From the IMG/VR virus record IMGVR_UViG_3300042945_002352, positions 1-32,499 of that record: a DNA stretch of 32,499 nt. One strand, given 5' to 3'. Of this stretch, positions 1 through 32,499 are shown piece by piece (within the stretch, counting starts at the first letter, position 1; every line of letters starts with the position of its first letter). Both the position numbers and the translations under genes were made by a program. The notes beneath the pieces are model-generated. The model ran no database searches. It worked only from the letters and a program-made list of their open reading frames with translations, and was not told where the DNA came from. Source of the DNA: a virus.

Positions 1-926
1 TCCCGGTTCTCGCCGGCCGCCTCGATGCGCTTGATGAGCGCCATCTTCTGCGCCATCAGCACCGACACGTCCGACTCTTCCTTCTGAAGCGCCTTGATGG
101 CGGCGTCGGTGATGACGTACTCCAACCAGCCGGAAACGCCGTCAGCGGTGGTGTTGTTGCCAATAACGGAAGCGGCCGAAAGTTGGATGCGAGTGGTAGC
201 GCCGGGAGTAGGCGTCGGGCTGGTGGTGTTCTCGACCAGCAAGCCAATCGGCGTCGTTGTGGCGCTGGTCAGCGTCACCACGTTGTTGAGCGCCGTCGCG
301 GTTACGTCACCACCAAGCGCGTTGATGGCGTTGGCAATGTTCGTGGCGGTTACAGGAATCGTGGCGCCCAACTCCGCGAACAGGTTGATAACAGACGCGC
401 CATTTATCGTAAGCGTATCACCCGAAACCGGCTGCGCGGCTACCGTCAGCGTCACCGGGTCGAACAAGTTCTCTAGTCGCGGGATGTACCAGAGCCGAAT
501 GGTCTGACCCATGTTGGGTGACGGCGTAAACCACAGCTTGTTGCCGCTCAAACGGTAACGCAGGTTGGTTACGCCAATCCACGTCTGCACGTTTGCGGTC
601 GAGTAGCGATTGCGCTCGGCCAGCGAAAACGGACGCAGGGTGACGTAGCCATCGGGGCCGTTGCTAATCGACAGGTCGACGCCCAGCAGCTTGTAAAAGT
701 CTTCGGGAAGGTCATAACGCTCGACGTTGCCCTGCAACGAGAAGCTGTATTCCTTCACATAGTAGTCGTTGCCGTACTTCTGAACTAACAGGTCGTACAG
801 TTCAAAGTACGAAGCGTTGATGTAGGAGTTGAACTCCTCGTCGGAAATAAAAGTCGAGTGCACCATGTCGGCGCGTTGACGTGTCGCCTCCCGCAACTGC
901 GGCAGCGTCATTACGGGATAGGTCAT
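1..926 (-). CDS. Head-tail adaptor-like protein (3' end missing)
   Basis: The first 308 codons are present and the gene runs off the left edge. The ATG at 926 has a GGAGG five bases upstream. The N-terminal part (roughly residues 1-155, with motifs such as FNSYINASYFELYDLL) and the C-terminal stretch (WLEYVITDAAIKALQKEESD, near 267-286) resemble the phage adaptor or neck proteins encoded after the capsid gene, which join portal and tail. Between them, about residues 158-258, sits a Thr/Val/Ala-rich beta-type stretch that looks inserted. Position after portal, scaffold and capsid fits the role. The assignment rests on remembered family sequence and gene order, not on a search. Confidence 0.72.
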   Translation of the reverse strand, partial: MTYPVMTLPQLREATRQRADMVHSTFISDEEFNSYINASYFELYDLLVQKYGNDYYVKEYSFSLQGNVERYDLPEDFYKLLGVDLSISNGPDGYVTLRPFSLAERNRYSTANVQTWIGVTNLRYRLSGNKLWFTPSPNMGQTIRLWYIPRLENLFDPVTLTVAAQPVSGDTLTINGASVINLFAELGATIPVTATNIANAINALGGDVTATALNNVVTLTSATTTPIGLLVENTTSPTPTPGATTRIQLSAASVIGNNTTADGVSGWLEYVITDAAIKALQKEESDVSVLMAQKMALIKRIEAAGENR

Positions 927-987
927 CGCGCCTCCGATACAGAAGGAGGAGCGCCGGGTTTACCGACGCCCCTCCCGCCTGTCTGCC

Positions 988-1266
988 TTAGTAGCCTTCG
1001 TCCTCTTCCTCTTCGCCGATGTCCTCGTGCGGGCCTTCCATGTGCGGCATGGCGTCCGCAATCTGGAAGGCTGACATCAACGCAGAGGCTACTCCGTCAG
1101 CATCGCCGGCCTTGACCGACTCAATCAGGTCCTCGGCGCACGCCTTCATCGCGTGACCGTGGCCGACCTTGCCGCCGCCGTGCTCCGGCTTGCCTTCGCC
1201 CATACTCTTCTTGGGCTTCATCTTGCCGAGGATGATGGCAACAGCCGCCTTCTCGTCGTGAACCAT
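988..1266 (-). CDS. Small acidic-tailed protein in the head module
   Basis: This is a 92-residue protein. The ATG at 1266 follows an excellent AAGGAGG; an in-frame extension to 1428 would run back over the upstream gene and has no such site. The first 40 residues are basic and rich in Gly and His, the middle (40-72) is a predicted helix, and the C-terminus is strongly acidic (EDIGEEEEDEGY). It lies 10 bases after a virion-type gene in the leftward structural operon. Function is not recognised; a minor head component or assembly factor is possible. Confidence 0.72.
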   Translation of the reverse strand: MVHDEKAAVAIILGKMKPKKSMGEGKPEHGGGKVGHGHAMKACAEDLIESVKAGDADGVASALMSAFQIADAMPHMEGPHEDIGEEEEDEGY

Positions 1267-1276
1267 GACAGCCTCC

Positions 1277-1714
1277 TTAGAGCGCGGTGCTGTTGGCGAG
1301 CGTAACGCTGAACAGCATGGTGGTCGAGGCCGGGTCGGTGCCGACAAAGCTGCCGCCAACATCCGGCGTCCCAAACTGAACGACCAGCTTGGGGGTCGTC
1401 TGGTCGTTGACCAGCGAGTCGCCAACAATCACCGGAACGGTGATGTTGCTGCCGGCGTCGGTCTTGATGCCAGTCAGGGCCAGCAGGCGAACATACGGGT
1501 CCTGGAGGAAGAAGTCGTATGCGCCGCCGCTAAGCTGCGCCACGCTGGCAAAGCCATTCGACGGGTTGATGGTGACCGGCGACGAGCCGGCATTGATGAC
1601 CTCGCTGGTGACCAGCGTGGGAACGCCACCGGCGTCAAAGGTGACCTTAGCAAACAGGGTAACAACACCCTTCTGCAGGGTTCCCTGGAACTGCGTGAAA
1701 GTGCGATTTGCCAT
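1277..1714 (-). CDS. Putative virion protein downstream of the capsid gene
   Basis: This 145-residue protein starts at an ATG with AAGGAG upstream. It is rich in Val, Thr, Gly and Ala with alternating hydrophobic residues, a composition typical of all-beta phage structural proteins. It contains no Cys or enzyme motif. Its place immediately after the major capsid gene, separated by a strong hairpin, is where head decoration or cement proteins are often encoded. That role is inference from position and composition only. Confidence 0.75.
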   Translation of the reverse strand: MANRTFTQFQGTLQKGVVTLFAKVTFDAGGVPTLVTSEVINAGSSPVTINPSNGFASVAQLSGGAYDFFLQDPYVRLLALTGIKTDAGSNITVPVIVGDSLVNDQTTPKLVVQFGTPDVGGSFVGTDPASTTMLFSVTLANSTAL

Positions 1715-1734
1715 TGGGATTCTCCTTGAACAAA

Positions 1735-1765
1735 GGGCGACTCCGGCACAATACCAGAGCCGCCC
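1735..1765 (-). terminator. Hairpin between capsid gene and downstream gene (attenuating terminator)
   Basis: On the minus strand, arms at 1765-1754 and 1746-1735 form a 12-bp stem (with G-U pairs) around a 7-base loop, followed by UUUGUU. The U-tract is short, so partial termination is likely. Many phages place a leaky terminator just after the major capsid gene so that capsid mRNA exceeds that of downstream genes; that role is inferred here. Confidence 0.6.
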
Positions 1766-1780
1766 TCGGTTCGGTTGGGA

Positions 1781-3070
1781 TTACGCGCCCAGCTTGACGT
1801 TCGCGTTGAAGCCAGGGGCGTTGCACCCAAGCTGCGCGTAGCTGACGACGCGGAGTTCGGCGGCATCGCTGTTGTAGACGCGGAGCATCTCAAGCCCGTC
1901 CGCGTACTTGGCGATGTGCGGCGCCGGCCCCAGCGAGTACAGCTTCCAGGTGTCCATCTGGAGCAGGAACGCCGTCTTGGCCGGGCAGGAGCGGTCCGGG
2001 AACACCTTGATCTGGCCGGCGGCGCCGTTGATCAGGATGCCGGGGTAGTACAGCTTCGCAGGGCCATCGAAGCTGATGTACTGCGCCTTGCTGCCAAGCG
2101 ACTTCTCAAGCGCGGCGTAGCTGGCGAAGTTGGTGATGCACACGTCCGGGTTACCACCCTCGCGAGCCACCAGCAGCGAGCCGTCGATGAGGGCTTCCTC
2201 AATCGACTGCGCCGAGCCGTCGTAGCGCACGCCGCCGAGGCGGGTCGGGTCGACCGAGCGGTCAACACCGAAGAACGCGCTGGAGGTCGGGGTAGTCTGC
2301 GGAACCCAAGCCGACAGACCCTTCAGAGCCAGGCTGTAATCACCCTGGACGTTCAGCGTATCAAGAGCGGACGCTGCCCAGCTACCAAGGCCCGCGCCAG
2401 CAACGCCGCCCATCGAGCCGGACACCTGTACAACGCCGGTGGTGCGGTTCACGGCAACAACGTAAGCCGGGCCACCCGTCCGCAGCGTGCCGGTCGAGGG
2501 GTCGCGGGCCTCCAAGGTCATGTTGACCTCAAAGTTGACCACGTCCGAAGCATTGGTCAGCACGATGTTGCCAAGGGTGCTGGACGCGCCAATAACGCCA
2601 ATCGAGCCCGTGCCGTCGCGGAAGAGCTGCGTGGCAAGGCTGTTGGTCAGGGCGCGGATAGCGCCGTCGATGACCACGGTGGCGCCGTTGATGAACGCCA
2701 TCTTGTCGGTCTTCGACGCCAGCATCGTCTGGTTGTCGATCTGCGCGATGCTGTAGTTCGACGCGCGGGTCAGGGCGAACGACTCAACCGTGGCCGCAGT
2801 CTGGTTGCCCTGCGCCGACGAGAAGGTGGCGCTGCGGCCCTGCGAGGTGTTCACGATGAGGGGGATCGGCATGTACTTGCCGCCGAACTCCTCCATCTTG
2901 GGAACCATCGCCAAGAAGGGGTTGTTCTTGTAGACCAGGTTGGCAATCTTCTGGTCGTCATAAAGCTCCTTGAGCGCCGCGTTGGCAGCGCCAAGGTCGA
3001 ACGAGAACGACGGGCCGCCCGTCTGATTCAGAGCGGGGGTCGGGGGAGTACCGGGTCCGGGCCAAGACAT
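1781..3070 (-). CDS. Major capsid protein
   Basis: This 429-residue protein forms the icosahedral shell. I place the start at the ATG at 3070 (MSWPGPG), preceded by TAGGAAC; an upstream ATG at 3100 has no ribosome site. The first 25 residues are Pro/Gly-rich, followed by LKELYDDQKIANLVYKNNPFL and a region rich in Ser, Thr, Asn and Ala. This N-terminal pattern and the Gly/Asn-rich body are typical of phage capsid subunits that assemble on a separate scaffold. Gene order portal, scaffold, capsid, adaptor supports the call strongly. No protease gene was seen, so shell maturation may proceed without cleavage. Confidence 0.87.
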   Translation of the reverse strand: MSWPGPGTPPTPALNQTGGPSFSFDLGAANAALKELYDDQKIANLVYKNNPFLAMVPKMEEFGGKYMPIPLIVNTSQGRSATFSSAQGNQTAATVESFALTRASNYSIAQIDNQTMLASKTDKMAFINGATVVIDGAIRALTNSLATQLFRDGTGSIGVIGASSTLGNIVLTNASDVVNFEVNMTLEARDPSTGTLRTGGPAYVVAVNRTTGVVQVSGSMGGVAGAGLGSWAASALDTLNVQGDYSLALKGLSAWVPQTTPTSSAFFGVDRSVDPTRLGGVRYDGSAQSIEEALIDGSLLVAREGGNPDVCITNFASYAALEKSLGSKAQYISFDGPAKLYYPGILINGAAGQIKVFPDRSCPAKTAFLLQMDTWKLYSLGPAPHIAKYADGLEMLRVYNSDAAELRVVSYAQLGCNAPGFNANVKLGA

Positions 3071-3083
3071 GGGAGTTCCTACC

Positions 3084-3098
3084 GCGTGCTTTGCACGC
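3084..3098 (-). promoter_or_regulatory. Hairpin in the capsid 5' leader
   Basis: GCGTGC and GCACGC form a perfect 6-bp stem with a three-base loop. On the mRNA it lies just before the capsid ribosome site. It could stabilise the mRNA 5' end or tune translation. The rest of the 121-base gap between scaffold and capsid genes shows no clear promoter. Confidence 0.45.
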
Positions 3099-3191
3099 AA
3101 AGAGTCGATTTACCCCGCACCATGCGAGGCAAAAGGAAAGACGAATTGGTCTTACTGTGATTTGCGCGTAACTCGCGCTATGGGCGTGTGG

Positions 3192-4082
3192 TTACCGACC
3201 CTCTAACCGAGCAAGAGCGGCTGCAACCCGGTCCGCATCAGTACGCGGTCGCTGCGGGCTTCCAGTCGCTGCTGCCGTCAGGTCGTTGCTCAACGTTGGT
3301 CCCGACCTCGGGACGGACGCGGCAACTGGCGCCTGCGGTGAGGCCACACTCTGCTTCGCTGCAAACTTCTTGGTCCGCTGCGCTTGCTGCGCCAGCTCCT
3401 CAAGGTGCTCTTCAACCATCTTGGCGGCCTCTGGAATAGCAAGGACTTTGCCTGATTGATTGAATGCTTCCTCGATAACCTGATACACGAGATTATCGGC
3501 ACCGTAAAGCGCCGTCAACTCGTAAGTTTCAGAATGTTGCTTGACGTATTCCGATACCTCGCCACGGAACTGCTCGATGATTTGCTGCTGCTCCTTGGCG
3601 GCCATCTCCTCGGCAGCGCGGCGTGCAGCCTCGCGCTCCGACTGGGACTGCTTCTTGAACTCCTCAAGTTCCTGCCGAAGCGAAACAACCTCAAGCGACG
3701 GGGTCGGCTTGTTGTCGTTCATCATGTATTCTGTAATCTGCTCGTAGCTTAGGCCCAACGACTTTAGCGCCTCCAGCGGGTTGAGCGCAGCCTGCCGACG
3801 CAAATCTTGGAAAGCCTTGACCTCTTCGGCCTGCCGGGCAATCTCGGCCTGCTGCTGCCGGATGGCCTGCTGCTTTCGGTAGACCTCGGCCTCTTTCCTG
3901 GCCAGCGCCGCAAAACGCTCCGAGTTACGCTCCTTAGGCTGCTCCGGTGCGGGCTCCGCGGCTAGTGGTGCCTCTACGGCGGGCGCCTCTGCGGCAGCGC
4001 CCTGCACCACCTCGGCGGCGGTCGGCATTTGCGGCTGGGTCGCTCCCAGCATCATGTTGGTCGGCATACCTTCAACGCTCAT
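3192..4082 (-). CDS. Capsid scaffolding protein
   Basis: This 296-residue protein starts at an ATG behind AAGGAGT. The first 50 residues are Ala/Pro/Glu-rich and disordered. Residues about 52-100 and 125-185 are long charged helices rich in Glu, Gln, Lys and Arg, predicted coiled coil, and the C-terminus is basic (PRTDADRVAAALARLEGR). A highly charged helical protein encoded between portal and capsid is the standard signature of a phage scaffold, which guides procapsid assembly and then leaves. No protease motif is visible. The call rests on composition and gene order. Confidence 0.85.
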   Translation of the reverse strand: MSVEGMPTNMMLGATQPQMPTAAEVVQGAAAEAPAVEAPLAAEPAPEQPKERNSERFAALARKEAEVYRKQQAIRQQQAEIARQAEEVKAFQDLRRQAALNPLEALKSLGLSYEQITEYMMNDNKPTPSLEVVSLRQELEEFKKQSQSEREAARRAAEEMAAKEQQQIIEQFRGEVSEYVKQHSETYELTALYGADNLVYQVIEEAFNQSGKVLAIPEAAKMVEEHLEELAQQAQRTKKFAAKQSVASPQAPVAASVPRSGPTLSNDLTAAATGSPQRPRTDADRVAAALARLEGR

Positions 4083-4097
4083 TCACTTACTCCTTGG

Positions 4098-5993
4098 TTA
4101 CTGTGCCGGGACATTCGGCACAAGTTCGCTGGCTGGCATAGGCATCGGCGGTGCTAACGGCTCGCCGGTCATTCCGGGTAATACAGGCATTTCGGGAGGC
4201 GGCGGCATCATCGCCTGCTCAAGCTCGGCAATCTGCGCCAGGTAGCGGCGAAGCAACTCCAACCGCTCTTCCTTCAGGTTGTGCAACTTGCCTTTGGCGT
4301 AATACTCAAGGCACAGCTGCTTGGAAAGTTGCAGGTCGTCCAGCGGGTCGGGCGGGGTGTAGTCGCCGTCGTCGACAATCTGGTCGAACACCGACGTCAA
4401 GTAATCCTCTTCGGCGTTCGCCAGCGACTCGACCTGCTCCAGGTCCGGGAAGTCCAGCAGACGACGTGCTTGGCGAGGTGACAGGAAGCCGGCCTGTGCG
4501 TACTCTTGAATGGTAGCGAGGCGGCCCGCCGGGTCTGTCGGAAGCGACGACACCGGGTAGCATTGCATGACGTAGTCGTCCTGCGAGAGGTTGATGTCGC
4601 CCCACGACACCCGCGACAGCGACTTGCGGCCGGGAACGCGGACCTCGTAGTCCTTTTCCTCGGAGGCGATGCCCTTGGCAATCTCAATGGAAAGCCGGGC
4701 AACGTCCATGAACATGTTCTCGTACGACTTGGCAGGCGTATGCAGACGGTCCGTCTGAATGTCGGCAAACTCACGGATGGCGCGACCGGAGTTCAAGCCC
4801 TCCGGCTTGAGGCTGGAGGCCGACAGCTGCGACACGCCGGCCTGCTCGTAGCCCTTGTTGATCAGGTTCTGAAGGTGCGCGAACACCTCGGGCGCGACCG
4901 GCGACGGCGTGACGTAAGCCGGCGGTGTGCCGGTGTAGTTTACGATGGCGCCAATCTCGTTGTTTAGGTGCTCTTTGACAATCTTGCTGCCGTTCTCGAT
5001 GAACACCTTGAAGCTGCCCATCATGTGGAACGACCGCTGAATCACCCAAAGCAGCTTGTTGATTTCCAGCTGAATGTTCTGAAGCTGCTCGGCAAGACCC
5101 TGGCCCCAATAGCCGTAGAGGCGCGGCGCCCATTGACAACGAGCAAACGGAAACCATTGGTGCGGCCACGGCTCCATCTTGCCGAGGATGGCTCCATCAA
5201 TAGTAATGACGTGCTTCCCGTCGTCAGCACCAGGACCGCTGGGCAGGTGCCACGACTCGCGCACCGTCAGCATGTCTGCCACGATGCTGCGTCCCGCCTC
5301 TTCGGTGCGACTCGGCTTTGCGCCGGCAATCTTGGCGGCATCGTCCGGGAACATATCGAACAACACCTGGCGGTCGACCTGTTTGACCCGGTGCATCTGC
5401 CGAGGCTGACCGTACAGCGCCTCGACGTCGTCTACGAAAATCTCCGACGACATGACACGCTCGTGACAGACGCGGTCACCCTTGGCGAACACATGAATGA
5501 AGCCGTCGCCCCACACCGCCGCATCCCGGAACACGGTAGTGCCCAGTTCGTGGGTGCTGTTCTCGTAGAACACGCCCTCCAGGAAGGCGTTTAGCTTCTT
5601 GGCTTCGCGCTGCTTCTTGTAGTCGCCGCCGCTGGTCAGGAATAACGGCTTGGGGCGATTGCGGGTAATCTTCGCCACCACCGTATCAACCACGCTCTGC
5701 ACCAGGTTGTAGCTGATGCGGTCGCGTAACGCCGGCTGCTGCGCGGCCAGCTTGCTAAACGACACACCAGCCAGGGTGGTGGGCGACAGGTTGCCATACA
5801 GACGAGAGGAGACAATCCATTGGGTGGCGCGAAACGACTGCGCGTCACGAATCAGATTCAGCGTCCCGCTGATGACGTCGGCGGCATCTTGGCCGTCGAG
5901 CATCCACCAACGCCGCTCTTTGTTGTCCGGTAGCTTGTCGGGAACGCCGCTGCGCTCGCCACCGATGGTAAAATCCCGAAACTCAATGGGCAT
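4098..5993 (-). CDS. Portal protein
   Basis: This 631-residue protein forms the dodecameric ring at one capsid vertex through which DNA is packaged and ejected. Features include an aromatic, charged N-terminal section, WGDGFIHVF near residue 162, a helical segment around EQLQNIQLEINKLLWVIQR that matches the channel-lining region of large portals, GYEQAGVSQLSASSLKP, and a Pro/Met-rich tail (PPPPEMPVLPG). Length is typical of large podovirus-like portals. It overlaps the preceding small gene by 11 bases and is followed by the scaffold gene, the usual head order. Confidence 0.88.
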   Translation of the reverse strand: MPIEFRDFTIGGERSGVPDKLPDNKERRWWMLDGQDAADVISGTLNLIRDAQSFRATQWIVSSRLYGNLSPTTLAGVSFSKLAAQQPALRDRISYNLVQSVVDTVVAKITRNRPKPLFLTSGGDYKKQREAKKLNAFLEGVFYENSTHELGTTVFRDAAVWGDGFIHVFAKGDRVCHERVMSSEIFVDDVEALYGQPRQMHRVKQVDRQVLFDMFPDDAAKIAGAKPSRTEEAGRSIVADMLTVRESWHLPSGPGADDGKHVITIDGAILGKMEPWPHQWFPFARCQWAPRLYGYWGQGLAEQLQNIQLEINKLLWVIQRSFHMMGSFKVFIENGSKIVKEHLNNEIGAIVNYTGTPPAYVTPSPVAPEVFAHLQNLINKGYEQAGVSQLSASSLKPEGLNSGRAIREFADIQTDRLHTPAKSYENMFMDVARLSIEIAKGIASEEKDYEVRVPGRKSLSRVSWGDINLSQDDYVMQCYPVSSLPTDPAGRLATIQEYAQAGFLSPRQARRLLDFPDLEQVESLANAEEDYLTSVFDQIVDDGDYTPPDPLDDLQLSKQLCLEYYAKGKLHNLKEERLELLRRYLAQIAELEQAMMPPPPEMPVLPGMTGEPLAPPMPMPASELVPNVPAQ

Positions 5994-6303
5994 GGCGTCT
6001 CCGCTTGGTACGGTTCTTTACGCCGTACATCCGCCGGAGCGTGCGCCAGGCATCCACTTCGGCGTCACCAGAAAGGTCAGGGAACCACCGCTTGCACAGC
6101 GTTCCCATGATATAGACGCGCTCTTCGCTGGTGAGCGGTGCAAGTTCGGAAAACCACGGCACTTTGCCAGACGTCAGCGCATTGACGCAAGCCTCTTGAT
6201 GCGTGAAGCCTGCCCAAAGGGCCGAGCGCCACAAGTGCTCCCGGCTATTCATACGCGCCATTTCTTCGGGAGTGGCGATTTCCGCAATCTTCTCGTCAGA
6301 CAA
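5983..6303 (-). CDS. Hypothetical protein between terminase and portal
   Basis: This protein is 106 residues if started at a TTG at 6303 that has CTGGAG in front; the first in-frame ATGs (about 6261 and 6252) lack a good site. It overlaps the upstream gene by 8 bases and the portal by 11, so it is translationally coupled. It is helical with many Trp and a very basic end (VKNRTKRRRHAH). No family is recognised. Small basic proteins here sometimes assist packaging, which is only a guess. Confidence 0.65.
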   Translation of the reverse strand: MSDEKIAEIATPEEMARMNSREHLWRSALWAGFTHQEACVNALTSGKVPWFSELAPLTSEERVYIMGTLCKRWFPDLSGDAEVDAWRTLRRMYGVKNRTKRRRHAH

Positions 6304-6571
6304 TTGGCGCTCCAGGGTGAGACGAACACAGGTCGTGCGAGCATCCCATCAGACATCCGGACTCGGCGTGCTCTGTTATCCAGGAATGTCCGCAGGCACA
6401 AAGAGAGCCGGTAGCGTCCTCAAACACTCCCTGCTGGGCCATCGGCTCCAAGGTGGTTGATTGGGATTGTGGGACGCTACCAAGCTCTAACTCCAAGTCT
6501 TTCACGGCCAGGCGCTTTAGTCCATGCTCTCGCATAAACCGAATCCAGGCCAACACGTCAGCGGGCTTCAT
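6296..6571 (-). CDS. Hypothetical Cys-rich protein downstream of large terminase
   Basis: This 91-residue protein has an ATG overlapping the terminase stop as ATGA. The N-terminal half is a small helical region (VLAWIRFMREHGLKRLAVKD). The C-terminal half carries CACGHS, then ESGCLMGCSHDLC, giving Cys and His pairs that could hold a zinc ion. It may be a zinc-ribbon accessory of packaging, but no family is recognised. Confidence 0.68.
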   Translation of the reverse strand: MKPADVLAWIRFMREHGLKRLAVKDLELELGSVPQSQSTTLEPMAQQGVFEDATGSLCACGHSWITEHAESGCLMGCSHDLCSSHPGAPIV

Positions 6572-8070
6572 TCTTCGCTCCAGACCGACATTTGCTGGTC
6601 TTGATAGCGGCGCTCTTCCAGTTGCCGCTCAAGCTGCCTCTCTAGTTCGGTCTCGTACTCCAGAATCATCCACTCCGGCTCAGACTTACCGGCACGCAAG
6701 CCGTTTTGCTGGTGTCCACTTAGCCATTGGTAACAATGCCTCCACGCATAGAGCATAGAATCCGCACAATGGTTAGCGCATGACGGGTGCTCTTCGCGCC
6801 TGGGTAACGACCGTTCATCCCACACCAGGCCCTGCAACTCCTCTATCAGCGGCGCAGCGGTCTTGCGGTGCAGCTTGACGTACCCGCTGATGAAGTCGCC
6901 GTTCATAATTTCAATGAAGTCGGCCTTGCCCTGCTTCTGTGCGGGAGTGAGCGGGATGTCGTGGCGACGACGTATCTCCTCGACCGCCTGTTTGTTGGCG
7001 TTGTCGATGATGATGCTGTCGAACTGAAACCGGCTCATTAGCTTGTGCGTCCGGTCCGCCACCTCGGTGATGTCGCAGCCCTGCTTCTTGTCGGCGCCCA
7101 GCACATACAGGGTGCGGTCACCGTCACGATACGCGCACACCACCCAGGCGGTGGGGTCGTTGAAGCCGAGGTCGATGCCCAGGACGTAGCGCCAGCGGTT
7201 GTTCGCCTTGAGCGTCGGCAGCTCCTCGAACACATTTCGGCTGCTGTCAAAGCGATAGACCAGCTTGCTGTCGTCCACCACCCACTTGCCCAGGTAGTGC
7301 TGCTGAAACAACGGCGTCTGCTCGATGCTGGGGTTCGCCAACTTCAAGTCTTCAATCTCCGCTCGCCAGTTGTCGGCCATGCGGGGATTCTCAAACGCGG
7401 TCCAGCGGTGACAAGACCAACCCATCTTCTCCCAGCGTCCAGGAGTACTGGGGTCCTGTCCAGCAGTCAGGTCAAAGAACAAACCCCGCTTCATGTTGCC
7501 GGGGGTGCCAATCATGGCAATCGTGCCACCGTAGTCGGCGGTAGCCGGCTTCAAGATACCGTAGACCATCTCGTTCAAATCCACGTTGTAGGAAGCGGCC
7601 TCGTCCACCACCACCATCTTGAACTTCTGGCCGAGGGCCTTGTCCTTTTCCTGCTCGTCGGCGTCCATGCCGAGTAGGTAGATGATGCTGCCGTTCGGGA
7701 GCGTGCAGGACAACTCCGTCTCATTGAACCGACATTGCAGCCCCTGCTCGCGGTCGATGGCTTTGAGGATGTCCTTCCAGAGAATGCGCTTGGCCGAGGC
7801 ACGGGTGAGCGCCACATACAGACAGGAGACGCCGGGGTTGTAGTAAGCCTCGCGCAGCAGCATCAGGCCGGCGGCGTAAGACTTTCCTGCGCGACGGGTG
7901 CAAAGCGCGGCCTTCAGTCGAGCGGGGTCGTCAATGAACGCCGTCTGACACCGGGCACCGGGGTCGACAAACTTCGGCTCCTTCTTCTCGGCAGCTATCA
8001 GCGCAAAAAACTCCGACCTTTCAGCCGGTGTCATTTTGGCAAGAAGCGCCTCGATTTCGGCTGGAGTCAT
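6568..8070 (-). CDS. terL: Terminase large subunit (packaging ATPase and nuclease)
   Basis: This 500-residue enzyme cuts concatemeric DNA and pumps it into the procapsid through the portal. The ATPase domain has a Walker A (CTRRAGKS, 57-64), Walker B with catalytic Glu (MVVVDE, 152-157) and coupling motif (AMIGTPG, 185-191). The C-terminal RNase H-like nuclease shows LGIDLGFND (Asp300), IIIDNANK (Asp356) and HCADSMLYA (Asp437), matching the expected acidic triad. The start overlaps the methyltransferase stop as ATGA. The small subunit is not adjacent; it is encoded at 14,369-14,785. Confidence 0.95.
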   Translation of the reverse strand: MTPAEIEALLAKMTPAERSEFFALIAAEKKEPKFVDPGARCQTAFIDDPARLKAALCTRRAGKSYAAGLMLLREAYYNPGVSCLYVALTRASAKRILWKDILKAIDREQGLQCRFNETELSCTLPNGSIIYLLGMDADEQEKDKALGQKFKMVVVDEAASYNVDLNEMVYGILKPATADYGGTIAMIGTPGNMKRGLFFDLTAGQDPSTPGRWEKMGWSCHRWTAFENPRMADNWRAEIEDLKLANPSIEQTPLFQQHYLGKWVVDDSKLVYRFDSSRNVFEELPTLKANNRWRYVLGIDLGFNDPTAWVVCAYRDGDRTLYVLGADKKQGCDITEVADRTHKLMSRFQFDSIIIDNANKQAVEEIRRRHDIPLTPAQKQGKADFIEIMNGDFISGYVKLHRKTAAPLIEELQGLVWDERSLPRREEHPSCANHCADSMLYAWRHCYQWLSGHQQNGLRAGKSEPEWMILEYETELERQLERQLEERRYQDQQMSVWSEE

Positions 8071-10382
8071 GCCGGCGTCAACTCCATTTGCGCGGGCTGC
8101 TGCTTGATTGCGTGTTCTATCCGCGCCGTGGCGATGGCGTGATATTCCGGCTCACGCTCAATGCCGACGAAACGGAAGCCCTGCTGCATCGCCGCTACGC
8201 CGGTCGTGCCGCTGCCGGTGAACGGGTCGAGGACGACGCCGCCGGGCGGGGTGACGAGGCGCACCAGCCATTCCATAAGGGCGACGGGCTTGACGGTCGG
8301 ATGGCTTGCCTTCTGGCCCTCGTTCAGTCCGCGCTCCCGCTCCGACCGGCTGGCCTTGGCTTGATAGCGGAACACGGGGAAGAAGCGGGAGGCGCCGCCA
8401 CCAAAATCCTCCGGCCACACGCCGATAGCATTGCCACCGCGCCCCATGCCCAATCCGTCGCGGTTCCCGCCCATACGACCTGCGCGCTGAGGCTTCGGCT
8501 TCGCGATTCCGCTCTGCCTATCCATCTCCGCGACCGCGCAATCCTCGGCGCAGGCTTCGCCGCACTCGGGGGTGTGGGAGAGGAGGAGGTTCGGGGGCCA
8601 GCGACCGGCAGGGCTACTCAACGCTTCCGCGAACGGACGGCCTCGTGCTTGCGTCCACGCATCGTCCGCAAAGCTGTTTTCGGACCCCATGCCTCGCGGC
8701 TGACTCCACTTTAGCTGACCACCCATTCCCACTCGGCATCCGTCGATGTTTAGCACCCCCGTGTTGTGTTCCAGCACGTTCGCGGCGACGGTGCCGACGA
8801 GAGGCTTGCGAGCGACAACGACCGGCTCATGTGCTGGCTTGAGGGCCGTCCCCCAACCTTCCCACTCCTTTGCGGCGTCGGTGGCAGGAGCGGATTCATC
8901 GCGAAACCCTCCGTGCGCGTCGCCGTAGGTGCTGCCTTGCGCACCCTCGCCGCGACGCTCTGCGTTGCCGTTGCGCGTGGGAACCAACATTCGGATACGC
9001 TCCGCTCCCGCCGCCTTGTCTATGGCCTTGCTGACATCCAGACTTTTCGGGAATCCGCTGTTTCCCGTCACGAAAAGTTTGCCGTTCCGACGAGCGACGA
9101 AAGCTCCAGTTGGCACCTTCACGCACCAGACTGTTCCGGTGTAGTGAAACGGCGTCACCCTCGCCAGAGAGGCGACGGTGAACCCTTCGCCTCGTACAGC
9201 TTGTGATCCCGATTCGTGGCAAATAGCATGAGGTTCGACGGCGCGTTGTTTCGTGTGTTGTGGTCGATGTGATGAACCGCTTCCGTCCGAGTCAGGCAGC
9301 GCCCCAGCGCCATTGCCACCACTAGCCGATGCTCCATGACGTAGCCGTCCTTCCTCGCCATCTCCGTGAACGCCGGGGGGCATCGAACGTACTTCGGTCC
9401 GATGTAGTTCCCCTTGTCTCTCTTGAAAGTCGCCCCACCCTTCCATGCCGGATTGTTCGCTCCAGACATCTTCTGCCGATACGTCTCGCGGCTTGTTTCC
9501 GTCCATGCCTCGCGGCCCTTGTGCGCGTGCTTCGCCAACTCCGCGCCTCGTATCAAGCCGTTGCACCGACGAGAGCAAGTCGGTCGCGCCACCTTCCGAA
9601 TCCACGCTCTCAGCTTCCACGCTTCCGTTCCGCACGCCGCACACTTCATTAACACCAGCCCTGCTCGCTGCTCTTTCGGCTTCTTCGTCCGGGGCGCTCG
9701 TAGTTGATTCTCCAAGCAGGACGCGCAGAAGCGATTCCGTACTGCTTGCGTTCGGTTGTGACACGCGAAGGGCGTCGAGCAGGCTTGGCAAGGCTTCCAG
9801 AACGGGTACTCGCGCTTCCTGTTCCCGTGCCACTTCCTCGGCAACGGCGAACTCCCACCGCCCGTTTCGCTGGACGAGGCAGCGGTGATTCCGGCTGACG
9901 ATCTGGTCGGTGTCTGCGGATTCGATTCGGTAGGCAGTGTCGTCGTAGTCGTAGACGTAAAGCTGCTGGATGGGGAGCCATGCGTAGGTATCATGCTTCG
10001 CATCATAGCATAATGCGAGACTTCCTTCCGTGGCCTTACTGTAATGCACCCACTCCCCGTCGATGAGGACTTCGGTGTCCTCGCTCAAGCACCCGTATAC
10101 CCAATGCAATGAGTCGCGGATTTCAAACCCCGCGTCCTCGATGGCAACGGCCATTCGGTGATAGGTACGGGTGCCGCCGAAGGCGAGGAGATGACCGCCG
10201 GGCTTGAGGACGCGCAAGGCTTCGGTCCAGAGCGCGACGTTATAGGCAATGCCGGAAGCATCCCAACGCTTACCCATGAAGCCAAGCTCATAGGGCGGGT
10301 CGGTCACCACGGCATCCACCGAAGCGTCGGGCAGCGTCTTGAGGACTTCTAGGCAATCGCCCAGGTGTAACTGATACGTCAC
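8067..10382 (-). CDS. DNA methyltransferase (beta class) interrupted by an intein
   Basis: This is a 771-codon frame. Without the intein (residues 98-441) the protein is 427 residues. The catalytic motif IV TDPPYELG (27-34) comes first, and the AdoMet motif I DPFTGSGTTG lies near the C-terminus (about 719-728) after HPTVKPVALMEWL. That is the permuted order of beta-class N6-adenine or N4-cytosine methyltransferases; DPPY favours adenine. The intein splits the conserved WVYG/SGFPKS junction. The probable role is protecting phage DNA from host restriction, alongside the ArdA-like protein. The target site cannot be read from sequence. It is coupled to the terminase gene by ATGA. Confidence 0.93.
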   Translation of the reverse strand: MTYQLHLGDCLEVLKTLPDASVDAVVTDPPYELGFMGKRWDASGIAYNVALWTEALRVLKPGGHLLAFGGTRTYHRMAVAIEDAGFEIRDSLHWVYGCLSEDTEVLIDGEWVHYSKATEGSLALCYDAKHDTYAWLPIQQLYVYDYDDTAYRIESADTDQIVSRNHRCLVQRNGRWEFAVAEEVAREQEARVPVLEALPSLLDALRVSQPNASSTESLLRVLLGESTTSAPDEEAERAASRAGVNEVCGVRNGSVEAESVDSEGGATDLLSSVQRLDTRRGVGEARAQGPRGMDGNKPRDVSAEDVWSEQSGMEGWGDFQERQGELHRTEVRSMPPGVHGDGEEGRLRHGASASGGNGAGALPDSDGSGSSHRPQHTKQRAVEPHAICHESGSQAVRGEGFTVASLARVTPFHYTGTVWCVKVPTGAFVARRNGKLFVTGNSGFPKSLDVSKAIDKAAGAERIRMLVPTRNGNAERRGEGAQGSTYGDAHGGFRDESAPATDAAKEWEGWGTALKPAHEPVVVARKPLVGTVAANVLEHNTGVLNIDGCRVGMGGQLKWSQPRGMGSENSFADDAWTQARGRPFAEALSSPAGRWPPNLLLSHTPECGEACAEDCAVAEMDRQSGIAKPKPQRAGRMGGNRDGLGMGRGGNAIGVWPEDFGGGASRFFPVFRYQAKASRSERERGLNEGQKASHPTVKPVALMEWLVRLVTPPGGVVLDPFTGSGTTGVAAMQQGFRFVGIEREPEYHAIATARIEHAIKQQPAQMELTPA
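9060..10091 (-). mobile_element. Intein inside the methyltransferase
   Basis: The 344-residue intein begins with Cys98 (CLSEDTEVL, splicing block A), has a block B-like IVSRNHRCLV with the expected His, and ends with block F/G residues VKVPTGAFVARRNGKLFVTGN before Ser442. The terminal Asn and the +1 Ser fit the splicing chemistry; Gly replaces the usual penultimate His. Joining Gly97 to Ser442 restores a normal methyltransferase. About 130 middle residues in this frame are low-complexity and lack any endonuclease motif, because the endonuclease is encoded here in another frame. Confidence 0.9.
9155..10006 (-). CDS. HNH homing endonuclease nested out of frame in the intein
   Basis: This frame is shifted +1 relative to the methyltransferase frame. 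Its recognisable part starts near 9,830: two zinc-type Cys pairs (CQAC, CASC), two more (CAAC, CSRRC), a NNPAWKGG segment, then an HNH core (DGYVMEHRLVVAMALGRCL, and HHIDHNTRNN at about 245-254 followed by PSNLMLF and DHKLYE). This is the HNH type found in phage mobile endonucleases. The true start is unknown; an ATG at 10,006 opens the frame but its first 55 or so residues look like a shadow of the intein, and an ATG just before KCAACG (about 9,649) is another choice. The stop lies 95 bases before the intein's end, so the gene fits exactly between the splicing domains. Confidence 0.82.
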   Translation of the reverse strand: MMRSMIPTHGSPSSSFTSTTTTTLPTESNPQTPTRSSAGITAASSSETGGGSSPLPRKWHGNRKREYPFWKPCQACSTPFACHNRTQAVRNRFCASCLENQLRAPRTKKPKEQRAGLVLMKCAACGTEAWKLRAWIRKVARPTCSRRCNGLIRGAELAKHAHKGREAWTETSRETYRQKMSGANNPAWKGGATFKRDKGNYIGPKYVRCPPAFTEMARKDGYVMEHRLVVAMALGRCLTRTEAVHHIDHNTRNNAPSNLMLFATNRDHKLYEAKGSPSPLWRG

Positions 10383-10441
10383 GTTTGCTCACTTTGCTGT
10401 GCTGTTTTGCTCGATACGTTAGGTAAAAGTTTTTACCTTAG

Positions 10442-10663
10442 CTAAACCACCGAAACTACGGAATGAAACGGCTTGTTGAATGCCTCACTAAGGCGGTCGT
10501 AATGCCATTGGCATAAGCGCATGACGCCGCCAGGAGCCAGCGGTTCACGCGCCTCAAACACCACATTGCCTTCGCATGGCACCCAATCAAGCGCGTACTC
10601 TTCAAATGACACAAGACCTTTGCGGCGAGGACCGGGGCAGACCCGAATCATACACCCGCTCAT
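10442..10663 (-). CDS. Hypothetical 73-residue protein with Cys residues
   Basis: The ATG overlaps the stop of the preceding gene as ATGA, so it is coupled. The protein has MSGCMIRVCPG at the start, WVPCEGNVVF in the middle and MRLCQWHYDRL near the end; the spaced Cys and His could bind zinc. It lies 59 bases before the methyltransferase. No family recognised. Confidence 0.6.
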   Translation of the reverse strand: MSGCMIRVCPGPRRKGLVSFEEYALDWVPCEGNVVFEAREPLAPGGVMRLCQWHYDRLSEAFNKPFHSVVSVV

Positions 10664-10869
10664 TCGCCACGCGCCTTGCGGTACTCGTCCGCCGTCAGGA
10701 CACGCACCCGGCTGTTGTCGGTGATGCCTTGGCGGGATTTGAAGGCTTCCACGGCACGACGGATTTCGTCCATGCCGGAGACGACAGGCTTGGCAGGGGT
10801 ATCGGCAGGCGCGGGGGTATCGGGTTGGGACTTCAATGCTCGCGCCGCCAAAGCAGAAGCGAATGACAT
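10660..10869 (-). CDS. Hypothetical 69-residue protein, first gene of the leftward head operon
   Basis: It has an Ala/Pro-rich N-terminus and a helical basic C-terminus (MDEIRRAVEAFKSRQGI). No ribosome site precedes the ATG. Instead a promoter lies at a distance that would start transcription at or next to the ATG, so this may be a leaderless message. As the first gene it could have a regulatory role, which is inference. Confidence 0.6.
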   Translation of the reverse strand: MSFASALAARALKSQPDTPAPADTPAKPVVSGMDEIRRAVEAFKSRQGITDNSRVRVLTADEYRKARGE

Positions 10870-10874
10870 GAGGG

Positions 10875-10903
10875 TATTGTCAACGGGGGAAATTTGGCGT
10901 CAA
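10875..10903 (-). promoter_or_regulatory. Leftward promoter for the head operon, possibly leaderless
   Basis: On the minus strand, TTGACG (10903-10898), a 17-base spacer and ACAATA (10880-10875) lie 5 bases before the ATG at 10869. The spacing puts the transcription start at about the start codon. The -35 is near consensus; the -10 is moderate. Confidence 0.5.
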
Positions 10904-11361
10904 GAGGAATGTGAATAGGGGGTTGTGCTATGGGGGGAGGGGTAGTGTTGAGTAAAGAACAACTACTTGATGGTGGGGGTCTGTAAAATAGGGGGTCTAT
11001 GCTCTGGTGGGGTATATATATACACATCACACCCGCGCAACGATGGTACCCCCCCACCCACCCAGACCGACCCCACCCACCTGCACGCGTGCGGGCGAGC
11101 GCAGGCGTAGGCGCAGGCGCGGGGTGACGGCGAGGCGAGGCTTGGCGCACCTGGACCGGCGCAGCCCGTCGGCGAACCTCGCGTCAAGGTTCCGTCGCCT
11201 CCGTCATCGCGCTGACGCCGCGTCAAGGTTCCGCCACACCCCCCCGTCGACCCCTCGGAGCCCCTCCGTCATCCCGTCGAGAGCCTCCGTCAGTCGAACC
11301 CCTTGACGCTGTCGCGCGGTGAATCCCCAGGGATTCCAAGCCTTTATGTCATCGTGTATTT
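10904..11361. other. Non-coding divergent region with G-tracts, C-tracts and a TA run
   Basis: No convincing gene is visible here. The plus strand carries repeated G-runs (ATAGGGGGT, ATGGGGGGAGGGG, GGGGGTCT twice) from about 10,914 to 11,012, then (TA)5 at 11,013-11,022, then C-runs at 11,046-11,078 (CCCCCCCACCCACCC). Both G-rich stretches, one on each strand, could form G-quadruplexes. Further right are direct repeats. The region separates the leftward head operon from the rightward early cluster. A packaging, replication or regulatory site is possible; the sequence does not decide. Confidence 0.6.
11181..11292. repeat. Direct repeats in the divergent region
   Basis: GCGTCAAGGTTCCG occurs at 11,181-11,194 and 11,220-11,233. 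CCTCCGTCATC occurs at 11,198-11,208 and 11,263-11,273, with a shorter CCTCCGTCA at 11,284-11,292. The repeats are not in a gene, so they are likely binding sites for a protein. GCGTCAAG read on the minus strand contains TTGACGC, as in the -35 of two leftward promoters here. Confidence 0.55.
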
Positions 11362-11395
11362 TTTATGTTGACATCCGCCAGAGCATGAGTAGACT
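11362..11395 (+). promoter_or_regulatory. Rightward early promoter P1 with shared upstream motif
   Basis: Consensus TTGACA (11,368-11,373) is followed after 16 bases by TAGACT (11,390-11,395). It is embedded in TTTATGTTGACATC (11,362-11,375), a 14-mer that recurs inverted at 21,130-21,143 and partly at 21,179-21,189. It would drive the small-gene cluster from 11,477, with a leader of about 75 bases. Confidence 0.72.
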
Positions 11396-11448
11396 GCGCC
11401 TCACCTCGACGGATGAGGGTTGGCACGACGCTAGCAAAGACCATCACC

Positions 11449-11463
11449 GCCGCACGACGCGGC
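11449..11463 (+). repeat. Start-associated hairpin before the 11,477 gene
   Basis: GCCGC-ACGAC-GCGGC forms a perfect 5-bp stem with a 5-base loop starting in A, followed immediately by ACGGAGACTGACAATG. It belongs to a family of hairpins placed just before ribosome sites in this phage. Confidence 0.65.
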
Positions 11464-11476
11464 ACGGAGACTGACA

Positions 11477-11680
11477 ATGACTGACTTGACCTGGACCGCA
11501 CGACTCCCTGAGATGAGCAAAGTTCTGACGTCCGAGGTGGAAGAGCTAGATGCACGACTCCTCGCCATGGAGGCAAAGTTGACCGAAATGCGCCGGCAGC
11601 GGGAAGCAGCAGCGGCACGGCTCGTGCAGAAAATTGAGTCGTGCTGGACGTCGGCCGAAATTGCGCAAGCGCGGGGATAG
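11477..11680 (+). CDS. Small coiled-coil protein, first gene of the early cluster
   Basis: This protein has 67 residues. The ATG has GGAG at good spacing. Residues about 14-50 form a charged heptad-like helix rich in Glu, Arg, Leu and Ala, likely a coiled coil and probably an oligomer. It is the first product of promoter P1, so it is made early after infection. No family recognised. Small helical early proteins often act against host factors, but nothing here shows that. Confidence 0.65.
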   Translation: MTDLTWTARLPEMSKVLTSEVEELDARLLAMEAKLTEMRRQREAAAARLVQKIESCWTSAEIAQARG

Positions 11681-11696
11681 TCGAGCCTTTGGCGGA

Positions 11697-11745
11697 GGAG
11701 CCGGCGACGTCGGCTCCCTCTCCGAATGTTCGACGCCAGGAGGCG
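11697..11745 (+). repeat. Two hairpins in the leader of the 11,750 gene
   Basis: The first (11,697-11,717) pairs GGAGCC with GGCTCC, extended inside to about 9 bp. The second (11,734-11,745) is CGCC-AGGA-GGCG and places the AGGAGG ribosome site in its loop and 3' arm, so it could hide the site from ribosomes. Confidence 0.5.
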
Positions 11746-11749
11746 AAAC

Positions 11750-11905
11750 ATGAGCGCACAACAAAAGCTAATGAACTGGGCAATAGCCACCGGAGGGGTG
11801 TTTTCCTTCCTCATGGGCGCCGGGCAGGCGGGCGCATCCCTTCCCTTCGCAGCGGCCAGCCTGACGCTGCTCATGTACTCCCTGGAGATGAACAATGAGG
11901 TATGA
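11750..11905 (+). CDS. Small membrane protein (51 residues)
   Basis: The ATG follows AGGAGG. After a short polar start (MSAQQKLMNW) residues 11-43 are hydrophobic and Gly/Ala-rich, enough for one or two membrane spans, and the end is acidic (EMNNEV). It is too short to recognise. Early phage membrane proteins of this size often bind host envelope proteins; that is general knowledge, not evidence. Confidence 0.6.
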   Translation: MSAQQKLMNWAIATGGVFSFLMGAGQAGASLPFAAASLTLLMYSLEMNNEV

Positions 11906-12023
11906 AGTGTGGAGCCTGCGAGGAGTCTGCCACGGCGTCTATGGCACGCTAATTGAAGCACAGAGACAAGCAGACTGGTTGCGTTCGTTCGACGTAACCG
12001 TTGCAATACTTGCAAAACAGTAA
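11895..12023 (+). CDS. Small protein (42 residues) overlapping its upstream neighbour
   Basis: The ATG at 11,895 lies inside the end of the preceding gene, with CTGGAG seven bases before it. The sequence MRYEVWSLRGVCHGVYGTL then a helical EAQRQADWLRSF is compact, with a hydrophobic C-terminus. It looks like a small folded domain. No family recognised. Confidence 0.55.
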   Translation: MRYEVWSLRGVCHGVYGTLIEAQRQADWLRSFDVTVAILAKQ

Positions 12024-12025
12024 CA

Positions 12026-12061
12026 GCCGCATGACGCGGCCGTAATGCCCCAGCGAGGGGC
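12026..12061 (+). repeat. Tandem start-associated hairpins before ardA-like gene
   Basis: GCCGC-AUGAC-GCGGC (12,026-12,040) and GCCCC-AGCGA-GGGGC (12,047-12,061) each form a perfect 5-bp stem with a 5-base loop beginning in A. The second abuts the GAGGAG ribosome site. Confidence 0.65.
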
Positions 12062-12074
12062 GAGGAGCACGACC

Positions 12075-12557
12075 ATGAGCATGCATTCTTTCCGGATCTA
12101 CGTTGCACCCTACTCCGACACCTGCGGCGGCCGATGGCTGGACATCGACGGAGACGACGTCGAGGCGGCCGTCAACGCCATTAGCCGCGACGGCACCCTG
12201 GAGGTTGGCGCCTTCGACCATGAGGGCTTCAACGGCATCCGCACCAAAAGCGTTTCAGAGCTAACGGAACTTGCTCAGGCTGCTCTGGCATCCCAGGACG
12301 CGGAGGCCTTTATTGCCTACGTTTCACACACCGGCCAGGATGCGGCCTCAGCCGAAGGCGAGTTTGACGACGCCTACTGTGGACGCTGGGGTGACGAAGA
12401 GGCCTTTGCCGCCGACCTGGCGGATGAGGTAATAGATATCCCGGAGCGCATCCGTCCGTATTTTGACGACGAGAAATTTGCCCGAGACCTGTTCCTAAGC
12501 GATTACTTCTCAGAGCGCAGCAAGAATGGTGACATCTTCGTCTTCCGGCACGTCTAG
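12075..12557 (+). CDS. ardA: ArdA-type antirestriction protein
   Basis: This is a 160-residue acidic protein. The ATG at 12,075 has GAGGAG in front and gives the usual family start (SFRIYVAPYSD). ArdA proteins mimic bent B-form DNA and occupy the DNA-binding groove of type I restriction enzymes, protecting incoming DNA. Typical features seen are the N-terminal beta strand IYV, GGRWLDIDG, many spread Asp and Glu, the central AFIAYVSHTGQD, and the C-terminal FARDLFLSDYF and GDIFVFRHV. The length fits the family (about 160-180). It is the only gene of the early cluster with a clear function and suggests that the cluster counters host defence. Confidence 0.85.
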   Translation: MSMHSFRIYVAPYSDTCGGRWLDIDGDDVEAAVNAISRDGTLEVGAFDHEGFNGIRTKSVSELTELAQAALASQDAEAFIAYVSHTGQDAASAEGEFDDAYCGRWGDEEAFAADLADEVIDIPERIRPYFDDEKFARDLFLSDYFSERSKNGDIFVFRHV

Positions 12558-12569
12558 CTAGAGCCCCCA

Positions 12570-12634
12570 ACGGAGGGGCTGGGAAACCGGCCCTTCCGTC
12601 GGACGCTTCAGTCCGAGCGGCGCCAGTGGGGCGC
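12570..12634 (+). ncRNA. Three-hairpin structured leader, copy 1
   Basis: Hairpin 1 (12,570-12,599) has 13 bp closed by a GAAA tetraloop. Hairpin 2 (12,601-12,614) is GGAC-GCUUCA-GUCC. Hairpin 3 (12,620-12,634) is GCGCC-AGUGG-GGCGC, followed at once by AGGAG and an ATG. The same order recurs at 12,940-12,999 with compensatory changes. It is likely a cis-acting mRNA element acting on translation or mRNA stability. Confidence 0.7.
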
Positions 12635-12646
12635 AGGAGAATGACA

Positions 12647-12931
12647 ATGACGCTAGAGACCCTCAAGGCGAACAACGCACGGGCTGGACACCTTTTTTTT
12701 TCGCCAGACACGATGCGCTTCTTCCGCTCGCGCATATCCTCCCGAATCTACCAGGCGGCCAGCGGTGCTATCTACATCGTCACCAGCGAGCAGGCCCCCC
12801 GAAGTCCGCGCCGATACAGCGTGCGCATCACAACGGATGACGGCGTGACCTTCGACACCGTTGACGGACCGGGCGCGTATAGCACGTCGAGGGCTGCTCA
12901 CGCGCGGGCCAAACATTTGGCGTCCAGCTAG
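12647..12931 (+). CDS. Conserved phage protein (94 residues)
   Basis: Two ATGs lie six bases apart; the second (12,647) has AGGAG at the right distance. The pattern FFSPDTMRFFRSRISSRIYQ, then GAIYIVTSEQ, PRRYSVRI and a C-terminal SRAAHARAKH resembles a small protein found in many unrelated phages next to early genes, whose function I do not know. It is basic, with alternating beta strands. It is expressed behind a structured leader. Confidence 0.72.
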   Translation: MTLETLKANNARAGHLFFSPDTMRFFRSRISSRIYQAASGAIYIVTSEQAPRSPRRYSVRITTDDGVTFDTVDGPGAYSTSRAAHARAKHLASS

Positions 12932-12939
12932 AGCTTCCG

Positions 12940-12999
12940 TCGCAGCGGCCGGGCCACCGGCCGTTGCAGCGGGCGCTTCAGCCCACCGCGCCCTTGGGC
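12940..12999 (+). ncRNA. Three-hairpin structured leader, copy 2
   Basis: Hairpin 1 (12,940-12,965) has 11 bp with a GCCA loop. Hairpin 2 (12,969-12,982) is GGGC-GCUUCA-GCCC, with the same loop as copy 1 and an A-U to G-C swap in its third pair. Hairpin 3 (12,986-12,999) is GCGCC-CUUG-GGCGC. A TGGAG ribosome site and ATG follow. The flanking AGCTAGAGC, holding the upstream stop codon, is also shared with copy 1. Confidence 0.7.
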
Positions 13000-13013
13000 G
13001 CAATGGAGACACC

Positions 13014-13205
13014 ATGTTCTTGCACATCGAAAAATCAGCCTTCCGTCACGGGGAGTATACGGCACTGGCCGATGGCGTCCGTTGGCGCATCATCCGATGC
13101 GACGACTACTGGCGCGCCGTTGCCACCGACGGCCGCTATATGTCCGAGTCCTCCCTCCGTGTCATCGATAGCCGGCTTTCGCGCCTACAAGCGGAGGGCG
13201 TCTGA
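13014..13205 (+). CDS. Small basic protein (63 residues)
   Basis: The ATG has TGGAG upstream and a structured leader before that. The sequence has alternating strands (YTALADGVRWRIIRCDDYWRAV) and a helical end (SLRVIDSRLSRLQAEGV). No family recognised. Confidence 0.6.
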   Translation: MFLHIEKSAFRHGEYTALADGVRWRIIRCDDYWRAVATDGRYMSESSLRVIDSRLSRLQAEGV

Positions 13206-13324
13206 TGACTACCCACGCCGCAATTATGCACCTTCTCATCCTCGGCATCGGCGCCGTGCCGGTCCTATGGACGCTGAACCTAGAGCGCGGAAAAGCCCGA
13301 TACGACGACGAAAGCGCCGAGTAA
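13205..13324 (+). CDS. Single-span membrane peptide (39 residues)
   Basis: The ATG overlaps the previous stop (TGATG) with GGAGG ahead, so it is coupled. Residues 5-25 (AAIMHLLILGIGAVPVLWTL) form one membrane segment, followed by a charged tail (ERGKARYDDESAE). The function cannot be told. Confidence 0.55.
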   Translation: MTTHAAIMHLLILGIGAVPVLWTLNLERGKARYDDESAE

Positions 13325-13338
13325 GCCCCACCCGTAGT

Positions 13339-13353
13339 GCGCCAGTGAGGCGC
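13339..13353 (+). repeat. Start-associated hairpin before the 13,365 gene
   Basis: GCGCC-AGUGA-GGCGC abuts GGAGACTGACAATG. The start context is identical to that of the 11,477 gene, and the stem is identical to hairpin 3 of both structured leaders. Confidence 0.65.
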
Positions 13354-13364
13354 GGAGACTGACA

Positions 13365-13640
13365 ATGAAAAAAATAAATCAATATCGACTGGTTGGCTGG
13401 GCCACCTTCGGCAAGAACCGAAAGGCAAAGCACTACTCGTTCACGCTATGCGAGACGGAAGCATCACTTGAAGCCGATGCCGAACAGCTCTTGAATCTCT
13501 CGCGCAATGCCATCGCGTCCGACAAAGTAAGGACCGATGGCGTGATGGCTGTCATGCGTTATGACGTGGAGCGAAGGAGTGATGGAATCGACATCATACA
13601 AGGCTTCGCGCGCGCCCCTGTTCTGGTGGTGACGCCGTGA
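13365..13640 (+). CDS. Hypothetical protein (91 residues)
   Basis: The ATG has GGAG and a hairpin upstream. The order strand (YRLVGWATF), charged turn, FTLCETEASLEADAEQLLNL helix, then VMAVMRYDVERR and a Val-rich end suggests a small alpha/beta domain. No family recognised. It is followed by a GTGA overlap to the next gene. Confidence 0.62.
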   Translation: MKKINQYRLVGWATFGKNRKAKHYSFTLCETEASLEADAEQLLNLSRNAIASDKVRTDGVMAVMRYDVERRSDGIDIIQGFARAPVLVVTP

Positions 13641-13798
13641 CGCCGCGCACCCTAGTCCACCTCGCCTGGCTCTACCGGCAGGCGTCCCAGCACCGTTGCG
13701 AAGTCGAAGGCGACGGCGCAACCTGCGAAGCGTGCCAGCTCCTTGAAGAATCTAGGCTACGACGCGCGCGGGTGAAGCGCGCAATGGAAACAGCATGA
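13637..13798 (+). CDS. Small Cys-containing helical protein (53 residues)
   Basis: It starts with GTG overlapping the previous stop (GTGA). A helical start (LVHLAWLYRQASQHRCEVE) is followed by CEACQLLEESRLRRARVKRA; Cys at 22, 33 and 36 plus nearby His could bind a metal. Its end contains a 6-bp hairpin (13,764-13,782) that precedes the next start. Confidence 0.5.
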   Translation: MTPRTLVHLAWLYRQASQHRCEVEGDGATCEACQLLEESRLRRARVKRAMETA

Positions 13799-13941
13799 CA
13801 CCCATCGAACAGGCCCTTTATCTCTATCTCGTCGCACCCGTCGTTCGGGACTGCGGACCCCTTTCACCGGAGGCTGAGCTAGCCCTTGGTGCATGGACGA
13901 AGATAGTCGAGACGCTGCCAAAGGAAACGCAGGGCAACTAA
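13795..13941 (+). CDS. Last small gene of the early cluster (48 residues)
   Basis: It overlaps the upstream stop as ATGA. A hydrophobic helix-like start (IEQALYLYLVAPVVRDC) and a second helix (AELALGAWTKIVETL) are visible. It lies just before the terminator. No family recognised. Confidence 0.5.
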   Translation: MTPIEQALYLYLVAPVVRDCGPLSPEAELALGAWTKIVETLPKETQGN

Positions 13942-14132
13942 CGACCAGCCGAAAACGAAACGCGCGCCTCGGGGCCATCCTGGGGCGCGTTTTTCATGGC
14001 CGAATGAAAACACCAGTAAATACAGCCAGATACGCTTGCTCTATTTATATAGTAACCATCAGCGCAAACAATAGCCCACAGATAAATATCTGACGCTGAG
14101 AGTGTATTTTTTATCGTTTTACTTCTATTCAT
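13938..14132 (-). CDS. Doubtful AT-rich leftward ORF (64 residues)
   Basis: The ATG at 14,132 has TGGAG at good spacing, and the protein (starting MNRSKTIKNTLSASDIYLW) has an ordinary composition with a hydrophobic centre. However, it converges on the early cluster and its 3' end runs through the terminator hairpin. Base composition is much more AT-rich than the neighbours, so if real it is probably a recent acquisition. Confidence 0.28.
   Translation of the reverse strand: MNRSKTIKNTLSASDIYLWAIVCADGYYINRASVSGCIYWCFHSAMKNAPQDGPEARVSFSAGR
13958..13994. terminator. Terminator of the early cluster, possibly bidirectional
   Basis: AAACGCGC at 13,958-13,965 pairs with GCGCGTTT at 13,985-13,992, and the transcript continues into a U-run on the plus strand. 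Read leftward, the stem is followed by TTTCGTTTTC, so it may stop both directions. Confidence 0.7.
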
Positions 14133-14244
14133 ATAACTCCATGAATGGGAATGAACGAGAAAACGGCGCGCATCTGCCATAAAACAAGGCAGTTCACGAC
14201 AATGCATTTAGGGTATTGACAGGTTTTCGGCGAACGGCATAAGA
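14000..14244. other. AT-rich intergenic region with palindrome
   Basis: This stretch is far richer in A and T than the rest of the window. It contains the palindrome CAGATAAATATCTG (14,079-14,092), flanked by CAGCG and CGCTG that could extend the pairing, a run ATTTTTTATCGTTTT near 14,106, and a rightward TTGACA at 14,215-14,220 with a weak -10. Apart from the doubtful ORF, no gene is seen. It could be a control region or a remnant of inserted DNA. Confidence 0.5.
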
Positions 14245-14344
14245 AGAACCTACGCGCGTGCGCAGGATAGGTTCTGCTTATTACAGAACGCCAAATGACA
14301 AGACGAATAAGCCGAAAGCGCGAGGGTGCAAGCACCCTGCGCGC
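14245..14344 (-). terminator. Tandem hairpins after the leftward middle operon
   Basis: Downstream of terS on the minus strand are two hairpins: 14,344-14,318, a 7-bp stem extended by 5 bp past a one-base bulge, followed by UUU; then AGAACCTA/TAGGTTCT at 14,275-14,245, followed by UCUUAUG. Neither has a strong U-tract, but their position at the operon end suggests 3' end formation. A structured RNA read rightward is the alternative. Confidence 0.45.
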
Positions 14345-14368
14345 CCCGTAACGGCTCACGTTGTTCGC

Positions 14369-14785
14369 CTAGTCGCGCGTCCTGACACGTTCCAGCAGTA
14401 TCGCGACCCGTTCAGCACGTTGTTCCGGTGACAAGCCGTCCGTTTTCACGGTAATCCGGTCTTCCAATAACCCCAAGTGCTTTGCCAGTAGCTCCAAAGC
14501 GCGAACTTTCGTGCCCTGCGCGACGTCATCTTGCTCCGCAACCCTTCGCAATTCGTTAATAACAAATTGCGCATCAACCTCCGCTCTTTTTGTCGTCGCC
14601 AACGATTTTTCGGCAATCTTATCAGCCACGGCGGGAACCGCGAGCATGGCCGAACCGCGTGCTGAGGCGGTTTTCTCGGAATAACCAATTGCGATGCCTG
14701 CCTTTTTCGCGTCCCTTGTCGCGAGAAAAGCATCGACAAATTTAGTTTGCCTTTCTGTCAATCCGCCCTTGCCAAATTTTGCCAT
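14369..14785 (-). CDS. terS: Terminase small subunit
   Basis: This protein has 138 residues. The ATG at 14,785 has AGGAGG about 11 bases upstream; a longer frame to 14,911 runs back across the intergenic gap into the upstream gene. The N-terminus GLTERQTKFVDAFLATRDAKKAGIAIGYSEKTA is the helix-turn-helix DNA-binding domain typical of the Terminase_2 family, followed by a helical oligomerisation region and a charged C-terminus that would contact the large subunit. It recognises the packaging site. It is unusual that it lies about 6 kb from terL and in the middle operon; leftward transcription past 14,369 would cross the AT-rich region and run antisense to the early cluster. Confidence 0.9.
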   Translation of the reverse strand: MAKFGKGGLTERQTKFVDAFLATRDAKKAGIAIGYSEKTASARGSAMLAVPAVADKIAEKSLATTKRAEVDAQFVINELRRVAEQDDVAQGTKVRALELLAKHLGLLEDRITVKTDGLSPEQRAERVAILLERVRTRD

Positions 14786-14831
14786 TTTGACAAAGCCTCC
14801 TGTCGCTGCGTTCCAGCCATGACGCGCCGCG

Positions 14832-15083
14832 TTATTCCAGCGTGATGACCTCGACGTTGGCGTAAGGTATGATGTACTTCCCGCCACCGTCGACGGGCTC
14901 AAAGCACACACCGGCCGGGTGAATGGCGATGCTCTCGCAAATAATCATCCCGCCCGATGCGATAGCAGTCGCCGTCTTGTCCGTGCTCAACGCCGAGATA
15001 ATGCGAGCCCCGCCGAAATGTACCCCGCCGGTGCGAACGCGGACGTGCTTGACGGACTGCGTTGCTTTCGTTTCGTTTGCCAT
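14832..15083 (-). CDS. Hypothetical protein (83 residues)
   Basis: The ATG has AGAAGG about ten bases upstream, in a leader very like that of terS (both read GTCAAAATGGCAAA). The protein is Gly/Ala/Ile-rich with predicted strands and ends with YIIPYANVEVITLE. Function unknown. Confidence 0.65.
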   Translation of the reverse strand: MANETKATQSVKHVRVRTGGVHFGGARIISALSTDKTATAIASGGMIICESIAIHPAGVCFEPVDGGGKYIIPYANVEVITLE

Positions 15084-15128
15084 TTTGACATTGCCTTCTG
15101 GCGCATTTTGCGCCGGTAGTTGTAGCGT

Positions 15129-15431
15129 TTAGTCGACCTGGAACGGCTTGAGTCCGTCCATGATTTGAAGCATGGCCGCGACGAAATGCATCGCCATATG
15201 TCGCGCTTTAGATTCCGTGGCGCATCCGAAGCCGTAAGCCACCTGCCGCCGGTCGGACGCCCACAGCTTGACTTCCCATATCCAGCCGAGACCCTCCGCC
15301 TCCTCGTGCACGGTCATCGTCGATTCCTCCAGCCCCTCGGCGAACGTGAACACGCATCGGGAGCCGTTGGAGTAGTGCTCTTCCTGAAGCGGTTGCCAGG
15401 ACATCGCCTTTACCGGCATGTCATGTGCCAT
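15129..15431 (-). CDS. Hypothetical protein (100 residues)
   Basis: It overlaps the upstream gene by 11 bases. Strands near WIWEVKLWASDRRQVAYGFG and a C-terminal helix (ARHMAMHFVAAMLQIMDGL) suggest a small alpha/beta fold. No catalytic motif recognised. Confidence 0.65.
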   Translation of the reverse strand: MAHDMPVKAMSWQPLQEEHYSNGSRCVFTFAEGLEESTMTVHEEAEGLGWIWEVKLWASDRRQVAYGFGCATESKARHMAMHFVAAMLQIMDGLKPFQVD

Positions 15432-15594
15432 TATTTTTCTCGACGACGACGTGCCGCGACTCCTCTTCCAGGAGTTCGATGCGCCGCAGATGGTTGTTTT
15501 TGGCCTCTTCGAGCTGCCGAATCTTATAAGCCATCTCCCCGACCAGCATACAAAGCCGGGTGTACTCGGCGTTGATTTCCTCTTTAGTTCTCAT
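15421..15594 (-). CDS. Small coiled-coil protein (57 residues)
   Basis: The ATG at 15,594 has AAGGTG upstream. Almost the whole protein is a charged helix (MAYKIRQLEEAKNNHLRRIE and following Glu-rich heptads), a probable coiled coil. It is coupled to the next gene by an 11-base overlap. Function unknown. Confidence 0.62.
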   Translation of the reverse strand: MRTKEEINAEYTRLCMLVGEMAYKIRQLEEAKNNHLRRIELLEEESRHVVVEKNNGT

Positions 15595-15623
15595 GGTTTA
15601 GCACCTTTTCCTGTCGCACTTTT

Positions 15624-16043
15624 TCATCCGATGAACGCTGCGTAGGGGTCATAGACCCAGCCCTCCATCTTTCGGTGGAGGTCGAGCAGCGCGAACGTCG
15701 AGTGGCTGTAAATCAGCGGCTTTTCTAGGTCCGCCAGCAGCGCCGCCGCCAGTCCGCTGCGCCGGAACGCCGGCTTGACGTAGACGAAGTGCACCGTGCG
15801 CTTCGCCGGCTCAGTCACCGCATAACCCAGAATAACCTCCGGGTCTTCGGACCATGCCGCCGTCAGCACCTGCGTAGTCGGCCTCGACAGGATGGCCTCA
15901 ACCACCTCGTGATGCCGCTCAAAGAATAGACTCTTGGGGATGCGCTTAGCGTGCACGCTGTTCGCCTGGTAGCATTTGAGCCAGGTGCTAAACACCAGGT
16001 TCTTGGCGTCCGGTGTTGCCGGCCGAATGATGTAATCGCTCAC
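15624..16043 (-). CDS. GNAT-family acetyltransferase
   Basis: This 139-residue protein starts with GTG overlapping the previous stop (GTGA) and has GAGGGA ahead. It has the GNAT layout: N-terminal IRPATPDA, strand-rich centre (VILGYAVTEPAKRTVHFVYVKPAF) and motif A RRSGLAAALL (after VKPAF), which binds the pyrophosphate of acetyl-CoA. The protein is slightly short for the family and the last helix-strand part is small. The substrate is unknown; phage GNATs may modify host or phage proteins, or modified DNA bases. Confidence 0.75.
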   Translation of the reverse strand: MSDYIIRPATPDAKNLVFSTWLKCYQANSVHAKRIPKSLFFERHHEVVEAILSRPTTQVLTAAWSEDPEVILGYAVTEPAKRTVHFVYVKPAFRRSGLAAALLADLEKPLIYSHSTFALLDLHRKMEGWVYDPYAAFIG

Positions 16044-16549
16044 CAGAATCCCTCGTCATCGCTGCCGGGCTTCGCTGCCCGCTTTCTCGGTGCAATAGGC
16101 ACCACCTCGACCAGCCTGTCAAGGAAATCAGGCTCAACATCCTCCGCTACCTCTACTTCCGCCGGCTTGAGGGGCAGACCCTCCGGTATCGGAACCTCGA
16201 CCCTGAAGTCTCGACCGAAGGTGTCTTTCCGTACCCTACTCAGGACCTTGACCTTTTTGCCGCCGCTGCAGGTCTTGCAGACGAACCCTGCCCGGCGACG
16301 TCCGTTGACGAAACCGCACAGCGGACAGGGCTTGTGGGCGAAACTGCTCCCCGGCTTAGGCCCCGGCTTGCCCTTTACCTTGACCGCTCGGGCGCCCAGT
16401 TCCTGGTAAATCAGGTTGACCAAGTCCTTACTGAACTTGCGGATAAGCCGGTGGATCTTGTCGGTCATCTCTTTCGACCGACGAGTGACCACCACCGGCT
16501 CGTTGGCTACCGGCCGCGGATGTACGAATGCCTCTCGCACCTTACCCAC
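16040..16549 (-). CDS. Zinc-ribbon protein with basic linker
   Basis: This 169-residue protein starts at a GTG overlapping the upstream stop by 8 bases; an internal ATG at 16,468 is a weaker alternative. It has a basic helical first half (KEMTDKIHRLIRKFSKDLVN), a GKPGPKPGSS stretch like an AT-hook, a zinc pair set (CPLCGF then CKTC), and a negatively charged Pro/Val-rich tail. The layout suggests nucleic-acid binding. No family recognised. Confidence 0.65.
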   Translation of the reverse strand: MGKVREAFVHPRPVANEPVVVTRRSKEMTDKIHRLIRKFSKDLVNLIYQELGARAVKVKGKPGPKPGSSFAHKPCPLCGFVNGRRRAGFVCKTCSGGKKVKVLSRVRKDTFGRDFRVEVPIPEGLPLKPAEVEVAEDVEPDFLDRLVEVVPIAPRKRAAKPGSDDEGFW

Positions 16550-16871
16550 GCAGCTCGTCCCTCCAGCACCGGGTGTTAGCCTCCTGGCGCTCTTCGTCGG
16601 TCAACTCAAACAACTCTCCGTCGAGGATGGCTTCCATGCCCAGGAGGTCGCCGCCGTAAGCCGGATAGCAGTCCTCCGGTCGGCCCCAGGTATAACCAGG
16701 GTAGTAGTTGGAATACCAGGCGTTTACCTCTACCTCTATCTGAAGCGGCTCATTCTCGATGTAACCCTTGTGCTCGCCATCGAACTCGCACTTGCCACGC
16801 TTGGTAATCCGGCCGTAGCACTCCGCGCATGCCTTACCGACCCGGTGGACCGTCAACATCGCCTGACCCAT
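16542..16871 (-). CDS. Hypothetical protein (109 residues)
   Basis: I choose the ATG at 16,871, which has GGAGG six bases upstream; the ATG at 16,883 lies before that site and has none. Two Cys pairs (CAECYG and KCEFDG) near the N-terminus may bind zinc. The centre is rich in Tyr, Trp and Pro, and the end is acidic then charged. Function unknown. Confidence 0.65.
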   Translation of the reverse strand: MGQAMLTVHRVGKACAECYGRITKRGKCEFDGEHKGYIENEPLQIEVEVNAWYSNYYPGYTWGRPEDCYPAYGGDLLGMEAILDGELFELTDEERQEANTRCWRDELRG

Positions 16872-16919
16872 GATAGCCTCCATCCGACTTTTTGCCGGTG
16901 AGAAGAGACTAGACCAGCC

Positions 16920-17165
16920 TCAGGCGCCCGTCAACAGATTCTTCAGTTGACCCACCAAGAGGTCTCGCTCCATCATCTCTGCCCACTCTTTGTCAACCCG
17001 TCGCCAGGACTGCCAGGTGCGTAAATCCATCGGGGCGCGGATGTACCAGCCTTCGCCGTCTGCCCAGGTTTTGACCTCCCAGGCGTCGTGGAGCAGCGCC
17101 GCCACCTTCTTGCGGGCCTTCCCTGGTCGACCATCTCCGGTGTCGTCAGTCGCCGGTCGCGTCAT
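16920..17165 (-). CDS. Hypothetical protein (81 residues)
   Basis: The ATG at 17,165 overlaps the upstream stop as ATGA. The middle is Trp-rich (AWEVKTWADGEGWYIRAP, then LRTWQSWRRVDKEW) and the end is helical. Its layout resembles the 15,129 gene in the same operon (aromatic strand pair then a helix), but I see no clear similarity. Function unknown. Confidence 0.62.
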   Translation of the reverse strand: MTRPATDDTGDGRPGKARKKVAALLHDAWEVKTWADGEGWYIRAPMDLRTWQSWRRVDKEWAEMMERDLLVGQLKNLLTGA

Positions 17166-17389
17166 TTCTTCCCACCCTCCAAGACCCACCACAAGGTCGC
17201 GCGGCTGTGTGCAGAGCACAGTCTAGACCTCGACCATGCTCCGACCCGTCCGGTGCACCCTTCGTCGCTCATAACGCAAGCCAGGGCCGTTCCGACGTGC
17301 TTCGGGCAGTAGCCCCACCCGTTGTCTCGACCCAGTACCGTCGAACAGCCCTCAGTCCTGCACGTCTCGCCGGTACAGAGTCGCCTCAC
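17162..17389 (-). CDS. Small zinc-finger-like protein (75 residues)
   Basis: It starts with GTG overlapping the upstream stop, with GGAGG ahead. Two possible zinc sites are visible: CTGETCRTEGC then YCPKH, and CVMSDEGC then RSRLCSAH. The second matches the C-x4-5-C ... R-S-x-L-C-x2-H module also present in the products at 25,693 and 26,454. Probable nucleic-acid or protein binding. Confidence 0.65.
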   Translation of the reverse strand: MRRLCTGETCRTEGCSTVLGRDNGWGYCPKHVGTALACVMSDEGCTGRVGAWSRSRLCSAHSRATLWWVLEGGKK

Positions 17390-17871
17390 TCCGGTGCCTC
17401 CCAGCGTAGTTTTACTTGGGTCGGGTGCTTGTCTACCCTGGGCCGAGATGCACTAGACCAACTGCCACCGCCGGCCTCTCCGATGCATCGCCACCCGGCC
17501 GCCCGAAGAGATGCCCCGCCCTCTTCCGGTAGGGTGTAGGTAATCAACTTCCGATAGCCGAGGGCGAACGTGGCCCGTCTGACTGCACCATACAGAGAGG
17601 AGCAGGCATTGGGGCAGCCATCCGTCGCTACGCGATTGACCTCCAGCGTCCATCCGTCATCAAGAAAGCGCGCCACCGGCCGACCCGCAATCGCCACGCC
17701 TCGCACCAATCCGGCCGAGTCAACCACAGCCAAGCTGAACTTGTGTCCGACGACGGGTCGGTGATGCCGATGGTGCTGGGCCACAAAGGCGTTAGCATCC
17801 TCAAGTGTCGCCGGCACGACCGTCAACTTTTCGTATGGCTGCTTCGACAAGATACTCTCCCCGCTTTCCAC
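17386..17871 (-). CDS. N-acetyltransferase-like protein of the XF1762 type
   Basis: The 161-residue frame opens with GTG at 17,871; a TTG at 17,850 has a better GGGGAG site and may be the true start. The body matches the XF1762-type acyltransferases seen in phages and bacteria: PATLEDANAFVAQHHRHHRPVVGHKF, GVAIAGRPVAR, LEVNRVATDG, NACSSLYGAVRRA, LITYTLPEE, SLRAAGWR and SRPRVDKHPT. The substrate is unknown. It overlaps the end of the RusA-like gene by 50-71 bases in another frame. It is the second GNAT-type enzyme in this operon. Confidence 0.8.
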   Translation of the reverse strand: MESGESILSKQPYEKLTVVPATLEDANAFVAQHHRHHRPVVGHKFSLAVVDSAGLVRGVAIAGRPVARFLDDGWTLEVNRVATDGCPNACSSLYGAVRRATFALGYRKLITYTLPEEGGASLRAAGWRCIGEAGGGSWSSASRPRVDKHPTQVKLRWEAPE

Positions 17872-18178
17872 GCCGCTGGTCGTACTGCCATTTGATAAGC
17901 GGGGTCCGGTCGTCGTCGAGGCCCAGCCACTCGGTAATCTCGTCGCGTATCGCCTTCATGCTGGCCGGCAGGCTGTCATCGTCCAGCCCGTTCGATGGCG
18001 CCACCCTAGTCAGGGTGATCACCACCGGGAACCCGCCAGGCCACGCCGGGAGGTCCGCCACCGCCTCGCGCACCGCCTGGCGCTGCTTCTTGCGCTTGGC
18101 GGCCGGTCCGCGCCAATGACCCCAGGACCCGTTGAGTGGGTTAGTGGTCTTGACCAGGACGTAAATGGTCATAATCAC
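17801..18178 (-). CDS. RusA-like Holliday junction resolvase (probable)
   Basis: This protein has 125 residues from a GTG at 18,178 (GTGA overlap) or 123 from ATG 18,172. The pattern NPLNGSWGHWRG, KRKKQR, then an acidic cluster DDDSLPASMKAIRDEI and a later DDDRTPLIKWQY resembles RusA-type endonucleases, in which spaced Asp residues hold Mg at four-way junctions. It would resolve branched DNA before packaging. The first Asn of the usual D-D-N is Ser here, so I rate the call moderate. Close to loader and initiator genes, as in lambdoid phages. Confidence 0.65.
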   Translation of the reverse strand: MIMTIYVLVKTTNPLNGSWGHWRGPAAKRKKQRQAVREAVADLPAWPGGFPVVITLTRVAPSNGLDDDSLPASMKAIRDEITEWLGLDDDRTPLIKWQYDQRRGKRGEYLVEAAIRKVDGRAGDT

Positions 18179-18300
18179 CTGACGCCCCGCAGTTCAATGA
18201 GCCTCTGTGCCCACTCGCGCTGTTCGTCGGGCGTTCCCTCGCCCTTCGCCAACTTCCACTCCAGTTCCCACACCGCTCGTCGCTTCTCTGCTTCACTCAT
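18175..18300 (-). CDS. Small helical protein (41 residues)
   Basis: The ATG overlaps the loader stop as ATGA and its own stop overlaps the next start, so it is tightly coupled. It is one long charged helix with a break (KLAKGEGTPDEQREWAQRL). Function unknown. Confidence 0.55.
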   Translation of the reverse strand: MSEAEKRRAVWELEWKLAKGEGTPDEQREWAQRLIELRGVR

Positions 18301-19175
18301 CGCTCACCCCGGAAATCACGCACCGCACCGATGCGCTGGTCATACTCCCGCTTGAGCCGTCTAAGGTCGATGTTTCCCGCAACACTATGACCAACCTTGG
18401 GCTTCTCAGTCAGCCGGGACCGTAGCCTGTCGCCGCCGTACCTGTCAACGACTTGTTGTGGCGTAAGATTCGACGTGATAACCGTCCGCAGGCCAGCATC
18501 GAGCCGGTGCGTCCAGAGCGAACCCAGAGCCTCGGACGGCCAGCCGGTGTCGCGCTCCGTCCCAAGGTCGTCTATCACCAGCAGGCCCACCGAATACGCC
18601 TGGCCGCTCGTCGCCTTCCATCGGTCGAGGTCGTCAGCCGTGCGAGCTGGCATCCATAGCGCGTTGTCGCGCTCGCCCGCCACGATCCATGCCGCCGCCG
18701 TCGTCTTCCCACAGCCGGTGCCGCCGAACATCATGTAGCACTTACAGAACTTCGCGCCCAGGAAGCCGTCAGCGTCTGCCATCAGGCCGAATACGCCCTC
18801 GCGCTGCGACTGGTTCTCACCGAACCATCCGTAGGGCGGCGTCGGATAGGTCCGCATCGGGGCCAGCCACTCGACCAGCACCTCGTCGGCAATTCCGGCA
18901 CGCCTCATCCGCTCCGACCTTGCCCTCGTCTCGTCGGCCTCTGATTGCTTTACCCTCTCGGACAGCGCCCACCTGCACATCGGACCATCGTTGAAGCCGT
19001 GCTCCGCCGTGTCGCTGTCACCCCGCGAGGTGCATACGGCGCCTACTTCGCTCGACACGCCCTCACATCTCGGGCAGTCATTGCGTCGGATGTCCTGCAT
19101 CCGTCGCGTAGCCTTCTCGGACTGCTGCCGGAAGTAGTTCAAAGTCTCAAGGTCTACAGTCTTCAGTTTTCGCAT
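18297..19175 (-). CDS. DnaC-like helicase loader ATPase
   Basis: This 292-residue protein starts at ATG 19,175 behind GGGAGG; a longer in-frame extension overlaps the initiator and is spurious. An N-terminal helical part with Cys (CPRCEG, VCTS, MCRW) may bind zinc and contact the initiator or helicase. The AAA+ domain has Walker A GGTGCGKT (151-158), Walker B LLVIDD (198-203), sensor I TVITSN (231-236) and an Arg-rich DRLRSRL (249-255). It would load the host replicative helicase at the origin in the adjacent gene, as lambda P or DnaC do. Confidence 0.87.
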   Translation of the reverse strand: MRKLKTVDLETLNYFRQQSEKATRRMQDIRRNDCPRCEGVSSEVGAVCTSRGDSDTAEHGFNDGPMCRWALSERVKQSEADETRARSERMRRAGIADEVLVEWLAPMRTYPTPPYGWFGENQSQREGVFGLMADADGFLGAKFCKCYMMFGGTGCGKTTAAAWIVAGERDNALWMPARTADDLDRWKATSGQAYSVGLLVIDDLGTERDTGWPSEALGSLWTHRLDAGLRTVITSNLTPQQVVDRYGGDRLRSRLTEKPKVGHSVAGNIDLRRLKREYDQRIGAVRDFRGER

Positions 19176-19191
19176 GTGTTCCTCCCGTGGC

Positions 19192-20202
19192 TCACAGCCA
19201 CGAATCCAGGTCGCCGGCCTTCGGGTCATCCCAGTTCCGGTTAGGGTGTGTTGTAGCGGCTTCCTTCCTCCACCTTGCAAGACCCTTGTTGATGCCGTCG
19301 TCGGACAGGAAGTAGCCGATGCCTGCCGTGCGGGCGAAGGCGTCGTTCTGGAATCCCTCGACGGCCCGCATGAGCTGGTCGATCCCCCTCGCCTTCCGCT
19401 GCTGGGCGAAGCGGATGAAGTGGTCTTTGTTGGCAACCATCTCCTCCGGTTTGGCACCGGACAGCGAGCGCACCGCCGAAAGCCAACGCTCGCGGTCCTC
19501 AACTATCCCCGGTTCGCTGCTTTCGGGCTTCGATGGCCGTCCCTTTTTAGCCTTCCCCTCGACGGCCGCGCTTGGAGCGGAAGCGAAAAGCGCAAGGTTC
19601 TTAGTACTTATTTCTTTCTCTCTTTCTCTCTCTCTCTCTGTGCGTGATGTGTGACGGGAGCGTGACGGGAGCGTGACGCATTCCAAGTGCCCTATTTCAG
19701 GCTGTTTCTCGACAACTAAGGGCTCCGCGTCACGCTGTGCGTCACGGTCATCTGCGTGACGTGGTGCGTGACGAGAGCGTGACGGTAGCGTGACGGTAGC
19801 GTGACGGTCCGTGACGCTGCGTGACGCAGACTTGCGGGCGCGGTATTTGGCCGAGCGAAGCGCCGACTGGTTCCTCTTCTTCTGCTCGTCGGTCAGCCCT
19901 TGTGCGATGTGGAGCGATGCGACCACCTCCGACCAGGATAAAATCGTCACCTCGTCACCGTCCAGATTCAGCCAGCCCGTGGAATGGAGGGCATCAAAAA
20001 ACCGCTGGTCATCGCCATGCCAGAACGCCGCCCTGGCAAAGGCGTGCGGAGCCATGTCGGACGGGTGTGTGCTGCCGTGCTGGGCGGCCCACTCCCAGAG
20101 GTCAAGCAGGTAGACGCGGGCGTCACGCTCACCCAGCGCCTTCGCAAGTGCGATGACCGCCGGCGCATCCCGCCAACTCAGGGGAACCTTTTGCCAGTAC
20201 AT
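19192..20202 (-). CDS. Replication initiator protein containing the origin
   Basis: This protein has 336 residues (ATG 20,202, in TGATG with the upstream stop). The N-terminal 110 residues (YWQKVPLSWRD, VYLLDLWEWAAQHG, FFDALHSTGWL) look like a winged-helix DNA-binding domain of phage replication proteins. Residues about 120-205 are a low-complexity Arg/Ser/His/Glu linker encoded by DNA repeats. The C-terminal part (EDRERWLSAVRSLSG, HFIRFAQQRKARGIDQL, IGYFLSDDGINKGL) is helical and may bind the helicase loader. This resembles the lambda O layout: DNA binding, iterons inside the gene, partner-binding tail. Confidence 0.75.
   Translation of the reverse strand: MYWQKVPLSWRDAPAVIALAKALGERDARVYLLDLWEWAAQHGSTHPSDMAPHAFARAAFWHGDDQRFFDALHSTGWLNLDGDEVTILSWSEVVASLHIAQGLTDEQKKRNQSALRSAKYRARKSASRSVTDRHATVTLPSRSRHAPRHADDRDAQRDAEPLVVEKQPEIGHLECVTLPSRSRHTSRTEREREREKEISTKNLALFASAPSAAVEGKAKKGRPSKPESSEPGIVEDRERWLSAVRSLSGAKPEEMVANKDHFIRFAQQRKARGIDQLMRAVEGFQNDAFARTAGIGYFLSDDGINKGLARWRKEAATTHPNRNWDDPKAGDLDSWL
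19611..19830. other. Probable replication origin: iterons and pyrimidine tract
   Basis: Inside the initiator gene, the pentamer GTGAC (mostly as GCGTGACGG) occurs at 19,651, 19,662 and 19,673, then at 19,756, 19,768, 19,779, 19,790, 19,801, 19,811 and 19,821. Two inverted copies (GTCAC) lie at 19,729 and 19,741. Spacings are 10-12 bases, one per helical turn. A 29-base pure pyrimidine tract (19,611-19,639) after an AT-rich stretch adjoins the array and may be the unwinding element. The spacing is not a multiple of three, so the repetition is at DNA rather than protein level. Confidence 0.75.
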
Positions 20203-20414
20203 CACTCAATCTCGCGGGCGGCTTGGGTCAACTCTCTGGCTGCCTCCTCAAAAAACCAGAGCAAGGTGTCTGGGGGGAAGTCCAGCGAGGCCCGCACATT
20301 GCCGTTGGCCGATACAACGACAAGCACCATTTGCTCTGGAAGGGGTCGGGACACCTTGATGGTGTTACCGAAAAAATCTTTCGTGATGAGAGTTTTCTGG
20401 ACCCAGATAGGCAT
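20202..20414 (-). CDS. Small protein upstream of the initiator (70 residues)
   Basis: It starts at ATG 20,414 (MPIWVQKTLITKDFFG); no clear ribosome site is visible, and an upstream ATG at 20,474 would lie inside a strong hairpin. The protein has strands (EQMVLVVVSANGNVRASL) and a C-terminal helix. It is the first gene of the leftward middle operon and is coupled to the initiator. Function unknown. Confidence 0.6.
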   Translation of the reverse strand: MPIWVQKTLITKDFFGNTIKVSRPLPEQMVLVVVSANGNVRASLDFPPDTLLWFFEEAARELTQAAREIE

Positions 20415-20430
20415 ATTGACCAAAAGACAA

Positions 20431-20468
20431 GGGGCGCATCTAGCGGTGGCAGCCGCTAAATACGCCCC
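20431..20468 (-). promoter_or_regulatory. Strong leader hairpin, possible attenuator
   Basis: On the minus strand the arms at 20,468-20,453 and 20,446-20,431 form a 16-bp stem (three G-U pairs) with a 6-base loop, followed by UUGUCUUUUGG. Its 5' arm can instead pair upstream in GCCCC-GA-GGGGC. Two exclusive structures plus a U-rich tail before the first gene of the operon suggest transcriptional attenuation or antitermination. Confidence 0.6.
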
Positions 20469-20536
20469 TCGGGGCATGGGGGGAGGATGCCCAACTGATA
20501 ACGCAGCCGCTGCCACAGCTACGTCGAACGAGACGC

Positions 20537-20582
20537 AGCCTACGACAAGCGGTCATCGGTGGTCAATAAAAAAGCGACCACC
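20537..20582 (-). promoter_or_regulatory. Leftward middle-operon promoter with overlapping operator
   Basis: TTGACC (20,566-20,561), an 18-base spacer and TAGGCT (20,542-20,537) form a sigma70-like promoter. The 7-bp inverted repeat GGTGGTC ... GACCACC (20,558-20,582) covers the -35, a typical repressor site. It would drive 20,414 down to 14,369. Confidence 0.55.
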
Positions 20583-20647
20583 CTAAAAGAGCCTGGAGCC
20601 GGTTTCCCTCAACCCGCCGTAGCAGTTGTCCGGCACCAGGCAAAAGT

Positions 20648-20732
20648 CTCGGCGGGTGGCTCGTGACACCACCACTAGTTGGGACACCATACATAGTGAA
20701 CCCGCCGAGTTCCTCGCCGGCCTATCCGGCGA
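20648..20732 (-). repeat. Inverted repeats at the 3' end of the Cro-like gene
   Basis: TCGCCGG/CCGGCGA (20,714-20,732) forms a hairpin with the stop codon in its loop. Just beyond, CTCGGCGGGT (20,648-20,657) and ACCCGCCGAG (20,700-20,709) are a perfect 10-bp inverted repeat 42 bases apart, followed on the minus strand by ACTTTTG. They may end the regulator mRNA, or be a binding site. Confidence 0.45.
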
Positions 20733-21048
20733 AGAAATCGTCAGCGGCTTCCGCCACTACATCGGCCACGGCAGCAACCACCGGGGTCTCATTCGTCACG
20801 ACGACGGAGGCCTTCGGCTTCCGCGTCCACTTCTTCCTGGGGCGCCCGGCCCAATCGGACGCCTGCACGGCACCGCCCGACAGAGCCTCGATGGCGAGCC
20901 GGCACGCCTTCTGAGGCGCCGACCGTCCCAACACCCAACCTGACACGGCGGCCCGCGTCACGCCCAGCTCGCGTGCGACACCGGAAGCGCCGCCCTCGAT
21001 GGTGCCCAACCACGCCCTAAACTTCTCGACCTGCTCAGAGTAAGCCAT
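20722..21048 (-). CDS. Cro/YdaS-like helix-turn-helix regulator
   Basis: This protein has 108 residues. Residues 5-65 contain an HTH: VEKFRAWLGTIEGG, GVARELGVTRAAVSGWV (the recognition core) and ACRLAIEALSGG, as in YdaS/Cro-type phage regulators. A basic stretch (GRPRKKWTRKPK) and an Ala/Val-rich acidic tail follow. No ribosome site precedes the ATG, and the promoter spacing suggests a leaderless mRNA. It is divergent from the recombination operon across a palindromic operator, so it probably controls that switch. Whether it acts as repressor or Cro-like timer is unknown, and no integrase is present. Confidence 0.8.
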   Translation of the reverse strand: MAYSEQVEKFRAWLGTIEGGASGVARELGVTRAAVSGWVLGRSAPQKACRLAIEALSGGAVQASDWAGRPRKKWTRKPKASVVVTNETPVVAAVADVVAEAADDFFAG

Positions 21049-21054
21049 GCGCTA

Positions 21055-21083
21055 GACGTATGTGCGGACGGTCGCGGCGTCAA
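21055..21083 (-). promoter_or_regulatory. Leaderless-type promoter of the regulator gene
   Basis: TTGACG (21,083-21,078), a 17-base spacer and TACGTC (21,060-21,055) lie 6 bases before the ATG at 21,048, placing the transcript start at the ATG. The -10 is weak, as expected of a controlled promoter. Confidence 0.45.
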
Positions 21084-21129
21084 GAGAAAATAAAAATACC
21101 CTGCCGCCGCATCCTTCGGTAACGTTGGT

Positions 21130-21189
21130 GATGTCAACATAAACCATGAAAACAAGGTGTTTTCGATGTCATGTCGTTTTTATGTTGAC
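21130..21189. promoter_or_regulatory. Operator region between divergent genes
   Basis: The 17-base palindrome GAAAACAAGGTGTTTTC (21,148-21,164; 7-base arms) sits midway between an inverted GATGTCAACATAAA (21,130-21,143) and TTTATGTTGAC (21,179-21,189). The flanking motif is the same as around promoter P1 at 11,362. This is the likely binding region of the adjacent HTH regulator. Confidence 0.6.
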
Positions 21190-21213
21190 GCCCGAAGCGT
21201 TGGTGTGTACAGT
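21185..21213 (+). promoter_or_regulatory. Rightward promoter P2 of the recombination operon
   Basis: TTGACG (21,185-21,190), a 17-base spacer and TACAGT (21,208-21,213). The expected transcript start near 21,220 coincides with the base of the hairpin at 21,221. It shares the TTTTTATGTTGAC upstream motif with P1. Confidence 0.68.
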
Positions 21214-21220
21214 CCACATC

Positions 21221-21236
21221 GTCGCAAGTGAGCGAC
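21221..21236 (+). repeat. Start-associated hairpin at the 5' end of the P2 transcript
   Basis: GTCGC-AAGTGA-GCGAC, a 5-bp stem, is followed by AGGGAG and the ATG at 21,250. It may form the extreme 5' end of the mRNA. Confidence 0.6.
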
Positions 21237-21249
21237 AGGGAGAGACGAG

Positions 21250-21381
21250 ATGGATAAGCGAGCGGTGGCGGTGAAGGTCCTGGAGACGGTAAAGGCGGCA
21301 CGGGTGATGTTCGCAGACCAGCCGGAGACGCTGCGGAAGCTGGACGAGGTCGAGAGAGACGCGATGGAGATGCTCAAGTAG
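21250..21381 (+). CDS. Small helical protein (43 residues)
   Basis: The ATG follows AGGGAG with good spacing. It has two amphipathic helices (VAVKVLETVKAARVMF, and ETLRKLDEVERDAMEML). It is the first gene of the rightward recombination operon, right next to the operator. No family recognised; a regulatory or host-directed role is possible. Confidence 0.58.
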   Translation: MDKRAVAVKVLETVKAARVMFADQPETLRKLDEVERDAMEMLK

Positions 21382-21392
21382 GCAAACCGGGA

Positions 21393-21434
21393 TGGGGCGG
21401 GAAACCGCCCCACCTAAACGTCGCATAAAGCGAC
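21393..21434 (+). ncRNA. Two-hairpin structured leader before the ERF gene
   Basis: TGGGGCGG-GAAA-CCGCCCCA (21,393-21,412) is an 8-bp stem with the same GAAA loop as leader copy 1. GTCGC-ATAAA-GCGAC (21,420-21,434) follows, then a weak GAGAGAAT before the ATG at 21,448. Confidence 0.62.
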
Positions 21435-21447
21435 AGAGAGAATGTAG

Positions 21448-22095
21448 ATGGAAAAGTCTAAGAATATTTACCAGGCAATAGTAATGGCACAGGCTGCCGC
21501 ACAGGCGGTCGCCAAGGGCTCCACCAACACATTCCATCGGTACAAGTACGCATCTGCCGAGGCGGTAATCGAGGAGGCTCGCGTGGCCTTGAACTCGGCT
21601 GGCCTGGCTGTCGTGACGATGGGTTGGGTCTGCCAGGGCGCACAACTAGATTCAAACAATGAAGAGTTGACCGATGCGAGAGTTGTTGTCAGCTATCGAA
21701 TGATACATGAATCCGGCGAGACGCTGGATATGCAGGCCTCAACGCCAATCATCCCGGATAAGGGACGCCCATCGGATAAGGCGGAGATGGCGGCCTTGAC
21801 AATGAATCTGTCTTACTTTCTGCGTGGTCTGTTGTTGCTCCCGAGGGAGGATGAGTCGTCCGCAATAGACCAGCGCGACGACCGCAACTATGTGCCTAAG
21901 TCAATCAAGCGTCCCGATCAAGCCGGAGGCTTCCTGGTTGAGGCTATTTCCCGCATCGAATCGGCCGATTCTATTGATGCGCTCAAGGCTTTGTCGTCGT
22001 CCCTTTCGGGGGCATCGAAGACGATGACTGAGTCCGAGCGTGCCGAGCTTCGCGCCGCTTATAACGCCCGCAAGGCGGCCCTGGAGAATGTCTAA
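21448..22095 (+). CDS. erf: ERF-family single-strand annealing recombinase
   Basis: This 215-residue protein anneals complementary single strands during phage recombination and genome concatemer or circle formation. It shows the family pattern: IYQAIVMAQAAAQAVAKGSTN then FHRYKYASAEAVIEEARVALNSAGLAVV, a YRMIHESGETLDMQAS strand, and GRPSDKAEMAALTMNLSYFLRGLLLLPRED. The C-terminus is helical and basic. The next gene, a PD-(D/E)XK nuclease coupled by TAATG, is its likely partner, like the exonuclease-annealase pairs of other phages. Confidence 0.88.
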   Translation: MEKSKNIYQAIVMAQAAAQAVAKGSTNTFHRYKYASAEAVIEEARVALNSAGLAVVTMGWVCQGAQLDSNNEELTDARVVVSYRMIHESGETLDMQASTPIIPDKGRPSDKAEMAALTMNLSYFLRGLLLLPREDESSAIDQRDDRNYVPKSIKRPDQAGGFLVEAISRIESADSIDALKALSSSLSGASKTMTESERAELRAAYNARKAALENV

Positions 22096-23231
22096 TGCGC
22101 GTCACCGGCTCATCCCTTCCCCTGCTCCGCTCCTGTCAATGGTGGGCGCGTCCCGAAATCCAGTCGCCTGAGTTTGTGCCGACCGAGGCCATGATGCTTG
22201 GCACCGAGGTGCACGGGGCCATCGAGGCCATACTGGCCGAGAGCGATGCCCCGCCGGTTATCTCCGACGAGGCCAGCGAGTACCTCAAGGCGTGGGCCGC
22301 CTGGTGGCAGAAGGCGCCCTTGGGTACGGCACGCTGGCAGCCGGAGGTGGCGTTTGCCTACGACCCGGCAACCGATAAGGCGGTCCGACTGGAGACCACC
22401 GGACGCAACTACACGGCGGCTCAGGAGGGCGAGATTGCCGGCACGGTCGACGCGGTCGGCCTGTTTGGTGACCGTGCGGTGGTGGTCGACTGGAAGACCG
22501 GCCAAGACTTCGCCGGCCTGACCGCCGACGCACGGGACAACTGGCAACTGCGGCTCTATGCGCTGTGCGTCAGCCGTTACCACAAGGTCGACACCGTCGA
22601 GGTGGTCATCGCCCGCATCACACCGGACGGCGTCAGGACTACCCACTACACGCTCGACTCCCTGGAACTCGACGCGGTGGCCGAGGAGGTGCGCGGCCTG
22701 GTCGCGAAGATCGAGAAGTCTGAGCCGCAGCAGGGCACTCATTGTCGACGCTGCCGAGCGGTGTCGGTGTGCCCATCGACCGCCAAGGCGCAGGAGGCGC
22801 TGGTCGCCACGCCGGTATCCCTGACGATCACCAAGGACAACGCCGGCCCGCTGCTCCTGCGGCTTCGCCAGGTCCAGGCGGCGTGCGAACAGGTCGAGGC
22901 GGCGCTGAAGCGGTACGCCATCGAAAATCCGTATGGCATCGAGCTTGGTAATGGAAAGCGGTGGGTACGACAGGCCGTCGACCGGGAGTCCATCAACCTC
23001 AACGGTGCCGAGATGGCGATGGGCCTGGCGGCGCTGGCGGCGATTGACGTAGACGACTGCGTCGAAACCAAGGTGACCGTCACCAAGGCGGCTATCGAGC
23101 GCCGGCTGAAAGAGAAGCGCGGCCTCAAGGGCAAGGAGTTGCGAGACGTCATGGAGTCGCTGCTGTCGGACCTTCGGGCTTCCGGCGTGATGCGAGTGGT
23201 TAGCGTCGACAGCTATCGGGAGGTTGAATGA
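22095..23231 (+). CDS. PD-(D/E)XK nuclease with Cas4/RecB-like iron-sulfur cysteines
   Basis: This protein has 378 residues, and its ATG overlaps the upstream stop by one base. Nuclease motifs are His40 (GTEVHGAIEAIL), Asp119 (AGTVDAVGLF), VVVDWKTG (Asp132, Lys134) and Gln151 with LYA. Cys14 near the start and Cys217, Cys220 and Cys226 (HCRRC then VCP) match the four cysteines of a 4Fe-4S cluster in Cas4/AddB-type exonucleases. The last 150 residues are an extra helical region. It probably resects double-strand ends to give single strands for the ERF protein. Confidence 0.86.
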   Translation: MRVTGSSLPLLRSCQWWARPEIQSPEFVPTEAMMLGTEVHGAIEAILAESDAPPVISDEASEYLKAWAAWWQKAPLGTARWQPEVAFAYDPATDKAVRLETTGRNYTAAQEGEIAGTVDAVGLFGDRAVVVDWKTGQDFAGLTADARDNWQLRLYALCVSRYHKVDTVEVVIARITPDGVRTTHYTLDSLELDAVAEEVRGLVAKIEKSEPQQGTHCRRCRAVSVCPSTAKAQEALVATPVSLTITKDNAGPLLLRLRQVQAACEQVEAALKRYAIENPYGIELGNGKRWVRQAVDRESINLNGAEMAMGLAALAAIDVDDCVETKVTVTKAAIERRLKEKRGLKGKELRDVMESLLSDLRASGVMRVVSVDSYREVE

Positions 23232-23962
23232 GTAACGAAGAGAAACTGCGGGCGCTGCTCGCGGAAGTACGCCGCTGGATGATTCACGGCGACAGGGGCG
23301 CGATGTTTTTGCATGATTTACAGACCCGCATCGACGCCGCGCTCGCGGAGCCGGCGGGTGGGTGCGACCGATGCGAAACGCTGCGTGACCTCGCGGACAA
23401 GGCGGCGTGGGTGCAGGGTGACGCGCAGCGGCGCATGATAAAGGCGCAGCAGGAACGCGACGAAGCGCGGGCTGCGCTGGAGAAGGAAAAGGCCGCGCAC
23501 CGGCTTGAGAGAGAGGCTCACGACCGCCGGTTTGACCGCGAAACCAAGTGCATGAAAGAGCGCGACGAAGCGCGGGCCGAGATCGAGCGGCTGCGCGGCA
23601 CTACGCCGGAACTGCCTCCGCGTCCGCCCGATGGCTCGGGCTTGCCGCGCTATGGGTTGCGATGGAACGGTCCGACCGAGCCGGTAGCGGTCCCGATGCT
23701 CGACGGCTACTGGACGCCGTGGCACTTGGCCGACGCTGAAACACAGAGATTTGAGATTGAGCGCAAGCACACGGGGCGTGCGTTGGATGAGGCCGTCGCG
23801 CTTCAGAAGGCTGCGTGCGCTGCGGCCTACCAACGCGGCGCGGAAGCGATGCGCGAGGCGGCGGCAAAATACTTTGATGACGGGTTAGCTGATGGCGGAA
23901 TTCCTGGCCCAAGCATCTACGGCATCCAGATGAGACAACTGCCGCTGCCGGAGGACAAATGA
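23228..23962 (+). CDS. Coiled-coil phage protein, paralogue of the 26,906 gene
   Basis: This 244-residue protein is coupled by ATGA. The N-terminus (EEKLRALLAEVR, then RIDAALAEP) and the C-terminus (RGAEAMREAAAKY ... LPLPEDK) match the ends of the 139-residue product at 26,906. The middle differs: a long Glu/Arg-rich coiled coil (about 75-125) and a CDRCETL motif, then a Pro/Gly-rich part. Function unknown; the shared ends may bind a common partner. Confidence 0.75.
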   Translation: MSNEEKLRALLAEVRRWMIHGDRGAMFLHDLQTRIDAALAEPAGGCDRCETLRDLADKAAWVQGDAQRRMIKAQQERDEARAALEKEKAAHRLEREAHDRRFDRETKCMKERDEARAEIERLRGTTPELPPRPPDGSGLPRYGLRWNGPTEPVAVPMLDGYWTPWHLADAETQRFEIERKHTGRALDEAVALQKAACAAAYQRGAEAMREAAAKYFDDGLADGGIPGPSIYGIQMRQLPLPEDK

Positions 23963-24156
23963 CCGACCTGGAACTCCTGCGACTTAAAGAACTACAACGA
24001 GCCGCTATCGAGCGGGCTAATGCCGAGATAACCCAAGACGAGTTCGACGGGTACGCTATCCGCTACGCTGCTGCGGTGCGAGAGAGGCGCGAGCAGCATC
24101 AAAATATGCTAGACCGTGCAGCCGTAACCTTCGACCAGCGCCTGCGAGGTGAGTGA
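23959..24156 (+). CDS. Small helical protein (65 residues)
   Basis: It is coupled by ATGA. It is entirely helical and charged (LELLRLKELQRAAIERANAE, AVRERREQHQNMLDR), probably a coiled coil. Function unknown. Confidence 0.65.
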   Translation: MTDLELLRLKELQRAAIERANAEITQDEFDGYAIRYAAAVRERREQHQNMLDRAAVTFDQRLRGE

Positions 24157-24365
24157 TGGCTAGTCGGAAAAACAAGAGCAAGCGGACGTTCTGCTACTCT
24201 GAAATCTGCCGGGTTATGGTAGCCTGCGACGGAAACAACATCACCGCAGGCCGAACGATGTGCGGTGTCTGTGAAAACAAGCTGGCTAAAAAGTCGAAGG
24301 ATAAGCCGTTGAAACTGCGCGGCGAAACACACGTCAAATACGAAGACAGCAGACGAGGACGATAG
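24156..24365 (+). CDS. Basic Cys-containing protein (69 residues)
   Basis: I choose the ATG at 24,156 (TGATG overlap, GAGGTGA ahead) rather than the GTG before it. It is very basic; Cys appear as CYSEIC, ACDG and CGVCENK, a likely zinc site. Probably binds nucleic acid. No family recognised. Confidence 0.62.
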   Translation: MASRKNKSKRTFCYSEICRVMVACDGNNITAGRTMCGVCENKLAKKSKDKPLKLRGETHVKYEDSRRGR

Positions 24366-24478
24366 CGCCCGAGGCGAGCGCAGAGGGGTGGTACTCCTCC
24401 ATCCCTTATCGCAGGGGGCCGTAAGTTGCGGCCGGTCGAGAGCGGCGGCGGGGCAACTCGACACCTACCGAGATAAAC
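24366..24478 (+). other. Structured leader before the 24,479 gene
   Basis: The gap folds well: AGGGGTGG pairs with CCATCCCT (8 bp, one G-U), GGCCG with CGGCC, and GTCGAG with CTCGAC. No good ribosome site precedes the ATG. It is another structured non-coding leader within this operon, though of a different layout. Confidence 0.45.
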
Positions 24479-24781
24479 ATGAAGCGAGCCTGGAAGATTG
24501 CGGCGGTGACGCTGTTCGTGTTGACTGTCTTCGCGACAAAGAAGTGCGGAGAATGGCTGGACGCGCCGCTTGTGGCAGTAGAACCGGACCGAACCAACTG
24601 GAAGCCATGCCCGGACAGAAAGCCGGTGAAGGTCAATGGACGAAAACAATACTGGTACTGCGGACCTGGAGAGACTGAAAATCCTGGAGGCGGCGCTTCG
24701 GTTGTGGATGCTCGCCCAGCGAAAGGGCGCCCCGAGAAGCGAGCTACTGGCCGCAGAAGCCAGGCTTCGGGAGGTGGCTAG
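24479..24781 (+). CDS. Membrane-anchored protein with overlapping 3' half
   Basis: The frame encodes 100 residues. Residues 3-20 (RAWKIAAVTLFVLTVFAT) form a signal anchor, followed by a small domain with Cys (KKCGEW, KPCPDR, YWYCGPG). From about residue 65 the sequence is Gly/Arg/Pro-rich and looks like a shadow of the gene at 24,636, which has the more G/C-rich third codon positions. Yet the stop at 24,779-24,781 overlaps the next start (TAGTG), as expected of a real operon gene. Function unknown. Confidence 0.55.
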   Translation: MKRAWKIAAVTLFVLTVFATKKCGEWLDAPLVAVEPDRTNWKPCPDRKPVKVNGRKQYWYCGPGETENPGGGASVVDARPAKGRPEKRATGRRSQASGGG

Positions 24782-24794
24782 TGGCTCTAACTGA
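24636..24794 (+). CDS. Small helical protein encoded in an overlapping frame (52 residues)
   Basis: The ATG has GAAGG ahead. It forms an amphipathic Leu/Ala/Glu/Arg helix pair (LERLKILEAALRLWMLAQRK, SELLAAEARLREVA). Third positions are mostly G or C, unlike the 24,479 frame over the same bases. Overlaps of 146 bases with the upstream gene and 14 with the next are unusual. Function unknown. Confidence 0.5.
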   Translation: MDENNTGTADLERLKILEAALRLWMLAQRKGAPRSELLAAEARLREVASGSN

Positions 24795-24981
24795 GTCGCA
24801 GATCGTATACGCCAGACTGTGCGAACTGGCGGCACAGCTACACAAGCCAGACGCCATGAGTGAATTGCGGCGCCTGGGTGCGATACACCGATTTGAGTAC
24901 GACCGTCTGCCGGCCTGGATAAAAGAGGCGGCGGGTCTGCAGGATTGCCCGGCAACGACGCCGGCAAAACCGGCCCAATAG
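24781..24981 (+). CDS. Small protein before SSB (66 residues)
   Basis: It starts with GTG behind GGGAGG. It is helical (ESQIVYARLCELAAQLHKPD, FEYDRLPAWIKEAAGLQD) with a flexible Thr/Pro/Ala tail. Next to SSB in a replication and recombination operon. No family recognised. Confidence 0.62.
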   Translation: MALTESQIVYARLCELAAQLHKPDAMSELRRLGAIHRFEYDRLPAWIKEAAGLQDCPATTPAKPAQ

Positions 24982-25000
24982 AGGGCCACCGAGGCAAGTC

Positions 25001-25357
25001 ATGGCAGGAGCGTTTCACGGTACGGTAACGGGTTATGTGGCGAAAGACCCGGAGGCACGGGGCAACGGGCCGGTGGGGTTCAGCATCCCGGTATCAAAGG
25101 GGAAGGACAAGCCGACCACCTGGGTGCGCGTGACAGCCTGGGGAAAGACCGCCGAGTACGTCTCGCAGTACATCAAGAAGGGTTCGCTGGTCAGCGTTAG
25201 CGGCGCCATTGAACTGCGGGAGTACGAGTCACCAAAGGGCAAGGGAACGTCGCTGGAACTGAACGCCAGCAGCGTGACCAGCTTCCGAACCGACGCGGCG
25301 CCGGCAGCGCAGCCGCAGGGCTACGGTAGGCCGTCCGACGACGACCTGGCGTTCTAG
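25001..25357 (+). CDS. ssb: Single-stranded DNA-binding protein
   Basis: This 118-residue protein has an OB fold: N-terminal GAFHGTVTGYVAKDPEARG, VGFSIPVSKGK, TWVRVTAWGKTAEYVSQYIKKGSLVSVSGAIE and SLELNASSVTSF follow the usual strand order. A short flexible linker leads to the acidic tip DDDLAF, which in bacterial SSBs recruits partner proteins. It is shorter than host SSB (about 170), as is common for phages. It protects single strands in replication and with the ERF protein. It is the last gene before a strong terminator. Confidence 0.92.
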   Translation: MAGAFHGTVTGYVAKDPEARGNGPVGFSIPVSKGKDKPTTWVRVTAWGKTAEYVSQYIKKGSLVSVSGAIELREYESPKGKGTSLELNASSVTSFRTDAAPAAQPQGYGRPSDDDLAF

Positions 25358-25362
25358 GAAAT

Positions 25363-25401
25363 GGGGGCTGTTGGCGGAAATCGTCAGCAGCCCCCTTTTT
25401 T
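25363..25401 (+). terminator. Strong intrinsic terminator after ssb
   Basis: GGGGGCTG (25,363-25,370) pairs with CAGCCCCC (25,388-25,395), the stem extends inward with further pairs, and six T follow (25,396-25,401). It ends the recombination operon just before a new promoter. Confidence 0.9.
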
Positions 25402-25405
25402 GCTG

Positions 25406-25435
25406 TTGACATGACGTTACTGGTGACGCTATAAA
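25406..25435 (+). promoter_or_regulatory. Promoter P3 of the second rightward operon, leaderless type
   Basis: TTGACA (25,406-25,411), an 18-base spacer and TATAAA (25,430-25,435) lie 6 bases before the ATG at 25,442. No ribosome site fits between, so the mRNA probably begins at the ATG. Confidence 0.68.
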
Positions 25436-25441
25436 ACGCGA

Positions 25442-25612
25442 ATGGAGCAGGCCAGTAAGCGAAGGATAGTGACATACGACCTCGACGCTGTCGAGAGGCA
25501 GGCGGTCAAGGACTCGGCAGAGCGAGAGAAGCGGACTGTTAGCCGCTGGGTGGCGGACACCATCCGCAACCGCCTGCGACGAGAGAAGTATGACCGACCA
25601 GCGAAGGATTGA
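25442..25612 (+). CDS. Small ribbon-helix-helix-like regulator (56 residues)
   Basis: The start MEQASKRRIVTYDLD (a basic strand) is followed by two helices (AVERQAVKDSAEREKR and TVSRWVADTIRNRLRR), the strand-helix-helix order of Arc/CopG/MetJ DNA-binding proteins, which bind operators as dimers. The length is typical. Being the first gene after its own promoter, it probably controls that promoter, which is inference. No Shine-Dalgarno is visible, consistent with a leaderless message. Confidence 0.65.
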   Translation: MEQASKRRIVTYDLDAVERQAVKDSAEREKRTVSRWVADTIRNRLRREKYDRPAKD

Positions 25613-25796
25613 ACTTCTCACCGATGCGCTTCGGCGTTTGCTGCGGCACGAACCGTGGCCGCCGAGTGTTCAGAGCGAAAGGGACCATAGGAATGCCTGG
25701 ATCGTACTCGCCAACACAGCCGTCAGCGGGCCGCAAAACGGGGAGCAAATGGTGCTCGATAGCAAAGTGCCCAGGGAAGCTGGGTCCAACGAATAG
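25590..25796 (+). CDS. Small helical protein (68 residues)
   Basis: The ATG lies 23 bases inside the end of the previous gene, with GAGAGAAG ahead. The first half is a helix (RRIELLTDALRRLLRHEPWP) and the second less ordered. Its last 104 bases overlap the next gene in another frame. Function unknown. Confidence 0.58.
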   Translation: MTDQRRIELLTDALRRLLRHEPWPPSVQSERDHRNAWIVLANTAVSGPQNGEQMVLDSKVPREAGSNE

Positions 25797-25947
25797 ATCT
25801 GGCCTCTGCGCCGACCACCGACGCATGACGGCGTACTGCGTCAGGTGCGCGGTCCGTATCAAGGAGGACTGTGAACGGTGCGAGCCGTGCCATTTGCGCT
25901 ACCGGGCGGAGATGGCGGCACGCGGGGTTGAGTTGGATGACGAGTAG
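25693..25947 (+). CDS. Small zinc-finger protein (84 residues)
   Basis: The start is uncertain: the ATG at 25,693 is the only good in-frame start before the first Cys. The product has KWCSIAKC then NRSGLCADH, CVRCAV and CERCEPCHLRYR, matching the module of the 26,454 product (NRSGLCAKH) and of the product at 17,162. The Cys pattern shows that this frame is real even where it overlaps the previous gene. Possible nucleic-acid or protein binding. Confidence 0.6.
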   Translation: MPGSYSPTQPSAGRKTGSKWCSIAKCPGKLGPTNRSGLCADHRRMTAYCVRCAVRIKEDCERCEPCHLRYRAEMAARGVELDDE

Positions 25948-26215
25948 CTTGGTTTGCCCATGCTGTGGCGTGCATCGGCTTGCGCCAAGGATGCCGGGTA
26001 TTCACGAGGTTCCGTGGGGAGACTGCGCCTGCCGTGACGAACGGCCCTGTGTGGCGCATGCGGTCAACCCATATGCCGACGACGTGCCACCGAGACCAAC
26101 CGATACGGCCTTAGCGGAAGAAGCGGAGCGTATTTATGTCCAGCGGCTAAAGGAGCATATGGAACTGATGTCGAAGTTCCATTGGGTCGAGCGAAAAATC
26201 AAGGAGGCCCAGTAA
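25937..26215 (+). CDS. Cys-rich N-terminus plus helix (92 residues)
   Basis: The ATG at 25,937 overlaps the previous stop by 11 bases; longer in-frame versions are shadows. A zinc-type start (VCPCCGVHR, then CACRDERPC and VAH) leads to a long helix (ALAEEAERIYVQRLKEHMEL). Function unknown. Confidence 0.6.
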   Translation: MTSSLVCPCCGVHRLAPRMPGIHEVPWGDCACRDERPCVAHAVNPYADDVPPRPTDTALAEEAERIYVQRLKEHMELMSKFHWVERKIKEAQ

Positions 26216-26457
26216 TGGCCTACGTCGAGCAGGCGCTCATCGTCGCGGACCACGAGCGGGAGGTCCGCATCACCATCGAACCAGGCTACCTCGACGACCG
26301 GGACCGGGAATCGCTGCGCTTCATGGTCGAGGTCAAGGGGCAGCGGGGCGAGCTTCGCCTGCCGGTCACCGACGCGAAGGTGCTGGCGAAGCGAATCATC
26401 GAGCAGACGGTCGGGCGGCCGGTACGGCTGACCATCCGAAGGGCGGGACGGGAATGA
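26215..26457 (+). CDS. Hypothetical beta-rich protein (80 residues)
   Basis: The ATG shares one base with the previous stop (TAATG), with AAGGAGG ahead. Strands alternate (QALIVADHEREVRITIEPG, RFMVEVKGQRGELRLPV), then a helix (AKVLAKRIIEQTVG) and a last strand. Looks like a small folded alpha/beta domain. No family recognised. Confidence 0.65.
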   Translation: MAYVEQALIVADHEREVRITIEPGYLDDRDRESLRFMVEVKGQRGELRLPVTDAKVLAKRIIEQTVGRPVRLTIRRAGRE

Positions 26458-26909
26458 CCTGCGCCATGACCGGCTGCGCAAGGCGGCTGGCGACATGGAA
26501 CCGCTCCGGCTTGTGCGCCAAGCACAACCACTACAGCGGGGCGTGCTCCTGCGGAAAGCGCATCAGCTACGAGCGCGAAAGCTGCAACGACTGCTTTAAG
26601 GCGCGGCGGGCGGCCAACAGGACGCGGAACCCGTGCAGGTGTGGACGAATGACCAGAGACAAAGGCGGAGTGTGTCGACCGTGTCGAACGCTGGTGGGCG
26701 AGCAGGCGGCACCCCAAGAGAGCAGCGGTCCGGCGGTCTGGGATTTGGTGATTGGCGACATGAAGGCCCGAAACGCCGAGGGGCGCCGAAAGTACGGCGT
26801 ACCGTTGCGGCCATTCAACGGGCGCGACGTGTTGATTGATGCCTACCAGGAGGCACTAGACTTGGCCGTCTACCTGAGAACCGCCATCTACGAGAGGGAC
26901 GGACGATGA
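26454..26909 (+). CDS. Zinc-finger protein fused to a MazG-like C-terminal region
   Basis: This 151-residue protein is coupled by ATGA. Residues 1-80 hold several Cys motifs: CAMTGC, NRSGLCAKH, CSCGKR, CNDC, CRCGR and CRPCR. Residues about 97-150 (IGDMKARNAEGRRKYGVPLR, FNGRDVLIDAYQEALDLAVYL) resemble a helical phage domain often described as MazG-like nucleotide pyrophosphohydrolase, with spaced Asp and Glu. That assignment is from remembered pattern and is tentative. If right, it might change nucleotide pools. Confidence 0.65.
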   Translation: MTCAMTGCARRLATWNRSGLCAKHNHYSGACSCGKRISYERESCNDCFKARRAANRTRNPCRCGRMTRDKGGVCRPCRTLVGEQAAPQESSGPAVWDLVIGDMKARNAEGRRKYGVPLRPFNGRDVLIDAYQEALDLAVYLRTAIYERDGR

Positions 26910-27325
26910 CTGAAAACGAAAAACTGCGGGCGCTACTCGCGGAGGCACGGGTCATCACGCAAGACTCGCTGGACTCCAACACGACAGGGTTTGAGGCCGA
27001 CAACGAGGTCTGCAAGTGCAACGCTTGTGAGCGGTACCGGAGCATCATCGCCCGCATCGACGCCGCGCTCGCGGAGCCGGTGGACGACTACGACATCGAC
27101 GCCGACCTCCGGCAACACAAGGAGGACCGACTGCGCCTTCGGGCCGAGAATATGCGGCTGACCAGGGAGGCTGTGGGGGCATTCAAGGCGGGCGCAGAGG
27201 CGATGCGCGAAAAGGCGGCCGACTACATCAAGAACAACATCGTCGGTGACCAGGCGTCGATGATTCTCGCCGCCAAGGTTTACGAAAAAGAAATCCGCGC
27301 CCTGCCGATACCGGAGGATGAGTGA
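26906..27325 (+). CDS. Paralogue of the 23,228 gene (139 residues)
   Basis: It is coupled by ATGA. Its N-terminus (ENEKLRALLAEAR, RIDAALAEP) and C-terminus (AGAEAMREKAADY ... LPIPEDE) match the 244-residue product at 23,228; the central coiled coil is shorter and a CKCNACERY motif is present. Function unknown. The pair shows domain-end conservation with an exchanged centre. Confidence 0.72.
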   Translation: MTENEKLRALLAEARVITQDSLDSNTTGFEADNEVCKCNACERYRSIIARIDAALAEPVDDYDIDADLRQHKEDRLRLRAENMRLTREAVGAFKAGAEAMREKAADYIKNNIVGDQASMILAAKVYEKEIRALPIPEDE

Positions 27326-27543
27326 TGCCCAGGAATAACGGACGCAAGGATGGACTGAGCCAGATTCATACAGAATCCCGCATGGCCGTTATCCAGATGT
27401 TGAACATCGAGAGTGCATTGTCGGCGGCGATGCTGGTTCATCCGGTGCGACAGGGTAAGCACCTAAGCACCGCGCTGAAGGCCGCCGAAGAGGCGTCAAG
27501 ACTACTGCGCTCGGTGAGGCGAGAGGCCAGGAGGTTGCGGTGA
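27325..27543 (+). CDS. Small basic helical protein (72 residues)
   Basis: The ATG at 27,325 (TGATG overlap, GGAGG ahead) is preferred to the GTG at 27,322. It is helical and basic (ESRMAVIQMLNIESALSAAM, then KAAEEASRLLRSVRREARRL). Function unknown. Confidence 0.62.
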   Translation: MPRNNGRKDGLSQIHTESRMAVIQMLNIESALSAAMLVHPVRQGKHLSTALKAAEEASRLLRSVRREARRLR

Positions 27544-27746
27544 TACCCGAAAATAAGGGCCTGCTAGACTTCTGGCGAAGCGAAGCCTTCCGGCTCGGCG
27601 TCGAGTACGGCAAGAACAAGGCCGCCGAAACCGTTTACGCCATGCTTCGGACGCAGGATGCGCGACTGATTGAAGCCGCCATCATGCGGATTGAGCCGCC
27701 GAAGAGCGATGACGCTACTTCTTCCGCGCCCGCTCAAACTTGTTGA
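27540..27746 (+). CDS. Last gene of the second rightward operon (68 residues)
   Basis: It starts with GTG overlapping the stop (GTGA), with AGGAGG ahead. The sequence ENKGLLDFWRSEAFRLGVEYG then AAETVYAMLRTQDARLIEAA is helical. Its 3' end overlaps the convergent 27,715 gene by 32 bases and no terminator is visible between them. Confidence 0.6.
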   Translation: MIPENKGLLDFWRSEAFRLGVEYGKNKAAETVYAMLRTQDARLIEAAIMRIEPPKSDDATSSAPAQTC

Positions 27747-28020
27747 CCTGAGCTTCGGCCCAGCGACGACCAGCGGTTCCGCCCCATAGACCCCAGGCGA
27801 TAGACGCGGCGCTCGTCGGGTCGCTCTTGGGGTCGACGCTGTGACGCGCGAAGAACGACTTCATGCGCTTGAGTGTCGATTCACTCATGCCTTTGCCATT
27901 GGCAAGGTCGCGGGCGCGGGCAACGCCCACCTCGGTGCCGCCACGGCCGTGTTTGGCGCGGCGCTCCAGGGCCTTGCGGGCAATCTGTCGAACGATGGCG
28001 GGGGGCTTGGGGTTTTCCAT
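27715..28020 (-). CDS. Conserved phage protein (101 residues)
   Basis: The ATG at 28,020 overlaps the upstream stop (TGATG). It is basic, with KRMKSFFARHSVDPKSD and SIAWGLWGGTAGRRWAEAQV, a pattern I recognise from many phages as a conserved region of unknown function. It is the last gene of the leftward lysis and tail operon in this window. Confidence 0.72.
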   Translation of the reverse strand: MENPKPPAIVRQIARKALERRAKHGRGGTEVGVARARDLANGKGMSESTLKRMKSFFARHSVDPKSDPTSAASIAWGLWGGTAGRRWAEAQVNKFERARKK

Positions 28021-28436
28021 CACGTCTTCTTTCGACGCTTGAGCGCGTCAGCAAAGGTCGGGGAGTAGGTGGGCGAGGAGCGGAGCTTGCCGCCCTGGGC
28101 GGTGCGCTTGCGTCGAATGGCGCTCGACCGCTCTGAGTCAGTCATGGAGGCGGCCTTCGATGCCGGCACACACTTCGGATAGTCGCTGCCCTTGGCTTCG
28201 TCCCGGCCACAGGGCTCGTACCCGCCACCAGACTTCGGACGCGACAGGTCAACCCACTTCTCGTCAAACCACTTGGTTAGACCACCACGGGCCATGCGCC
28301 GGTATTTGCCGCCGGCCGCTTTATATTCTTTCACAAGAGCACCGCTCGCATAGGCGCTCGGCCAGGTGGCGTAACGCTCTTTGATTTTGGCCTTGATGCG
28401 CTCATACAACCGCTTATTGACCGGGACGTTTTTCAT
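28020..28436 (-). CDS. DUF5872-like protein
   Basis: This 138-residue, strongly basic protein starts at an ATG with GGTGA ahead. It contains WPSAYASGALVKEYK, GLTKWFDEKWVDLSRP, CGRDEAKGSDYPKCVPASKA and SSAIRRKR, the pattern of the DUF5872 family found in phages and large viruses, of unknown function. Two Cys might bind metal. It lies between lysis-type genes and another conserved phage protein. Confidence 0.8.
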   Translation of the reverse strand: MKNVPVNKRLYERIKAKIKERYATWPSAYASGALVKEYKAAGGKYRRMARGGLTKWFDEKWVDLSRPKSGGGYEPCGRDEAKGSDYPKCVPASKAASMTDSERSSAIRRKRTAQGGKLRSSPTYSPTFADALKRRKKT

Positions 28437-28439
28437 TGG

Positions 28440-28877
28440 TCACCACACCAGAACGACGACGCCAGCAGCAACACCGGCCAGGCCGACGCCAGAAAGCGCG
28501 TATCGAACGGCATCCGGCGCTGGAAGCGCGACACCACCAACAAGCAGCACCGCCGAGACGACGCCGACAGCGTATGCCGTCAGCGGCTTCTTGAGTCCAG
28601 GAGGAGGCGGGCACGGCGGGATTGATGCAAGCTGCGCCTCGCACGACAACAGAAGGTCGTTGCGGTTCTGTGCTGCGGTCTGCGCTTCTATCAGCCTAAT
28701 CGCGCACGTCTTCGCCTCGCCACGCGCAAGAATGGCCTCGCGAGTCAGCAAGCCGAAGCCGTCAGCGGTACAGGTCACCAACGAGCCGTCAGCGGACTTG
28801 GCGCAGTCACCCGCCCTTGCCGGGGCCGTCAGAGCGCAGAGCAGCGATAAGGTCGTTGGCAGCGTCCACCGAGTCAC
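28440..28877 (-). CDS. Exported membrane protein overlapping the spanin-like gene
   Basis: This 145-residue protein starts with GTG behind an excellent AGGAGGTGA. A signal peptide (LPTTLSLLCALTAPARA, cleavage near residue 22) is followed by a periplasmic-type region with Cys (GDCAKS, VTCTAD, TCAIRL, LSCEAQL, PPCPPPP), then two hydrophobic segments at the C-terminus. It begins inside the upstream gene in another frame, the layout typical of spanin pairs. A clear lipobox is missing, so an outer-membrane spanin is only possible. Confidence 0.6.
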   Translation of the reverse strand: MTRWTLPTTLSLLCALTAPARAGDCAKSADGSLVTCTADGFGLLTREAILARGEAKTCAIRLIEAQTAAQNRNDLLLSCEAQLASIPPCPPPPGLKKPLTAYAVGVVSAVLLVGGVALPAPDAVRYALSGVGLAGVAAGVVVLVW

Positions 28878-29115
28878 GCTTCACCTCCTGCTCGACCTTG
28901 GCCTCGACCACCGCGACCTGGGCCTCAGAAGCGGCCTTGCGTTCTGACTCCTCGGCCTTCAGCTTCGCAATCTTCTGCTTCAGCTCTTCGGCCTTGAGGC
29001 GGCGTTCCGTCTCAAACACCTTGCGACGGTCGTAGAAGAGGGCCGCCAGCGACATGGCAGCAATAGCAATCACACCAACGACCGACCAGAACGCAATCTG
29101 TATCTTGCGCTTCAC
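28807..29115 (-). CDS. Inner-membrane spanin-like protein
   Basis: This protein has 102 residues. The ATG overlaps the upstream stop as ATGA. One N-terminal membrane span (IAFWSVVGVIAIAAMSLAALF) is followed by a long charged coiled coil (about 30-80), the layout of Rz-type inner-membrane spanins, which bridge to the outer membrane and fuse it at lysis. The overlapping downstream gene and holin-like upstream gene fit a lysis cassette. The assignment is by layout only. Confidence 0.6.
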   Translation of the reverse strand: MKRKIQIAFWSVVGVIAIAAMSLAALFYDRRKVFETERRLKAEELKQKIAKLKAEESERKAASEAQVAVVEAKVEQEVKRDSVDAANDLIAALRSDGPGKGG

Positions 29116-29378
29116 GGCCCACCCACCTTGGTGACAACCACCGACTCACCACGCAACAGGCGATGCACCTGAGCGGCCTTGTCGATGTTGAGCGCCAAAT
29201 AATTGACGGCAAGCGACAGGTAAAGGAACAGCGGTGGCACCTCTTCGCCAACATCGAGCGTCGAACGCACCTTGGCGTTCAGTACCGATGCCGCCGTCGA
29301 GGAGACCGACATCACCAGGCCGACCACCGCGAAACACTTGTCAAGCGTAGCGTTGCCCGTCACTAAGGTTGGCTCCAT
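29112..29378 (-). CDS. Holin-like membrane protein (88 residues)
   Basis: The ATG has AAGGAG ahead. Two likely membrane spans (CFAVVGLVMSVSSTAASVL at about 15-33, and PLFLYLSLAVNYLALNI at about 49-65) and a charged C-terminus fit a class II holin, which opens the inner membrane to release or activate the endolysin. Other small membrane proteins look alike, so this is tentative. Confidence 0.5.
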   Translation of the reverse strand: MEPTLVTGNATLDKCFAVVGLVMSVSSTAASVLNAKVRSTLDVGEEVPPLFLYLSLAVNYLALNIDKAAQVHRLLRGESVVVTKVGGP

Positions 29379-29380
29379 GA

Positions 29381-29845
29381 CTACTTCTCCTTCTTGGGGC
29401 GACCAGGGCCACGCAACTTGCCCTCAATCTTCTTGAGCCGCTTCTCAAGGCCGTCGACGTCGAACCCCTCCAAGCTAAAAGGGGAGTCCTTCGACCGGAT
29501 TTCCAGCATCGAGTCCTCAAGAGAGGCCAGGCGCGACTCAAGCAAAGCACGCTCAGCAGCGCATCCCTTGTGCTTGTCGTCCGACTTCTCGCGCTCGATG
29601 CGAAGGCGCTCCATCTCCAGCTCGTGCGCCTTCTCGGCCTTGGCGGTGTTCGCCTCCAGCACCTTTGGACCCAACTTGATGGCTGCACCGATGACTGCCA
29701 GCACCGCAGCGCCGGCAATCAACAGACCAGGACCAGCGTCGGAGCCGGCCGGGACCAGGGACTTGACCTGTTCCACCGCCGACCCTACCTCGACGCTCGA
29801 CACCAGAGCTGTTGGTGACGATTCAGACTCTACCTGCGGTTCCAT
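29381..29845 (-). CDS. Membrane protein with coiled coil (154 residues)
   Basis: The ATG at 29,845 has GAAGG ahead; an ATG at 30,001 would extend the frame through a gap without a ribosome site. A membrane span (GPGLLIAGAAVLAVIGAAIKL) is followed by an Arg/Glu/Leu-rich coiled coil and a basic end (RGPGRPKKEK). It lies in the lysis region and could be another holin or spanin-type component. Confidence 0.62.
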   Translation of the reverse strand: MEPQVESESSPTALVSSVEVGSAVEQVKSLVPAGSDAGPGLLIAGAAVLAVIGAAIKLGPKVLEANTAKAEKAHELEMERLRIEREKSDDKHKGCAAERALLESRLASLEDSMLEIRSKDSPFSLEGFDVDGLEKRLKKIEGKLRGPGRPKKEK

Positions 29846-30002
29846 GCGTGCCTTCTCTTTCCGTTTCGGAGTGGTTCCGACCTGCGCCGAAAAACAGGTG
29901 CCGACAGGAAATTGACAGTCTGGATATGCCAAGAACACCCGCAAAGGGAAGCACCCTGCGGAATCGCTCGCCTCTTGCGGCAATTCGCATGGCTTCGGCA
30001 TA
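29846..30002. other. Gap of 157 bases in the lysis region
   Basis: On the minus strand the frame of the next gene stays open back to an ATG at 30,001, but I see no ribosome site for it. No clear promoter or terminator is visible. Confidence 0.4.
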
Positions 30003-30368
30003 TCACTTGCCGCTCGTGCCCTGCTCTATCGAGTACAGACGCCGATCCAGGTTGCGGGCGTCGGTGTCCAGGCGCTCCAGCTTGCCCTCAATCTTGTTGC
30101 TCATGGCCTCCATGCGGCCCTCAAGGCGAGCGCCCAGGGTATCGACCGCCCTGGTCAGCGCCTCAAACTTCTCGTCAAGACGGTCGCTGTGCTCCTGGGT
30201 AATGCCCAGCACGGCGGCGCGTCCCTCGGCGCTCTTGATGACCCGGAGCGCAATTTCCTCCAGCCAGTCTTTGCCCTTCACGACAGCCACCGCTGTGGAC
30301 ACCAGCCACCCCAGGCATGATGCCACAGCTATGCCTACGGCTACCGACATTTGTGCGTCCGGCTGCAT
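30003..30368 (-). CDS. Membrane protein with coiled coil (121 residues)
   Basis: The ATG has AAGGAG ahead. An N-terminal membrane span (VAVGIAVASCLGWLVSTAVAV) is followed by a long heptad region (HSDRLDEKFEALTRAVDTL, ARLEGRMEAMSNKIEGKLE). The same layout occurs in the next two coiled-coil genes of this region. A lysis role (spanin- or holin-type) is likely but not shown. Confidence 0.62.
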   Translation of the reverse strand: MQPDAQMSVAVGIAVASCLGWLVSTAVAVVKGKDWLEEIALRVIKSAEGRAAVLGITQEHSDRLDEKFEALTRAVDTLGARLEGRMEAMSNKIEGKLERLDTDARNLDRRLYSIEQGTSGK

Positions 30369-30371
30369 GGG

Positions 30372-31007
30372 CTACTCCTTGAAGAGCCAGGAACCAGAGG
30401 CGCCGGCAAGTTCGTCGGCCTTCTTGCAAATCTTGTCGACGTACCCAGGGTGGAAGGTGCAGTCGTCCAGCGACTTGCCTTCCTTGAGGAACTTCGACAC
30501 CCGACCAGCGCCAGCATTATACGAGGCGATGGTGGCGCGGTCGAGGGCTGCACCCTCAAGAATGGGAACCATCTTCTTGAGCGACTTCCGGTTGCTCTTC
30601 AGCAGACCGCAGGCGTGCCGCATGATGATGGAGGGTTCTTTCCATTGGCCTGACTTGCAGAAGTCGAAGTGCGCCTCAAAATCAAACTGCATGAGGCCGC
30701 AACCCCAGCCGGTGTGCGTCGGGACCCATGCCTCGCACGGGCCAGCAATCTTGCGAGAAGGGATGCCGCCCGGCAGCGTCTTGCGCTCGACGCCAGGAAG
30801 CGGCGCCTCCTTCATGCGCTTGTCACGGTCGGGCGTGCAGGGGCGTGGGATGAAGTCTCCGGAACCATCCGGTCCCTTGGGCTTCAACGCCTGCCCAAAG
30901 TTGGACTCGGCATAACAGATGCCGAGAATCAACCAGGGAGATACACCTTCAGAGGCGCCTATTTTCTTAACAATATCAAGGAGATGTTCTGTTCCCTTGG
31001 GAAGCAT
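30372..31007 (-). CDS. Lytic transglycosylase endolysin
   Basis: This 211-residue protein starts at ATG 31,007 (TAATG with the previous stop). The SLT-type lysozyme fold shows ICYAESNFG with catalytic Glu35, GWGCGLMQFD (100-109) and ATIASYNAGAGRVSKF (158-173). Such enzymes cleave the glycan strands of peptidoglycan without water. No signal peptide is visible, so export would need a holin. It could alternatively be a virion-associated enzyme for entry, but the neighbours favour lysis. Confidence 0.85.
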   Translation of the reverse strand: MLPKGTEHLLDIVKKIGASEGVSPWLILGICYAESNFGQALKPKGPDGSGDFIPRPCTPDRDKRMKEAPLPGVERKTLPGGIPSRKIAGPCEAWVPTHTGWGCGLMQFDFEAHFDFCKSGQWKEPSIIMRHACGLLKSNRKSLKKMVPILEGAALDRATIASYNAGAGRVSKFLKEGKSLDDCTFHPGYVDKICKKADELAGASGSWLFKE

Positions 31008-31198
31008 TAGGCGTCTCCGTCCACAGCAGGAGGACGCCACCCAGCGGGCGCCATCTTGTTGATGGTAAATATCGCATTGTCCCAACCATGTCCCAGCGGG
31101 AACGACACGGTGGTCCCACCAGGGAGCGTGTAGACCTCGTGGGTGTCTGTCAGCGTTTGGGTAATCGTTCGCTCAAATGCGTCTACTCTCGTTTCCAT
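31007..31198 (-). CDS. Small protein between tail fibre and endolysin (63 residues)
   Basis: The ATG has AGGTGA ahead and follows the tail fibre stop closely. It is rich in Thr, Gly and Pro with strands (HEVYTLPGGTTVSFPLGHGW). It may be a small tail or tip protein, or a chaperone of the fibre; this is position-based. Confidence 0.58.
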   Translation of the reverse strand: METRVDAFERTITQTLTDTHEVYTLPGGTTVSFPLGHGWDNAIFTINKMAPAGWRPPAVDGDA

Positions 31199-31205
31199 GA
31201 TTCAC

Positions 31206-32499
31206 CTAGAGCTGGAAGGTGCAGGTGGTGCCAGGGTTGCCGGCGGTGCCGGTGGTTCCGAGGGCCGGGTCGGGAACGGGCGTCGGCGTGTCGCTGCGCG
31301 AAGAGGTCTTGGTGAGCGTTCCGTTGGCGAAGTCGAACACATAGATGATGCCGCCACCGCCACCGCGACCACCCTGCCCACCCTTGGCGGCGCTTCCGGT
31401 GCGAGCGTTGCCGCCGGTTCCGCCGGTTCCACCGCTTGCGCTAACTGAAACAGCCGGGCCCGTCGAGCCGGTCAGTGTCTGGTAACCGAGGAACACGACG
31501 CCGCCGCCGCCACCTGAGCCACCGCCACCACCGCCACCTTGGCCGGTGCCGCCTGATGCGGAGTTGCCGCCATTACCGCCGTTGCCACCGTTGGCGCTGA
31601 TGAAGGGTGAGCCGCTGCTACCGCTGCGGTTGATGGTACGAGCAAACACAACACAATGCCCACTACCGGCACCGCCACCACCGCCACCACCACCTGCGCG
31701 GTCGCTGGCGTTGACGTTGTCGCCGGCACCGCCGGAGCCACCACCGCCGCCGGTTCCAGCTGTAGCCAATGCGCCTCGCACGAAACCGTTTAGCGGACCG
31801 GTCATTGTTCCGATATTTGGGACAACCAAGGTGATGGTCGCCGCCGGTCCACCGCTACCGGCGACACCCGACCCAGCGCCAGGAGCGCCGCCAGCGCCGC
31901 CAGCAAAACCCCTGCCGCCCCATGCCGAGGCTATTGTGGTAGGCGCTGTAGGCGTCGTGCTGTTGCCGGTAGCTCCCGCCGTGCCCGCGCCACCGGAAGC
32001 TGATGGCCCCCAGTTGGTCCCGGCAACATTCAATCCACCCGTGCCCAGGGAACCACCCGTGTTTCCGGAGCCGTTGCCGCCATCATTGCCTGGATTTGCC
32101 TCGTGTCGAATCGCGTTCGCTCCGGCGGCCGAGACATCTAGAGTTCCCTTGATAAACAGCGGGTAATTCAGCGTTTCAATGTATCCGGCGCCTGTGATTG
32201 TGACGTTGTTATAAAAAGTTGCAGCCGTTAGCGTTACTCCAGCGGTAACGGTGACATCGCCATCGCTGCCATCCCCGAAATACTGGAGCTGGTCGACCAC
32301 GTTCGGTGGGAGGGATGACGGCGACGACGCCGATGTCACCAAACCCTTGGCGTTTACGGTCACCGTGGCATTGGTGTAGGTGCCGGCCGGCGAAGGAGAC
32401 AGGTCGGCCAGGTTGGGGTTGGGATAGCTTCCCGAGAGTGCGCCACCAGCAGAGCCGCCGGGAGGAAGGCTTGATGGTGTGCCGGAAAGGTCTGAATAC
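31206..32499 (-). CDS. Tail fibre with glycine-rich tip (5' end missing)
   Basis: The frame is open across the right edge, about 430 codons visible. The start of the visible part (DLSGTPSSLPPG, GALSGSYPNPNLADLSPSP, then TVTVNAKGLVTSASSP) has the repeats typical of phage fibre shafts. The last 270 or so residues are rich in Gly runs (GGGGGGGGAGSG, GGNGGNGGNSASGGTGQGG), as in fibre tips made of packed polyglycine helices that bind host receptors. It is the receptor-binding candidate. Confidence 0.85.
   Translation of the reverse strand, partial: YSDLSGTPSSLPPGGSAGGALSGSYPNPNLADLSPSPAGTYTNATVTVNAKGLVTSASSPSSLPPNVVDQLQYFGDGSDGDVTVTAGVTLTAATFYNNVTITGAGYIETLNYPLFIKGTLDVSAAGANAIRHEANPGNDGGNGSGNTGGSLGTGGLNVAGTNWGPSASGGAGTAGATGNSTTPTAPTTIASAWGGRGFAGGAGGAPGAGSGVAGSGGPAATITLVVPNIGTMTGPLNGFVRGALATAGTGGGGGSGGAGDNVNASDRAGGGGGGGGAGSGHCVVFARTINRSGSSGSPFISANGGNGGNGGNSASGGTGQGGGGGGGSGGGGGVVFLGYQTLTGSTGPAVSVSASGGTGGTGGNARTGSAAKGGQGGRGGGGGIIYVFDFANGTLTKTSSRSDTPTPVPDPALGTTGTAGNPGTTCTFQL

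Follow-up and report, generated by a model that had tools for sequence, protein, structure and literature searches.

Mobile inteins are, in the textbook description, single-chain elements that combine a splicing domain and a nuclease in one polypeptide. Among them are bifunctional inteins with an in-frame HNH endonuclease, according to PMC5050341, which cites Dalgaard et al. 1997. Hidden, out-of-frame HNH nucleases have been described in mycobacteriophage methylases as the ShiLan domain (Arsenault, Gosselin, Gogarten 2025, PMC11855218), whose kin include Applejack gp54/55 (PMC12613952). The ShiLan insert was proposed to remain in the methylase as a tolerated loop (PMC11855218). The locus analyzed here carries an HNH endonuclease gene nested out of frame inside an intein of a phage DNA methyltransferase (MTase). 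The original prediction, made from the letters of this DNA, knew of no described case of such nesting; that statement has to be withdrawn in part, since ShiLan is a comparable out-of-frame HNH of phage methylases, with the difference that it is not part of an intein (PMC11855218).

The locus lies on the minus strand of the window, by which we mean the whole 32,499-nucleotide stretch of viral DNA under analysis, which forms its own virus record. The genes around the MTase encode a terminase, a portal protein, Erf, an exonuclease and a DnaC-like loader, and by this gene content the context is that of a tailed phage. As predicted, the MTase frame is open for all 771 codons. The features of the locus are as follows.

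8067-10382, minus strand: open reading frame of a DNA methyltransferase (N6/N4 type), interrupted by the intein (771 codons open; Pfam PF01555, 7.5e-34; PHROGs phrog_67, 4.3e-82)
10092-10382, minus strand: N-extein (97 aa, C-terminal end ...HWVYG)
9060-10091, minus strand: intein (344 aa, Cys1 to Asn344; AF2 HINT fold, Foldseek, profile match)
9756-10091, minus strand: N-terminal splicing domain of the intein, residues 1-112, with blocks A and B (conservation; pLDDT ~97)
9882-9908, minus strand: intein block B, DQIVSRNHR (SxxH), with invariant H69, overlapped by the HNH frame (conservation; dual constraint)
9243-9749, minus strand: intein-frame linker, residues 115-283 (open; predicted to be disordered, pLDDT < 50 nearly throughout)
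9060-9206, minus strand: C-terminal splicing domain of the intein, residues 296-344, with blocks F and G, ending ...VWCVKVPTGAFVARRNGKLFVTGN (conservation; pLDDT 93-98)
9057-9059, minus strand: +1 Ser of the C-extein, SGFPKS (S and GFPK invariant among 20 aligned)
9155-10006, minus strand: HNH endonuclease open reading frame, +1 relative to the intein (283 aa; further in-frame ATGs at 10003 and 9994)
9158-9820, minus strand: conserved HNH protein, with two zinc-ribbon-like Cys4 clusters and the HNH nuclease domain (alignment; AF2 pLDDT 91.9)
9257-9280, minus strand: HNH core AVHHIDHN (sequence, alignment)

The intein in the MTase frame was confirmed at exactly the coordinates first proposed for it, 9060-10091: Cys1 is encoded at 10091, directly after ..HWVYG, and the last residues, ..FVTGN (9060), are followed by SGFPKS. 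When the splicing blocks were aligned over 45 divergent inteins, C1, Q63, V65, H69, R70, C323, T342, G343 and N344 were invariant. The N-terminal nucleophile Cys1 is thus present in 45/45 sequences, as is the C-terminal Asn344, and the +1 Ser is invariant in the 20 inteins aligned there. The T/S-x-x-H of block B is present as SRNH, with Ser replacing Thr in most of the 45, and the penultimate His of block G is absent, its position being held by Gly343 throughout. A penultimate His is usual in inteins without being strictly defining, and inteins that lack it are known; both this residue and the Thr position of block B vary among known inteins. AlphaFold2 predicted a HINT fold for the splicing halves with pLDDT ~97 over residues 1-112 and ~295-344, Foldseek searches with this model ranked inteins and hedgehog proteins first (6zgq, E 8.6e-5), and the intein profile matched the AceL NrdHF intein, whose structure has been solved, at 1.8e-8. 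By its blocks and predicted fold, 9060-10091 on the minus strand is a class 1 intein inside a phage DNA methyltransferase, and its anatomy suggests autocatalytic splicing. Insertions that lack splicing domains, of the ShiLan type and of the class II type described below, exist in the same kind of MTases, and the intein might likewise not splice, the MTase then tolerating the insert as a retained loop, as has been suggested for ShiLan. However, inserts of that sort would not be expected to keep both blocks and fold, and here all intein blocks are conserved across 45 divergent members, with invariant catalytic residues and a HINT fold predicted at pLDDT ~97; we consider a non-splicing insert very improbable. 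A group I or group II intron was also rejected, as no Rfam intron match was obtained up to E 1 over 8067-10400.

The HNH open reading frame lies wholly within the intein. A recognizable HNH with zinc Cys pairs and an HHIDHN motif had been predicted in the +1 frame, ending 95 bases before the intein end, and this was upheld in each respect: the frame encodes four Cys pairs and VHHIDHN, its stop codon is found 95 bases before the end of the intein, and Pfam HNH_3 matches it with 36.4 bits against a cut-off of 24.8. In the HNH alignment, H183 and N196 are invariant and H184, H187 and N192 nearly so. Compared with solved structures (VIA), the HNH model gave best but weak matches to I-HmuI (Z 5.4 over 80 residues) and I-PpoI (Z 3.6). 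Foldseek with the HNH model returned no significant match, a sequence search for HNH relatives among solved structures returned none, and a DNA-level search of named phages yielded no close relative. A plasmid search gave a single match, a distant free-standing HNH.

The out-of-frame arrangement is conserved far beyond the window. HNH homologues were collected from IMG/VR, genomes and phages. Among the viral HNH loci, only two are not enclosed by a longer open frame; in the others the phase is identical throughout. For the window locus, synonymous recoding of the HNH gene predicts ~6-8 stops in the intein frame, where 0 are observed; under either null, 0/400 recodings were free of stops. In the host frame of 71 distinct HNH loci taken together there are 0 stops, compared with 552 (permutation) to 798 (flank codon usage) expected, and the third frame of the same loci contains 756 compared with 554-681 expected and thus shows no avoidance. 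Ascertainment by the HNH was avoided in an independent census, whose queries were restricted to the N and C blocks of the intein. Within the bounds set by the search patterns and by IMG/VR content, this census recovered 92 distinct inteins whose N and C blocks share an open reading frame, 62 with an HNH and 30 without. The HNH is in the +1 phase in 62/62; relatives with the HNH in the intein frame, whose existence would speak against the arrangement, were looked for and none was found (0/62).

These counts bear on two explanations that need no dual coding, namely sequencing error or compensating indels on the one hand and chance openness on the other. An error is conceivable in a lone metagenomic contig, and compensating shifts had been put forward as one alternative. 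They are excluded by the identical phase in more than 60 distinct loci, the 62 inteins coming from many metagenomes, with MAGs and a 484-kb phage genome in addition; moreover, a 13.9-kb IMG/VR contig encodes an MTase protein identical to that of the window (100% match; this contig is L002 = L055 = L145, some of our locus numbers denoting one and the same contig). Chance openness, which had been judged unlikely at the outset, is rejected by the synonymous recoding. We therefore assign error and chance together a practically negligible probability.

Several individual loci deserve mention. The two exceptions to nesting are L081, in which the HNH is free-standing, and L119, in which it lies between two MTase halves; in the latter (2200-3400) the N-half stops just before the HNH and the C-half resumes in another frame, which may reflect a broken host gene, a split gene or an intron. 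The 484-kb genome of an uncultured phage (L135, LR756508.1, unannotated) shows that a huge phage can also carry a nested HNH intein. In a Cloacimonadota MAG (L142, 293-2458), a distant HNH relative is likewise nested at +1 in an open frame of 722 codons, though the MTase context differs.

We examined which frame is under selection in each region. In close pairs the HNH frame varies by codon position as expected under purifying selection (identities of 0.80/0.88/0.54 at positions 1/2/3 for L065/L076, for instance), and in the linker the amino-acid identity of the host frame is no higher than that of the meaningless third frame. A first null had suggested amino-acid selection on the intein-frame linker (Stouffer z 5.8), but only because it ignored the third-base memory of the replaced codons; against a matched null the excess was gone (0.013 in the host frame vs 0.010 in the third frame). 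The linker is the HNH gene, and in its intein-frame shadow the avoidance of stops is the one constraint detected. The picture around block B is different. From ~15 codons before block B onward, HNH-frame stops number 4 compared with 86 expected; upstream of this point no avoidance is seen, with 33 found and 25 expected. Among the census inteins, those with an HNH have 3 HNH-frame stops in the block B region compared with 83.5 expected. Among controls, DOD inteins and mini-inteins at the same site have 12 +1 stops vs 21.9 expected, a mild shortage of their own, and DOD inteins elsewhere have 14 vs 12.7. Around block B, the intein and HNH frames are both constrained. The proposal of selection on both frames consequently stands for the block B region and fails for the linker.

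We then considered how the HNH protein might be made. An in-frame start codon follows the last upstream stop in 46/46 inteins, and 19/46 have an ATG at a distance of 15 codons ahead of block B. An HNH-frame stop located 16-21 codons ahead of this block is directly followed by an ATG in 7/7 cases, compared with 14/38 elsewhere (p = 0.0026). Shine-Dalgarno pairing before the ATG is stronger than in recoded versions (Stouffer z -3.9, 19 loci), and a perfect AGGAGG precedes the HNH ATG in L075 and L083. For the window itself the HNH start is uncertain: the earlier ATGs at 10006, 10003 and 9994 have no well-spaced Shine-Dalgarno sequence, and GGAAGGAAG lies upstream at long spacing. The Shine-Dalgarno signal comes from 19 other loci. 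In the segment before the HNH ATG (10006-10020, minus strand), GGAAGGAAG is followed by ATGCTATGATG, a two-codon open reading frame whose TGA overlaps the HNH ATG. Termination-reinitiation at the window's HNH start is possible. Across loci, internal initiation appears to be the best-supported route to an HNH protein, to judge from the start codons, the Shine-Dalgarno sites and the sharp onset of stop avoidance. Ribosomal frameshifting, raised earlier as an alternative, would instead produce a fusion of the intein N-terminus and the HNH by programmed +1 slippage, with no independent initiation. It would predict the fixed +1 phase, and the HNH frame is indeed open upstream of its conserved part in many loci and, in the window, back to the intein start. 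Yet several loci have stops 16-21 codons before block B with an ATG right after, stops upstream of the HNH onset are not avoided, and Shine-Dalgarno pairing ahead of the HNH ATG exceeds what recoding predicts; each such fusion would also cost an unspliced MTase. We accordingly think frameshifting distinctly unlikely and favor separate expression of the HNH from dual-coding DNA, the reading originally offered, which the starts and Shine-Dalgarno sites support.

The same MTase site exists in other states. At the identical WVYG/SGFPKS boundary we found HNH-less inteins, including inteins with an in-frame LAGLIDADG-like nuclease and mini-inteins. Those of the DOD/LAGLIDADG-like kind at this codon boundary are L223, L248, L263, L281, L283, L285 and L289-L299; L223 matches PF14528 at 1.2e-8 and L248 weakly at 0.12, and 2/3 of the in-frame nucleases tested fall below the Pfam cut-off. 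Mini-inteins with an intact intein frame are present in L216, L260 and L297. Intein-free alleles exist as well: the joined exteins of the window align without gaps to the MTases of L024 and L025 (84% at the amino-acid level over 109 aa). A broken HNH frame in a kept intein, the other finding that could have spoken against the arrangement, was seen only in L172 (2221-2850), where the HNH is truncated, and in L087, where it has one stop. The intein frame is intact in both, as a homing cycle predicts. In a quick tree of the splicing domains, with SH-aLRT supports only, HNH inteins and DOD inteins separate and two mini-inteins fall inside the HNH group, which makes loss of the HNH, giving mini-inteins, likely. 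The splicing domain of L210 (the same intein as L078), which has its HNH at +1, is placed with the DOD inteins, where it has a long branch; a second acquisition of a nested HNH in L078/L210 is possible, but we are unsure of it.

Synonymous identity in the closest pairs is higher in the element than in the flanking MTase (for L107/L141, 0.74 in the HNH vs 0.47-0.51 in the exteins). The lower synonymous divergence of the element may come in part from dual coding and not from transfer; nevertheless, the raised identity, the empty sites and the loss forms fit homing. As read from these sequences, one MTase site in its empty, mini-intein, in-frame LAGLIDADG-type, out-of-frame HNH and decayed HNH states presents a full homing cycle. 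All HNH inteins found sit in one phage MTase family, and the HNH could for that reason be a nuclease that works with the MTase in a restriction-like or accessory role, nested by happenstance and unconnected with homing. Against this, the codon boundary at which the HNH element is inserted is also used by canonical LAGLIDADG-type inteins and by mini-inteins, close MTases lack the element, the mini-inteins nested in the HNH clade mark the HNH as dispensable, and its top structural matches, though weak, are the homing endonucleases I-HmuI and I-PpoI. We give the partner hypothesis little credence and retain the homing endonuclease.

The HNH family also occurs without an intein. In ~29 further loci, which we call class II (L091, L093, L094, L096-L100, L102, L104-L106, L108-L110, L118, L121-L129 and L139), an HNH of the same family and in the same +1 phase lies, in nearly all cases, in the MTase frame itself. 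The insertion point is just after SGFPKS(H/L)N, with no splicing blocks and no intein, and host-frame translation across the HNH again looks unselected. Cys pairs often flank the HNH in the class II host frame (FCGC ... CGRCGKP). In a quick HNH tree, class I, with the intein, and class II interleave, and strong branches force at least 2 switches. Phage Mantra gp64 (L136, 3001-3471) has a ShiLan insert at another MTase site with its HNH at +2; the phase is therefore not fixed across the wider HNH family. Out-of-frame insertion of HNH genes into phage MTases probably arose in several site and phase combinations. At WVYG/SGFPKS, the out-of-frame HNH is combined with what is by its anatomy a splicing intein.

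The dual-coding architecture, its conservation, the frame selected in each region and the coexisting site states are direct observations. To account for them, we propose, with high confidence, that the intein is mobile and that its homing endonuclease has a gene of its own, nested entirely in the +1 frame; splicing, cleavage and HNH expression are the inferred parts of this proposal. The MTase mRNA would be translated through the entire intein frame, the two intein ends would fold into a HINT domain, and the linker, a shadow translation of the HNH gene, would form a disordered loop. Self-excision of the intein, as its anatomy suggests, would then restore the MTase. Ribosomes would also start within the intein N-terminal region, before block B, yielding a separate HNH protein, as the starts, Shine-Dalgarno sites and onset of stop avoidance imply. 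This protein would cut intein-free MTase alleles at WVYG/SGFPKS, and repair would copy the element in, consistent with the empty sites, the patchiness and the decay forms. More broadly, and with somewhat less assurance, it is likely that these loci are representatives of widespread "overprinted" mobile inteins, in which two frames of one DNA, block B included, encode a splicing element and a homing endonuclease that is translated independently, and whose nuclease family switches between this intein-hosted state and naked out-of-frame insertion in the same MTases. If so, damage to the nuclease within the block B overlap would put at risk the splicing that the host gene needs. Dozens of phage inteins in which the nuclease gene is nested in a second frame, together with the alternative states of the same site, would offer a natural experiment on the reasons for which a mobile element overprints its nuclease, be it for decoupled expression, for keeping both frames open or, possibly, for slower loss. 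The arrangement would also account for host-frame annotations with long, disordered linkers of low conservation; the nuclease would escape an annotation that follows one frame only.

Compared with known systems, the window element combines familiar parts in an unusual way. Our literature search found no intein with an out-of-frame nuclease, and a preprint on actinobacteriophage inteins of non-canonical architecture, cited by the ShiLan paper, could describe one (bioRxiv 10.1101/2025.01.02.630785). With bifunctional HNH inteins, as far as PMC5050341 presents them, the element shares an HNH nuclease between splicing halves; in those inteins the nuclease forms one domain of the intein chain, whereas the window HNH has a gene to itself, in a different frame. 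Canonical LAGLIDADG (DOD) inteins such as L223, L248 and L285 share the site, related splicing domains and a nuclease between the halves, but they use one reading frame, and their avoidance of +1 stops near block B is weaker than in HNH inteins. Group I introns with HNH open reading frames of the I-HmuI type likewise carry a nuclease gene inside a self-splicing insertion in a phage gene; in contrast to these, splicing in the window would act on the protein, and the host frame is open throughout. The closest parallel is ShiLan, also a zinc-ribbon HNH out of frame in a phage DNA methylase, with an open host frame and a patchy, homing-like distribution. The two HNHs are homologous (Mantra gp64 insert, 28% identity, E 1e-10). 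ShiLan has no splicing domains, however, and the Mantra insert lies downstream, after GTALKPSHEPVVVARKP, with its HNH at +2, whereas the window HNH is at +1 at WVYG/SGFPKS and overlaps block B. Through this comparison the puzzling insertions of the ShiLan type would find their place in a far larger family.

Follow-up and report, generated by a model that had tools for sequence, protein, structure and literature searches.

The early operon of this phage carries, in the gaps between consecutive genes, a repeated leader that is best explained as a conserved, structured intercistronic mRNA element of ~80–95 nt, reused along the polycistronic early transcript. We analyzed a 32.5-kb virus record, a linear fragment (hereafter the window), and found at least 23 distinct copies of the leader at ≥22 bits in 14 related phages, all on the early strand. 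That the leader has an RNA structure is near certain from the pattern of sequence change among copies, and position, strand, and covariation together suggest that it works at the mRNA level, where one cistron meets the next. Position and covariation likewise point to the cis-regulatory role that the initial annotation of this DNA had proposed.

The early region of the window (11.4–14.0 kb, + strand) holds ~10 small genes, with a promoter-like TTGACA-16-TAGACT in front of them (11368–11395, +) and a terminator-like hairpin with a T tail closing the operon (13962–13990, +). The consensus scans behind these two sites returned one promoter match against 1.0 expected by chance and three terminator matches against 2.5 expected, so the reading of the region as a single operon, which rests on sites at chance-level frequency, is putative; a similar TTGACA occurs at the equivalent position in the relatives L008 and L012. 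Three genes frame the two leaders: an ArdA-family antirestriction gene (12075–12557, +; Pfam PF07275, E = 1.3e-17; phrog_2059, E = 1.6e-21), whose TAG stop opens leader 1; a DUF7447 gene of 94 aa (12647–12931, +; PF24239, E = 4.7e-20), whose TAG stop falls inside leader 2 and whose homologue in L022 is likewise flanked by two leaders; and a gene of 63 aa without assigned function (13014–13205, +), for whose product a protein search found no relatives. No terminator-like T-run hairpin was seen on the + strand in either leader, only that at 13962–13990 being found, and the promoter-like scan gave no match inside the leaders.

Structurally, each leader comprises a flank and three hairpins (h1–h3) followed by the Shine–Dalgarno (SD) sequence, as determined from hairpin anatomy, a direct repeat, covariance models, pair counts, and folding against shuffles. 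Leader 1 (12560–12639, +) has its flank at 12560–12569, h1 with a GAAA loop at 12570–12582/12587–12599, h2 with the loop GCUUCA at 12601–12604/12611–12614, and h3 at 12620–12624/12630–12634, flush with the AGGAG of the SD (12635–12639). Leader 2 (12930–13006, +) follows the same plan, with the flank at 12930–12939, h1 at 12940–12952/12957–12969, h2 with the loop GCUUCA at 12971–12974/12981–12984, h3 at 12988–12992/12997–13001, and the SD at 13004–13008. The two form a 64-nt direct repeat of 75% identity (12551–12614 vs. 12921–12984), between whose copies four base pairs are altered on both sides with pairing kept (in h1, two G-C to C-G and one A-U to U.G; in h2, one A-U to G-C), one pair is altered on one side only and still pairs, and one outer h1 pair is lost (C.A). 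Both leaders fold better than 200 of 200 dinucleotide shuffles (z = −3.6 and −4.7). The order and spacing of three hairpins before the genes at 12647 and 13014, the compensatory change in h2 with its loop unchanged, and the shared flank had all been described in the initial annotation, and all hold, with the double-sided changes in h1 as an addition and the direct repeat beginning upstream of h1. A description as three independent hairpins is nonetheless incomplete, since h2 competes with an extended form of h1.

Relatives were gathered via the terminase (47 viral loci, most at 72–100% identity); the early proteins, unlike the terminase, had almost no detectable relatives, and the early strands of the gathered phages carry the same leader in front of other genes. 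When three successive hairpins leading up to an SD were sought without any model, the leader sites ranked highest. Because MAFFT alignments set h3 or h1 out of register in some of the rows, covariance model R1 was seeded with four sequences and extended iteratively, and it recovered further copies absent from its seed at E-values of 2e-5 and better, which, like all covariance-model E-values here, are rough owing to a short calibration. Model R2, built from ten sequences, enlarged the copy set. The contigs with copies are all uncultured and mostly partial, and one of them, L128, is a phage contig that was binned with an Actinomycetales genome and bears two copies. The covariance search of related phages, named in the initial annotation as a test that could refute its reading, did not refute it, returning many more copies and massive compensatory change. 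The duplication described there is borne out as well, since in most phages with enough sequence each operon has two or three strong copies. All copies lie in early operons before unrelated genes.

Positionally, all copies sit between the stop codon of one gene and the SD of the next. The model starts 0–6 nt after the upstream stop in nearly every copy (one subtype, with an extra hairpin in between, starts ~25 nt after it), and its end coincides with the SD, a short distance before the start codon. Of 20 scored copies, 18 have TAG as the upstream stop, as compared to 29% for long ORFs of the group, an enrichment whose p value is indicative only because the copies are related.

Evolutionarily, the pairing of the leader is kept while its letters change. 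Across 18 aligned copies and 22 base pairs, 93.9% of cells are paired, vs. 63% in shuffles and 40–48% with a slid structure; 21 of the 22 pairs show changes on both sides, and double-change cells number 101 vs. 33.6 in shuffles. This alignment was fitted to the model and leans toward it, and the copies are related, so that the counted cells exceed the number of independent compensatory events, which is perhaps five or six for each variable pair; compensations are also present where related copies are aligned pairwise by sequence alone. Hairpin h3 is paired in 100% of cells and has the loop NGNRA in 16 of 18 copies while its stem letters vary, the h2 loop nearly always starts with GC, and neither the loop nor the stem letters of h1 are conserved among copies. 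With one regularly mismatched position set aside, G.U pairs outnumber A.C by 25 to 2, and therefore it is the sense (mRNA) strand that folds.

When copies were folded singly, the flank after the stop codon proved complementary to the 5′ arm of h2. Over the 18 copies this alternative helix is 79% paired with 20 double-change cells, a level reached in 0 of 500 shuffles, and slid versions are 26–54% paired. Alignment columns 8, 56, and 75 (flank, h2 5′ arm, and h2 3′ arm) change together as C-G-C, T-A-T, G-T-A, and G-C-G; three T-A rows whose pairing is seemingly lost in the h2 column do pair, as judged by eye, once read in their own register. Since h2 and the h1 extension each covary through the shared 5′ arm of h2, both are under selection, and they are mutually exclusive. 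The resulting long hairpin (h1*) spans 17–26 bp (median 22.5, shortest at 17–19 bp in a few copies) with single mismatches and excludes h2, with a predicted stability advantage of ~10.8 kcal/mol over h1 plus h2. In leader 2 it would cover 12927–12982 (+; 23 bp with single mismatches, from the minimum-energy fold and the flank–h2 covariation), taking in the upstream stop codon, the h2 5′ arm, and the h2 loop. The leader thus looks built to fold in two ways, as h1 plus h2 or as h1*, with h3 (5 bp, loop NGNRA) flush with the SD in both predicted folds.

Weaker leader-like sites in the window are placed more by anatomy than by score. Before the ERF gene, where the initial annotation had seen a similar GAAA-capped stem and short hairpin, both elements are present in a leader at 21379–21439 (+) that comprises a TAG stop, the GAAA-capped stem (21393–21412), and an SD-flush hairpin (21420–21434), with no h2; its fold is strong (z = −5.5), R2 gives only 11.7 bits, and at E = 0.81 homology is not established, making it only suggestive as a further copy. 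A related leader before the gene at 11750 (11678–11749, +) takes the long-hairpin form only, directly after a TAG stop, as an imperfect stem of 7, 5, and 12 bp split by single mismatches or a bulge, followed by a second hairpin, CGCC-AGGA-GGCG, with the SD in its loop (z = −4.4); here too the score (10 bits, E = 1.7) does not establish homology. The ArdA gene is preceded by a partial leader of two 5-bp hairpins, the second flush with GAGGAG (12005–12066, +; R2 21.1 bits, E = 0.015), and the gene at 13365 by an h3-type hairpin only, GCGCC-AGTGA-GGCGC, flush with its SD (13339–13353, +; R2 21.5 bits, E = 0.013 over 13275–13358). Of 39 gene starts, counted over the two strands, 16 have a short, SD-flush, GC-rich hairpin that ends 9–18 nt before the start codon, compared to 4.0 expected from shuffles; among them are the starts at 11477, 12075, 13365, 13795, 21250, and 25001 (+) and at 3070, 4082, 15083, and 19175 (−). 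Hairpin h3 may therefore be a general habit of this phage’s start sites, onto which h1 and h2 were added.

Several other features of the window were recorded in passing. A different three-hairpin leader precedes the late gene at 3070 (2969–3070, −) and is also found in the close relative L007 near 5414. Tandem GAGCGTGACGG-type repeats at 19632–19806, near a DnaC-like helicase loader gene, are possibly replication iterons; two genes with several diverged segments at 78–86% identity (23228–23962 and 26906–27325) are apparently a duplicated gene; and 29-nt repeats of 86% identity (14778–14806 and 15076–15104) lie over the start regions of two leftward genes.

Beyond the terminase-related phages, 45 loci of more distant phages (573 kb), which serve as a negative control, gave no significant covariance-model match, and among 35 of their records searched whole, L128 alone was significant. 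In 466 bacterial genomes of two orders, in which candidates were partly scored, no match reached E = 0.001 except in the source MAG of L128, and an exact DNA pattern for h2 plus h3 run over all viral contigs returned two matches, both chance occurrences in coding DNA. Small early proteins used as queries led to two distant ArdA loci, both without the leader. In a further sample of 66 loci chosen for a DUF7227 gene, L139 repeats already known copies, and L185, which has no related terminase, contains a leader-like two-hairpin intercistronic region directly after its DUF7227 gene (3646–3724 and 4373–4436; 22.5 bits, E = 0.10, and 18.7 bits), which is only a lead, a whole-record search of L185 having given no match. 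With Rfam 15, no family exceeded its gathering threshold in the window (the best sub-threshold match over 11400–14000 was a chance miRNA model, E = 1.4), and eight relatives gave no match apart from tRNAs; a tRNA gene lies just downstream of the terminase in L017 (6646–6717) and L020 (6304–6375), and none is present in the window. Literature searches, which mostly covered work outside subscription, found no description of the element.

Among known systems, the RNase III sites R1–R5 of phage T7 are likewise intercistronic hairpins in a polycistronic early transcript, and the T7 early operon carries an antirestriction gene, Ocr, as the operon here carries ArdA. We know of no such bistability in the T7 sites, and the leaders differ from them in conserving a competing hairpin and an SD-flush hairpin. 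Other hairpins of early phage transcripts, paired or single, are the put sites of phage HK022 and the nut sites of lambda, unlike which the leaders occur in several copies per operon, each between a stop codon and an SD; neither an antitermination protein nor a conserved boxA-like sequence was noticed with the leaders. Lambdoid boundary sequences are conserved short intergenic segments between exchangeable genes, whereas the leaders conserve an RNA fold rather than letters. In T7, RNase III cuts the early transcript down to mono- and dicistronic messages (PMC4858673), and an equivalent cleavage of the leaders is a prediction. Cluster EG and cluster O phages have inverted repeats of 18 and 17 bp, respectively, ahead of starts in short gaps between genes (PMC7302621, PMC4351075), which in contrast to the leaders are fixed-sequence and probably protein-binding DNA repeats, those of cluster O also occurring inside genes.

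The nearest described elements are the SAS/ESAS repeats of cluster K mycobacteriophages and cluster EF Microbacterium phages, which stand just upstream of the start codons of many unrelated non-structural genes and consist of a start-proximal part with or without an upstream inverted-repeat part (PMC3203893, PMC7302621). The leaders resemble them in placement and in repetition before several unrelated non-structural genes. However, SAS is a 13-mer of fixed sequence that includes the SD, and the leaders vary in sequence and keep their pairing, whereas the authors of the ESAS work found little support for hairpins in mRNA, as changes there fail to preserve pairing (PMC3203893). The two 13-mers tested at the SD, GGGATAGGAGCCC (cluster K) and GGGAAAGGACCCC (EF), had five and eight matches in the window at ≤3 mismatches vs. 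9.5 and 11.5 expected, none of them at the SD of leader 1 or 2, and R2 found nothing significant in the right arms of TM4, Adephagia, AnnaSerena, and Hyperion (best E = 0.68). Given these chance-level matches, the R2 search, and the preserved pairing, we reject membership of the leaders in SAS/ESAS.

Mechanistically, we tentatively posit that the leader is a portable intercistronic RNA cassette whose most likely role is ribosome-gated processing or insulation, a reading to which we give slightly less than even weight. In the absence of a ribosome at the upstream stop codon, the long hairpin would form and present a double-stranded processing or insulation site of the RNase III type, like those between T7 early genes, with h3 remaining as a protective, initiation-proximal hairpin of the downstream cistron and part of its start site. 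A ribosome arriving at the stop would melt the base of the long hairpin and let h2 form, which would couple processing to translation of the upstream gene. An RNase III site of this type would call for a double-stranded stem of about two helical turns; the predicted long hairpin spans 17–26 bp with mismatches and competes with h1 plus h2. The more specific version, in which a bistable cassette senses ribosomes finishing the preceding gene and, by insulating or processing each cistron, enables free gene swaps, is possible, and we hold it with more reserve.

The mutually exclusive helices, the nearly fixed position of the stop codon, and a toggling flank that coincides with the ribosome footprint downstream of the stop would also suit a translational coupling switch, in which a terminating ribosome refolds the leader and thereby exposes or hides the next ribosome site, in the manner of erm/cat attenuators. 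We consider such a switch unlikely, in that h3 forms in both states in most copies and masking of the flank, expected to open a sequestered SD, did not consistently change its predicted accessibility (mean 0.40 vs. 0.43; of 23 copies, up in five and down in three). Nor is an SD-opening role of the leader supported, predicted accessibility being not significantly different from that of shuffled leaders (0.55 vs. 0.49, p = 0.14). As neither computed prediction of a simple translational switch held, processing or insulation remains the best reading. Somewhat less likely still is a site for an RNA-binding protein of phage or host, serving either as a translational operator or, like put and nut, to act on RNA polymerase, with h3 as the recognized part: an always paired h3 with its NGNRA pentaloop and variable stem, together with the nearly constant GC of the h2 loop, would fit, but put and nut sites occur once, near the promoter, as opposed to two to four SD-flush copies per operon here, and the h1 loop and stem letters vary. 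We find it improbable that the leaders are recombination joints akin to boundary sequences, retained for exchange of early genes by homologous recombination; near-identical leaders flanked by unrelated genes do occur (L034/L032 and L025/L022), but selection for identity would leave the compensatory change, the sense-strand G.U bias, and the SD-flush position unexplained, leaders of one genome are only 62–75% identical, and gene exchange is more readily explained as a result of the repeat than as the reason for it. DNA-level operator or promoter repeats, as the ESAS authors proposed for cluster K mycobacteriophages, would account for inverted repeats upstream of start codons and are strongly disfavored by the compensatory change, the excess of G.U over A.C, and the lack of promoter-like matches in the leaders.

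Whichever its activity, the leader marks places where neighboring genes differ between phages. The L034/L032 leaders are 92% identical and the L025/L022 leaders 91% identical, and the 200 nt on either side of them fall to the 50% baseline of unrelated DNA; the genes around leaders encode ArdA, DUF7447, GP88, and DUF7227 proteins, along with many small products without assigned function. Near-identical leaders between unrelated genes indicate that genes were exchanged at leaders, or that leaders were copied between junctions. The term ‘mobile’ in the initial annotation is thus apt only in the sense that near-identical leaders stand between different genes. For start-associated repeats of the kind known from mycobacteriophages and Microbacterium phages, the leaders provide an RNA structure supported by covariation. 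Early operons hold many small host-takeover and counter-defense genes that are often swapped, and a conserved connector reaching from stop codon to ribosome site would be a direct, testable answer to how newcomers are promptly expressed from a polycistronic transcript. A cassette with its own stop codon and ribosome site would let small early genes be swapped while leaving their neighbors undisturbed.
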